Below are positions 1 to 47,023 of a DNA stretch of 47,023 nucleotides, in pieces; position 1 is the stretch's first letter; the number at the start of each line of letters is the position of its first letter. This DNA is from Gemmatimonadota bacterium (GTDB taxonomy: Bacteria > Gemmatimonadota > Gemmatimonadetes > Gemmatimonadales > GWC2-71-9). Below the pieces are notes generated by a model. The model had not been told where the DNA came from. It was given only the letters and a program-made list of their open reading frames with translations, and made no database searches. The stretch covers positions 1 to 47,023 of the forward strand of contig QKDC01000041.1 of the NCBI GenBank assembly GCA_003246755.1. Direction: 5' to 3'. Position numbers and translations under genes: made by a program.

Positions 1-723
1 GATTACCGTGTCATCCAACAGAGCGGTGTTCGCGTCTACTACTTCCCACAGGACTCCATAGGCGCCGATCAGGTGCTCACCGGGGCAACGAGGGGACTGG
101 CATTGCTCGAGCGTTGGTTCGGGCCCCTGGCTACGGCTCCCGATCTGGCGGTGATGGAGATCCCCGAGATGTGGGGCTCACAGGCGAGCGTGACGGGTGG
201 GATCATCCAGACAGCCGATGCCTTCCGCGACATCACCCGGATGCCGGCTCTCTATCACGAGTTGACCCATCTCTGGAACGCCCCCGACCGGGACAAGCCA
301 TCGGCACGTTGGAATGAGGGGTTGGCGGCTTTTCTTGCCCAGCGCATGGCGAGAGATCTGGATGGGCGAAATGGCATGGGGGAGAATGTGAAGCGGACGA
401 GCTCCCGACTCCTTGCCCAGGCCTCGAGTGCCCCAGGGGTCACCGAAATACCGTTCATCCGCTATGGAGAGGCAGGCGTGACTGACCTCTCGTACCGTGT
501 TGGATTCCTGATGTTCTACGCGCTTCACCGGGTGATGGGTGAGGAGCAGTTCGACGCGGCGCTCAGGGACTACTATCAGGAACACCGAATTCGGGGTGGC
601 ACCTTCGAGGAGTTCATCGCCAGCCTCGAAGCTCATTCGAGTGTCGACCTGAGCGGCTTCTTCCGTGACTGGGTCTACACGACCGGGTGGTTCGAGAAGC
701 TCCGCAACGGAGAGGGCCCCTAG
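1..723 (+). CDS. M1-like zinc metallopeptidase, C-terminal part (5' end outside window)
   Basis: The frame is open from the first base, so the N-terminal part is missing; 240 residues remain. The sequence shows a gluzincin zinc site: HELTH in YHELTHLWN, followed about 20 residues later by WNEGLAAFL, whose glutamate is the expected third ligand. This matches the M1 aminopeptidase fold, and the helical tail ending in the LSGFFRDWVYTTGWFE segment resembles the end of the M1 catalytic domain. The substrate cannot be told and the location is unknown without the N-terminus. Its TAG overlaps the stop of the convergent minus-strand gene by three bases, so there is no space for a terminator between them. 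The family is well supported, the specific function is not. Confidence 0.8.
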   Translation, partial: DYRVIQQSGVRVYYFPQDSIGADQVLTGATRGLALLERWFGPLATAPDLAVMEIPEMWGSQASVTGGIIQTADAFRDITRMPALYHELTHLWNAPDRDKPSARWNEGLAAFLAQRMARDLDGRNGMGENVKRTSSRLLAQASSAPGVTEIPFIRYGEAGVTDLSYRVGFLMFYALHRVMGEEQFDAALRDYYQEHRIRGGTFEEFIASLEAHSSVDLSGFFRDWVYTTGWFEKLRNGEGP

Positions 724-1658
724 GAACTCGGCAGTCGGGGTTCGATCAGCCACCCCGGGAAGTAGGAACAACACGACATCACATGGGTGATGGCGTCCGT
801 GTCGTAGTGGTCCCCCGAACGATGGGTCTCGAAGAACGCGTTGACCCGCCGCACACGATCAGGCCACATCCCCACGGACTGCAACCCGATGGACACGCCG
901 TAATTCGTGAACGCGAAGACGGAGTCCGGCTCGCGCAGATCGCGTGCGAAGTACCCCGTCTCCCTCCACAACCGACCGAGCGTCTGGAGTGAACGATCCC
1001 GCATCCTGACGGCCCAAGGCTCTTCGGGATGAAAGTGGGTGAACCACAACATCATGCCGAGCCCCAGATCCTGCGTCACCGAGAGGCCCCAGTAGCTCTT
1101 TTCGATCAACCCACGCATCTCGTCTATCTCACGCTCCAGGACATCCGGATCGAGAAAGCGATAGACGACGTAGCCGTGGAAGGGGTCGAGCCCACCCCAC
1201 CCTGACATGGCGTCCGGCACGCTCAGGTCCTCACGCATCTTCCAGACGACGCCGAACCCCGGCTTCACGAAGGACCGGTGGACGTCCTTGATCAACCGTA
1301 TCGCCATCTCGTGGAACTGAGGCCGAACCTCACCCAGCACACCGAGCGCGTACATCCACATCGCGAGATAGTGGTAGTACTGCCCGAAGCGATCGGGCGC
1401 TTCCCCTATCCGCAGCCCTCGTGGCCTCCCCAGCACGCGGTATACCTCACCGACCAAGTGTTCGGCCTCGTCCAGGTACTCGGTATTGTGGGTTTCGTGA
1501 TAGAGCGACACCAGGAGCACCACTCCATACGCATCGGTCCAGAGATATCGCATGCCGTTAGGCCAGATGCGCTCCCGCTCCATCCAGTCGAGCTTCTCGA
1601 GCACCGTTGACAGCGCGGTTGCTTTCGAGACACCCGAAACGTGGGTAGTCATCATCAC
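720..1658 (-). CDS. Conserved hypothetical protein, possible alpha/alpha-toroid fold
   Basis: A protein of 312 residues with no family that I recognise. It is rich in Trp, Tyr, His and Met, has no signal peptide or membrane segment, and shows recurring helical blocks with aromatic patches (RFGQYYHYLAMWMYALG, SGWGGLDPFHGYVVYRF, LGLGMMLWFTHFHPEEPW). That pattern recalls alpha/alpha-barrel proteins such as glycoside hydrolases or epimerases, but no catalytic motif can be assigned. The start is GTG, which overlaps the TGA of the upstream methyltransferase-esterase fusion as GTGA; two ATG codons follow at once and could serve instead. Coupling to the fusion gene suggests the two act together. Its stop overlaps that of the convergent peptidase gene. 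Confidence 0.75.
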   Translation of the reverse strand: MMMTTHVSGVSKATALSTVLEKLDWMERERIWPNGMRYLWTDAYGVVLLVSLYHETHNTEYLDEAEHLVGEVYRVLGRPRGLRIGEAPDRFGQYYHYLAMWMYALGVLGEVRPQFHEMAIRLIKDVHRSFVKPGFGVVWKMREDLSVPDAMSGWGGLDPFHGYVVYRFLDPDVLEREIDEMRGLIEKSYWGLSVTQDLGLGMMLWFTHFHPEEPWAVRMRDRSLQTLGRLWRETGYFARDLREPDSVFAFTNYGVSIGLQSVGMWPDRVRRVNAFFETHRSGDHYDTDAITHVMSCCSYFPGWLIEPRLPSS

Positions 1659-3643
1659 ACTCCGAAGGGATAGGTCTCGGGCACACCGATCAGATGCGGC
1701 GCCGCGAGCGGGGTCACTGCTCTGGTCTCGTCGAACCAGACGTACTCGTCGAATTGATGAGGCAGTAAAGCCTGGAAGTAGTGACTCTGTAGCTCGGTCT
1801 CGGGCCGATAGATGACGCCAATCGCCCGCTCCAGTCTCGGCGCCTCCAACTCCGCTCGTATTTCCGGCCGGACAGGCTCCCGGAGATGGAGGATTCCCGC
1901 TTCTACTCCGGTCTCCTGAAAGAGTCGCTCGTAGCTCTCGGGATGCGCGGGTCTCACCCGCATCACTTCCATCGCCTCGCCCCAGTCTCGCGCGGCCGCC
2001 ACCGTACCTCGATCGGTGCCGAAACCCACGAGAAAAGCATCATTCCCAAACCGCTCCCGACTCAGCTGCCCCACGTTGTGCTCGCCACGGGCACCCATCT
2101 CGGTCGCCGCGGCGTTGCCGACATGGGAGTTGTGCTCCCAAACGACCGCTTTGGCCTCGGGGCCGCGTGCATTGAGCAGGGTAGTGAGCGTGTCGAACAT
2201 GTGGCTGTCTCTGAGGTTCCAGGACTCCACCGATCCGTAGTACATGATGCGGTAATAGCGCTCGGCGTTGGCTACGATCCGCGCGTTCTGGGCGGCGTCC
2301 AGGAAACGCTCGCCGTCGCGGCTCGAGTACTCCACTCGTTGTTCGAGGATCCTCTTGAGGATTCCCACCACCTCCTGCTCGCAGCCCCGATACTTCCCAG
2401 TGATCACCGCCTTGCCGTAGACCGCGGGTTCCTGCTCCCAGGGAGAGAGGCAGCCATATCGATGCCTGGCGATGCGCGCCGCTTCCGGGTCGACCCGGTC
2501 GAGGAAAGCGAGCACCTCGTGGATCGAGCGGTAGAGGCTGTAGAGGTCGAGCCCGTAGAACGCGGCCCGATCGTCGGGCTCCCGCACCTCGTTATGCACC
2601 CGGAGCCAGTCCACGAACTCCTGTACTTCGAGGTTCCGCCACATCCAGGTCGGGAACCGGGCAAAAGAGGGTTGGTTCCCTGCCCCATCGGAGATCCCGC
2701 GCACGTGGCGGTCAATCGTGGCGGCATCGGGCCAGTCAGCCTCAACGGCAACGATCCGGAAACCCTTGCGCTCGATCAAGGCACGGGTGATGTGGGCCCG
2801 CATGCGGTAGAACTCCGACGTGCCGTGTGTGGCCTCGCCAAGCAGGACGACACGGGCGTCGCCGATCCGCTCGAGAAGGGCGCCCGTGTCGGCGGTCGAG
2901 ATGTCGGAAAAGGGATGGATGGTCTCACGCAGCAATTCGACAACGCTCGCCGATCTGCTCCTCGGTGGGACCGTTGGTGCGACTCCGGCTTCCGCGTCGG
3001 TCCACCCCGCTGCGCCGACGAGCGGTACGAAGCGAACGCCACCCAGATCGGTCCGGCGCATCTTCCTAGGGGCGATCTTGGTCTCCCGAATCAGCTTTTG
3101 TTCTCGGGGGGTGGGACCGATGGGAATGACGAGCCGCCCACCGACCTTAAGTTGGTCGCGCAGCGCCGGCGGAACGTCGGGGCCACCAGCGGCGGTGACC
3201 ACGGCGTCATAGGGAGCGTGCTCGGGCCAGCCGAGCGTACCATCGCCGTGCAGTACGTGAACATTATCGATCCCCATCTCGGCGAAGCGCGCGCGAGCCA
3301 GCTCTGCCAGCTCCGCGTGTCGTTCGACGGAGTACACCTCCCCGGCGATACGAGCGAGCACCGCGGCTGCGTACCCGGAGCCGGTGCCGATGTCGAGGAC
3401 CCGCTCGCCCCCCTCGAGTTCCAGACGCTCGATCATCTCCGCCACGATGAACGGCTGGGAGATCGTTTGGCCGGCTTCGATCGGCAGGGGGGAGTCCTCG
3501 TAGGCGAACTCCTGGAGCCCCTCGGGAACGAAGGCCTCGCGCGGAACTTCCCGCATGGCGGCCAGAACCCTGGGATCCCGGACGCCTCGCGCTTCGATCT
3601 GGCGGTGCACCATGCGGTGGCGTGCAGTCGCAAAGTCCAACAT
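1655..3643 (-). CDS. Protein-L-isoaspartate O-methyltransferase fused to erythromycin-esterase-like domain
   Basis: A two-domain protein of 662 residues. Residues 1-212 are a full PCMT domain: the substrate loop QTISQPFIVAEM at about 59-70 and the SAM-binding loop DIGTGSG at 84-90. PCMT methylates isoaspartyl residues in aged proteins to start their repair. After a linker rich in Ala, Pro and Ser, residues from about 235 form an erythromycin-esterase (EreA/EreB-like) domain with GEATHGTSEF at 269-278, then VEADWPDA. Ere enzymes hydrolyse macrolide lactones, but most chromosomal homologues have no known substrate, so antibiotic resistance should not be assumed. The ATG has no clear ribosome site. 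The stop is coupled (GTGA) to the downstream unknown gene. There is no frameshift at the joint, so the fusion is genuine in this sequence. Confidence 0.9.
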   Translation of the reverse strand: MLDFATARHRMVHRQIEARGVRDPRVLAAMREVPREAFVPEGLQEFAYEDSPLPIEAGQTISQPFIVAEMIERLELEGGERVLDIGTGSGYAAAVLARIAGEVYSVERHAELAELARARFAEMGIDNVHVLHGDGTLGWPEHAPYDAVVTAAGGPDVPPALRDQLKVGGRLVIPIGPTPREQKLIRETKIAPRKMRRTDLGGVRFVPLVGAAGWTDAEAGVAPTVPPRSRSASVVELLRETIHPFSDISTADTGALLERIGDARVVLLGEATHGTSEFYRMRAHITRALIERKGFRIVAVEADWPDAATIDRHVRGISDGAGNQPSFARFPTWMWRNLEVQEFVDWLRVHNEVREPDDRAAFYGLDLYSLYRSIHEVLAFLDRVDPEAARIARHRYGCLSPWEQEPAVYGKAVITGKYRGCEQEVVGILKRILEQRVEYSSRDGERFLDAAQNARIVANAERYYRIMYYGSVESWNLRDSHMFDTLTTLLNARGPEAKAVVWEHNSHVGNAAATEMGARGEHNVGQLSRERFGNDAFLVGFGTDRGTVAAARDWGEAMEVMRVRPAHPESYERLFQETGVEAGILHLREPVRPEIRAELEAPRLERAIGVIYRPETELQSHYFQALLPHQFDEYVWFDETRAVTPLAAPHLIGVPETYPFGV

Positions 3644-3749
3644 CAGTTGTAAGGTGGGACGGAGGGCCTGAAGGGTGGCTGAATGGGGTCTGAGAGCTCC
3701 GAAAAGAAATCTTTAGGAAGCCTCGAGCTCCTCGGCCCCGGTTGGGGTG

Positions 3750-4130
3750 CTAGGCGTCCTGCCCCTGCGCGGTATGCCACCACTCGCGCAAAACCTCGCA
3801 ACGGCCGTCGGCCGCGAAATCGAGGATCAGAACCCCATCGAGTTCAACATGTTCTCCCGAGGGTACTCGCACAAACCTCGCATGCCAGTGCGCAACCCCG
3901 ACCGGCCCCACGACCGCGACCGGCCGATGGGTGAACTGAATCTCGCGCTGAGCGCCTGTCGTCTCAGTCCAGTAGCGTCGCACTCCCTCCGACCCTCGAA
4001 ACGGTGGATCGAATGGGCTCTCATGGTATTCGACATCCGGCGTAAACAGAGCAACCGCGGCCTTGGTGTCACGGGCCTCCCAGGCGCGGCCATAAGCGTC
4101 GAGCCATGCGGTGAATCGCTCTTCAGTCAT
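3750..4130 (-). CDS. SnoaL-like / NTF2-fold protein
   Basis: A protein of 126 residues with the cone-shaped NTF2 fold pattern: an N-terminal helix pair (ERFTAWLDAYGRAWEARDTKAAVALF), then TPDVEYHESPFDPPFRG, and a C-terminal sheet ending in REWWHTAQ. Members of the SnoaL-like group bind or transform small molecules, or act as scaffolds; sequence alone does not say which. The start was set at the ATG at 4130 because it follows a GGAGAGG ribosome site; the frame also contains an upstream start at 4151. It lies 30 bases after a membrane-protein gene and about 100 bases before the methyltransferase-esterase fusion, on the same strand. Function unknown. Confidence 0.8.
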   Translation of the reverse strand: MTEERFTAWLDAYGRAWEARDTKAAVALFTPDVEYHESPFDPPFRGSEGVRRYWTETTGAQREIQFTHRPVAVVGPVGVAHWHARFVRVPSGEHVELDGVLILDFAADGRCEVLREWWHTAQGQDA

Positions 4131-4160
4131 GATTCCCTCTCCGCCAGTCATCTGCAGGGT

Positions 4161-4604
4161 CTATGACAACACCCACATCAGCACGATGATGTAGAACATG
4201 CCCGTCGCAGTCACCTCGGCCGCCACGTACTGACGTTGGGCCCGGAGAAACTCGGGTGAGGCTGCCTCTCCCGCCGCCGATGCCAGCTTCCGGAACCTGG
4301 GTTCAAAGACGTTGTCGATGAGTGGACCGAGAACCCACAGCGCCCCTACCAGAATGAGTTTGAACGCCAGCACCGTCGTGATCGAGAGTCCAAGCAGGAT
4401 CCAGCCAATGCCCGACAAGGTCAGCAGAATCAGCCCCAACACGATGAATCGTGTGATCGGTCTGGTGATCTGGAGGTAATGCGGGGTGAACTCACGATCG
4501 GCCCGGGACCTGAGGAGCAGCGCGAGTTTTGCGGTGGCACAGCCGAGTCCGAGTGCCAGGCCGATCAGATGGGCCACCAAAAGGATCGAGCGGAGAGTGA
4601 CCAT
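4161..4604 (-). CDS. Small integral membrane protein (about four helices)
   Basis: A hydrophobic protein of 147 residues with about four predicted membrane helices: residues 4-28 (LRSILLVAHLIGLALGLGCATAK region), about 50-70, about 74-95 and the C-terminal segment ending IIVLMWVLS. A charged loop of about 30 residues separates helices three and four. No motif identifies a function; the layout resembles uncharacterised DUF2269-type membrane proteins, a weak comparison. The ATG is preceded by TGAGGA at normal spacing. It sits 21 bases after the CPBP protease gene and 30 bases before the SnoaL-like gene, so all are probably co-transcribed. Confidence 0.75.
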   Translation of the reverse strand: MVTLRSILLVAHLIGLALGLGCATAKLALLLRSRADREFTPHYLQITRPITRFIVLGLILLTLSGIGWILLGLSITTVLAFKLILVGALWVLGPLIDNVFEPRFRKLASAAGEAASPEFLRAQRQYVAAEVTATGMFYIIVLMWVLS

Positions 4605-4625
4605 CGTATCCTCAACATGGTTGTG

Positions 4626-5501
4626 TCAGGAAGTCGTCAGGGTGCCGCTTCCTTCATGGTAAAGGAATTCGGTGACGGCATCACCCTCGAACATGACCAT
4701 CTTCCCGTGCCTGGCCAAGTAGCGGGGGCCCACCAGGACGAGAATCACCAGTCCCCAGATCGTAATGAGCACTCCCGCCGAGTTGACCAACGCCTGCGTG
4801 GAAAGGTCCGAGGTGAACGCGACATCGACCGTCGCATGAAACAGCGCCACAACGAGCAGGCTACCCTTGCTTTCGTTATAGAGCCAAGTGAGCAGGATTG
4901 CACCGGTCAGCAGGCTGAAGAACCAGCCGGCGATGCCGGCCGCATTCATGCTCACATAGCCAGGGCGATAGAGGAAGAGCGGGGTGTGCCAGAACGCCCA
5001 TCCCACAGTAAGCAAGAGTGTGGCGCCAAGGGCAGAGTGGCGAGACTGCAGCCGCGGAAGCGCGAACCCCCGCCAACCCACCTCTTCACCGTACCCGAAC
5101 GAGACGATGTTGTAGATCAGGAAGCCGACCGCGGTGAACTGAGGGAATTCGCGGGAGATGCCCACCCCCGAAAGCGACACGTTCTCGGTGCCCATCAGGA
5201 AGGCACCTGCGAGTGCAAGCGCGAGGAGAACAAATGGGCCGAAAAGGGCGACAGCCACCCAGCGGAGCCGTCCACGCCAGAGGATCATGCGGTGCAGAAG
5301 GTCGCGGGGGCCAGCCCGGCCCGTTTCCTGTGCGGAAACGAGGAACGCCGCCGCTATGGGCCCCGCCGCCCCGAGGGCGTGGTGGAACGGCAACACCGGT
5401 AGCCCTTCCACACCGAACGCAGGGAGCCAGAGTGGCGCCCAAAGCAGCCAGGAAATACCGTATGCGATGGCGAAGAAGCTCGCGAGCGGGTGGCGACTCA
5501 C
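4626..5501 (-). CDS. CPBP-family intramembrane metalloprotease
   Basis: A multi-pass membrane protein of 291 residues with the signature motifs of the CPBP (CAAX protease and bacteriocin-processing; Abi/Rce1) family: EEVGWRGFALP starting at Glu139, FWHTPLF with His172, and FHATVD with His222. In Rce1-like proteases the glutamates and histidines lie within the membrane and form the active site. Bacterial members process or secrete peptides, give immunity to bacteriocins, or have unknown substrates; none is identifiable here. The start is GTG, preceded by a GAGGTG ribosome site. It lies 12 bases after the upstream membrane-protein gene and 21 before the next, suggesting an operon of membrane proteins. 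Confidence 0.9.
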   Translation of the reverse strand: MSRHPLASFFAIAYGISWLLWAPLWLPAFGVEGLPVLPFHHALGAAGPIAAAFLVSAQETGRAGPRDLLHRMILWRGRLRWVAVALFGPFVLLALALAGAFLMGTENVSLSGVGISREFPQFTAVGFLIYNIVSFGYGEEVGWRGFALPRLQSRHSALGATLLLTVGWAFWHTPLFLYRPGYVSMNAAGIAGWFFSLLTGAILLTWLYNESKGSLLVVALFHATVDVAFTSDLSTQALVNSAGVLITIWGLVILVLVGPRYLARHGKMVMFEGDAVTEFLYHEGSGTLTTS

Positions 5502-5513
5502 GACGATGGCACC

Positions 5514-5891
5514 TCAAACACTCCGTGGACCTGGGGCCCTCCCTGCGGTACGTCCCACCAGGTAGCTCACCACCAGAATCGACGCAAAGGGAACCCACGT
5601 GCCGATCAGGCTCCGGAACATTGCGTAGCTTCGCTCGAACACCGGCGCCACGACGAGGGCGTCCAACACGACGACGATCGCCAACATCGCGAGCGCGGTC
5701 GCGCCGGCCGATGCGTCAGGATACTTGCGGAAGTAGTTCCAAGTCAGAATCCCAAACGCCAGGGGAGCCACGACGGCGTGTGCCACGAGGGTGGCATTCA
5801 TTGAGACCAGCTGTCGGCCAAACCCAACGGTAGCACCACAGATTGCCCATCCAATCACGCCCCGCACCACCAGGCCGAAGTACCTGCTCAT
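5514..5891 (-). CDS. Small integral membrane protein, unknown function
   Basis: A protein of 125 residues with about four hydrophobic helices (roughly 6-24, 32-50, 63-82 and 95-113) and a short basic tail. No family is recognised. It appears to be the first gene of the minus-strand group running through the CPBP protease toward the methyltransferase-esterase fusion, because about 275 bases without a gene lie upstream. No convincing promoter was found there. The ATG start is supported by reading-frame fit and by an AAAAGGGA stretch slightly farther upstream than ideal. Confidence 0.7.
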   Translation of the reverse strand: MSRYFGLVVRGVIGWAICGATVGFGRQLVSMNATLVAHAVVAPLAFGILTWNYFRKYPDASAGATALAMLAIVVVLDALVVAPVFERSYAMFRSLIGTWVPFASILVVSYLVGRTAGRAPGPRSV

Positions 5892-6167
5892 CCGTCAGAT
5901 CCCTTTTGGACTGCCGAGCTTCTACGTCATGGATTCCCGTGTGCAAGGTGAGTTTGGAAACCTGAAGGCGAGTTGAACGCTGTCTGAAGTCTCCTGAAAG
6001 GGATCACCGCCTGTCTTCAACACGGCTCTTCGCCGGAACCCCGTACTAACCCGTGCGCAGCAGGTTGCCGAGGTCCGACGAACTCTCTCCGGGCCGGCCA
6101 CATCCCAGGGTTGAGAGCCCTCAGGCCGAGGCGGCTCGTCGTGGTGCAGGCCGTTCGGGAACCCCGG
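5892..6167. other. Intergenic region, no gene seen
   Basis: About 275 bases between the small membrane-protein gene and the end of the serine-hydrolase-like gene, both on the minus strand. Short frames exist on both strands, but none has a recognisable product or a good ribosome site. It should hold the promoter of the membrane-protein operon; only weak -35/-10-like matches (TTGCAC...TAGAAG) are visible. No strong terminator hairpin with a T run was found. Confidence 0.5.
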
Positions 6168-7646
6168 CTATCGGCGCGGGACCGCGACCAGGCCGGTTCT
6201 CGAGACCAGCCGAACCACCCGGTCGCCGTCCCAATCGACTCGGAGCACCCGTTCGTTGTCACCGTCGACCAGTGTGGTTTGGGCGATGGGGATCAGATCC
6301 CCACCCAGGATCTCCTTGCTTGCCAATCGCAGGAAGCCCTCATCAGTCCAGGTCAAGGTGAAGGTGGCCGGCGTTCCCTCAACGGTATAGGTCGTAGCGA
6401 TCGACGCTCGCCGCGCGGGGGAGAGGGTCACGAGCGGGACCATGTTGACGGGGAATCCCTCCCAGCCATACTCGGTGGCGAGTGCCCGGAAGATCTCATT
6501 GATCAGGGGGAAACCACCACCTCCGTTGGTCATGATCACTGCACCCGCACCATGTTCGAGGAAGCCGACAGCCAACACACGGTAGCCCGCACTGGCACCG
6601 GTGTTCCTGAAGATGCGCATCGGTGGCGCAGGCGGCGCAGGGTGAGGGATCACAACACCCAGGCCGAAGTCGTTCATGACCGGAGTCAGCATCGTCTCGG
6701 TCGTCGTCTGCGAAAGAAGTCGTGATGATTCGCCACGCAGCGAGTTCTGGATCTCGATGAAGAGCAGCGCCAAGTCAGACGGTGTGCTCCACAACCCGGC
6801 GGCCGCCAGTTCGGGGTAAATGCGCCAGCCTCCCGGCGCGACGGCGCCACTGAAATCGTGCCCACTGGCCGCTTCGCCCCACCGGGCCTCCGGCGGCGGC
6901 AGGTAGCTGCTATTGGTCATCCCGAGGGGACGAAATACCACTGAGTCCATGAGGGCGGCGAACGGCGTGTGAGTGACGTCTTCCATCGCCTGCTGCATCA
7001 CCAGGTAGCCCCCACCGGAGTAGCGCCACACTGTGCCGGGAGTCATGTCGACCGTCACCGGCGGGGTACTCCCCTCGCCCCGGAGCACGCCGAGGGTGGT
7101 CGGCACCTTCTCACTCCGCGGGTAACCCCCAAAAGAGCCGACCGAGAGGCCGGCGGTGTGCGAGGCGATCCGCCTCAGGGTGACGGTCGAGTCGAAGTCG
7201 TGTGCCGGGAGCTGCCACGAGGTGAGCGCTGTGTTGATGTCAGCGTCGAGATCGAGACGACCGGCCTCGACCAGCGCGAGCATCGCGGCCGATACCGGAG
7301 CGGCGACCGAGCCGGCCTGAAAGAGGGTGGTCGGGGTGACGGGGGTGCCTTTCGCCGCATCGGCCACACCGTAGCCCTTGGCCCACACTATGCGACCGCT
7401 GTCGAAAACTGCGATGCTCACCCCTGGGACACCGTAGCGGGTCATGCGGTCTTGGATGGTGGCCGTAGGCACCGGACGGCCGATGACAGCAACCGCTGGG
7501 TGAAGGTTGTGCTCGATCCTGGTTACTCTGGCGGCCTGATCGGCGGGGACCTGCGCGCGGAGCAGCAGTGGAAACCCGACGGCAATGAGCACGGTGACAA
7601 AGCGACGCAAGATATTTCTTCTCCTGAAGAGATTCGAACCACACAT
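6168..7646 (-). CDS. Exported serine-hydrolase-like protein (beta-lactamase class C fold) lacking the SxxK lysine
   Basis: A protein of 492 residues with an N-terminal signal peptide (FVTVLIAVGFPLLLRAQ) and a class C beta-lactamase/serine-hydrolase domain: RYGVPGVSIAVFDSGRIVWAKGYG, then the region of the nucleophile, GSVAAPVSA, then GRLDLDADIN and the tyrosine motif YSGGGY. The nucleophile motif SxxK reads S113-V-A-A116, so the general-base lysine is replaced by alanine. The HxG-type motif near RNTGASAGY is also atypical. A C-terminal beta domain of about 100 residues follows. It may be a non-catalytic binding protein or use another base. A TTG at 7610, ten bases after AGGAG, would give a shorter and cleaner signal peptide and is a credible alternative start. 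Confidence 0.85.
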   Translation of the reverse strand: MCGSNLFRRRNILRRFVTVLIAVGFPLLLRAQVPADQAARVTRIEHNLHPAVAVIGRPVPTATIQDRMTRYGVPGVSIAVFDSGRIVWAKGYGVADAAKGTPVTPTTLFQAGSVAAPVSAAMLALVEAGRLDLDADINTALTSWQLPAHDFDSTVTLRRIASHTAGLSVGSFGGYPRSEKVPTTLGVLRGEGSTPPVTVDMTPGTVWRYSGGGYLVMQQAMEDVTHTPFAALMDSVVFRPLGMTNSSYLPPPEARWGEAASGHDFSGAVAPGGWRIYPELAAAGLWSTPSDLALLFIEIQNSLRGESSRLLSQTTTETMLTPVMNDFGLGVVIPHPAPPAPPMRIFRNTGASAGYRVLAVGFLEHGAGAVIMTNGGGGFPLINEIFRALATEYGWEGFPVNMVPLVTLSPARRASIATTYTVEGTPATFTLTWTDEGFLRLASKEILGGDLIPIAQTTLVDGDNERVLRVDWDGDRVVRLVSRTGLVAVPRR

Positions 7647-7769
7647 GACCTGCTCTCAACCCAGTTGAACCATAACCCAGCCGAGATCATCAGCGCGAGA
7701 CGCGGTACACTTCCATCGTCCAATAGTCCCGGATCGAAGTCCTTCCACGGCGTCCCGGGTCACGGAGGG
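7647..7769. other. Upstream region of the serine-hydrolase-like gene
   Basis: About 120 bases ahead of the minus-strand serine-hydrolase-like gene, expected to hold its promoter. No convincing -35/-10 pair was found. The tannase relic begins just beyond it. Confidence 0.35.
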
Positions 7770-7914
7770 ATCACCCTGGCCGCTGGAATCGGGTGCGAAC
7801 TCCGCCAGACTTGCGAACACAGGGGGGGGTGTAGCTTCGGATTGCGGACCCGTTGCCGAGTACAAGGGTGGGGATACGAATCAGGCGGACAGTTTCGTGT
7901 GTCGCGTGCCCTGA
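7770..7914 (+). pseudogene. Tannase-gene relic: leader joined directly to the last 20 codons
   Basis: Bases 7831-7851 are identical to 9398-9418 in the leader of the intact tannase gene, and the 50 bases before them, including a run of eight G, also align (matching ATCGGGTG, ACTTGCG and GCAG/ACAG-G8 blocks). Immediately after this block, 7852-7914 encode VAEYKGGDTN-QADSFVCRVP and TGA, almost the same as the tannase C-terminus VAEYRGGDTN-HADNFVCRVPGEP. The leader and tail are joined after GGACCC, so almost the entire coding region has been lost in one internal deletion. It cannot be expressed as an enzyme. Origin as a duplicated or ancestral tannase gene is inference; the sequence matches are direct. 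Confidence 0.8.
7821..7851 (+). repeat. Direct repeat, copy 1 (G8 tract plus 21-base identity)
   Basis: Copy in the tannase relic; the partner is at 9387-9418. Both contain a run of eight G followed, after one or two bases, by an identical 21-base block starting GTAGCTTCGG. The shared part extends less perfectly to the left. Confidence 0.85.
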
Positions 7915-8013
7915 GAGCCACGAACTCCATCTCTCCGCGCGGCGGTACGAGTGGCACACTCGACAGGAAAATGACGTAAGCATCGTTCTGCCGATGACCA
8001 AAGTCGCCGGTTG

Positions 8014-8400
8014 CTAGCGAGGCGTGGAGTCAGGCCTCCATCTCCGACGCGGCCACCGTGCAACCAACACGATGCCGACAAGGACCATGTTGATCACTGG
8101 ATCGACACGGGATAGGTCCGTCTCATTCGTGGTTACTGTGTAAAGGGCGCCGAGCATCACGGCCATCAGCACAGCGGCCGCAAAATGAGCGAGTCTGGGG
8201 ACGAGCAGCAGTGCGGCTCCCCCAAGCTCTATGACGCCAATGACTGTGGCAAACCACGGGGTGAATCCCCATCGCTGAAACCAGTGCTGCCAGCCCGCTG
8301 CGTCCGCGAATTTGCCGTACCCAGCTTTCGCGAACGTGAGTGAGGCCAAGACCGTGACCAGCCAGAGAAGGGCGAGTCCGACGACACGCATGGCCTTCAT
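8014..8400 (-). CDS. DoxX-family membrane protein
   Basis: A protein of 128 residues with four membrane helices in the DoxX arrangement: a first helix (VVGLALLWLVTVLASLTF) followed by AKAGYGKFADAAGWQHWFQRWG, then FATVIGVIELGGAALLLVPR and two further helices, with a basic tail. DoxX proteins are linked to quinone or thiosulfate oxidation and redox stress in some bacteria, but most are uncharacterised. The ATG at 8400 is chosen because GAAAGG lies six bases upstream; the frame could extend to a GTG at 8421. It follows closely after another membrane-protein gene, likely as an operon. Confidence 0.85.
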   Translation of the reverse strand: MKAMRVVGLALLWLVTVLASLTFAKAGYGKFADAAGWQHWFQRWGFTPWFATVIGVIELGGAALLLVPRLAHFAAAVLMAVMLGALYTVTTNETDLSRVDPVINMVLVGIVLVARWPRRRWRPDSTPR

Positions 8401-8417
8401 GGTGTTCCTTTCATCGA

Positions 8418-8915
8418 TCACCCAGCCGACCCGCGCCGCTCCTTAGGTGCATCAGGGCTGGCCACACCCAGCCTCGCGGCATCCTTGCCTGACGTCAGCG
8501 TCGCCTGCGCCTTTCGCGCGATGATCAACGTGCCCGCCGCGGCGCCAGCACCCAAGAAGGTGAGGATCGTCAGGTTCGCGATGGCGGTTGAGAGGGACCA
8601 GACCCTCGCCCCGTTCATGGCGGCAAGGAAGAGAAAGTAGAGCAGCCCGCCTCCGGCACCGAGGGCGATGACGAAGGGGAGTGAGAGTCTATCGAACGTG
8701 CGGCTGCGTGCGAGGACTGCCAGACCAGCGGAAAACGCCACGCCGACGATGCCGGCGACAACCGATAGCCTGGCGACCAATCTCAGGACGTCCCAGGACA
8801 CCGCGCCCACGAGCACGCCCACGAGTCCAAGGACCGACCCCAGCACTCCGACACCTAGGGCGAATGTCAGTCCCGTGCCGACCATCCCACGAATGACCCT
8901 CAGCCAACGCGGCAT
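8418..8915 (-). CDS. Hypothetical membrane protein with four helices
   Basis: A protein of 165 residues, strongly hydrophobic, with helices near 10-33, 45-67, 75-97 and 105-130 and a charged tail of about 30 residues rich in Lys, Arg and Asp, probably on the cytoplasmic face. No family is recognised. The start at 8915 is chosen because GGAGG lies five bases before it; the ATG three bases earlier is only two bases from that site. The stop lies 17 bases before the DoxX ATG, so the two are likely co-expressed. Confidence 0.7.
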   Translation of the reverse strand: MPRWLRVIRGMVGTGLTFALGVGVLGSVLGLVGVLVGAVSWDVLRLVARLSVVAGIVGVAFSAGLAVLARSRTFDRLSLPFVIALGAGGGLLYFLFLAAMNGARVWSLSTAIANLTILTFLGAGAAAGTLIIARKAQATLTSGKDAARLGVASPDAPKERRGSAG

Positions 8916-8929
8916 CATCTCCTCCAAGT

Positions 8930-9161
8930 GAATGCATGGGAACCGTCACCTTCCAACGGGTGCCAGCCGGCGCCTCCATCGCCTGGTGCGCTCGTAGTGG
9001 GGACTCCCCGGTGGGATCCGTGAAGGTGACCACATGAGCATCCGGATCTCGGGGTGCCCATTCGCGCTGTCCAAGGCATCGACCTCCGGACCCCATTCAA
9101 TCGGCAACCTGAACCTGATCGATTCGTAGAGCGGGAGTGAATCGCTCACCCGAATATACAC
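8930..9161 (-). pseudogene. Possible frameshifted small gene remnant
   Basis: From a GTG at 9161 the minus strand reads VSDSLPLYESIRFRLPIEWG and continues to HPEIRMLM near 9020. Coding character then seems to continue in another frame as VVTFTDPTGESPLRAH and APAGTRWKVTVPMHS, ending near the next gene. Codon third positions look GC-rich in both halves. Read together they would give a soluble protein of about 75 residues broken by one frameshift. No family is recognised, and both halves could be chance, so this is tentative. Confidence 0.3.
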
Positions 9162-9213
9162 ATCGGATTAGCCGATCGGCCCCGCCTGGGGTACAGTCGC
9201 CTCAAAGAAGACC

Positions 9214-9237
9214 AGACTCGTTGAGTCTCTGCAGAGA
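9214..9237. promoter_or_regulatory. Two overlapping palindromes upstream of the tannase gene
   Basis: AGACTC-GTT-GAGTCT (9214-9228) is a perfect inverted repeat with a three-base centre, and TCTCTGCAGAGA (9226-9237) is a perfect 12-base palindrome sharing three bases with it. They lie about 200 bases before the tannase ATG. Such sites can be operators for dimeric repressors; no regulator is identified. Confidence 0.35.
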
Positions 9238-9386
9238 ACGCAGTGATCGGAACACTCATGAGACCGGAGGTGGGCGCGTACCCAGCGGATGGTTCGGGCA
9301 TGTCAGCGAGGGCGGGGCTGCGGCCGCGCGCGCGGTGTCGGCACTGGGATCGGGTGGCGTGCCAGCGCCGCGGGACTTGCGCCCGC

Positions 9387-9418
9387 AGGGGGGGGCCGTA
9401 GCTTCGGATTGCGGACCC
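9387..9418 (+). repeat. Direct repeat, copy 2, in the tannase leader
   Basis: Partner of the copy at 7821-7851. It ends 18 bases before the tannase start codon, so it lies within the 5' untranslated region or promoter of the intact gene. Confidence 0.85.
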
Positions 9419-9435
9419 AATCCCCAGGAGGAAGC

Positions 9436-11016
9436 ATGGCACCACGCGCGTCCCTTCTCTGCCTGACCAGCGTCCTGCTGATCGGTCTAGCCCCACCAGC
9501 ACATGCCCAGAACCAGACAACCCCAGACTGCGCGGCCCTGGCGAAACTGGAGTTACCGAACACCACCATCAACACGGCCGAACCAGTGACGGAGGGATCC
9601 TTCGAGATTCCCGGCTTCCCCAGGACGATCAGGGGCCTCCCACCATTCTGCCGAATAACGGGCATCATCGCTCCGACCCTCGCGTCGCGCATCGGGTTCG
9701 AGGTTTGGCTGCCGCTCGGGAACTGGAGCGGGAAGTTTGTGGGTGTCGGCAACGGAGGCTGGGCCGGTTTCGCCTCCTACGATGCCCTCGGCGGCCAGAT
9801 CAGGCGAGGCAACGCTACCGCTTCGACGGACACCGGCCATGAGGGAACTTTCGGGTTGGACATGGCACGGTTCGCCGTCGAGTTCCCGGAACGCCTCGTG
9901 GATTTCGCGCACCGGTCACATCACGAAACGGCCGTGAAGGGGAAGGCCCTCACCGAGGCATTCTACGGTCGACCGGCGGACTACTCGTATTTCGTTGGGT
10001 GCTCGTCCGGCGGGTACGAGGGTCTCATGGAGGCGCAGCGATACCCCGAGGACTACGACGGCATCGTGGCCGAGGCGCCGGCGAACAACTGGACCCGCCT
10101 TATGGCCGCGACGTTCGATGCCAACCTGGCGGTGCTTCTGGATCCGAAGGGTGTGCTTTCTCCGGCGGCGCTGAGTATCCTGCATCGGGGAGTGCTCCAG
10201 GCCTGTGACTCGATCGATGGGGTCACTGATGGTGTGCTCGAAGATCCGCGGCGCTGCACCTTCGACCCGGCAACCCTGACTTGCCCCAACGGTCAGGTCA
10301 GTGAGGATTGCCTGACGACGGCCCAGGTAAAAGCGGCCCGACACGTCTATGGCGGCCTCAGAGACCCAGCAACGAGGACATCTCTCTATCCCGGGCTCGC
10401 CCCGGGGAGCGAACCCTTCTGGCCCTACCGGAACCCTGCCTTTCCGTTCTCCATCCCGGTATCCCATTACCAGTGGCTGGTCTTCTCCGATTCCACCTGG
10501 GATTGGCGGTCCTTCAGTTTTGACGACCCAGGGGACTATGAAGCTCACGTTCGTGCCGAGGCCAGATTCGCTCCTCTCATGAACGCGACTGATCCCGACC
10601 TTCGCGAGTTCCAGCGCCTGGGCGGCAAGCTGCTCCAACACCACGGCTGGAGTGACGGGCTGATCGCCCCACAGAACAGTATCGACTACTACGAGAGCGT
10701 ATTGTCACTGTTCAACTCTGGCCGCACCCGGAATGACGCCATAGCCGACGTGCAGAGCTTCTACCGACTGTACATGGTGCCGGGGGTAGGACACTGCGGT
10801 GGGGGACGCGGGACGGACACGTACGAGATGCAGGCGGCGCTCGAACGGTGGGTCGAGCACGAGGTCGTGCCGGATCGCGTCATCGCGACTCGTCGGCTTT
10901 CCGGTGTGGTGGACCGCTCACGCCCGCTCTGTCCCTATCCCGCCGTTGCCGAGTACAGGGGCGGGGATACGAACCATGCCGACAATTTCGTGTGTCGCGT
11001 GCCCGGGGAGCCCTGA
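9436..11016 (+). CDS. Tannase / feruloyl-esterase family protein, exported
   Basis: A protein of 526 residues starting with a signal peptide (LLCLTSVLLIGLAPPAHA, cleavage expected near residue 24). It has the CS-D-HC arrangement of this family: Cys189-Ser190 within GCSSGG (nucleophile), Asp407 in HHGWSDG, and His453-Cys454 in GVGHCGGG; the two cysteines normally form a disulfide beside the active site. Further cysteine pairs (near C32, FCR, QACDS, RRCTF, SEDC) fit an extracytoplasmic enzyme. Known members cleave esters of gallic or hydroxycinnamic acids, but many have unknown substrates. The ATG at 9436 has an ideal AGGAGG site; the frame is open upstream but that part looks non-coding. Decayed relatives of its leader and tail lie 1.5 kb upstream. 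Confidence 0.92.
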   Translation: MAPRASLLCLTSVLLIGLAPPAHAQNQTTPDCAALAKLELPNTTINTAEPVTEGSFEIPGFPRTIRGLPPFCRITGIIAPTLASRIGFEVWLPLGNWSGKFVGVGNGGWAGFASYDALGGQIRRGNATASTDTGHEGTFGLDMARFAVEFPERLVDFAHRSHHETAVKGKALTEAFYGRPADYSYFVGCSSGGYEGLMEAQRYPEDYDGIVAEAPANNWTRLMAATFDANLAVLLDPKGVLSPAALSILHRGVLQACDSIDGVTDGVLEDPRRCTFDPATLTCPNGQVSEDCLTTAQVKAARHVYGGLRDPATRTSLYPGLAPGSEPFWPYRNPAFPFSIPVSHYQWLVFSDSTWDWRSFSFDDPGDYEAHVRAEARFAPLMNATDPDLREFQRLGGKLLQHHGWSDGLIAPQNSIDYYESVLSLFNSGRTRNDAIADVQSFYRLYMVPGVGHCGGGRGTDTYEMQAALERWVEHEVVPDRVIATRRLSGVVDRSRPLCPYPAVAEYRGGDTNHADNFVCRVPGEP

Positions 11017-11118
11017 GACTCGAGCTGCCCGCCCTTGGTCCTCGACCCTTGCTCCCAAGGAAGAAGTCCATTCAGCTCGCCGGCAGCATTCGCCCGCGAG
11101 GAGGCGCGGACCCCGTGG

Positions 11119-11598
11119 TCATGGCTGGGGCTTCCACGGCCGGAGCCGGGGGACGAGCCTTGGCACCGCCTTCCGGTAATCCTCGTAGTCCGCTCCGAAC
11201 CGGGACCTCAGCTGCGGTTCTTCGAGCAACGGGATGTAGATGGCGTTGATCGCGAAGAAGATGCCTGCCCAGAGGAGGTGGGGTGTTGATCGCAACACGA
11301 GACCTTCCCCCAGAAGTAGGAGAATCACCCCTGAGATCATGGGGTTTCGCACGAAGGAGTAGGGGCCGGTCACCACGAGTCGAGTTGGAGGATCCCAGGG
11401 AGCCAGAGTCCCCTGCCCATCCCTGCCAAATCGTCTGAGAGTCGCAGCGAAGAGGGCCGCTCCACAGGACAGAGCAATACCACCCCCGACAAGGGCCATC
11501 CAGCCCTGTGCTGAGGTGGGTCCTGAGGGGACGATGCCCGCGTTGCGTGCAATCCACAGGGGGATCACAAGGACGACCATCGCGGGGAACACCGCCAC
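11119..11598 (-). CDS. Isoprenylcysteine carboxyl methyltransferase-like membrane protein
   Basis: A protein of 159 residues with four to five hydrophobic segments and the C-terminal signature of the ICMT/PEMT-like methyltransferase family: VTGPYSFVRNPMISGVILLLLGE and EEPQLRSRFGADYEDYRKAVPRLVP. These proteins use SAM to methylate lipid-like or prenyl-linked substrates at the membrane; bacterial substrates are mostly unknown. The frame remains open upstream to the recN stop (KSWVVRQALAV would precede), with no ATG or TTG there, so the GTG at 11598 is used; a rarer start a few codons earlier is possible. It is the last gene of the long infC-recN block. Confidence 0.8.
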   Translation of the reverse strand: MAVFPAMVVLVIPLWIARNAGIVPSGPTSAQGWMALVGGGIALSCGAALFAATLRRFGRDGQGTLAPWDPPTRLVVTGPYSFVRNPMISGVILLLLGEGLVLRSTPHLLWAGIFFAINAIYIPLLEEPQLRSRFGADYEDYRKAVPRLVPRLRPWKPQP

Positions 11599-11637
11599 TG
11601 CGAGGGCCTGGCGAACGACCCAAGACTTGAGCAGGAT

Positions 11638-13293
11638 TTATCTCGGCGAGAGTAAGGCCAACGCATGCCGTCGGGCAGTATCCGAATCAGGATCGCCCAG
11701 CATCCTCGCTAACTCCAGCACCCTGTCTTCCCCATGCAAGACCGCGACGTCGCTAGTGGCGAGACCACCCTGCACCGCCTTCGCCACGACCAAGTGCCTG
11801 TCCGCACGTGCCGCGATGGTCGGGAGGTGGGTGATGACCAACACCTGATGCCGCTCACTCACACTCGCGAGTAGCTCCGCCACCGCCAACCCCACCTCTC
11901 CACCGATCCCCTGGTCGACCTCGTCGAACACGAGCGTCGGGACCCGGTCGTGTGCCCCAAGCACGGTCTTGATCGCCAGCATGACGCGACTCAACTCACC
12001 ACCGGAGGCACTGGTCGAAAACGGCCGCGGATCCAACCCCGGGTTGAGTTGTGCCATGAGCCGGAGATCCTCGGCGCCATGCGACGTGACGATATCCAAC
12101 GGCACGACCTCCAGCGTGACCACACCATCGCTCAGCCCCAGCCGTGGCAAGAGCCGAGTGACCTCTCGACCCAACCTCTTGGCCGCGGCGGTGCGTTTCT
12201 CGGTGAGCCGCGCCGCCGTCGCCCGCAACACACCCTCCGCCTCTTCACGCCGCCGAGCCAACGCCTTGAGGTCAAAATCCGCCCGGTCCACCAGATCCAA
12301 CTCCTCGGCGGCATTTCGCCCAGTGTCCAACACCTGAGCAATAGTCTCGCCGTACTTCTGCTTCAGGCGATACAGGAGATCCCGACGGCTCTCCACTTCG
12401 GACAGCCTACCGGGATCTTCTTCCAAGGTGTCTGCATAGTCCCCAGCCACTCGGGCCAGTTCCTGCAACTGCGCGAAGGCGCTGTCCAACAGTTCATGCC
12501 ATGCATCCACGGACGGGTCGGTCTTCTCGAGCTGGCTCAGTGCCTTGTCCGCCGTGGCCAACGCACCGAGCGCGGAACCCTCGTCGCCGTCGAGCGCTTC
12601 GACTATCATCCTGGCAAAACCGGTAAGGGAGCCCGCATGCGCCAGACGCCTGGCTTCCGCGTCGAGTTCGTCATCCTCACCCAGCCTCAGCCCTGCACCC
12701 TCGATCTCTTTCACGACGTGTCGGAGGTAGTCGGTCCGGCGCTTGACCTCATCGCGCCGCGCACCCAATTCCACCTCCTCCTTCCGCAGACCCTCTACCC
12801 TGCCGTATTGCTCTGTGACCTCCCTTGCCAGCCCTGCCGTAGCCCCGTATTCGTCAACCACCTCCCGCTGGCGAGCAGGCTCGAGCAGCGTCCGTGTTTC
12901 GTGCTGTCCGTGGAGATCGACCAGCAGCTCGCCGATGCCGGAGAGCGAACCCATCGAAACCGGACTCCCATTCACCCAACCGCGACTCCGTCCCTCGACC
13001 GTGACTTCTCGCCGGAGTACCAAGGGCTGCTCGGAGGAGTCGAGCCCCAGATCCTCCAATGCGGACATCAACTCCGGGGACGACTCCTCGATCACCCCTT
13101 CGACCAGCAACCGCTTGGCACCCGACCGCACGGCCCCTGAGTCGGCACGCGCCCCAAGCAGGAGAGCCAATGCGTCGACGAGCATGGACTTGCCTGCACC
13201 GGTTTCGCCTGTGAGCACATTGAGGCCGGGTCCGAGGGAGAGAGTGACGTCGCCGATAGTGGCGAGGTCGCGGACCCGGAGTTCGCGAATCAC
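11638..13293 (-). CDS. recN: DNA repair protein RecN
   Basis: An SMC-like ATPase of 551 residues acting in double-strand break repair. Visible features: Walker A GETGAGKS at about 29-36, a central coiled-coil region with many Glu, Arg and Leu heptads, the ABC signature SGGELSRVMLAIK, Walker B TLVFDEVDQGIGG and a C-terminal VLVITHLPTIAARAD switch region. The start is GTG at 13293, overlapping the nadK TGA as GTGA. The frame extends to 13479, but the added residues (Pro/Arg-rich) do not resemble RecN, whose proteins begin with an L-x-I-x-NFA-type strand such as VIRELRVRDLATI here. Coupling to nadK matches the common nadK-recN order. Confidence 0.95.
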   Translation of the reverse strand: MIRELRVRDLATIGDVTLSLGPGLNVLTGETGAGKSMLVDALALLLGARADSGAVRSGAKRLLVEGVIEESSPELMSALEDLGLDSSEQPLVLRREVTVEGRSRGWVNGSPVSMGSLSGIGELLVDLHGQHETRTLLEPARQREVVDEYGATAGLAREVTEQYGRVEGLRKEEVELGARRDEVKRRTDYLRHVVKEIEGAGLRLGEDDELDAEARRLAHAGSLTGFARMIVEALDGDEGSALGALATADKALSQLEKTDPSVDAWHELLDSAFAQLQELARVAGDYADTLEEDPGRLSEVESRRDLLYRLKQKYGETIAQVLDTGRNAAEELDLVDRADFDLKALARRREEAEGVLRATAARLTEKRTAAAKRLGREVTRLLPRLGLSDGVVTLEVVPLDIVTSHGAEDLRLMAQLNPGLDPRPFSTSASGGELSRVMLAIKTVLGAHDRVPTLVFDEVDQGIGGEVGLAVAELLASVSERHQVLVITHLPTIAARADRHLVVAKAVQGGLATSDVAVLHGEDRVLELARMLGDPDSDTARRHALALLSPR

Positions 13294-14156
13294 CTGATGT
13301 CGTCGCGCTCGGTGAGGTCGCCCCAGCGGAGCGTGGTGCGGAGGCGCCGGTAGTACCGGCCAGCGGCGAAGCGAACGAGATGGACCCGATCCGGTGACTG
13401 ACGGATCACCACCTTGTCTCCCTCGCCGAGCCTCAAATCCTGCTGCCCATCGATGCTGATCTGGAGGTCGGCGCTCCAATCCTTCACCGGAGCGATGGTA
13501 ATCGCAGATGTGGACTTGATGACCAACGGCCGCACGGCGAGCGTGTGCGCACAGATGGGAGTGAGAACGATTCCCTCGACGCCCGGAGCCAGGATGGGAC
13601 CGCCGGCACTGAGCGAATAGGCGGTCGACCCCGTGGGCGTCGCGATCACCACACCGTCGGCACTGAAGGGCCCCAACTCGACGTCATCCACCATCACGCC
13701 GAGCCTCACCATCCGCGCCACACCGCGCTTGTGGACCACGACATCGTTGAGCGCCGTGGGCAAGACCCGCTTCTTCGTACCCGAGATGATGACCGAAGTC
13801 AGCGTCATCCGCTCCTCGACCTGATGTTCACCCGCGAGGAAGCTGCCGATCGCCTCCTGATAGTCTGCTCGGGTCGCGACGGTGAGAAACCCAACACGAC
13901 CGAGATTGACACCAAGGATCGGAATGGGACGACCCGCCAGGAGGCGCGCGCCACGCAGGAGGGTGCCGTCTCCACCGAAGGTGAAGAGCGCGTCGAGTGG
14001 TTCCTGCGTCAAATCGGATGGGGCAATGTCCCAGAACTGTGAGAGGACCTTTTCGGACCGCAACGCGATGCCCCGTGAATCGGCGGTTTGCTTGACCCAG
14101 GCGAGGTGGGCCTCGACACCTTCGTACTCGGCGTTGCCGATGACCCCGATGATCAT
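13290..14156 (-). CDS. nadK: NAD kinase
   Basis: Phosphorylates NAD to NADP with ATP or polyphosphate in the cytoplasm. The 288-residue protein has the GGDGT motif (FTFGGDGTLLRGARLL), NLGRVGFLT and the conserved TPTGSTAYSLSAGGPI stretch that forms the NAD site. Length is normal for the family. The ATG overlaps the dxs TGA by four bases and its own TGA overlaps the recN GTG, so dxs, nadK and recN are probably translated in a coupled series. Confidence 0.96.
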   Translation of the reverse strand: MIIGVIGNAEYEGVEAHLAWVKQTADSRGIALRSEKVLSQFWDIAPSDLTQEPLDALFTFGGDGTLLRGARLLAGRPIPILGVNLGRVGFLTVATRADYQEAIGSFLAGEHQVEERMTLTSVIISGTKKRVLPTALNDVVVHKRGVARMVRLGVMVDDVELGPFSADGVVIATPTGSTAYSLSAGGPILAPGVEGIVLTPICAHTLAVRPLVIKSTSAITIAPVKDWSADLQISIDGQQDLRLGEGDKVVIRQSPDRVHLVRFAAGRYYRRLRTTLRWGDLTERDDIR

Positions 14157-16048
14157 CGGGCCTCGAGGCTTTCCTCATGGTAGAGGGCGGTGATACGCTC
14201 GGCGAGTCCGGACGGGGTAAGTCCAAACTTCGCGAGTTGCTTTGCTCGGGGCGCTTGCTCCATCAGGACGTCCGGCACTCCGATGGGGACGACCCGCACC
14301 TCTGGGTGGGTGGCCTGGAGGCGACCGGCGAGATAGGCGCCGAACCCGTTGGCCACTGTTCCCTCCTCGACGGTCACGATGGTGGTGCAGGTGAGCGCCA
14401 GCCGCTCGAGCATGAGCTCATCGAGCGGTTTCATGAACCGGCAATTCACCACGGCCGGGTCGAACCCCTCGGCGGCAAGCTTCTCCACAGCCTCGAGCGC
14501 CGGGTCGACCATGGTCCCCACCGCGAAGACGGCGAGGTCGTGACCTTCGCGCAGCAGATCCCACGTCCCGTAGGGCACCGCCGGGATGTCCGATACCGAA
14601 GAGGGTTGGCGTGGGGCCTTGTCCCGAGGGTACCGGGTGCAGAACGGACCGTCGTGGTCGAGAGCGGTGCGGAGGAGTCCGATCAGTTCGTCGCCATCGC
14701 GTGGTGCGGTGACGGTCATGCCGGGAACCGCCAGCATGTAGGCGATATCGTAGAGCCCCATGTGCGTCTGACCGTCTTCACCCACCAAACCCGCTCGATC
14801 CATACAGAAGGTGACGGGGAGCTTCTGCACCGCGATATCGTGGATGATATTGTCGTAAGCACGTTGGAGGAAAGTGCTGTAGATCGCGCAGATGGGTCGA
14901 ATCCCCTGCGTGGCCAGGCCACCCGCAAAGGTCACCCCATGACCCTCGGCGATGCCGACGTCGAAGAACCGCTCGGGGTGCTCCTGCGCGAAGATCTTGG
15001 TCCCCGTGCCGGACGGCATCGCGGCGGTGATCACCACGAAGTCCTTCCGCTCGTGACCCAGCGTCGTGATCGCCTCGCCAAAGACCTGAGTCCACGCCGG
15101 CGGCCCACTGGACGCTTTCCGTGCCTCGCCGGTTTCCGGATCGTACGCCGCCAGCCCATGCCATTTCTCTCGATTCGACTCGGCGTGGGCGAAGCCCTTC
15201 CCTTTCTCGGTCAGGACATGAATGACCCGAGGCCCATCGAGGTCGCGAACAAAGGCCAGCGTGTCACACAGCTTGTCGAGGTTGTGACCATCGATCGGCC
15301 CGAAGTACCTGAAGCCCATCTCCTCGAAGAACATGCCTTCCGAGAACAGGTTCTTGACGCTCTCCTCGACGTTCTTGGCGAAGTCCACGATCCCTTCGCC
15401 GAACACCCCACCGAGTCGTTGCGTGACGTGCTTGACCCCATCGCGCACCCCATTGGCGAATGGATTGGCCACGATGCGGCCCAGGGTCTTGGCAATCGCC
15501 CCGACATTGGGCGAGATGGACATCCCGTTGTCGTTGACGATCAGGATGATGTCGCGGTCGGAGTGCCCCGCGTTGTTCATCCCTTCATACGACAAGCCGC
15601 AGGTCAGAGCGCCGTCACCGACCACCGCCACGACTTCGTAGTCGAGTCCCAGGAGATCCCGAGCCGTGGCCATCCCGAACGCCGCCGACATCGCGGTGCC
15701 CGCGTGCCCCGCCCCGAAGTGATCGTGCGGGCTCTCCGATCGGCGGAGGAATCCCGAAATGCCACCCTCAGTGCGTAGGGTGTCGAACCGGTCGTTTCGA
15801 CCGGTGAGCACCTTCCAGACATAGGCCTGGTGGCCCACATCCCAGAGGACCTTGTCGCTCGGCGAATCGAACTGATAGAGAAGAGCGATGGCGAGTTCGA
15901 CACAACCCAGACTGGCCCCGATGTGCCCCCCAGTGTGCGAGACACAGTCGATCAGTCGCTCGCGAATGTCGCGGGCGAGCTCCGGCAGCTGGTCTCGGCT
16001 GAGACGCTTCAGATCTTCTGGGTTCTTGACCGTATCGAGAAGGCTCAT
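14153..16048 (-). CDS. dxs: 1-deoxy-D-xylulose-5-phosphate synthase
   Basis: First enzyme of the MEP isoprenoid pathway; condenses pyruvate with glyceraldehyde 3-phosphate using thiamine diphosphate. The 631-residue protein has normal length and domain order: SHTGGHIGASLGCVELAIAL near the N-terminus, the thiamine-binding motif VGDGALTCGLSYEGMNNAG, the transketolase pyrimidine domain with DVGIAEGHGVTFAGGLA and MDRAGLVGEDGQTHMG, and a C-terminal domain with VTVEEGTVANGFGA. It lies 20 bases after the prenyl synthase gene, so two isoprenoid steps sit side by side. No strong ribosome site is seen before the ATG. Confidence 0.97.
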   Translation of the reverse strand: MSLLDTVKNPEDLKRLSRDQLPELARDIRERLIDCVSHTGGHIGASLGCVELAIALLYQFDSPSDKVLWDVGHQAYVWKVLTGRNDRFDTLRTEGGISGFLRRSESPHDHFGAGHAGTAMSAAFGMATARDLLGLDYEVVAVVGDGALTCGLSYEGMNNAGHSDRDIILIVNDNGMSISPNVGAIAKTLGRIVANPFANGVRDGVKHVTQRLGGVFGEGIVDFAKNVEESVKNLFSEGMFFEEMGFRYFGPIDGHNLDKLCDTLAFVRDLDGPRVIHVLTEKGKGFAHAESNREKWHGLAAYDPETGEARKASSGPPAWTQVFGEAITTLGHERKDFVVITAAMPSGTGTKIFAQEHPERFFDVGIAEGHGVTFAGGLATQGIRPICAIYSTFLQRAYDNIIHDIAVQKLPVTFCMDRAGLVGEDGQTHMGLYDIAYMLAVPGMTVTAPRDGDELIGLLRTALDHDGPFCTRYPRDKAPRQPSSVSDIPAVPYGTWDLLREGHDLAVFAVGTMVDPALEAVEKLAAEGFDPAVVNCRFMKPLDELMLERLALTCTTIVTVEEGTVANGFGAYLAGRLQATHPEVRVVPIGVPDVLMEQAPRAKQLAKFGLTPSGLAERITALYHEESLEAR

Positions 16049-16068
16049 TCGCTGTCCGTGGCGGGGAA

Positions 16069-16977
16069 TCAGGAGCTTCGGCTTACAATATAACGGGCGA
16101 GTCCAGTGAGGGTCTTGGAGGCGAGGGCGGGGGTGAGGTGGCCAATGGCCAGTTCTGCCCTCCGTTCGGCCTCGTGTCTCGCACCCTCGACGCCAAGGAG
16201 ACCCACGTAGGTCGACTTGGCCAGGGCCATGTCTCGCCCAGCCGTCTTCCCCAATTGGGAGGTGGTCGCCGTGGCATCGAGGATGTCATCGGCGATCTGG
16301 AAGGCCAACCCGATCTCACGCCCATACCCGGCAAGAGACGTGATCTCCTCCTCTGCCGCCCCCGCCGACAAAGCTCCGAGCACACACGAAGCCTGGATCA
16401 ACGCTCCCGTCTTCCGACGGTGGATCTCCATGACTCCATCGAGGTCACGAGCCTGCCCCTCGGCTTCGAGATCGAGCCACTGTCCCCCGATCATCCCACG
16501 GATCCCCCCCGCCTCGAGAAGGGTCACGGCCATCCGGCCCGCATCCACGGTGCTCATCTCGAGGTCGAGGGCCGCCTCCATCAACTGCTCCACCGCCACT
16601 GGCACGAGCAGCCATCCCACCAGGCTGGCGATTTCGACGTCGAAGCGGACATGGGTGGTGGGGCGACCACGCCGCTGGTCGTCGTCATCCATGCAGGGCA
16701 GATCGTCGTGGACGAGGGAATAGGTGTGGACGATCTCGACGGCGGCGCCAACTCCATCGATGGCCGGTGAGGATCCCCCTGCGGCCCGGTAGCTGGCGAG
16801 GACCAGTGCGGGTCGCACCCTCTTGCCCATGGTACCCAGCGCATACTTGAATGCCTCCCCGAGTCGACCGGGATGATCCTGCCGGAGCCGCGCCGCGATG
16901 GCTCGCAATCGTGTTTCGGTGACGGCGCGGGCCTCATCCAATACGGCCTTGGCGGAAGCGTCAGACGTCGAGGTCAC
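16069..16977 (-). CDS. ispA: Polyprenyl (farnesyl/geranylgeranyl) diphosphate synthase
   Basis: A trans-prenyl diphosphate synthase of about 302 residues that extends isopentenyl diphosphate chains. The first aspartate-rich motif lies in HDDLPCMDDDDQRRGRPTTH and the second in FQIADDILDATA; GKRVRPAL is the N-terminal substrate-binding motif. Chain length cannot be set, but an insertion before the first Asp motif is typical of bacterial farnesyl synthases. One oddity: where most homologues read AGDALL after the first motif, this one reads LVGWLLV. The GTG at 16977 is chosen because the protein then starts soon after the xseB stop (17-base overlap); upstream in-frame starts exist to 17001. The gene symbol is by homology class and gene position. 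Confidence 0.9.
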   Translation of the reverse strand: MTSTSDASAKAVLDEARAVTETRLRAIAARLRQDHPGRLGEAFKYALGTMGKRVRPALVLASYRAAGGSSPAIDGVGAAVEIVHTYSLVHDDLPCMDDDDQRRGRPTTHVRFDVEIASLVGWLLVPVAVEQLMEAALDLEMSTVDAGRMAVTLLEAGGIRGMIGGQWLDLEAEGQARDLDGVMEIHRRKTGALIQASCVLGALSAGAAEEEITSLAGYGREIGLAFQIADDILDATATTSQLGKTAGRDMALAKSTYVGLLGVEGARHEAERRAELAIGHLTPALASKTLTGLARYIVSRSS

Positions 16978-17203
16978 GCAGCTGGAGGTCACCCTCCGCA
17001 TTCTCGAGGACCTGCTGCACTTTCACTTCGGCACCAGCCACCTGATCCCGTGCGCCCCGCAAGAGGCCGATGCCCTCCTCGAAGAGCCGCAGGGCATCAT
17101 CGAGATCCAGTTCCGCCGATTCCAGGGAGGAGACGATCTCTTCCAAGCGCTGGAGCGAGCCGTCGAGGGTGGTCGGCACCTCTTGCTTGCGACCCTTGCT
17201 CAT
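16961..17203 (-). CDS. xseB: Exodeoxyribonuclease VII small subunit
   Basis: An 80-residue acidic helical protein with the XseB pattern: TLDGSLQRLEEIVSSLESAELDLDDALRLFEEGIGLLRGARDQV. It binds the large subunit to make exonuclease VII, which degrades single-stranded DNA from both ends. The ATG overlaps the xseA TGA by four bases, and the end overlaps the prenyl synthase start, matching the widespread xseA-xseB-ispA-dxs order. Confidence 0.95.
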   Translation of the reverse strand: MSKGRKQEVPTTLDGSLQRLEEIVSSLESAELDLDDALRLFEEGIGLLRGARDQVAGAEVKVQQVLENAEGDLQLRDLDV

Positions 17204-18342
17204 GGCGACTCCGTCCGGGCAGCCACGATCCCATCCCGGACCTGCAGGTCGAATCGTTCGCCGGGACGGAACTCTTCCCTGCGGCGAAGGACAGCCCCTG
17301 CCTGGTTTCGAGGGACGGCGTACCCGCGTTCGAGTGTCTTGAGAGGGCTCAGGATCTGAAGCTGTGCCCCCAGCCGATCAACACGGACACGCACGGTGCG
17401 CAAGCGGTCGTGCATGGCGTGTCGCATGCGATCGCCGGAGCGGAGCATCCGTTCGCGCAGGAGTTCCGTTCGCCGGCGGAGACCTGCCCCGAGCCGGATA
17501 CCGAGCGTGGCGATCCGTTCCACGATCTCCTCACGATCAGGAAGCGCCATCTCCATCGCTGCCGATGGAGTCGGGGCGCGCCGATCGGCAATTTCGTCGA
17601 GGAGCAAGAGATCGGTCTCGTGACCCACCGCACTGATGATCGGGATCGGTGCGCGAGCGGCGGCACGACATACGGCTTCGGAGTTGAAGACCACGAGGTC
17701 ATCCTTGGCGCCTCCACCCCGGCCGATGACGCAGAGGTCGGCCGAGACGCGCTCGAGGAGCGCGAGGGCTCGAATGAGTGACCCCTCGGCCCGCTGCCCC
17801 TGCACCGTCGCGGGCAAGACGAGCAGGCGCACCGAGGGCCAACGACGGCGGGCGACGGAGACCATGTCTCCGAGCGCAGCCCCATCGAGACTGGTAATCA
17901 GGGCGAGGGTGACCGGGAGTTCGGGAAGTGGTCGCTTCCTCATGGGGTCGAAGAGACCGTCCCGCATCAGAGCCTCACGCGCCTTGAGGTAGGCCAACTG
18001 TTGGGCACCAATCCCCTCCGATTGGAGGAGGGTGACGGCGCTGAGCCGGAGGTCGCCTTTGCCACCCCAGAAGGTTGGGCGTGCGAGCAGGAAGACTTCG
18101 GCCCCATCCTTCGGGTCGGCCTTGACGCGTTGTGCGTGACTCTGCCACATCACGCATCGGAGTTGCGACTTCTCGTCCGCGAGGGAGAAGTACCAGTGCC
18201 CGTTTCGGTGCTTCCTGAGTTCCCGCAACTCCCCCTTGATCCAGATCTGCCCCAGGGTGTTGTCGATGGCCTTCGTGAGTACTTCGGCCACCTCGGTCAC
18301 ACTGAACGCCGTCTGGCGGGTATCGGGCAGCTGCAACGGCAT
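17200..18342 (-). CDS. xseA: Exodeoxyribonuclease VII large subunit
   Basis: The 380-residue catalytic subunit of exonuclease VII. An N-terminal OB fold (IWIKGELRELRKHRNGHWYFSLADEKSQLRCVMW) is followed by the catalytic domain with LPVTLALITSLDGAALGDM, DLCVIGRGGGAKDDLVVFN and PIISAVGHETDLLLLDEIADRRAPTPSAA. It is shorter than the roughly 450 residues common in enterobacteria, mainly because the coiled-coil part after the catalytic domain is shortened. It overlaps xseB by four bases and starts 10 bases after folD. Confidence 0.95.
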   Translation of the reverse strand: MPLQLPDTRQTAFSVTEVAEVLTKAIDNTLGQIWIKGELRELRKHRNGHWYFSLADEKSQLRCVMWQSHAQRVKADPKDGAEVFLLARPTFWGGKGDLRLSAVTLLQSEGIGAQQLAYLKAREALMRDGLFDPMRKRPLPELPVTLALITSLDGAALGDMVSVARRRWPSVRLLVLPATVQGQRAEGSLIRALALLERVSADLCVIGRGGGAKDDLVVFNSEAVCRAAARAPIPIISAVGHETDLLLLDEIADRRAPTPSAAMEMALPDREEIVERIATLGIRLGAGLRRRTELLRERMLRSGDRMRHAMHDRLRTVRVRVDRLGAQLQILSPLKTLERGYAVPRNQAGAVLRRREEFRPGERFDLQVRDGIVAARTESP

Positions 18343-18352
18343 GCCGATGATG

Positions 18353-19252
18353 TTACTTCCCGACCGGGAGACCGGCTTGCTGACGCACCGCCTGGAGCGT
18401 GTTGACCATCAGCATGGCGATAGTCATCGGGCCGACACCCCCTGGCACCGGTGTGATGGCCGATGCCACCTCGGCGACCGGCTCGAAGTCCACGTCCCCC
18501 ACCAGGCGATACCCCCGCTTCGCCGTGGCGTCTTCCACACGATTGATCCCGACATCGATCACCACCGCCCCGGGTTTCACCATGTCGGCGGTTACGAACT
18601 TGGCACGACCGATGGCGACAACCAGGATGTCCGCTTGGCGGGTGATGCTCGGCAAGTCGCGCGAGCGGGAATGACAGACGGTGGTCGTACAGTTACCACC
18701 TGGTCCGTTCTGGATCAGGAGGTTCGCCATCGGACGTCCCACGATCGTCGAACGGCCGACGATCACGGCGTGCGCTCCCGCGGTCTCGATTCCCTCGCGC
18801 AGGAGCATCTGCACCACTCCCGAAGGAGTTGCGGGTTTGAAGGCCGTGGGGTCACCCAACACCAGCTTACCGACATTCAGAGGATGGAACCCGTCAACGT
18901 CCTTACTGGGATCCACACGGCGCAGGACTCGTTCGGTATCGACGTGCTTTGGCAGAGGAGTCTGGACCAGGAATCCGTGGATTGATTCGTCGGCATTGAG
19001 GTCGTCCACAGCGGCCAGAATCTCCTCCTCGGAGGCGGTCCCATCGAGACGCCGAGTCACGGACTTCATCCCGGCTTCCTCACAGGCGCGCCCCTTGTTA
19101 CGAACGTAGACCTCGCTGGCCGGATCTTCCCCCACGAGAATCACACCGAGCCCAGGCCGGATTCCGTCGGCGACGAGCAAGGCCACCTCGGCGGCCACTT
19201 CCTCCCGGATGGTCTTGCCAAGTGCAGCCCCGTCGAGTCGTCTTGCGGTCAC
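18353..19252 (-). CDS. folD: Bifunctional methylenetetrahydrofolate dehydrogenase / methenyl-THF cyclohydrolase
   Basis: A 299-residue cytoplasmic enzyme interconverting methylene-, methenyl- and formyl-tetrahydrofolate with NADP. Conserved motifs: [27 protein letters not shown] with the catalytic Lys region, [42 protein letters not shown] for the cofactor site and the C-terminal [15 protein letters not shown]. The start is GTG overlapping the rny TGA as GTGA. The symbol and function are secure. Confidence 0.96.
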
Positions 19253-20826
19253 TTAGCCACCCCCACGGATCGTGTTTCGCGAATGACCACTACCCGGATC
19301 TGTCCCGGGTACTGGAGTTCCTGTTCGATTCTCTGCGCTATGGCTTCGGCCAAGGTCGCGGCCTCGTCGTCCCCAACCTTGTCCGGTGTCACGATGACCC
19401 GCACCTCACGGCCTGCCTGAATCACGTTGGTCTTCTCGACCCCCTTGAAGCCGTTGGCGATCTCCTCGAGGTTGGTGAGCCGCTTGACGTAGCTCTCGAA
19501 GGCTTCGCGTCTCGCCCCCGGCCGGGCTCCGGAGATGGCATCGGAGGCCTGGACCAGGACTGACTCGGCCGATTCATGGGGCACATCGTCGTGATGGGCC
19601 TCGATACAGTTGATCACGGCTTCCGACTCCCCGTACTTGCGGGCCATCTCCACACCGAGTTCGACATGGGTGCCCTCGTGCTCGTGTGTCAACACCTTGC
19701 CGAGGTCGTGAAGCAGCGCGCCCCGTTTGGCGAGCGCCACATCGAGCTTGAGTTCTGCGGCCATCATCCCTGCGAGCCAGGCCACTTCCTTGGAGTGGTC
19801 ATAGATGTTCTGCCCGTAGGAGGTACGGTAGCGCATCCTGCCGATGAGTTTGATCAATTCGGCATGCAGGCCATGAATCCCCACTTCGTAGGCAGCCTGC
19901 TCACCGAGTTCCACCAATTCTTCGTCGAGTTGTTTCTCGACCTTCACCACGATCTCCTCGATGCGGCCTGGCTGGATCCGTCCATCGGTGATCAGTGCTT
20001 CGAGCGCCCGCTTGGCAATCTCGCGGCGGATCGGGTTGAAGCAGGAAATCACGACGGTATCGGGCGTGTCGTCGATGATGACATCGACGCCCGTGGCGGT
20101 TTCGAAGGCTCGGATATTCCTGCCTTCACGCCCGATGATCCGTCCCTTCATCTCATCGTTGGGCAGAGCCACCGAGGCCACCGTGGACTCACTCGTCGCG
20201 TCGGAGGCCAGTCGCTGGGCCGCCATCGCGATGATTCGCCTGGCCTCTTTGTCGGCCGTCTTCTTGGCCTGTTCCTTGATGTCGCGTGCCAACGCCGCCG
20301 CAGCGGTCTTGGCCTCATCTTCCGCTCGGCGCAGGACTTCCTGGCGCGCATCTTCTCGTGAGAGCCCGGCGTTCTGCTCGAGTCGCTCGCGGGCCTCGCG
20401 GTAGACCTGCTCGACTTCCCCCTCCTTCTGCCTCAGTTGGGCCTCCGTGTCCGCGGCGCGCTGTTCCCGCGCTGTCTGATCCTTCTCGCGGTGATCGAGT
20501 TGGTCGCTCCGGCGTTGCGCGTTTCGTTCTGACTCTTCGACCCGCCGAGCCATGCGGTCGATCTCCTCCCGCCGTTTCTTGAGTTCTTCCTCGATTTCTT
20601 CCCGGACTTTGAGTGCGGCCATCTTCCCCTCGACGACCGCCGCGGTCTTGACGCGCTCCGCCTCCTTCCGGGCGTCGGCCAGAAGGGTGCCGGATTCGGT
20701 ACGTGCGTTGGCGAGAAGAGCGGCCGCCGTACGCCGCTTGATCCGGAGATAGCCGTATATCAGTGAGGTGGCCACGAGCAGGCCAAGGGCGAGCCCCGCG
20801 AGCAGCATGAGGGTGGGGTCCGACAT
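19249..20826 (-). CDS. rny: Ribonuclease Y
   Basis: A membrane-anchored endoribonuclease of 525 residues that starts mRNA decay. In order: an N-terminal membrane helix ([22 protein letters not shown]), a long coiled coil of about 180 residues rich in Ala, Arg and Glu, a KH RNA-binding domain ([20 protein letters not shown]), and the HD domain with [14 protein letters not shown] and LLHDLGKV. The ATG at 20826 is six bases after GGAG; a TTG four codons upstream is less likely. It is coupled to folD. Confidence 0.96.
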
Positions 20827-20865
20827 ATTTATCTCCAAACGCAGCTCAGGGGAGCCGCGGTGTGT

Positions 20866-21186
20866 TTACCCTTCGGAGTTGGGTCCGTTCGTTGGACTTC
20901 TTTTCCCCGAGGGGATCAGTCGCGTCAGTTCCTGCGCCAAGGATTTGATCTTTTCCGCTGATTCGGTATCGCCACGCCTACCCTGAAACAACTCGTCGGT
21001 GACAGCCAGACCTGCGAGTATCGCCACCTTGTGCACCTCGGCACGCGGGGCGGCGGCTTTGACCCCCCGAAAGATCGCATCGAAGTACTCTGCGATTTCC
21101 CTGGTGTATTCGGGTGGAACTTCGGAGCGTACGGTGAAGTCCTCCCCACCAATCGTCACGGTGACGGCAACACGTTCGGCGGTCAT
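20866..21186 (-). CDS. zapA: Cell division protein ZapA
   Basis: A 106-residue protein with the ZapA pattern: VAVTVTIGGEDFTVRSEVPPEYTREIAEYFDAIFRGV, then HKVAILAGLAVTDELFQ and a C-terminal coiled coil. ZapA bundles FtsZ filaments at the division site. The ATG at 21186 overlaps the stop of the upstream coiled-coil gene by four bases and gives a normal length; the upstream open frame (Arg/Gly/Pro-rich) does not look coding. It lies 39 bases before rny, a common arrangement after pheT. Confidence 0.9.
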   Translation of the reverse strand: MTAERVAVTVTIGGEDFTVRSEVPPEYTREIAEYFDAIFRGVKAAAPRAEVHKVAILAGLAVTDELFQGRRGDTESAEKIKSLAQELTRLIPSGKRSPTNGPNSEG

Positions 21187-21488
21187 GCCGCGCCGCGGTC
21201 CCGGCTCTCCAGGAATACGAGCCGGCTGCTCAGGGCCTGAAGATGCTCCCGCGCAGCCGCAACGCGGCGCCGAAGTTCCTGGTTCTCTCCCTCGAGGTCG
21301 GCGATTCGCTGACGGACGCTGAGCAACTCCGATCCCGCCAAGGATCCACCCTTGGAGGTCACTTCGGTGAGTTCGGCCTCCGCCCGCTGACATCGCTTGC
21401 GGAGTACCTGAACTTCCTCGGCCAGTCGATGGAGCAGCGGCTCCAGCTGGTCCAGCGCCGTGTGGTCAGGACGTTCGTAGGACGACAT
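21183..21488 (-). CDS. Small coiled-coil protein, possible ZapB-like partner
   Basis: A 101-residue protein that is almost wholly predicted coiled coil: repeated Leu/Val heptads in PLLHRLAEEVQVLRKRCQRAEAEL and RQRIADLEGENQELRRRVAAAREHLQALSSRLVFLE. No conserved enzyme motif. It overlaps the end of pheT by 23 bases and the start of zapA by four, so it is made together with ZapA. Small coiled-coil proteins such as ZapB bridge ZapA and the chromosome in enterobacteria; an equivalent role here is inferred from position and shape only. Confidence 0.8.
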   Translation of the reverse strand: MSSYERPDHTALDQLEPLLHRLAEEVQVLRKRCQRAEAELTEVTSKGGSLAGSELLSVRQRIADLEGENQELRRRVAAAREHLQALSSRLVFLESRDRGAA

Positions 21489-23847
21489 GATGCTCCCGCG
21501 CTAGAGTGGAGCAGACCGTCTGCACCACAGAATCTACTTCCTCGTCACGGAGTGTCCGCTCCGGCGATCGAAAGACCAGTCTCACCGCCAGGCTCCGTGC
21601 GCCTTCCGGGATCCCAGGCCCACGGTACTCGTCGACCACTGTGCTAGACTCGAGCAGTGGACCCGCTCGGCCGGTCACCACGCTGAGGATTGTTTCGGCA
21701 CTGAGGTCGTCCGGGACCACCAGGGCCAGGTCGCGTTCGGTCTTGGGAGTCGTGGCGTATGGCGCGAACACGACCCGCCCTTGCTCGGCCGAGGTCACCT
21801 CGATCTCGAGTCCATACAACCTTGCCGCCCAGCGAGGGGCATCGGCCGATGGCATACCTGCCCTACCTACTACCCGACCATCGGGCGCCTTGGCAAACCA
21901 CCCACCGCCCCCGTCTTCAACTTGCAGGACCGCGCCCAGATGCGCCAGCGAGAGGGTCCGTTCGAAGAGTCCCTTGAGATCCCACTGGTCCAGGTCCTCG
22001 ACCTTCCCCCCCCCGGTCCAATGCGCGGGCGCACGAGCACCGGTGAGCACGGCGGCCACCCGGATTTGTTCGGTGGGACGGCCGCCCTCCTCGCCAGGCA
22101 GGAACACCGTTCCGATTTCGAAGAGACGGATGTCGCGGGTGTGAGCCCCCCAATTCCGTTCAACCTCTCGAATGAGTCCGGGGAGAACATCCCGGCGCAG
22201 GAACCGGTGGTCTCCGGAGAGGGGGTTCTGAACCTCCACGGCCGCACCCGGATCGCTGGGTTCGAATGGGAGGGTCACGACTTCGAGGAGTCCCTGCCCC
22301 ACCAGCCCTCGCCTCACACGGTTCTCGGCGACACTGGCCGGCGAATCGGGGAGGGTCGACCGACGATAAGGTCGCAAGTCGGAGGGAATGTTCTCGTAGC
22401 CGTACTGTCGGGCGACTTCCTCGACCAGATCGATTTCCTCGGCCAGGTCGGTGCGCCAACCGGGTACTTCGACGGCGAGGCGCTGATCACCCGGTTTGGC
22501 GACAACAGTCGCACCGACGGCCACCAGGGCCTTCTCGATGGTTGCGATTGACAGGTCCAGCCCCAACACCTGGGCGACCCGCGCCTGCCGGAGGAAAATC
22601 CTTGGGGGATGCTCCTGACCCGGCCAGACGTCGACCGGTGGATCTTCCACCCGCCCTCCAGCCGATCGGAGGATCACCTCCAGGCAGCGGCGGAGCGCCT
22701 CTGGCCCGTTCCATTTGTCGACCCCGCGTTCGAAGCGGTGGCTCGCTTCGGAGGGAATCGCGAGGGCCTTTCGTGCGGCGCGGACTCTTCTCGGGGAGAA
22801 CCAGGCACACTCGAGAAAGAGATCGACGGTTTCGGGGCCAACTTCCGTCGCCTGGCCACCCATGACCCCTGCGACACCGACTACTCCCTCACCGTCTCCG
22901 ATGACCAGCATGCCTTCCGAGAGTTTGCGATGCTCGCCATCGAGCGTCTCGACCGTTTCACCGGCCCGGGCGGCTCGCGCGGTCACCAGGTTCCCACGCA
23001 GCGTACCCAGATCGTAGGCGTGGAGTGGTTGGCCGAGCTCCATCATGACGTAGTTCGTGGCGTCAACAACGTTGCTGATCGATCGAAGCCCTACTGACTC
23101 CATGCGTTGGTGGAGCCACCGAGGCGAGGGTCCGACCTTCACGCCCCGGACCACCGCGCCCAGAAAGCGGCCACATCCATCGCGGTCGTCGATGCGAACT
23201 TCGATCTCGCCCGTGCGTCCCGATATGGAGTCGACGCGGTTGATTGCCGGAGGTTCTTCGATAGTTCCCGGAAGGGCGGGAAGACGGAAGGGCACACCGT
23301 ACGAGGCCGCCAATTCACGCGCGACTCCCTTATGACTGAGCAGATCACCCCGGTTTGGCGTCACGTCGAGCAGGATCCGTTGATCGCGGAGGCCGAGCAG
23401 GTCGCGGAACGAGCTGCCGGGAGTTGGAGAACCATCGAGTTCGAGAATGCCGTCGTGATCTTCGCCGAGCCCCAACTCACGCGGTGAACACAGCATTCCT
23501 TGGGAAACTTCTCCGCGAATCTTCCGCTGTTCGATGCGCATGCCACCCGGCAGCTCATCCCCGACACGAATGAACGGGTAGTACCCACCAGTCTTCACGT
23601 TCGGGGCTCCGCAGACGACATGCCGAGGCTCGCCGCTTCCGTCATCGACCAGACAGACACTGAGACGATCGGCGTTGGGATGTGCGCGGGCTTCCTCAAC
23701 CCGCCCGACGACAATCGGCTCGAGCGCGGCATGGAGGTCGGCGATCTCATCCGTCGGAGCGGCGCGCATGGCCAAGCGATGTGCCACCTCAGCCGCGTCG
23801 AGCGATCGACCCAGGAATGCCTCGAGCCAGGAGCGCGAGAGATTCAT
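21466..23847 (-). CDS. pheT: Phenylalanyl-tRNA synthetase beta subunit
   Basis: The 793-residue beta chain of the alpha2-beta2 synthetase. The N-terminus MNLSRSWLEAFLGR is followed by a tRNA-binding EMAP-like domain (HPNADRLSVCLVDDGSG, VVCGAPNV), B3/B4 editing domain, B5 domain and the C-terminal anticodon-binding domain ending REHHVVLRT. The ATG at 23847 overlaps the pheS TGA by four bases; the open frame upstream overlaps pheS and is not real. A run of nine G at 22006-22014 (minus strand GGG GGG GGG) encodes three glycines before KVEDLDQW. Confidence 0.96.
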   Translation of the reverse strand: MNLSRSWLEAFLGRSLDAAEVAHRLAMRAAPTDEIADLHAALEPIVVGRVEEARAHPNADRLSVCLVDDGSGEPRHVVCGAPNVKTGGYYPFIRVGDELPGGMRIEQRKIRGEVSQGMLCSPRELGLGEDHDGILELDGSPTPGSSFRDLLGLRDQRILLDVTPNRGDLLSHKGVARELAASYGVPFRLPALPGTIEEPPAINRVDSISGRTGEIEVRIDDRDGCGRFLGAVVRGVKVGPSPRWLHQRMESVGLRSISNVVDATNYVMMELGQPLHAYDLGTLRGNLVTARAARAGETVETLDGEHRKLSEGMLVIGDGEGVVGVAGVMGGQATEVGPETVDLFLECAWFSPRRVRAARKALAIPSEASHRFERGVDKWNGPEALRRCLEVILRSAGGRVEDPPVDVWPGQEHPPRIFLRQARVAQVLGLDLSIATIEKALVAVGATVVAKPGDQRLAVEVPGWRTDLAEEIDLVEEVARQYGYENIPSDLRPYRRSTLPDSPASVAENRVRRGLVGQGLLEVVTLPFEPSDPGAAVEVQNPLSGDHRFLRRDVLPGLIREVERNWGAHTRDIRLFEIGTVFLPGEEGGRPTEQIRVAAVLTGARAPAHWTGGGKVEDLDQWDLKGLFERTLSLAHLGAVLQVEDGGGGWFAKAPDGRVVGRAGMPSADAPRWAARLYGLEIEVTSAEQGRVVFAPYATTPKTERDLALVVPDDLSAETILSVVTGRAGPLLESSTVVDEYRGPGIPEGARSLAVRLVFRSPERTLRDEEVDSVVQTVCSTLAREHHVVLRTS
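22006..22014. repeat. Homopolymer tract C9 (G9 on coding strand) inside pheT
   Basis: Nine C on the plus strand, read as three GGG glycine codons in pheT. It is the longest single-base run seen in a coding region of this window. Confidence 0.8.
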
Positions 23848-24902
23848 TCGGGCGCTCCGGCAAACTGACTCAAGAGCCGCACGTCCCCTTCGTAGAGCAT
23901 CCGAATGTCGGGGACACCGTACAACGCGAGACACATTCGTGCTGGCCCCATCCCGAAGGCCCACCCGGTGTAACGCTCGCTGTCGACGCCGGCGTTCTCG
24001 AGCACGCGCGGATGCACCATCCCACACCCGAGAATCTCCATCCATCCCGTGCCTTTGCACGCGGCACAGCCGGTGCCCGCACAGAGCTGGCACCGGATGT
24101 CCATTTCGGCGGAGGGTTCGGTGAAGGGGAAGAAGGAGGGTCGGAACCTCACGTCTGCCGCGCTTCCGAAGAAGCTGTGGGCGAAGTGCGTGAGGGTGGC
24201 CTTGAGATCGACGAAACCGATCCCCTCATCGACCGCGAGTCCCTCGATCTGATTGAAGGCTGGGGCATGCGAGGCGTCGAAGGGATCGCGGCGATACACG
24301 ACGCCGGGAATCACCACCCGATACGGAGGCGGTCCGCCTTGCATCACCCTGATCTGCACCGGAGAGGTGTGAGTGCGGAGGAGCAGACGATTCTGCGGAT
24401 CAGCGGATGGCCCCGCCAAGTACATGGTGTCGTGCATGTCCATGGCAGGGTGATCGGGCGGGAAGTTGAGGGAGAGAAAGTTGTACCACTCGTCCTCGAC
24501 CTCGGGGCCCGTCGCGACGGAGAATCCGAGGTCGCGGAAGATGCCGAGGATGGCATGCACGACCTGGTTGACGGGGTGAACCGCACCCATCCAGGTGTGC
24601 CTGGCGGGCATCGAAAGGTCACCAGAGAGGCCACTGCGCCCGGCGTCTCCCTCCAAGGCGGAACGACGGGCCTCGAAGGCCTCTTCGAATCGGGCCTTCA
24701 GTGCGTTCACGGCCGCGCCGAAGGAACGCCGTTCGTCGACTGGGAGTGTGGGGATGCTCCGTAGCGCCGCGGTGAGGGCGCCACTCTTTCGACCGAGAAT
24801 GGCGATACTCTCCACTTCGAGAGCGTCGTGGTCGAGTGTGTCGATGTTCTTCAGCCGCTCCTCGAGTTGCTCCAGCGAGGGCGGCGTAACGTGATCGGTC
24901 AT
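23844..24902 (-). CDS. pheS: Phenylalanyl-tRNA synthetase alpha subunit
   Basis: The 352-residue catalytic chain that charges tRNA-Phe. An N-terminal coiled coil (LEQLEERLKNIDTLDHDALEV) precedes the class II core with HPVNQVVHAILGIFRDLGF, GPEVEDEWYNFLSLNFPPDHPA, LLLRTHTSPVQIR, FRPSFFPFTEPSAEMDI, a four-cysteine insert CQLC...CAAC, and GWAFGMGPARMCLALYGVPDIR. Length and motifs are normal. It follows rplT by 46 bases, without a visible T-box or terminator between. Confidence 0.97.
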   Translation of the reverse strand: MTDHVTPPSLEQLEERLKNIDTLDHDALEVESIAILGRKSGALTAALRSIPTLPVDERRSFGAAVNALKARFEEAFEARRSALEGDAGRSGLSGDLSMPARHTWMGAVHPVNQVVHAILGIFRDLGFSVATGPEVEDEWYNFLSLNFPPDHPAMDMHDTMYLAGPSADPQNRLLLRTHTSPVQIRVMQGGPPPYRVVIPGVVYRRDPFDASHAPAFNQIEGLAVDEGIGFVDLKATLTHFAHSFFGSAADVRFRPSFFPFTEPSAEMDIRCQLCAGTGCAACKGTGWMEILGCGMVHPRVLENAGVDSERYTGWAFGMGPARMCLALYGVPDIRMLYEGDVRLLSQFAGAPE

Positions 24903-24948
24903 AACACCCCGAATCTCGGACTACGCGACGCGAGACAGGGCGCGAAAA

Positions 24949-25302
24949 CTAGATGTTGCTCTTCGCTAGCTCTGCCACCCGCGCAAAGGCGTCCGGGTCG
25001 TGCACTGCAAGGTCGGCGAGCACCTTTCGATTGATTTCGACCCCAGCCTTCGACAGCCCGGCCATCAGCCGACTGTACGACAGGTCATGAAGTCGCGCCG
25101 CCGCATTGATCCGCGTAATCCACAGGCGCCGGAAGTCACGCTTCTTGTTGCGCCGATCGCGGTACGCGTACCGCATGGCCCGTTCGGCGGTTTCCTTGGC
25201 AGCCTTGTACAGCTTGCTGCGACCACCCCTGGCTCCCTTGGCACCGGCCACGATCTTCTTTTTTCTGGCGTGATGCGCCACGCCACTCTTTACACGAGGC
25301 AT
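24949..25302 (-). CDS. rplT: Ribosomal protein L20
   Basis: A highly basic 117-residue protein: [23 protein letters not shown] at the N-terminus, then [40 protein letters not shown], and FDP-type tail with [18 protein letters not shown]20 is needed for early large-subunit assembly and in several bacteria also represses its own operon by binding the mRNA leader, which makes the structured infC leader upstream of interest. It starts 10 bases after rpmI. Confidence 0.98.
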
Positions 25303-25312
25303 TGGATTCCCC

Positions 25313-25507
25313 CTACCGCTGGATCAGACGAATGGTCCGCGGGTAGTCCGCTTCACTGACGAGCGCTGGCTTCCCCAATCGGTTCTTTCGTTTCCGCGTC
25401 TTCTTGGTCAGGATGTGGCGCTTGTTCGCCCGATTGCGCTTGATCTTCCCGGTGCCGGTCAGCGTAAACCGCTTCGCCGCCGCCCGCTTGGTCTTCATTT
25501 TCGGCAT
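25313..25507 (-). CDS. rpmI: Ribosomal protein L35
   Basis: A 64-residue basic protein of normal length: [44 protein letters not shown] and a short tail. It binds the large ribosomal subunit. The ATG follows an AGAGGA site. Between infC (48 bases upstream) and rplT (10 bases downstream), the universal infC-rpmI-rplT order. Confidence 0.98.
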
Positions 25508-25555
25508 CGTATCGTTCCTCTCAACCCTGTGACATCCGTCGTGCAGTCGTCCCCG

Positions 25556-26077
25556 CTACTTCGGAGCGATCACCATCGTCATCGTCCGGCCTTCCACTTT
25601 GGCGGCAAACTCGATCTTGCCCACATCTTCCAATGCCGCCGACACCCGGTCCAGCACCGCGCGACCGAGGTCCATGCGTGCCATCTGTCGGCCACGGAAC
25701 ATCATCGTGACCTTCACCTTGTTGCCTTCCAGCAAGAACTCCCGCGCATGACGTGTCTTGAAGTCGAAGTCGTGATCATCGATCCCCGGCCGGAACTTGA
25801 CCTCTTTGATCTGGATCACATGCTGCTTCTTTTTCGCCGCCCTGGCCGCCTTGGCCTCTTCGAACTTGAATTTCCCATAGTCCATGATCTTGACCACGGG
25901 GGGCCGAGCCATTGGTGCCACTTCGACGAGATCAAGTCCGCTCGCCTCAGCGAGGGACATCGCCTCATCAACGGGCAGGACTCCAAGTTGTTCTCCGGTG
26001 GCGCTGATCACGCGTACCGGACTGATCCGGATTTGACGATTGACCCGGACACGTCGCTCACGTTCGTTCGTTGACAG
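25556..26077 (-). CDS. infC: Translation initiation factor IF-3, probable CTG start
   Basis: A 173-residue factor that blocks subunit joining and checks start codons. The N domain (VRVNRQIRISPVRVISATGEQLGVLPVDEAMSLA) is joined by the lysine-rich linker EEAKAARAAKKKQ to the C domain (IQIKEVKFRPGIDDHDFDFKTRHAREFL, MMFRGRQMAR). No ATG occurs near the N-terminus. A CTG at 26077 lies seven bases after GGGAGG and fits the expected length; the only nearby in-frame standard start, GTG at 26101, has no ribosome site and falls in the T-rich tail of the hairpin. In enterobacteria infC starts with AUU, so that IF-3 represses its own translation; the same logic is inferred here. Confidence 0.93.
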   Translation of the reverse strand: MSTNERERRVRVNRQIRISPVRVISATGEQLGVLPVDEAMSLAEASGLDLVEVAPMARPPVVKIMDYGKFKFEEAKAARAAKKKQHVIQIKEVKFRPGIDDHDFDFKTRHAREFLLEGNKVKVTMMFRGRQMARMDLGRAVLDRVSAALEDVGKIEFAAKVEGRTMTMVIAPK

Positions 26078-26232
26078 TGTTGGTCCTCCCTCGTGAAACA
26101 CAAAACACCCCGCGAGCGCGGGGTGTCCGAGACGCGATACATCCGCCGGTGAGGCGGAGTGCATCGGTGCTGGGACCCGGTCGCCCAAGACTGCAGCTCG
26201 GGGTGGGGGGCTCGTGCCCCCACTTCCTTTGG
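26078..26232 (-). ncRNA. Structured 5' leader of the infC-rpmI-rplT operon (candidate ribosomal-protein leader)
   Basis: Between the expected transcription start near 26232 and the infC start codon lie about 155 bases with three inverted repeats in series: 26203-26223 (GTGGGGG/CCCCCAC), 26142-26158 (TCCGCC/GGCGGA) and the terminator-like 26105-26126. The arrangement resembles L20 or other ribosomal-protein leaders that control this operon elsewhere. No match to a known leader class can be claimed by eye. Confidence 0.5.
26095..26126 (-). terminator. Terminator-like hairpin in the infC leader (attenuator candidate)
   Basis: On the minus strand, ACACCCCGC-GCTC-GCGGGGTGT forms a perfect nine-pair stem with a four-base loop, followed by TTTGTGTTT. 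It ends about five bases before the infC ribosome site, too close to be only the end of the preceding gene's transcript, since full termination here would silence infC. It could therefore act as a conditional attenuator, or also stop read-through from upstream. Confidence 0.65.
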
Positions 26233-26238
26233 GCCTAA

Positions 26239-26267
26239 AGCATACCCGGGCCGGTGCCTCGAGTCAA
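26239..26267 (-). promoter_or_regulatory. Sigma-70-type promoter of the infC operon
   Basis: TTGACT (-35, 26262-26267), a 17-base spacer and TATGCT (-10, 26239-26244) on the minus strand. Both hexamers match four to five of six consensus positions at ideal spacing. The -35 box overlaps the TGA of the preceding RidA-like gene. Confidence 0.7.
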
Positions 26268-26752
26268 TCAGCTCCGGGCATCGTGGCCCAACATTCCAGC
26301 TCAATCCTGGCTCCCAATGCCAGCCCCGAGGCGCCAAAGGCGCTGCGGGCCGGGAGGTGGGTCGTGAAATAGGTCACGTAGACCTCATTCATCGCCTGCC
26401 ACTCGGAGATATCCGCCAACATGGCCGTACACTTGATCACCCGATCAAGGGACGAACCGTTGGCCTCCAGGACCTCCCGGATGTTGTCCAGGGTCTGCCT
26501 GGTCTCGGCGGTGATCCCCCCCTCGACCAGCGTCCCCGTCGAATCTTCCCCGACCTGTCCACTCAAGAAGAGGAAGTCGCCCACCCGAACTGCATCGGAG
26601 AATGGCATCCCGGATGAGGGGTCTGCCATGAGGTATGCCACCTCCACTCCCTCTTCGGCGTCTTCCGCTGCCTCTCCACCCGCCTCCAGCTGACAACCCA
26701 CCAGCGACACCACGAGGACCGAAGCCCATACTGCCCTAGACCGTTGGAACAT
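26264..26752 (-). CDS. RidA-family protein with lipoprotein signal
   Basis: A 162-residue protein. Residues 1-20 form a lipoprotein signal peptide ending in the lipobox LVGC, with Cys20 as the expected lipid anchor; an acidic linker (EAAEDAEEGVEV) follows. The rest is a RidA/YjgF domain: PFSDAVRVGDFLFLSGQVGEDSTG, TAETRQTLDNIREVLEANGSSLDRVIKCTAMLADI, and a C-terminal ARIELECWA, where the conserved Arg that binds carboxylates in RidA is the R of ARIE. Cytoplasmic RidA removes reactive enamines and imines; an exported, membrane-anchored form must have another substrate or role. An AGGAGG site overlaps the stop of the upstream hydrolase gene. Confidence 0.9.
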   Translation of the reverse strand: MFQRSRAVWASVLVVSLVGCQLEAGGEAAEDAEEGVEVAYLMADPSSGMPFSDAVRVGDFLFLSGQVGEDSTGTLVEGGITAETRQTLDNIREVLEANGSSLDRVIKCTAMLADISEWQAMNEVYVTYFTTHLPARSAFGASGLALGARIELECWATMPGAD

Positions 26753-26761
26753 CGTTTCCTC

Positions 26762-27427
26762 CTAGGTGAGGTGTTCCATCCATCGTCTCGTGAGGTGAGC
26801 GAGATGCGCAATGACCTCTCGGTCGGTTCGGCCTGACCGCTTTGGCACATGGAACCCGTGATCGGCCTCGGGGATGATCTCCAGGCGCGCCCGCGGTCCG
26901 AGAGAGGCGCACAGTGCACGGAGGCGACCCAGCTCGGCGAGCCGGTCCCGTTCGCCCTGCAAGAAGAGCATCGGGACGTTGACCTTCCGGAGATGCGCGG
27001 CCCGCTCGTCTGCCTTCTCCGGTGCGCCGGCAGGGTGAAGCGGAAATCCGAAGAAAGTCAGTCCCGTCACGTCGAGCCCACCTTCCGCCATGGCCCGCGA
27101 GGACATGCGTCCTCCCATCGACTTGCCACCGGCAAACAGGGGCATCCCTCCGAAGCGCTTCAGCGATGTCTCCACGGCGACCCGCACGGTGTCCAGCAAG
27201 ACCGGCGAGCGATCGGGGCGCCGTGAACCACGCTGCATGTAAGGGAACTGGTACCGGAGCGTGGCGATCCCCTCCGCGGCAAATGACTCGGCGAGTTGCT
27301 GGATGAAGGGGTGGTCCATCCCTGCCCCGGCACCGTGCGCGAGAGCAAGCCCGTATGACGCACCGTCGGGGATGTTGAACCGACAGCTGACCGAACCCCT
27401 CCCCTCCACCTCGAAGCTGGTGGGCAC
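26762..27427 (-). CDS. Alpha/beta-hydrolase-fold protein (KANL3/Tex30-like)
   Basis: A cytoplasmic protein of 221 residues with the alpha/beta-hydrolase layout: LALAHGAGAGMDHPF (oxyanion region), the nucleophile elbow GKSMGGR, VPMLFLQGERDRLAE with the expected Asp, and EADHGFHVP with the catalytic His. The pattern resembles the KANL3/Tex30 and dienelactone-hydrolase-like group; its substrate is unknown. The start is GTG, six bases after the stop of the metallo-hydrolase gene, and no clear ribosome site is seen, so coupling is likely. Confidence 0.85.
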   Translation of the reverse strand: MPTSFEVEGRGSVSCRFNIPDGASYGLALAHGAGAGMDHPFIQQLAESFAAEGIATLRYQFPYMQRGSRRPDRSPVLLDTVRVAVETSLKRFGGMPLFAGGKSMGGRMSSRAMAEGGLDVTGLTFFGFPLHPAGAPEKADERAAHLRKVNVPMLFLQGERDRLAELGRLRALCASLGPRARLEIIPEADHGFHVPKRSGRTDREVIAHLAHLTRRWMEHLT

Positions 27428-27433
27428 GTCGGC

Positions 27434-28327
27434 TTACGCGTCGTCTCGAGCGAATGGTGCCTTCACGACATCAACGAGTTCCGGCCCACGTTCGCCGGAC
27501 ACCACCAGGCCCGACACGACGTCCGGATCGTGCTCGAAGATCACTCGCCAGTGATTGGCAGAGGCGTCCTCAAGGAGGGCCCGTTTCGATTCGAGGGTGC
27601 GAAGAGGCTCCACGTCGTACCCCATGATCCAGGGCAAGGGCAGATGGGCTACGGTGGGGATGAGATCCGCGACGAAGACCGCGGTGTCATCGCCACTCTC
27701 GATGACGATGGCTTGAAGATAAGGAACGTGACCGGGAACCACCCGCGCCCGAATCCCCGGCAAGATCTGTTCGTCATCCTCGATCAGTCGCCAGCGCCCG
27801 GCGTCGGCGATGGGTTCGAAGTTCGGTGGCAGGTAGCTCGCCTGGGTGCGTTCGTTGGTGTTCCGCGCGTACTCCAGCTCCCCCTTTTGAACGACATAGG
27901 TCGCGTTGGGGAAGGCGAGGCGCACCTCACCTCCCTGGCGAACCGTGTTGCCACCGGCATGATCGAAGTGAAGATGGGTATTGATCACCCACCGGATGTC
28001 TCCGGGTTCGACACCGGCCTCCGCCAGCGCGTCCTCGAGTTGGGTCGGTCCGGTTTGGCCAGCGTTTGCCACGCCGTAGATATCGGTGAACTTCTCGTTC
28101 TCCTTATTGCCAATCCCGGTGTCGAGCAGTGTCCATCCATCAGGATGCTCGATCAGGATACATCGGAGTGCGAGGGAGATGCGATTGCGATCATCCGGCG
28201 TGATCCGGCGCGACCACAGGGGTCGGGGAACGACACCGAACATCGCCCCGCCGTCGAGTTTCTGGATGCCCGCTTCGAGGGCGTGACAGCGCAGGGATCC
28301 GACCAGGAATGGCGTGACCAACGTCAT
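27434..28327 (-). CDS. Metallo-beta-lactamase-fold hydrolase
   Basis: A 297-residue protein with the MBL fold metal site THLHFDHAGG, an upstream WTLLDTGIGN strand, the downstream VPGHVPYLQAIVIE histidine, AVFVADLIPT with the bridging Asp and EHDPDVVSG. The layout resembles lactonase- and alkylsulfatase-type MBL hydrolases; the exact substrate is unknown. The ATG at 28327 overlaps the exonuclease TGA by four bases; the frame is open a further 116 codons upstream, but that part overlaps the exonuclease and is not real. Confidence 0.88.
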   Translation of the reverse strand: MTLVTPFLVGSLRCHALEAGIQKLDGGAMFGVVPRPLWSRRITPDDRNRISLALRCILIEHPDGWTLLDTGIGNKENEKFTDIYGVANAGQTGPTQLEDALAEAGVEPGDIRWVINTHLHFDHAGGNTVRQGGEVRLAFPNATYVVQKGELEYARNTNERTQASYLPPNFEPIADAGRWRLIEDDEQILPGIRARVVPGHVPYLQAIVIESGDDTAVFVADLIPTVAHLPLPWIMGYDVEPLRTLESKRALLEDASANHWRVIFEHDPDVVSGLVVSGERGPELVDVVKAPFARDDA

Positions 28328-29199
28328 GGGGTCAATTCCGGATTCTCGCCGGCCTCCTTGCTTTTGCGCTTTCGTTTGGGTCTCCGCGAGGGACGAGGCC
28401 GTCGCAATTGCAGCCCTTCGAGGTCCTGCAGCGTCTTGGCTCCCGCTTCGCGCGCCAACGGGAGAAGACGCGTGAGGAGTTCCGCCGTGGCCCACGCGTC
28501 TCCACCGGCTCGGTGCCGGGCCGGATTCTCGAGTCCGAAGTACTGGGTCAGCCAATCGAGGCCGCATGATTCCGCCGCAGGGACCAGTCGTCTTGCGAGA
28601 CGGGCCGTGCACAATCGCGGGCCCATGAGACTGATCCCCTTGGCGCGACGGAGTTCGGCGGAAAGGAACGACCAATCAAACCGGACGTTGTGGGCAACGA
28701 ACACTCGCCCCGCCAGTGCCTCGACGACTTCATCGGCGATCTCATCGAAACGAGGGGCCAAACGCAGGTGTTCGTTGGTGATACTGGTAATGCGGGTGAT
28801 CACACGCGAGAGGGGTCGGTCGGGATGGACCAGTCGGTCGAGCACGGTCTGCCGACGAGGCCCCTGGGTCACGACGACCGCCACTTCGATGACGCGATCG
28901 GCACCACGTGAGGCCTGGGTCCCGGTCGTTTCTACATCGACGACCGCAAAGGCGCACTCATCGATGAGCGGTGACGCGGAGGCGGCCGGGACCAGACACC
29001 ACCGCCCATCCGAGAGCCGCGAGACCCTGGGATCGGCGCCGAGGAGAGCATTGGTGAGACGCTCGGCAACCGTCGGAGGAGTCCCCGACAACCCCAGCAC
29101 CTTCCCAGTGATCGTCTCGGCGGATTGCGGGCCACCCGCGAGCAGGTCCCGGGCGCGCTCGGCCAAGGTTGAGGAGGGGGGGGTGTTGAGACCAATCAC
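28324..29199 (-). CDS. DEDDh exonuclease (DNA polymerase III epsilon-like)
   Basis: A 291-residue protein. Residues 1-75 form a helical region ending SDGRWCLVP, possibly a winged-helix or HARE-like domain. Residues from about 83 are a DEDDh 3'-5' exonuclease: VVDVETTGT (Exo I), FVAHNVRFDWSFL (Exo II) and HRAGGDAWATAELL (Exo III with His and Asp). A basic, Arg/Lys/Pro-rich tail follows. It could proofread or repair DNA, or process RNA. The start is GTG; a run of eight C lies in codons 5-8 and could slip. It is coupled to the MBL gene. Confidence 0.88.
   Translation of the reverse strand: MIGLNTPPSSTLAERARDLLAGGPQSAETITGKVLGLSGTPPTVAERLTNALLGADPRVSRLSDGRWCLVPAASASPLIDECAFAVVDVETTGTQASRGADRVIEVAVVVTQGPRRQTVLDRLVHPDRPLSRVITRITSITNEHLRLAPRFDEIADEVVEALAGRVFVAHNVRFDWSFLSAELRRAKGISLMGPRLCTARLARRLVPAAESCGLDWLTQYFGLENPARHRAGGDAWATAELLTRLLPLAREAGAKTLQDLEGLQLRRPRPSRRPKRKRKSKEAGENPELTP
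29176..29183. repeat. Homopolymer tract G8 (C8 on coding strand) at the start of the exonuclease gene
   Basis: Eight C in codons 5-8 on the minus strand, encoding Thr-Pro-Pro-Ser. Slippage would shift the frame near the start of the protein. Confidence 0.7.
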
Positions 29200-29232
29200 G
29201 GAGCAGAGGACAGTGCCCCCTGCCGTGCGCGG

Positions 29233-29856
29233 TCACTGCAATGCGGTGAGCGCGAAGGTGAGGGCTTCGAGATCGAGAGAGAGGTTGACGTTTTTGAGTG
29301 CGACGTCATCCGGAACCGTGAGTTGGGACGGGGCGAAGTTGAGGACAGCCTTGATGCCGCACCTCACCAGGCAGTCGACGATGACCTGCGCTTGATCGCC
29401 GGGCACCGCGATAACACCGATGTCCACCGGGTTGGCTTGGAGGTCGCGCTCGAGATCGGCCACATCTCTGGTACGCAACCCGTCCCACTTACCGCCAACC
29501 TTGGCGGGATCGTTGTCGAAGATAGCAACGACGTCAAATCCTCGCTCCCGAAACCCGGAGTGTTGCACCAAGGCGGTTCCCAGGGCTCCAGCCCCGACAA
29601 CCACCAGGCGGAAACGCCGGGAAAGCCCAAGGATTTCACGCAGGTGCTCGGCAAGCTCGTGAACCCGATACCCCAGCCCGCGCTTTCCGAACGACCCGAA
29701 GAGGGAGAGGTCTTTGCGCACTTGAGCGGACGTCGTCCCACCGCGATGGGCCAGAGCCTCTGAACTGACGGTCTCCTCACCATCCCGTTCAAACTCCTCG
29801 AGAAACCGGAGATAGAGGGAAAGGCGGCGGATGGTGGAATCAGAGATTCGGCGCAT
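29233..29856 (-). CDS. rex: Redox-sensing transcriptional repressor Rex
   Basis: A 207-residue repressor that senses the NADH/NAD ratio. The N-terminal winged helix (SDSTIRRLSLYLRFLEEF, EALAHRGGTTSAQVRKDLSLFGSFGKRGLGY) is followed by a Rossmann domain with VVVGAGALGTAL and IFDNDPAKVGG, and the domain-swapped C-terminal helix. NADH makes Rex leave DNA and opens fermentation or respiration genes. A perfect Rex operator stands directly upstream, pointing to autoregulation. The upstream gene is rsmA, ending 27 bases before the ATG. Confidence 0.97.
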   Translation of the reverse strand: MRRISDSTIRRLSLYLRFLEEFERDGEETVSSEALAHRGGTTSAQVRKDLSLFGSFGKRGLGYRVHELAEHLREILGLSRRFRLVVVGAGALGTALVQHSGFRERGFDVVAIFDNDPAKVGGKWDGLRTRDVADLERDLQANPVDIGVIAVPGDQAQVIVDCLVRCGIKAVLNFAPSQLTVPDDVALKNVNLSLDLEALTFALTALQ

Positions 29857-29863
29857 GGGGTTA

Positions 29864-29881
29864 TTGTGAAATATTTCACAA
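29864..29881. promoter_or_regulatory. Rex operator (ROP site)
   Basis: TTGTGAAATATTTCACAA is a perfect 18-bp palindrome matching the consensus TTGTGAANNNNTTCACAA at every fixed position. It is centred 17 bases before the rex ATG, between the rsmA stop and rex. Binding here would block transcription into rex. Confidence 0.9.
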
Positions 29882-29883
29882 AC

Positions 29884-30681
29884 CTACCCACGCCACTGCC
29901 CCCAGTCAACGACTCCGCGGAAAAGCGCGACCAGGACGGAGGGACTCAAAACCTCCGCCCTCTCCATGGGATCGAGACCCAATAGCTCGAGTAGCCCCAC
30001 AACCTGCTCCGGACTTCGACCGGTCATTTCCCGCAGGGCTCGGCGGATCTGTTTGCGCCTGAGACCGAAGAGGCCAGCAAGGAACCTGCGGAACTCCATG
30101 ACCTCGTGCGGCAGGAGGAGTGGGTCCGGGCGTGGCTTCAGCAGCAGCACGGCCGAGTGGACCTGGGGTGCTGGATGGAACGCTCCCGGCGGCACGGTGA
30201 AGAGCCGCTCCGCTTCGGCCTGCGCAGCGATCCCCACGGTCAGCGCTCCATATGCCTTCGTCCCGGGCTGTGCGGTTACCCGGTCGGCCACTTCTTTCTG
30301 CACCATGAAGACAACCAGGCGCGGCAGTGGGACATGCGCCAACGCCTTTTCCAGGAGTGGTGACGTGATGTTGTAAGGAATGTTGCCGACCACGAGATAG
30401 TCATCGGTCCCGGCGATGGCCGGCCAGTCCAGAGAAAGTGCGTCGGCCTGGTGAAGATCAACGGTGCTGAACCGGGAGCGGAGGGCGGTACAAAGATCGC
30501 GGTCGATCTCAATGACGGCCAAGCGGGCACCACGTGCCAGCAGGATTTCGGTGAGGGCACCCTTCCCTGGCCCGATCTCGATCACCCTGTCACCAGGGCG
30601 GATCTCGAGTGCATCGGCGATCCGGCCGAGGATCGCTGGGTTGGTCAGGAAGTGCTGTCCGAATCGACGCCGGATGGCCAC
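29884..30681 (-). CDS. rsmA: 16S rRNA adenine dimethyltransferase (KsgA)
   Basis: A 265-residue SAM methyltransferase that dimethylates A1518 and A1519 of 16S rRNA, a late checkpoint in small-subunit assembly. Motifs: RRRFGQHFLTNPAILGRIADAL, VIEIGPGKGALTEILL and the catalytic NIPYNITSPLLEKAL. The start is GTG, three bases after the SpoIIE-like gene. Its end abuts the Rex operator. Confidence 0.96.
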   Translation of the reverse strand: MAIRRRFGQHFLTNPAILGRIADALEIRPGDRVIEIGPGKGALTEILLARGARLAVIEIDRDLCTALRSRFSTVDLHQADALSLDWPAIAGTDDYLVVGNIPYNITSPLLEKALAHVPLPRLVVFMVQKEVADRVTAQPGTKAYGALTVGIAAQAEAERLFTVPPGAFHPAPQVHSAVLLLKPRPDPLLLPHEVMEFRRFLAGLFGLRRKQIRRALREMTGRSPEQVVGLLELLGLDPMERAEVLSPSVLVALFRGVVDWGQWRG

Positions 30682-30684
30682 CGC

Positions 30685-32193
30685 TCAGATACGCATGACC
30701 AGGAGGGTGCGGTCGTCCTCCAACTCGGGTGAGAAGGCATCGACCTTTGCCATGATGGTTCCGACGATCGTGTCGGCATCCTCGGATCGCAACGCCACCA
30801 GGTGTTCGAGAAGTCGCTGCTCGCCGAACCGTTGGTCTCCTTCCCCGCTCGCCTCGATCAAACCATCGGTCCATAAGGCGAGGAGATCGGTGCCCGGTGA
30901 CCAGGAGATTTCCCCCTGCCCGATCTCGCTCACCCCCCCAAGACCCAGCGGAGGAGCAGTGGCCTCGAGTCGTTCGGCGCTCCCGTCGGGAAGGATGCGA
31001 AACGCGTAGGGATGACCGGCATTGGCGTAGGAGAGTGTCCCCGCTTCGCGGTCGAGCACACCGTAGAACACCGAGGCGTACATCTCCGTGGAAGAGAGTT
31101 TCGCCACGAGACTCTCGCGAAGACGCCTCAGCGTCTCGGCGGGCGGGACGGACGTGGCGATGTGAATGCCCGCGGCGGAGAGCACGAGGGCCATGACCAG
31201 GGCGGCAGAGACCCCATGTGACGACACATCGCCGAGCATCACACCCACCCGCCCTCCACCGAGGCCGAGAAAGGAGTAGAAGTCGCCACCGACGGACGAG
31301 GCAGGCAGGCAGGTCACGGCGACTTCGGCTTCGCCTCGAAGCGTGTCCGGGTCGGGCATGAGTTTGGCCTGCAAGTCGTGCGCGAGGTCGAGTTCGGCTT
31401 CGAGGCGTTGTTGCTCACGTTCCCGAGAGGCCAGTCTGGCATTCTCGATGGCCGCCCCAATCTGACCAGCCACCGCGCTGACCAGTTTTCTGTCTCTCGG
31501 GGTAAACTGGTCCTCTTCGATGCGGTCGGTGAGGTTGATGACCCCGATGCAGTTGGCGATCGTACCCGGTGCCGCATAGCTGATGGGAACAGACAGGTAG
31601 GCTTCGCCCTGATAGAACGGGGTCCGATCAGCGTCCGTCCCGGTTGCCTTCACCCGCCCGATCAGACTGCGTTGTTCGCGAAATGCCCTCGCTGCGATCG
31701 ACGTCGGATCGTCGATGGGAATCGGCTCTGCGTGGCGCGCTTCGAATCCCTGGGCGGCGACGACATTCAGTTGATCGAGAGTCTCATCCCACACGAGAAT
31801 CGATGCCCGGCGCACCTTCACCACGCGACTCACCTGGCGGATGATGGTCCGGGCCGCCTCCTCGAGTCGTACGGTGTGACCGAGGATCTCGCTGATGGCA
31901 TAGAGCAGATCTATCTCGGCGTAGCGGACGTTGAGTTCCTGCCAGAGGCGTTCGGCCTCCCGTTCGCTGGCAAGGAGGCGTTCGAGCAGCGGGGCCACGA
32001 GGGCAGCACGTGGGGTGGCGGTCGGTCGCTTCCCGTCCTCGGCAATTTCCAGCCAGAGTCCGATGCTCTCGGGAACCGGAATGAGCCAACTCGACCCACC
32101 CGGCGTCGTGCGCGGGCCTTCCGACAGCTCACCATCGAGAACCCAACCCGGATCCTCCCCCGCCACGAGGCGGGGTGGATCGGTCACAGACAT
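30685..32193 (-). CDS. GAF-domain SpoIIE/RsbU-type PP2C phosphatase
   Basis: A 502-residue regulator. A GAF sensor domain occupies roughly residues 90-255 (EIDLLYAISEILGHTVRLEEAARTIIRQVSRVVKVRRASILVWDE), a short helix (EREQQRLEAELDLAHDLQAKLMPDP) links it to a SpoIIE-type PP2C domain with SSVGGDFYSFL, LGDVSSHGVSAALVMAL, WTDGLIEASG and the C-terminal DDRTLLVMR metal site. It would dephosphorylate the STAS antagonist two genes upstream in response to a signal sensed by GAF. The frame is open upstream of 32193 through the end of the RsbW-like gene with coding-like residues (LVGRLATVLELIGNLTKSR), so the true start may be a rarer codon near 32280. Confidence 0.92.
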   Translation of the reverse strand: MSVTDPPRLVAGEDPGWVLDGELSEGPRTTPGGSSWLIPVPESIGLWLEIAEDGKRPTATPRAALVAPLLERLLASEREAERLWQELNVRYAEIDLLYAISEILGHTVRLEEAARTIIRQVSRVVKVRRASILVWDETLDQLNVVAAQGFEARHAEPIPIDDPTSIAARAFREQRSLIGRVKATGTDADRTPFYQGEAYLSVPISYAAPGTIANCIGVINLTDRIEEDQFTPRDRKLVSAVAGQIGAAIENARLASREREQQRLEAELDLAHDLQAKLMPDPDTLRGEAEVAVTCLPASSVGGDFYSFLGLGGGRVGVMLGDVSSHGVSAALVMALVLSAAGIHIATSVPPAETLRRLRESLVAKLSSTEMYASVFYGVLDREAGTLSYANAGHPYAFRILPDGSAERLEATAPPLGLGGVSEIGQGEISWSPGTDLLALWTDGLIEASGEGDQRFGEQRLLEHLVALRSEDADTIVGTIMAKVDAFSPELEDDRTLLVMRI

Positions 32194-32255
32194 CCAGAGC
32201 CGAAGACGAGACTTGGTGAGGTTGCCGATCAGTTCGAGAACAGTGGCCAGCCGCC

Positions 32256-32720
32256 CTACCAGCGGGGCAAAGTCATCCAGATCGTATTCCCCTTCGCGTT
32301 GAATGCTACGTGGTCCGCCAAGTGACGGATGATGAGGAGCCCCCTTCCACAGGGCCGTTCGCGCGCGTCCTCCTCGCGTGGGTCCGGGACTGCTTCGGGG
32401 TCGAAGCCAACACCTTCATCGCTCACCGACACGCGAACGTGGCGTTCTTGAAGCTCGATCCTGACGGCGACGGCCTTGGAGGGATTGCTCTCGTTGCCCT
32501 GTGCGATGGCGTTCGAGATGGCTTCGGCGATGGCGCTCCGCAAACGGAACCTGGTACTCCGGCTTGGTTCACCGCCCTCGACACAGAGCGTCACGAGACA
32601 GTCCACCGCCTCATCGAGCAGGCGCAGATCGCTTGGCACGACCAGCAGCAGTACGGCTTCAACTCCGTCCTCGGGTCGTCCTGGGAGGCGCTCCACGCGG
32701 AGCATTCGTTCCTCCGGCAT
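32256..32720 (-). CDS. RsbW/SpoIIAB-type anti-sigma serine kinase
   Basis: A 154-residue GHKL ATPase: N box AIAEAISNAIAQGN, G1 box VSDEGVGFDPEAV and G2 box GRGLLIIRHLADHV. Such proteins bind and hold a sigma factor or another partner and phosphorylate the STAS antagonist. The start at 32720 is set by a GGAGG site; an ATG five codons later also has one. It lies 10 bases after the STAS gene. No sigma factor is encoded in the window, so the target is elsewhere. Confidence 0.9.
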   Translation of the reverse strand: MPEERMLRVERLPGRPEDGVEAVLLLVVPSDLRLLDEAVDCLVTLCVEGGEPSRSTRFRLRSAIAEAISNAIAQGNESNPSKAVAVRIELQERHVRVSVSDEGVGFDPEAVPDPREEDARERPCGRGLLIIRHLADHVAFNAKGNTIWMTLPRW

Positions 32721-32730
32721 GCCCCTCCGC

Positions 32731-33063
32731 TCAGTAGCCGTCCAACGCCTGCTGGCGATCGGGGTAGATGGCGAAGAGGGTGTCGAGTTTGGTGAGCTCG
32801 AACAGCGAACGGAGATCATCATTCAAAGCCGCGAGCCGAATCTGACCACCAATTTCACGGACCCGTTTGGAGATCGTGACCAAGGCCCCCAGGCCTGACG
32901 AATCGATGTAACCGGTCTCCGTACAGTCCAGCAGGAACTTGCGGGCACCACCGTCGGCAGCCTCCTGGACGACGTGTTTGAGATCCTGGCGGTTCCCCAC
33001 CGTCAGCTGGCCCTCCACCTCGACGATGGTCACATCGCCCTTGGTCGTGGTCGTCAACCCCAT
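32731..33063 (-). CDS. STAS-domain anti-sigma factor antagonist (RsbV/SpoIIAA-like)
   Basis: A 110-residue STAS protein (VTIVEVEGQLTVGN, ARKFLLDCTETGYIDSSGLGALVTI). Ser55 in IDSSGLG aligns with the serine phosphorylated in SpoIIAA and RsbV. Unphosphorylated it binds the kinase and releases its partner; phosphorylated it is inactive. The ATG overlaps the end of pta by ten bases, so pta translation is tied to the switch proteins. Confidence 0.93.
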   Translation of the reverse strand: MGLTTTTKGDVTIVEVEGQLTVGNRQDLKHVVQEAADGGARKFLLDCTETGYIDSSGLGALVTISKRVREIGGQIRLAALNDDLRSLFELTKLDTLFAIYPDRQQALDGY

Positions 33064-34010
33064 GCCAAATCCTCCCGTGTGGTGTGCGTCGAGATGCCCT
33101 GGAGTGCCACTGTGGCGGAGACATCCACAATATCATCTACGGTTGCCCCGCGCGACAAATCGGACATCGGGCGGAGGAGCCCCTGGAAAATGGGACCGAC
33201 CGCTCGTGCTCCAGCCAGGTGCTGCACCAGTTTGTAGGCGATGTTCCCAGCGCCGAGATCGGGGAACACCAGGACATTGGCCTGGCCACCGACGGGAGAC
33301 CCGGGTGCCTTTGCCTCGGCGATGGCTGGGTCCAAGGCGGCATCCCCCTGAAGCTCTCCATCCATGCGAACGTCAGGTGCAATTTCCCGGAACCGGCTCA
33401 CGGCGCCCCGCACCCGGTCGATGTCAGGTCCGCCGGCGCTGCCATGCGTACTATAAGAAAGAAACGCAACCACCGGTTCATCACCGACCAGTTTCCGCCT
33501 GTCGCTGGCGGCCACCAAGGCGATTTGTGCCAACTGCTCGGAATCCGGGTGCTCCACCACCGCGCAGTCTGTAAAGCTCAGAACCCGATCGTCCGGCAGG
33601 GCCATGTAGAACGCCGAACTGAGCAGCCCTCCAGCCGGTGTGCCGATCGCCCAGAGCGCCGCCCGAATCACATCTGCGGTGGTGTGGTTCGCCCCGGCCA
33701 CGCAGCCATCCGCCTCACCCAATGCCACGAGTCCCGCGGCAAAACGGAGGGGTTCCTGGGCCAGGTCGAGGGCGTGGACACCATCCCGAACCCTGTCAGG
33801 GCGCCGCTCGCGCAGCAACTCCGCCACGGCGGTCAGGCGAGGGTGGTCTCGGATCTCCCCGTTCTTGCTCCCGAATACCACCGGTTCGCAAATCGAGCCC
33901 GTTCTCAGATACTCGGCTGCCGTGCGAACTCGAGGATCGTCCCCTTCGGGAAGGATGATCCGCGCCCTGAGCGGTCGAGCGCGTTCATGAAGACGGTCCC
34001 GGAAATTCAC
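33054..34010 (-). CDS. pta: Phosphate acetyltransferase
   Basis: A 318-residue member of the phosphate acetyl/butyryltransferase family, converting acetyl-CoA and phosphate to acetyl phosphate and CoA. Motifs: RIILPEGDDPRVRTAAEYL, ALGEADGCVAGANHTTADVIRAALWAIG, LSFTDCAVVEHPDSEQLAQIA, FLSYSTHGSA and a C-terminal ANVLVFPDLGAGNIAYKLVQHLAGA followed by GPIFQGLLRPMSDLSRGATVDDI. It is the short form without the N-terminal DRTGG domain. Substrate could be acetyl or another acyl group. It overlaps coaD by four bases and the STAS gene by ten. Confidence 0.92.
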   Translation of the reverse strand: MNFRDRLHERARPLRARIILPEGDDPRVRTAAEYLRTGSICEPVVFGSKNGEIRDHPRLTAVAELLRERRPDRVRDGVHALDLAQEPLRFAAGLVALGEADGCVAGANHTTADVIRAALWAIGTPAGGLLSSAFYMALPDDRVLSFTDCAVVEHPDSEQLAQIALVAASDRRKLVGDEPVVAFLSYSTHGSAGGPDIDRVRGAVSRFREIAPDVRMDGELQGDAALDPAIAEAKAPGSPVGGQANVLVFPDLGAGNIAYKLVQHLAGARAVGPIFQGLLRPMSDLSRGATVDDIVDVSATVALQGISTHTTREDLAWG

Positions 34011-34489
34011 GATCCGAATCGGTCCGCGAGCGCCTCCCCAACGGCGGGATGGACGAGCTGGCTGACGTCACCGCCAAACATGGCCACTTCGCGTACCAGC
34101 GTGGAACTGACGTAGGTGAGGTGGTTCGCCGGCGCCAGGAACACCGTTTCCAGCGCCGGGTTGAGTTGTCGATTCATGAGGGCCATTTGCAGTTCGTACT
34201 CGAAGTCGCCTGCCGCACGAAGACCGCGTACCACGACACTGGCGTTCCGCTCCCGGGCGAAGTCGGCGAGCAGCCCACGGAAGCTCTCGATGGTGACGAA
34301 GGGCATTTCATCCACAATCGTCTCGAGCAAGGCAACGCGTTCGGGAACCGTAAAGAGCGGTTCCTTGGCGACGTTCTCCGCCACAGCGACAATCACTCGA
34401 TCGGCCAAGGCGAGACACCGCCGGATCAGATCTTCATGACCTCGCGTCGGAGGGTCGAAGGACCCTGGATAGATGGCGATTCGGTTCAT
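34007..34489 (-). CDS. coaD: Phosphopantetheine adenylyltransferase
   Basis: A 160-residue enzyme for the fourth step of coenzyme A synthesis. It has the nucleotidyl-transferase motif AIYPGSFDPPTRGHEDLI (T/HxGH-type), NVAKEPLFTVPERVALL, VVRGLRAAGDFEYELQMALMNRQL and the C-terminal VSSTLVREVAMFGGDVSQLVHP. Length is normal. It overlaps rsmD and pta by four bases each; coaD after rsmD is a very common pairing. Confidence 0.97.
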   Translation of the reverse strand: MNRIAIYPGSFDPPTRGHEDLIRRCLALADRVIVAVAENVAKEPLFTVPERVALLETIVDEMPFVTIESFRGLLADFARERNASVVVRGLRAAGDFEYELQMALMNRQLNPALETVFLAPANHLTYVSSTLVREVAMFGGDVSQLVHPAVGEALADRFGS

Positions 34490-35004
34490 GGACCGTGACA
34501 GAAAGTGATGGAAGTATCCCCGTAGCGTCTGGTGTCATCACCCGCGAGAGCCACCGAGGTTGCGTGCTCGACGGCCAGCAAACGAGCAAACGGTTGTTCC
34601 CGAAAGGCGCGAACCACCCGTTCGGCATAATCCTTCGCATACGGCGGATCCGCAAGCGCGAGGTCATATCTGTCGGACCCGAGCTTGCCGAGGAAGGTCA
34701 TGGCATTTGCCCGCACGATACGCGACCGGTCGCGGACGCCGAGTGCCTCGACATTCCTTCGAAGCAATGCCAATGACGCCGGAGCCGACTCGACGAAGTG
34801 GACCTCCGCCGCTCCCCTCGAGAGGGTTTCGAGCCCCAACGCACCGGTACCAGCAAAGAGGTCGAGCACCCTGGCGCCCTCCAACATGGGGGCGAGGATG
34901 CTCATCCAGGCCTCCCGAACACGGTCTGAGGTCGGGCGCACATCTCTCCCCCCGGGTGTGAAGAGTCGTCGACCTTTGAACTCTCCGGCAATGATTCGGG
35001 TCAC
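34486..35004 (-). CDS. rsmD: 16S rRNA (guanine966-N2)-methyltransferase
   Basis: A 172-residue SAM methyltransferase: MTRIIAGEFKGRRLFTPGGRDVRPTSDRVREAWMSIL at the N-terminus, VLDLFAGTGALGLETLSRGA for SAM and the catalytic ALADPPYAKD. It methylates G966 of 16S rRNA during assembly. It is coupled to recJ and to coaD by 4-base overlaps. Confidence 0.95.
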   Translation of the reverse strand: MTRIIAGEFKGRRLFTPGGRDVRPTSDRVREAWMSILAPMLEGARVLDLFAGTGALGLETLSRGAAEVHFVESAPASLALLRRNVEALGVRDRSRIVRANAMTFLGKLGSDRYDLALADPPYAKDYAERVVRAFREQPFARLLAVEHATSVALAGDDTRRYGDTSITFCHGP

Positions 35005-36752
35005 TGATCGTCAGACGACTTCAGCGTGTCGGCAGACGTCAGCGCGAGCACTCGTGCCTGGAGAGTGCTCTTCCCGCGAAACTCGTTCTGTTCGAGCCGC
35101 AGAGCCGCGTCCACCCTCTTCCCTCCACCGAGCACGCCCTCCGAACGCTCGGCGAGGTTGAACCCGATCGCGTCGAGTCGATGGCGCCCTTCACGGAGGA
35201 CACCCTTCAAGTGGCCGTGTCCCACGACTCGTGGCTCCTCGAACTCTACATCACGAATCCCGAACACCGGCGATGGATTCCCCATACCGCACGGTTCCAG
35301 GTACCGGCACAGCCGCTCCAGGTCGTCCGTGGCATCGTCAAGGCCGATCAGGAGGTCGACACGTTGTTCCGGTCCCAGCGAGTCGGGCTCCAACTGGCGC
35401 CGTGCCACCTGGGTGAACCGCTCACGAAACGCGTCGAAGCGGTTCCGTGCGATCGTGAGGCCACCGGCCATCTTGTGACCACCGTAGCGCTCGAGCAGAT
35501 CACCGCACTCGACCAGGGCCCCGTGGAGATCGAACCGCGAAATGCTCCGCCCGGATCCCTTCCCGGTGTCACCCTCGAATGCGATGAGAAAGGCGGGACG
35601 ACCGTACCGCTCCACCACTCGTGACGCGACGATCCCCACCACACCCGGGTGCCACGCCTCACCCCCAAGCACGATTGCGGAGTCACGCGTCGCGTCGAAG
35701 TCTTGCTCGACGAGAGCGATGGCCTCTTCGAGAATCCGTGCGTCGAGGTCCTGGCGTTCGGTGTTCCGAACTTCGAGTCGATCGGCGAGCGCCGCCGCCT
35801 CCGCCGGATCATCCGAGAGAAGGAGTCGGAGCCCGTCCGCCGCTTCGCCCACACGGCCGGCGGCGTTGAGTCTGGGGGCGAGAATGAATCCGACCTGACC
35901 GGCCCGGATCGTCTTGCCCTCGAGTCCGGATGAGCGGATCAGCGCCTGTAGGCCAACCCATCGCGTCTGTTGCAGGAGCCGAAGCCCATGACGTACCAGG
36001 GTACGGTTTTCCCCGACCAGGGGAACCACATCCGCCACCGTCGCCAACGCGACGAGGTCGAGGGCGTGGAGGGGATATGTCGGAGGTAACCCCAGTGGAG
36101 CGACGAGAGCTTGCAGCAGCTTGAAGGCGATGCCGGTTCCACACAGCATCCCCAAGCCGGATTCATCCCCAGCCTGCTGCGGATCGACCACCGCGACCGC
36201 CCTCGGAAGTTCGGCTCCCGGAAGGTGGTGATCGGTCACGATCACGTCGATGCCGCCCTCATTTGCCTGTGATACCGTCTCAACGGCCGTGATGCCGCAG
36301 TCGCAGGTGATGATCAGGCCTGCCTTGAGCCGTGCGGCCTCGGCCAACCCGGCCGGCCCGAAGTCGTAGCCATCCCGCAGTCGGTGGGGGACGAAAGGGA
36401 TCGCCCGCGCCCCTGCTTCGCGCAGGGCGCGCGTCAGGAGGGCTGTCGCCGATTGCCCGTCGACATCGTAGTCGCCATGAACGAGGATGTTTTCTCCGGT
36501 CTCCACCGCCTGCACGATCCGGGTGACCGCGTTCTCCATCCCCAGGAGCGTCCCGGGGTCGCTCAAGTCATCGAGGGTGGGCCGGAGAAAGGTCTTGGCG
36601 CGCTCGGGGTCCACGTGGCCACGCTGCGCGAGGAGGCCCGCCAACGGCAGGGGGATCGACAACTCCCGAGCGAGGTGGCGGGTGATCGTCGGGTCGGCGG
36701 GTGGGTGGAGCACCCATCGGGTGGCGAGCGTGGAGGATGGTCCCCGTGTCAC
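35001..36752 (-). CDS. recJ: Single-stranded-DNA-specific exonuclease RecJ
   Basis: A 583-residue 5'-3' exonuclease of recombination and mismatch repair. DHH motifs: ILVHGDYDVDGQSATALL, IITCDCGITAVE and VIVTDHHLPGAELP; then ADVVPLVGENR, and the DHHA1 motif RYGGHKMAGGLTI; a C-terminal OB-like part follows. The start is GTG at 36752, overlapping the TGA of the zinc-ribbon gene; the longer open frame overlaps that gene and is not real. Confidence 0.95.
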   Translation of the reverse strand: MTRGPSSTLATRWVLHPPADPTITRHLARELSIPLPLAGLLAQRGHVDPERAKTFLRPTLDDLSDPGTLLGMENAVTRIVQAVETGENILVHGDYDVDGQSATALLTRALREAGARAIPFVPHRLRDGYDFGPAGLAEAARLKAGLIITCDCGITAVETVSQANEGGIDVIVTDHHLPGAELPRAVAVVDPQQAGDESGLGMLCGTGIAFKLLQALVAPLGLPPTYPLHALDLVALATVADVVPLVGENRTLVRHGLRLLQQTRWVGLQALIRSSGLEGKTIRAGQVGFILAPRLNAAGRVGEAADGLRLLLSDDPAEAAALADRLEVRNTERQDLDARILEEAIALVEQDFDATRDSAIVLGGEAWHPGVVGIVASRVVERYGRPAFLIAFEGDTGKGSGRSISRFDLHGALVECGDLLERYGGHKMAGGLTIARNRFDAFRERFTQVARRQLEPDSLGPEQRVDLLIGLDDATDDLERLCRYLEPCGMGNPSPVFGIRDVEFEEPRVVGHGHLKGVLREGRHRLDAIGFNLAERSEGVLGGGKRVDAALRLEQNEFRGKSTLQARVLALTSADTLKSSDDQ

Positions 36753-37462
36753 GCCACCTCGTCGGCCGTGTACAGAATGACACCACAGGCCTCGCAGTGG
36801 TCGAGAATGGCTCCCGTCCGAATCTGGTTCCGCCGACTCATGGGGATGGCCGTGAAGCAGGCTCCGCAAGCGGCGCCGTGCATGGCCACGACGACCGCGG
36901 TGTTTCGCGACTGGCGAAGACGGTCGTAGCGCAGATACACCGGCCGATTGAGTGCCTGGGATGCTTCTTCTCGAGCCGCGGCGGCGGCGTCCCGTTCCGC
37001 CTCCGCCTTGGTGACCTCTTGGGCGAGGGCGTCTCGCTGTTCACTCTGGCCCGCCTGAAGTTCTTCCAGTTGTTGCGTCGCGCTTTCCACCTGCTTCTCG
37101 GCTTCGGTCGTTCGTTCGGAGATCTTGAACCACTCGGCCTCTTCTCGGACCAGGCCGGCCCGAGCGAGTTCGAGTTCGGTGGCGAGGGCATTGTGCTCGC
37201 GTGCAGTCTTGGCCAGTTCGACGCGCTGCCGTCTTCGATCCTGAAGGATTCTGAGACCCTCGATCTTCGCCTCGATCTCCTCCCGTCGCTTCGCCACGGC
37301 TTCGAGCGCTTGTTTGGCCGTCTCGACATTCTGCTTGGCTTGAGCGACTTCCTCGTCGTACGCCGCAAGTTGATCCATGACGGCCTGGAGTTGTTGCTCG
37401 GCCTCGTAGAGGACGAGGTCGCGGGACTGAAGTTCAAGAAGATGTTCGAGATCAGGATGCAT
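36749..37462 (-). CDS. Coiled-coil zinc-ribbon protein (CT398/DUF164-like)
   Basis: A 237-residue protein: an N-terminal coiled coil of about 170 residues (DLEHLLELQSRDLVLYEAEQQLQAVMDQL onward), then a C4 zinc ribbon with CGAC (in GAACGACFTAIPM) and CEACGVILY near the C-terminus. The CT398/DUF164 family is widespread in bacteria; roles in flagellar or secretion export and RNA metabolism have been suggested, none firmly. It stands between dnaG and recJ and is coupled to recJ. Confidence 0.85.
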   Translation of the reverse strand: MHPDLEHLLELQSRDLVLYEAEQQLQAVMDQLAAYDEEVAQAKQNVETAKQALEAVAKRREEIEAKIEGLRILQDRRRQRVELAKTAREHNALATELELARAGLVREEAEWFKISERTTEAEKQVESATQQLEELQAGQSEQRDALAQEVTKAEAERDAAAAAREEASQALNRPVYLRYDRLRQSRNTAVVVAMHGAACGACFTAIPMSRRNQIRTGAILDHCEACGVILYTADEVA

Positions 37463-37468
37463 TTGTCC

Positions 37469-39250
37469 TCATTCCTGCGATGAAGATGGAGTACGTGCCG
37501 GTCGGGATCCCCGCCCGGCTGCCTTGTGCCAACTGTAGTGCTGCGTTCTCTCTTCCGACCATGAGGCCATGGCGCGCCGCCGCTCCTCGGGGTCCGTCAT
37601 CGCGCTCACCCTCCGGAACTCGATCCGATCGCGCAACTTGTCTGAGGCGGAAGCGTAGGCCTCGTCGAGATTCAGTCCGGTGAGTCCACCCGCGGCCTCC
37701 CGCAATCGATCGAAGGTCGGGAGCGTGTCCGCGGGTAAGTTCGGCGCCACGTCGCCCGGATCGGCCTCTGGCGGTAGGTCGATCAGGGCACTGAAGATGG
37801 TCCGGAGTGCGGGATGCTCGAACCATTCGGGGGGCACTTCCTCCCGCGCTCGACTCCGCCACCGGTTCGCGGTCAGTAAGACCTTGAGCAGTTGCTCTTC
37901 CACCTTCGAGGCGGGCGACTGTTTCGCGGGCGCCGCTCCGGACACAGACAGCGGCCGACGCACTACAGTACTGGGATGACTCCGCAACTCGCGGATCAAC
38001 GTCTCGCGGGACACACCCAGGCGCTCCGCGACACGTCCCACGTAGAGGTCTTTCACGACGGGATCGGAAACCGCCCTCAGCGTGGGGAACAGACGATCGA
38101 GCGCTTCCCGTTTGCGTTGGACATCCGAGAGCCAGCCCCGTTGATCGAGTAACTGAAGCTTGCGATCGAGGACATCAATTGCATCCCTCACCAGCGCCTG
38201 CAGCGCCTTCACCCCCTTGGTGCGGACGATCACATCGGGGTCGCTGTCGGGCGGAAGGGTAACCACCTTGACCAGCAGGCCGTGCGTGAGCAGTACATCC
38301 CCTGAACGGAAGGTGGCTCGCAGCCCCGCCTTGTCGCTGTCGTAGAGCAACACGGCGGTCTTCGCGTAGCGGCGCAGGGTTGCGCCCTGCTCGGTCGTGA
38401 GTGCCGTGCCCAGCGCGGCAACGACGTTCTCGATCCCGGCCGCGTAAAGGCGGAGCACATCGAAATACCCCTCGACGACGAGAGCGGTTTCCTCGCGTCG
38501 AATCGCTCCCTTGGCCAGGTGGAGGTGATAGAGAAGACTGCCTTTGTGGAAGATCGGGCATTCGGGTGAGTTGAGGTACTTCGGCTCTCCCCGACCCAGC
38601 ATGCGCCCACCGAAACCCACGACGCGTCCCCGAACATCGTGAATGGGGAATTGGAGCCTGCCCCGAAATCGTGCCCGGACGGTTCCATCGTCACGCTGGT
38701 GAAGCAGTCCCGCTTCCAGAAGGACCGGCTCTTCGATCCCGAGACGCTTCATCTCCTCGATCAGGGCTGGGCCGCGCGGAGCATAACCCAGCCCCCACTC
38801 ACCGGCCATCGCCAACGGGATGTCCCGTTCTTCAAGGTAGGCCCGAGCCTCCCTTGCTTCCTCCCCTTCCTGAAGACTCTTCGCGAAGAAGTCGTGCGCC
38901 ATGGCCACCGCCTGGAACAACGGTTCGCGCGGATCAGGGCCTTGGCGGGACTGGGTTTCGGGGATCACGATTCCAACGCGGCGTGCCACATCTCGGACTG
39001 CGGTTGGGTAGTCCATCCCGAACCGCCGCATCAACCAAGTGAAGATGTCTCCACTCGCATGGCAGACGAAGCAGTAGTACATCCCCTTCTTCTGGATCAC
39101 GGCGAAGTTCTTGTTGCTTCCCCCGTGGAAGGGGCAGGGACCGCGATAATCCGCCCCGGTCCGTTTGAGTTGCACTGCTTCCCCGATGATCCCGACCATG
39201 TCGGCCGCATCACGAATCTGTTCGATGACCTCTTCGGGAATCATGCTCAT
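37469..39250 (-). CDS. dnaG: DNA primase
   Basis: A 593-residue primase making RNA primers for replication. The N-terminal CHC2 zinc finger shows CPFHGGSNKNFAV and MYYCFVCHASGD; the RNA polymerase domain follows with GWGLGYAPRG and FPIHDVRGRVVGFGGRML; the TOPRIM part has LVVEGYFDVLRLYAAG and VLLYDSDKAG. The C-terminal helicase-binding domain is present. Here it lies between mutS2 and the zinc-ribbon gene; the common partner rpoD is absent from this position. Confidence 0.96.
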   Translation of the reverse strand: MSMIPEEVIEQIRDAADMVGIIGEAVQLKRTGADYRGPCPFHGGSNKNFAVIQKKGMYYCFVCHASGDIFTWLMRRFGMDYPTAVRDVARRVGIVIPETQSRQGPDPREPLFQAVAMAHDFFAKSLQEGEEAREARAYLEERDIPLAMAGEWGLGYAPRGPALIEEMKRLGIEEPVLLEAGLLHQRDDGTVRARFRGRLQFPIHDVRGRVVGFGGRMLGRGEPKYLNSPECPIFHKGSLLYHLHLAKGAIRREETALVVEGYFDVLRLYAAGIENVVAALGTALTTEQGATLRRYAKTAVLLYDSDKAGLRATFRSGDVLLTHGLLVKVVTLPPDSDPDVIVRTKGVKALQALVRDAIDVLDRKLQLLDQRGWLSDVQRKREALDRLFPTLRAVSDPVVKDLYVGRVAERLGVSRETLIRELRSHPSTVVRRPLSVSGAAPAKQSPASKVEEQLLKVLLTANRWRSRAREEVPPEWFEHPALRTIFSALIDLPPEADPGDVAPNLPADTLPTFDRLREAAGGLTGLNLDEAYASASDKLRDRIEFRRVSAMTDPEERRRAMASWSEERTQHYSWHKAAGRGSRPARTPSSSQE

Positions 39251-41700
39251 GCCCTGAACTCCACGATCGTCACCCCGCTGCCACCCGCCTTGGGAGGAGC
39301 GAGGGCGAATTGTGAGACGCGGGGGTCCCGGGACAGCACTTCATGTACGCGTTCTCGCACGGCGCCGGTGCCCTTCCCATGAATGACCTTGAGGGAGGGG
39401 TGATCGGCGAGCACGGCCGCGTCGAGGGCTGCGACCATCGCCATCTCGGCCTCGTCAACCCGATGCCCTCGGAGATCAATCTCCAGGGGAGCAAGCTCCG
39501 CCCGTGCCCCGACCGCGCCCGAGTGGGTTATCTCCCGTTCGCTGGCGACCGGCTCATCGGCCACCACTTCGACGACATGCGCCACCGGCACCACCAGTCG
39601 GAGATTTCCTGCCGTCACCTCGACCTTGTTCTCACGCGCTTCGATGACACGGCCAATGACACCGTCGCGGAGTCGGACGCGGTCCCCGGGCGCAAGCGTG
39701 GCCGGTCCGGCTCGCCGTCGCGGTTCGGCGCGCTGAGCGTCTCTTGCCGCACGTGCCTCGACGATGGCCTCCTCGACTAGGCGACGCGCCTCACGGGCCC
39801 TACCCTCTTGAGCGGCGACCTCGATCGCCTCCTCGACTTCCCGCCTGGCCGCAAGGAGCGCATCGGTCACCAGCGAGTGGGCTTGACGTTCCGCGTGGCG
39901 CTCGCGCTCGCGCAGGTCCCGCTCGCGACGCTCCAATTCGGCGAGCCTGGCCTCCGCCCCCGACTGCGCGTTACGCAAACCCTCCTCTGCCGCATCCAGC
40001 GCCTGCGCGCGCTCCGCGAGTTGCCGCGTCCGTGTTTCCGCATCCCGCAGTAAGGCGTCGAGGGCGAGTTCCTGGCGCGGCACCCGCTGTTCCGCTCGGT
40101 CCACCACTTCGGAAGGAACGCCCAACCGCTTCGCGATGGCGAGGCCGTAACTCCTCCCCGGGACGCCAGCATTGAACCGGTAGCTTGGCGACAAACTGGC
40201 GGCGTCGAACTCCAGTGAACCATTCACGACACCAGTCTCCTCGGCGGCAAGTGTCTTGAGGGCTCCGAGGTGGGTGGTCGCGACCGTCAGCGTACCACGC
40301 CGTGTCAGGGATTCGAGGGCCGCCCACGCGAGGGCGGCCCCTTCGGCAGGATCGGTCCCACTCCCGATCTCGTCGAGGAGGACCATGCTCTGGTGGTCCG
40401 CCCCTTCGAGTATTTCCCGCAAGGATGACACGTGGGCACTGAAGGTCGAGAGATCGGCCGTGATGCTCTGATGATCACCGATGTCAGCGAACAGACGCTT
40501 GAGGAGTGGAATCCGACAACCGGGGGCGATGGGCGGGATGACACCGGCATGCACCATTGCGACCGCCAGCCCGATCGCCTTGAGCAGCACCGTCTTGCCC
40601 CCTGCATTCGGACCACTGACGATCAGCGTCTGATCACCGACGTCGAGTTCCAGATCGAATGGTACCGTATCGGGAATCCGCCCCAACAGGATAGGGTGGC
40701 GGCATTCCGTGAGCCGCAGGCACAGTCCGGTTTCCACGAGCGTGGGTGGGGTAGCGCCGACATGTTCCGCGTATCGCGCACGGGCGAGGATGTCGTCCAC
40801 CTCCACGCACATCCGATGCGCATCGTCGATCTGGCGGGTGAGCGGCCGAAGCAGGTTCGAGAGTTCTGTGAGAACGCGGTGAACCTCCCGTGCCTCCTCC
40901 TGTTGCGCCTCGCGCAGCGTGTTCCCCAGTTCGATGGCCTCCGTCGGTTCCACGAACAGCGTCCCGGAACTCCCCGATTCGTCGTGCACGATCCCACGGG
41001 GCCCGGCGCGCGCATCGCGGCGAACCGGAATGACATAACGGCCGTTCCGGACGGTGACACCGCTCGATCCCGCCTGAGGATCGTACGCACGATGAATCGC
41101 CTCAAGCTTCCGGATGAGCCGATCCCGTACCACCTGCACCTCGCGGCGCGCCTTGGCCAGACCGGGACTCGCCCCATCCAACACTTCGCCATCATCATCG
41201 AACGAGCGGTCGAGTCGACCCGCGATCTCTCGATCGGGTATCGGCGCCGCAAGACCGGCAAGCCTGGGCGCACGACTGCCAACCGCGTGCAACTGGCGGC
41301 TCAGCTCTCGCGCAGCCCGCAACGTTGTCCGGACCGCCACGAATTCGGGTCCGGCCAACACGCTCCCATCGATGCCGAGTCGGCCGATCACCTCGCGCAA
41401 CACGGGCACCGGGGCAACATCGAAGGGCTCCCCCTGGCTCCGCAGCACCAGAAGTTCTTCGGCCAACCCGAGTTGGTACCGTATCCATTCGGGATTCGAC
41501 GACGGGACCCGGGCACGGACCGCCTCGGCCCCGAGCGGACCGGCGGCCATTCCCGCCACGAGGTCCATCGCCGACGAAAACTCGAGGACGTCGAGGCTGG
41601 CGCCCGCGCACACATGCATGAGGGGGAAAGGGGACGGGGTGCCGGCGCGTTGCTGCGGCGCCGGCACCCCGTCGATCTCCAGCCCGGTGACCACTCTCAT
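39247..41700 (-). CDS. mutS2: Endonuclease MutS2
   Basis: Up to 817 residues. MutS-type core and ATPase: Walker A VSGPNAGGKTVLLKAIGL, LLDEIGSGTDPAEGAALAW, then a coiled coil rich in Arg/Glu/Ala, a KOW-like strand (PGDRVRLRDGVIGRVIE), and a C-terminal Smr nuclease domain (LEIDLRGHRVDEAEMAM, KVIHGKGTGAVRERVHEVL). MutS2 suppresses recombination and, in some bacteria, rescues collided ribosomes. The start is unclear: ATG at 41700 overlaps the stop of an upstream mini-ORF, while the ATG at 41619 gives an N-terminus (ASLDVLEF) closer to relatives and would leave a 16-bp hairpin in the leader. Confidence 0.93.
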   Translation of the reverse strand: MRVVTGLEIDGVPAPQQRAGTPSPFPLMHVCAGASLDVLEFSSAMDLVAGMAAGPLGAEAVRARVPSSNPEWIRYQLGLAEELLVLRSQGEPFDVAPVPVLREVIGRLGIDGSVLAGPEFVAVRTTLRAARELSRQLHAVGSRAPRLAGLAAPIPDREIAGRLDRSFDDDGEVLDGASPGLAKARREVQVVRDRLIRKLEAIHRAYDPQAGSSGVTVRNGRYVIPVRRDARAGPRGIVHDESGSSGTLFVEPTEAIELGNTLREAQQEEAREVHRVLTELSNLLRPLTRQIDDAHRMCVEVDDILARARYAEHVGATPPTLVETGLCLRLTECRHPILLGRIPDTVPFDLELDVGDQTLIVSGPNAGGKTVLLKAIGLAVAMVHAGVIPPIAPGCRIPLLKRLFADIGDHQSITADLSTFSAHVSSLREILEGADHQSMVLLDEIGSGTDPAEGAALAWAALESLTRRGTLTVATTHLGALKTLAAEETGVVNGSLEFDAASLSPSYRFNAGVPGRSYGLAIAKRLGVPSEVVDRAEQRVPRQELALDALLRDAETRTRQLAERAQALDAAEEGLRNAQSGAEARLAELERRERDLRERERHAERQAHSLVTDALLAARREVEEAIEVAAQEGRAREARRLVEEAIVEARAARDAQRAEPRRRAGPATLAPGDRVRLRDGVIGRVIEARENKVEVTAGNLRLVVPVAHVVEVVADEPVASEREITHSGAVGARAELAPLEIDLRGHRVDEAEMAMVAALDAAVLADHPSLKVIHGKGTGAVRERVHEVLSRDPRVSQFALAPPKAGGSGVTIVEFRA
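41633..41673 (-). other. 16-bp perfect hairpin at the 5' end of mutS2
   Basis: Arms 41633-41648 and 41658-41673 are exact inverted complements (16 bp, GC-rich, beginning GACGGGGTGCC) around a nine-base loop. It is either codons 10-23 of the longer mutS2 frame or leader sequence 14 bases before the ATG at 41619. There is no T run after it, so it is not a standard terminator. It could control translation initiation. Confidence 0.75.
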
Positions 41701-41738
41701 GCCGGTCGCCGGTCTCCTCTGCCAAGTGATGTCGTCAT
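41697..41738 (-). CDS. Upstream mini-ORF before mutS2 (13 codons)
   Basis: ATG at 41738 follows GGAAGG-TGACG and encodes MTTSLGRGDRRPA before a TGA that overlaps the mutS2 ATG at 41700 (ATGA). A GTG two codons earlier is in frame. It could be a leader peptide that couples translation into mutS2, or chance; no relatives are known to me. Confidence 0.3.
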   Translation of the reverse strand: MTTSLGRGDRRPA

Positions 41739-41820
41739 CGTCACCTTCCTTCCCCCTGACGGCTATTCAGGAGACAGCTTGGAAAGCTAACGCGCGAGCA
41801 TGCGAGAACCAACCTGGGCT

Positions 41821-42168
41821 CTACCCCGGCGGCCAGGCGAGGCGACGGCCACCGAGGACATGGAGGTGCAGGTGACCGACAGATTGGCCCCCGTCGGTGC
41901 CACTGTTCACCACCAACCGATACCCCGAGTCGGCCAGGCCGAGTTCTTGGGCCACCGCCGTCGCGAGATCGAACAAGGCAGGCCAGACCCTTTCCGAATC
42001 AGTCGGGCCCACATCGTTGGCCCCCCCAAAATGTTCTCGGGGTATCACGAGAACATGCACCGGTGCTTGCGGGTTGAGATCGTGAAAGGCCAAAGCCTCG
42101 TCGGAACTCCCGGCCTCCCGCGCTGGAATGTCGCCGCTCACGATACGGCAAAAGATGCAGTCAGACAT
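41821..42168 (-). CDS. HIT-family (HINT-like) nucleotide hydrolase
   Basis: A 115-residue protein: CIFCRIVSGDIPAREAGSSDEALAFHDLNPQAPVHVLVIPREHF and the histidine triad GHLHLHVLGGR near the C-terminus. HINT enzymes hydrolyse purine nucleoside phosphoramidates. The ATG at 42168 overlaps the rsmE end by eight bases; the longer frame overlaps rsmE and is not real. The gene stands before a 120-base gap preceding mutS2. Confidence 0.93.
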   Translation of the reverse strand: MSDCIFCRIVSGDIPAREAGSSDEALAFHDLNPQAPVHVLVIPREHFGGANDVGPTDSERVWPALFDLATAVAQELGLADSGYRLVVNSGTDGGQSVGHLHLHVLGGRRLAWPPG

Positions 42169-42862
42169 TGTGCCCTGCTTCCCTGAGGTGGAAGGCGATC
42201 GCCGCGGCAGCCATCGCGGCGGTTTCGAAACGAAGGACGTGATGACCAAGACGGACGGGGAGCACTCCGGAGTGTAGGAGCATCTGACGTTCGGCCGCGG
42301 TCATGCCGCCCTCGGGGCCAACGATGACCAAGTCCGGGGCCGGACCGTCGAGCCGGGGCGGCTCGGCATTGAGGTCGGCCAACCAGCGGATACCCCCGAC
42401 ATGACGGGCGAGCACTTCCGGTAGTGTATGCGGGAGGTGAACGACCGGGGCCCATACCGCGTGTGACTGCTTGATTGCCTCCAACGCACGACGTTGGAGG
42501 CGCTCTACATTCCCTGCACGTATCCGAGTGGAGACCCCGGCGGTGCGCTCGGTCTCGAGTGGGATGACATCGCTCACTCCGAGTTCGGCGGCCTTTTCGG
42601 CGAGCCACCCAAACCGATCGCGGTCACCGGCACCGACGGCAAGCGTGAGCGCCGCGGGCCGGGGTACTTGGGTGACAGCCCGGACCCGTACCTCGCCCCC
42701 TCCTTTCCAGTACCCGTCCGCACGAGCCCCGTGGCCATCGAGGAGCAGCAGTGGCGTATCGATGGTCACACGCCTGACTTTGAGATGCTGGATTTCGTTG
42801 TGGGGGAGAAGCTGTGTCGTTTCGGGGATCAATGACCCGGAGTCGACGAGGACTGCGATCAT
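42161..42862 (-). CDS. rsmE: 16S rRNA (uracil1498-N3)-methyltransferase
   Basis: A 233-residue SPOUT-class methyltransferase. An N-terminal PUA-like domain (LLPHNEIQHLKVRRV) precedes the knotted domain with LTLAVGAGDRDRFGWLAEKAAELGV, DVIPLETERTAGV and LVIVGPEGGMTAAERQML, then LRFETAAMAAAAI. It methylates U1498 of 16S rRNA. It lies 25 bases after dnaJ; a small hairpin (CGGAGC/GCTCCG) spans the dnaJ stop. Confidence 0.94.
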   Translation of the reverse strand: MIAVLVDSGSLIPETTQLLPHNEIQHLKVRRVTIDTPLLLLDGHGARADGYWKGGGEVRVRAVTQVPRPAALTLAVGAGDRDRFGWLAEKAAELGVSDVIPLETERTAGVSTRIRAGNVERLQRRALEAIKQSHAVWAPVVHLPHTLPEVLARHVGGIRWLADLNAEPPRLDGPAPDLVIVGPEGGMTAAERQMLLHSGVLPVRLGHHVLRFETAAMAAAAIAFHLREAGHNV

Positions 42863-42887
42863 CGTGGTGACCGGCCCCGGAGCCTCC

Positions 42888-44015
42888 TCATGCTCCGAGC
42901 GCCTCCTTTAGCTTGTTCCAGAACCCGCCGCCCTGTTTGGGCGGTTCACCCTCGTGACGGGCCAATTCGCGGAAGAGTTCCTTTTGATGGTCGGACAGAT
43001 GCTCGGGCGTCCACACGTGCACGCGGACGTTGAGATCTCCATTCCCGCTCTTCCCCAACCGCGGGAGCCCCTTCCCTTTGAGACGAATCACCGTGCCCGA
43101 CTGGATTCCAGGTGGGATGACGAGGGCTTCGTCTCCCCAGGGTGAGGGCACCATGGTCTTTTCGCCAAGTGCCGCTTGTGCGAAAGAGACCGGGACATCG
43201 GTGTAGAGGTCTTCCCCGTGTCGCTCGAAGCGGTCGTCGTCGGTGACCTCGATCATGACGATGAGATCGCCCTGCGGCCCATTGCGAGGCCCAGCGGCAC
43301 CCTGCCCCCGGAGCGTGATGTAGTTGGAACTCGAGACGCCAGCCGGAATCTCCACTTTGACGGAACGCTCACCCTTGTTTCGCCCATCACCCCGGCACAC
43401 TTCACAGGGTGATTCCACGATCGAGCCCTCACCCGCACACGTGGGACATGGGCCCACCGAGACGAACTGCCCAAACACGCTCCGGGTGGCCCGGCGCACT
43501 TCGCCCGCCCCGGCGCAGGTGCTACAAGGCACAGGCCGGCTTCCTGTCGAACACCCCGTGCCACCACAGGTCTCGCAGGCGACCGCCGTTCGCAGTTTGA
43601 TGGTGCGCTTGGCACCGGTGGCGACTTCCGAAAGCGTCAGCTTGACGGCGACCCGGATGTCTTGCCCACGTCGGAGCTCGGTAGGCGAGCCCCGGCCTCC
43701 GAAGATCGACTCGAACCCCCCGAGCCCTCCGAAGTCCCGCATGAAGATATTGAGCGCGTCCGAAAGGTCGATGTGGGAGAACCCCTGGCCACCTCGACCA
43801 CTCAATCCGGCGTGACCGTAACGATCGTAGGTCGCCCGTTTCTGCGGATCCTTGAGGACCTCGTACGCTTCGGAGAGTTCCTTGAACTGCTCTTCGGCGT
43901 CATGGGATTCATTGCGATCGGGATGGAACTGCATTGCCTGCTTGCGGTAGGCGCGCTTGAGCTCATCCACGCTCGCGTCCCGGTCGACTCCCAGTATTTC
44001 GTAGTAATCCCTCAC
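42888..44015 (-). CDS. dnaJ: Chaperone protein DnaJ
   Basis: A full type I J-protein of 375 residues that stimulates DnaK. The J domain holds the HPD motif (QFHPDRNES), then a Gly/Phe-rich part, four zinc-binding repeats ([36 protein letters not shown]) and the substrate-binding beta domains with PHQ-like tail. It overlaps hrcA by four bases; grpE and dnaK, which often lie between, are not in the window. Confidence 0.97.
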
Positions 44016-45055
44016 TCAATCAACCCTTCTACCAAAAGACTCGTGTGTTGCACGAGACCGATGATCTTCTCGTACGGCATGCGTGTGGGTCCGATGACTC
44101 CGATCACCCCGGACAGGTCGCCGAACCGGTAGGAGGAGGTCACCAGCGTGAATTCCGCCAACCGGGGATCGGGATTCTCCGTCCCAATGGTAATCGAGAG
44201 GCCTTCGACAGGCCTGGAGGCCAAGGCATCCTTGAGCACCCCACGGCGTTCGGTGAGGGTGAGGAGACCTCGCATCCGCTCATTGCTTGCAAATTCGGGT
44301 TGATTGGCGAGCAGTTCGGGATCGCCCAGCACGACTCCTTCGCGCTCGACCGAGAGATCGAAAATCTCCTCGCTCTCCGCGATGAAGATGTTGAGCAGTT
44401 CGGTGCCTTTGCCGCTGCCATCGGCGTCGCGCAGACGCTCGCCAAGCGTTCCGCGGATCTCCCGGAGCGTGAGGCCGGCGAGACGCTCGTTCAAAATCCG
44501 GGCGACATGCTCCACCGTGGACGCCGCCACGTGTGCCGGGATTTGGACAAAGATCGTCCGCATCGCGCCACTGTGCAGATGAAAGACGAGCAGGAGACGG
44601 TCGGTAGTGATGTGAACCAAGTCGAGGCGGTCGAGGACGACCTCGTCGAGGGTCGGCGTTGCCGCAACACCGAGTTCCTGGGTGAGAACCCCGAGCACCT
44701 GTGCCGCCCGATGCAGGATTTCTTCGATCGCCGAGCGCTCGACTCCTTCCCTCAGCTCCTTTCGAAGAGCACGTTGCTCCGCCACACTGGGAGGAGACGG
44801 GAGTGTGAGATCGTTGACGTACACCCGGTACGCGGCCTCGGTGGGAATGCGACCGGCGGAAGCGTGGGGGTGGTAGAGCAGCCCTCGAGCCTCCAGGTCA
44901 CTCATGGTCTGCCGAATGGAGGCCGGCGAGAGCCCCAGCGGATAGCGCCGGGCAACCGTCTGGCTCCCGGCGGGACCTGCGGTCTCGATATGCGTCTGGA
45001 TCACCGCCTCGAGAACTTTGCGTTCCCGTTCGGTGAGTCGGGCACCTTCCTTCAT
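44012..45055 (-). CDS. hrcA: Heat-inducible transcription repressor HrcA
   Basis: A 347-residue repressor of heat-shock genes that binds CIRCE operators. The N-terminal winged helix ([68 protein letters not shown]) is followed by the regulatory GAF-like domain and the C-terminal [21 protein letters not shown]. No CIRCE element (TTAGCACTC-N9-GAGTGCTAA) was found before this gene or before hemW. The ATG is coupled downstream to dnaJ. Confidence 0.96.
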
Positions 45056-45077
45056 GGCGCCAAATCTAGGAATCGCT

Positions 45078-46217
45078 TCACAGTTGGGCTACTAGGGCGT
45101 CCAGACGGAGCCACCCTTCCAAGGTGAGCCGGACCCGCTCATCCGTGCATTCCGCCCATCCCTCGCGCTCCCAGGCCGCCCAATTTTCCGCGGGAATGAG
45201 GCGAGAGGGCACCCCGGCGTCGGTGCGGAGTCCCAGATACCGGTCTTCCAGGAGCGTCTCTGCAGCGGTAAGGGTCTCAACTCCTTCGAGCGGGTCTCGG
45301 CCCTGGGCGACCGCGAGTCGGTACGCCTCCCATTCGCGCCGATTCCAGGCACGATGCCTCTTTCCCCCGCCATATGGTGCCCCGTCTCCGACGGCCCGAT
45401 CTTGCCAGGAGCTGTGAGCCGAAGGCCCCAGTCCGAGAAAGGGATCCCCCTTCCAGTACCCCGAATTGTGGCTGGCCCGAAAACCCGGCTTCGCCGCGTT
45501 CGATACTTCATAGTGCTCGAAGCCGGCGGCCACCATCCGTTGGTTTGCCACGAGGAACTGCATGGCGGCGTCCTCTTGGGGTGCGGAGACGACCTCACCC
45601 CGTGCACGCCAACGGGCCAGAGGTGTGTGAGACTCAATGGTCAGCGCGTAAAGCGAGAGGTGCTGGGGGTCGAGGTCGAGTGCACGATCGAGGTCGCTTT
45701 CCCAATCCCGGGCCCTGGATCCAGGAACACCATAGATCAGGTCGAACGAGAGATTGTCAAACCCCGTCGACCGGAGTGTCTCGACGGCTGGGGCCACCTG
45801 ATCCGGGGTATGTGTCCGGTGCATCCACTCAAGCACCCGCGGCTCGAAACTCTGGATTCCGAGGGATACTCGGTTGATCCCCATGTGGAACCATGCGGAG
45901 GCTCGATCGCGGGTAACATCATCAGGATTGGCCTCGAGCGTGACCTCACATTCGGGCGCCAGGCGATGATCCGAGGACAGGAGTGCCAGGATCGTGGCAA
46001 GGGCATCCGTCGCGAGTCGGCTTGGTGTTCCACCACCGAAGTACACGGATTGAATTGCCCCTCCCTCTCGCCATCTGGGGAGATCTTTCCGAAGAAGCCA
46101 CTCAGTGTGGATTGCCTGGAGATAGGCCGCGCTGGGAGTATGGCGCCGCACCGCGATGGCAAAATCGCAGTAGCTGCAGCGCCGCGCGCAGAAGGGGACG
46201 TGGATGTAGATCCGCAC
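45078..46217 (-). CDS. hemW: Heme chaperone / radical SAM protein HemW
   Basis: A radical SAM protein of about 379 residues: the iron-sulfur motif HVPFCARRCSYCDF (CxxxCxxC), VYFGGGTPSRL, EVTLEANPDD, SLGIQSFEPRVLEWM and the C-terminal HemN-like domain. HemW is related to coproporphyrinogen dehydrogenase but acts as a heme chaperone in the cases studied. The GTG at 46217 is chosen from family alignment; the open frame upstream overlaps dprA. No clear ribosome site is seen, 26 bases after dprA. Confidence 0.92.
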   Translation of the reverse strand: MRIYIHVPFCARRCSYCDFAIAVRRHTPSAAYLQAIHTEWLLRKDLPRWREGGAIQSVYFGGGTPSRLATDALATILALLSSDHRLAPECEVTLEANPDDVTRDRASAWFHMGINRVSLGIQSFEPRVLEWMHRTHTPDQVAPAVETLRSTGFDNLSFDLIYGVPGSRARDWESDLDRALDLDPQHLSLYALTIESHTPLARWRARGEVVSAPQEDAAMQFLVANQRMVAAGFEHYEVSNAAKPGFRASHNSGYWKGDPFLGLGPSAHSSWQDRAVGDGAPYGGGKRHRAWNRREWEAYRLAVAQGRDPLEGVETLTAAETLLEDRYLGLRTDAGVPSRLIPAENWAAWEREGWAECTDERVRLTLEGWLRLDALVAQL

Positions 46218-46243
46218 ACTCGAATAATAGGGGAAGGAATTCG

Positions 46244-47023
46244 CTAACCGGATTGAGGAGAGAGAATGGAGACCGTGGGTCCGAACATCAGACCCGGCTC
46301 CTGCCGTACAACCCCCGTGAGTTCCATCACGCTGAGCAAACCGAGAACCTCTCCCGCCGGCAGATCCAGGCATCGTGCGATCTCGTCGGCGTGAACCGCT
46401 CCGTTGCCGAGCATGGCCATCACTCGTGCCTGCGGGTTGTCGTTGGTCGATCCCCCAGGCGAAGAGCGCTCAGAAACGCCGCCACCCGGATAGTGCACCA
46501 AGAGATCGTCGAGACCGAGTAATGGCGTGGCCCCCTCCCGGAGGAGACGGTTGGTCCCTACGGAAGTAGCGCTGGTGATCGGCCCGGGAACGGCCAAGAC
46601 CTCTCGTCCCTGGAGCAGCGCATGTGCGGCGGTGCCCAGCGCACCCGAGGCTGCGGCGGCTTCGACGACTACCGTCACCGGGGCAAGACCGCTGATGAGC
46701 CGATTCCGTCGCGGGAAGCTCCCGCGAGTTGGGCGGGTTCCGGGGGGAAACTCGGTGAGTAGGAGGCCGTTCTCCTCGTGGAGCATGCGGCGGTACAACC
46801 TCTGATTGGAGGAGGGGTACGCGACATCGATTCCGGTACCCAGAACACCAATCGAGGTTCCCCCGGCGTCGAGTACGGCCTCGTGGGAAATCGCGTCGAT
46901 CCCGCGTGCCATACCACTCACCACCGTGAGGCCGGCCGATGCGGCCGCTCGTGCGATGGTGCGACAGACCTCGGCTCCGTAACGGCTGTGTGTCCGACTC
47001 CCGACGACGGCGACGGCCTGACG
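46244..47023 (-). CDS. dprA: DNA processing protein DprA, 5' end outside window
   Basis: The frame is open to the last base, so about 259 C-terminal residues are seen. The Rossmann-like DprA domain shows VAVVGSRTHSRYG, VSGMARGIDAISHEAVLDAGG, GIDVAYPSSNQRLYRRM, FPRRNRLISGLAPVTVVVEAA and AVPGPITSATSVGTNRLLREGA; a winged-helix domain (MAMLGNGAVHADEIARCLDLPAG) ends the protein. DprA protects incoming single-stranded DNA and loads RecA during transformation. It starts this block with hemW, hrcA and dnaJ following. Confidence 0.94.
   Translation of the reverse strand, partial: RQAVAVVGSRTHSRYGAEVCRTIARAAASAGLTVVSGMARGIDAISHEAVLDAGGTSIGVLGTGIDVAYPSSNQRLYRRMLHEENGLLLTEFPPGTRPTRGSFPRRNRLISGLAPVTVVVEAAAASGALGTAAHALLQGREVLAVPGPITSATSVGTNRLLREGATPLLGLDDLLVHYPGGGVSERSSPGGSTNDNPQARVMAMLGNGAVHADEIARCLDLPAGEVLGLLSVMELTGVVRQEPGLMFGPTVSILSPQSG

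Follow-up and report, generated by a model that had tools for sequence, protein, structure and literature searches.

A candidate tannase pseudogene remnant upstream of an intact tannase gene in a Gemmatimonadota genome

A 156-bp segment at positions 7783-7938 of the window (the whole stretch of DNA analysed, 47,023 nucleotides of a Gemmatimonadota draft genome assembled in 190 contigs) lies approximately 1.4 kb upstream of an intact tannase gene and consists of two pieces of that locus. The question is whether this segment is what is left of a second tannase gene, as the original prediction had it, with one large internal deletion joining the leader to the end of the gene, or whether the resemblance has some other source. 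Judging by the sequence, the segment is very probably a pseudogene remnant of a tannase gene, produced by ordinary gene decay.

Structure of the relic and of the intact gene

Both ends of the relic are homologous to the intact locus (Table 1), as predicted. The two pieces are collinear, have the same orientation and abut each other. The local alignment scores are 84 for the leader and 117 for the tail (7850-7938 against 10943-11032), whereas the maxima in 300 single-base shuffles were 44 and 40, respectively.

Table 1. Features of the relic, the intact tannase locus and the genes between them (window coordinates)
Feature	Position	Strand	Evidence
Relic leader	7783-7851	+	59 identities in 69 aligned bases against 9344-9418; gaps of 5 bp and 1 bp
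Candidate deletion junction, CC (2 bp) shared by both pieces; 1526 bp of the intact copy absent	7850-7851	+	alignment
Relic tail: the 20 matched codons, followed by a new TGA (7912-7914)	7850-7919	+	70-nt repeat, 89%
Weak homology continuing past the stop	7920-7938	+	gapped alignment to 11013-11032
DoxX-like membrane protein gene, between the copies	8014-8421	-	PF13564 4.2e-12, PF07681 5.3e-10
Conserved 169-aa protein gene, between the copies	8418-8927	-	no Pfam match
Leader of the intact tannase gene, counterpart of the relic leader	9344-9418	+	alignment
AGGAGGAAGC (ribosome-site-like) and ATG of the intact tannase gene	9426-9438	+	sequence reading; missing from the relic
Intact tannase/feruloyl esterase gene, 526 aa	9436-11016	+	PF07519
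Counterpart of the relic tail in the intact locus	10943-11032	+	alignment

The leader had been described as 21 identical bases plus 50 bases of weaker match including a run of eight G. The 21-mer (7831-7851 and 9398-9418) and the G8 run (7822-7829 and 9388-9395) are indeed exact in both leaders, but the homology extends further in the 5' direction, in a gapped form, to position 7783. When the window was shuffled 100 times by dinucleotides, two matches to the 21-mer, with three mismatches allowed, never arose. Besides the two G8 runs, the + strand of the window contains one run of at least seven G and five runs of at least seven C.

The homology of the tail spans 10943-11012 of the intact locus, with a weak extension to 11032, and at the protein level it matches residues 503-526 of the tannase at 79%. 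Twenty codons are matched, as described, but the stop codon was not retained: following these codons the intact gene reads Gly-Glu-Pro-stop, and the relic has a new TGA at the Gly codon, three codons early. The tail match begins at 7850, one base before the leader match stops (7851); thus CC is common to both, and 1,526 bases are missing. The short microhomology proposed for the junction is therefore present, but as CC rather than CCC. By coordinates, the missing bases comprise the ribosome-site-like sequence, the ATG and 503 codons.

The disabling lesions of the relic are this loss, including the ribosome site and the start, and the early TGA. The PF07519 catalytic domain is absent from the segment, the matched residues being only those at the C-terminus. 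The possibility that the tail is translated from a usual start codon was rejected on reading the sequence: the tail frame, followed back to a stop at 7666, contains no ATG, GTG or TTG and a single CTG, at 7783. A long + strand ORF over the relic (6969-7979) reads a frame other than that of the tail. A functional RNA family at the relic was also rejected, as the Rfam scan of the window at gathering scores yielded no match. Most likely the segment has no function, as far as can be told from its sequence. There is a very slight chance that the relic leader may still act, for instance as a promoter for a short RNA consisting of the tannase 5' leader and 3' end. If so, such an RNA would titrate a regulator or affect the divergently transcribed serine hydrolase gene, whose start (7646) is 137 bp from the relic. 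A search for sigma-70-type promoters, the one type within its scope, found none in 7600-11150.

The intact protein is a member of the PF07519 tannase and feruloyl esterase family. It matches almost the entire profile (positions 1-489 of 490; 1.9e-113; 380.4 bits vs the curated cut-off of 29.8; Pfam) as well as sequences of solved structures, which in this family include feruloyl esterases B (6g21, E 2.1e-71, and 3wmt) and MHETase (6qg9). NCBIfam models gave no match to this protein. Its translation shows GCSSGG, GWSDG and GVGHCGG, which we take to be the catalytic motif of the tannase family, CS-D-HC (Ser, Asp and His with a flanking Cys pair). It differs from its homologues in lacking one residue near the C-terminus that is present in 37 of 39 aligned rows.

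Descent of the two copies

The leader and the tail of the relic have diverged from the intact locus to the same degree (59/69 and 60/68 identical bases; Fisher P=0.80), and the 18 differences in 137 aligned bases are spread across both parts. The longest run of identity, 34 columns, spans the junction and contains the entire 21-mer. Its length is not significant (P=0.076), and special conservation of the 21-mer was therefore rejected.

The residue lacking in the intact protein belongs to the C-terminal motif [Y/F/W]-x-G-x-G, and the corresponding codon is missing from both the relic and the intact gene. The motif is intact in 37/39 homologue rows (35 with Y); the remaining two, L007 and L009, represent one gene and do not align at the motif. 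The homologue set was formed by leaving out seven loci of the genome itself, and 39 of the 41 remaining loci matched up to the C-terminus; the family and phylum listings had more matches than loci, and the alignment took only rows with loci. The equal divergence and the common missing codon support the assignment of leader and tail to one paralogue, and they bear out the predicted duplication or ancestral paralogue followed by a deletion, the order of the events being inferred.

The closest homologues provide a further comparison. At one codon the relic has Lys, the intact gene Arg (AGG), and L012, L013 and L014 have AAA, AAA and AAG; at another, the relic has the Ala codon GCG, the intact gene GCC, and the same homologues GCG, GCG and GCT. 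The relic therefore likely keeps the ancestral state at two codons that were changed in the intact gene, and at other codons it is the changed copy. Sharing Lys and the Ala codon GCG with the closest homologues, the relic is not a recent copy of the present-day intact gene. Together with the missing codon, this comparison indicates that the relic and the intact gene most likely share an ancestor that postdates the divergence from the known homologues, and both would have drifted since.

Tannases are distributed patchily. They were matched in 9 of 102 genomes of the family and in 55 of 395 sampled from the phylum; both counts include the genome under study. The nearest homologues found, L012-L014 (61-63% identity), come from Acidobacteriota, in a pattern-limited scan that found three loci. 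Three of the 40 rows, all fragments, were excluded from the tree, in which the intact protein clusters with these three acidobacterial tannases (100/100 support), separately from those of its own family; this is a place where long branches meet, the tannase of the window being among the long rows.

Two deviant architectures were observed among the relatives. In an Acidobacteria MAG (L013:2254-5196, QHZP01000304.1) the tannase domain and a PQQ_2-type beta-propeller form an in-frame fusion within one open frame of 981 aa (PF07519 and PF13360). Short tannase-like frames occur in three genomes of one genus (L007 and L009, G039:C4:396941-397984; G212:C85; G404:C57); they match residues up to approximately 219 and from 388, and the missing middle part is presumably the lid region.

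Genomic neighbourhood

As predicted, two unrelated minus-strand genes separate the copies, one DoxX-like and one encoding the 169-aa protein. The latter has matches in 14 of 102 family genomes searched, its own included; the best match in another genome has 71% identity over 109 residues. On the other side of the relic, at 6168-7646 on the minus strand, there is a serine hydrolase gene whose product belongs to the beta-lactamase fold family (PF00144, 9.2e-49). It scores far below the cut-offs of the named class C beta-lactamase models, and thus its identity as a resistance enzyme is unsupported. The genes dxs, nadK and recN follow in succession at 11119-16048 on the minus strand.

A shared ancestral gene block around the tannase gene was rejected by the recN, DoxX and 169-aa-gene neighbourhoods. 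RecN was matched in 57/61 genomes, and 13 recN neighbourhoods were fetched, all from other genera and with flanks after recN of approximately 1.2 to 9.3 kb. All 13 contain recN together with nadK, and seven contain dxs, some of the stretches being shortened. In none of them, at E up to 1e-4, does tannase, either minus-strand neighbour, the PEMT-like gene or the serine hydrolase stand beside recN. Since none of these genes was found there, the region beyond recN seems, on this comparison, to vary within the family. Neither was tannase found beside DoxX in the five loci fetched (in one of them a serine hydrolase is matched weakly, at 26%), nor beside the 169-aa gene in three loci of up to approximately 3.5 kb. 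The other window proteins tested had no match in the three acidobacterial tannase loci.

Origin of the relic

The history that best explains these observations, and in our view very probably the right one, is a lineage-specific duplication followed by one internal deletion. A PF07519 tannase gene with its upstream leader and a little 3' flank would have been duplicated within the lineage. One copy would then have lost approximately 1.5 kb, from just upstream of the ribosome site to 23 codons before the stop, the probable cause being illegitimate recombination or replication slippage at the 2-base CC match; the other would have been kept intact at 9436-11016, and both would have drifted afterwards. 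We infer a formerly full-length second copy at 7.8 kb, a deletion that came after the duplication, and recombination as the mechanism.

An unlikely alternative is that the relic was born deleted: template switching copied the leader, skipped approximately 1.5 kb of the tannase gene and went on to copy the end of the gene elsewhere, so that a full second gene never existed. The total length of 156 bp and the 2-bp junction fit this equally well, and template switching to a ready-deleted copy would leave the same trace as duplication followed by deletion. However, additional switches would be required at the outer ends. The homology fades toward both of these, as expected from neutral decay of a longer copy, although this is not decisive. 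Other remnants of the missing 1.5 kb were found neither in the window nor, by protein, in the genome. A draft assembly also invites the suspicion of a chimeric contig joining reads from two tannase loci. We consider such an artefact quite improbable, as the relic, with its 18 differences over both parts, is no displaced fragment of the intact gene, and no second full tannase was found in the genome: the protein search yielded one full gene and one tail fragment.

The remaining alternatives concern repeats. The original prediction named one of them, a dispersed mobile repeat unrelated to tannase with a chance match at the tail. It was rejected: with up to three mismatches allowed, the 3.15-Mb genome contains two copies of the 21-mer, at the tannase locus and at the relic, the tail score is 117 against a shuffle maximum of 40, and the relic DNA matched none of 394 other genomes from the phylum when no more than two candidates per genome were scored, a search that missed the genome's own leader match and thus may overlook weak relatives. 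When the genome was searched with 7783-7940 and all 11 first-look candidates were scored, the relic itself, 10943-11032 and 9359-9418 were recovered, and no fourth place. Similarly, in 1,124 comparisons, in which 160-bp pieces from the rest of the window were aligned in both orientations to the tannase region, the best three overlap the relic (117, 108 and 62), and the best score elsewhere is 56. Nor does the leader look like a dispersed or regulatory element that merely adjoins a tannase tail. The 34-column identity run across the junction, with the 21-mer inside it, could be taken to favour such an element, but the run length is unremarkable, only two copies exist in the genome, and Rfam gave nothing. 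Moreover, the 19-base core with two mismatches allowed occurs in 2 of 61 genomes, the genome itself and, by a single match, one of its 60 relatives, which by a hand estimate is about the chance expectation. We regard this possibility as close to negligible.

Duplication followed by internal deletion thus remains the preferred reading. Bacterial pseudogenes are known to include gene copies of this partly deleted kind. Prokaryotic pseudogenes (Liu et al. 2004, PMC522871; Kuo and Ochman 2010, PMC2916853) resemble the relic in being disabled, partly deleted, intergenic gene copies; the tannase relic keeps both ends, so that its history can be read, and there is no difference in kind. The latter study reports that deletion is very likely to remove young pseudogenes in Salmonella. 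Among the papers found on tannase, gene duplication and pseudogenes, none, judged by title, concerns bacteria. As a single case the relic carries little weight; it documents how a hydrolase gene of patchy distribution was duplicated and decayed, in a scrap of approximately 150 bp that has kept both ends and can be read as one deletion.
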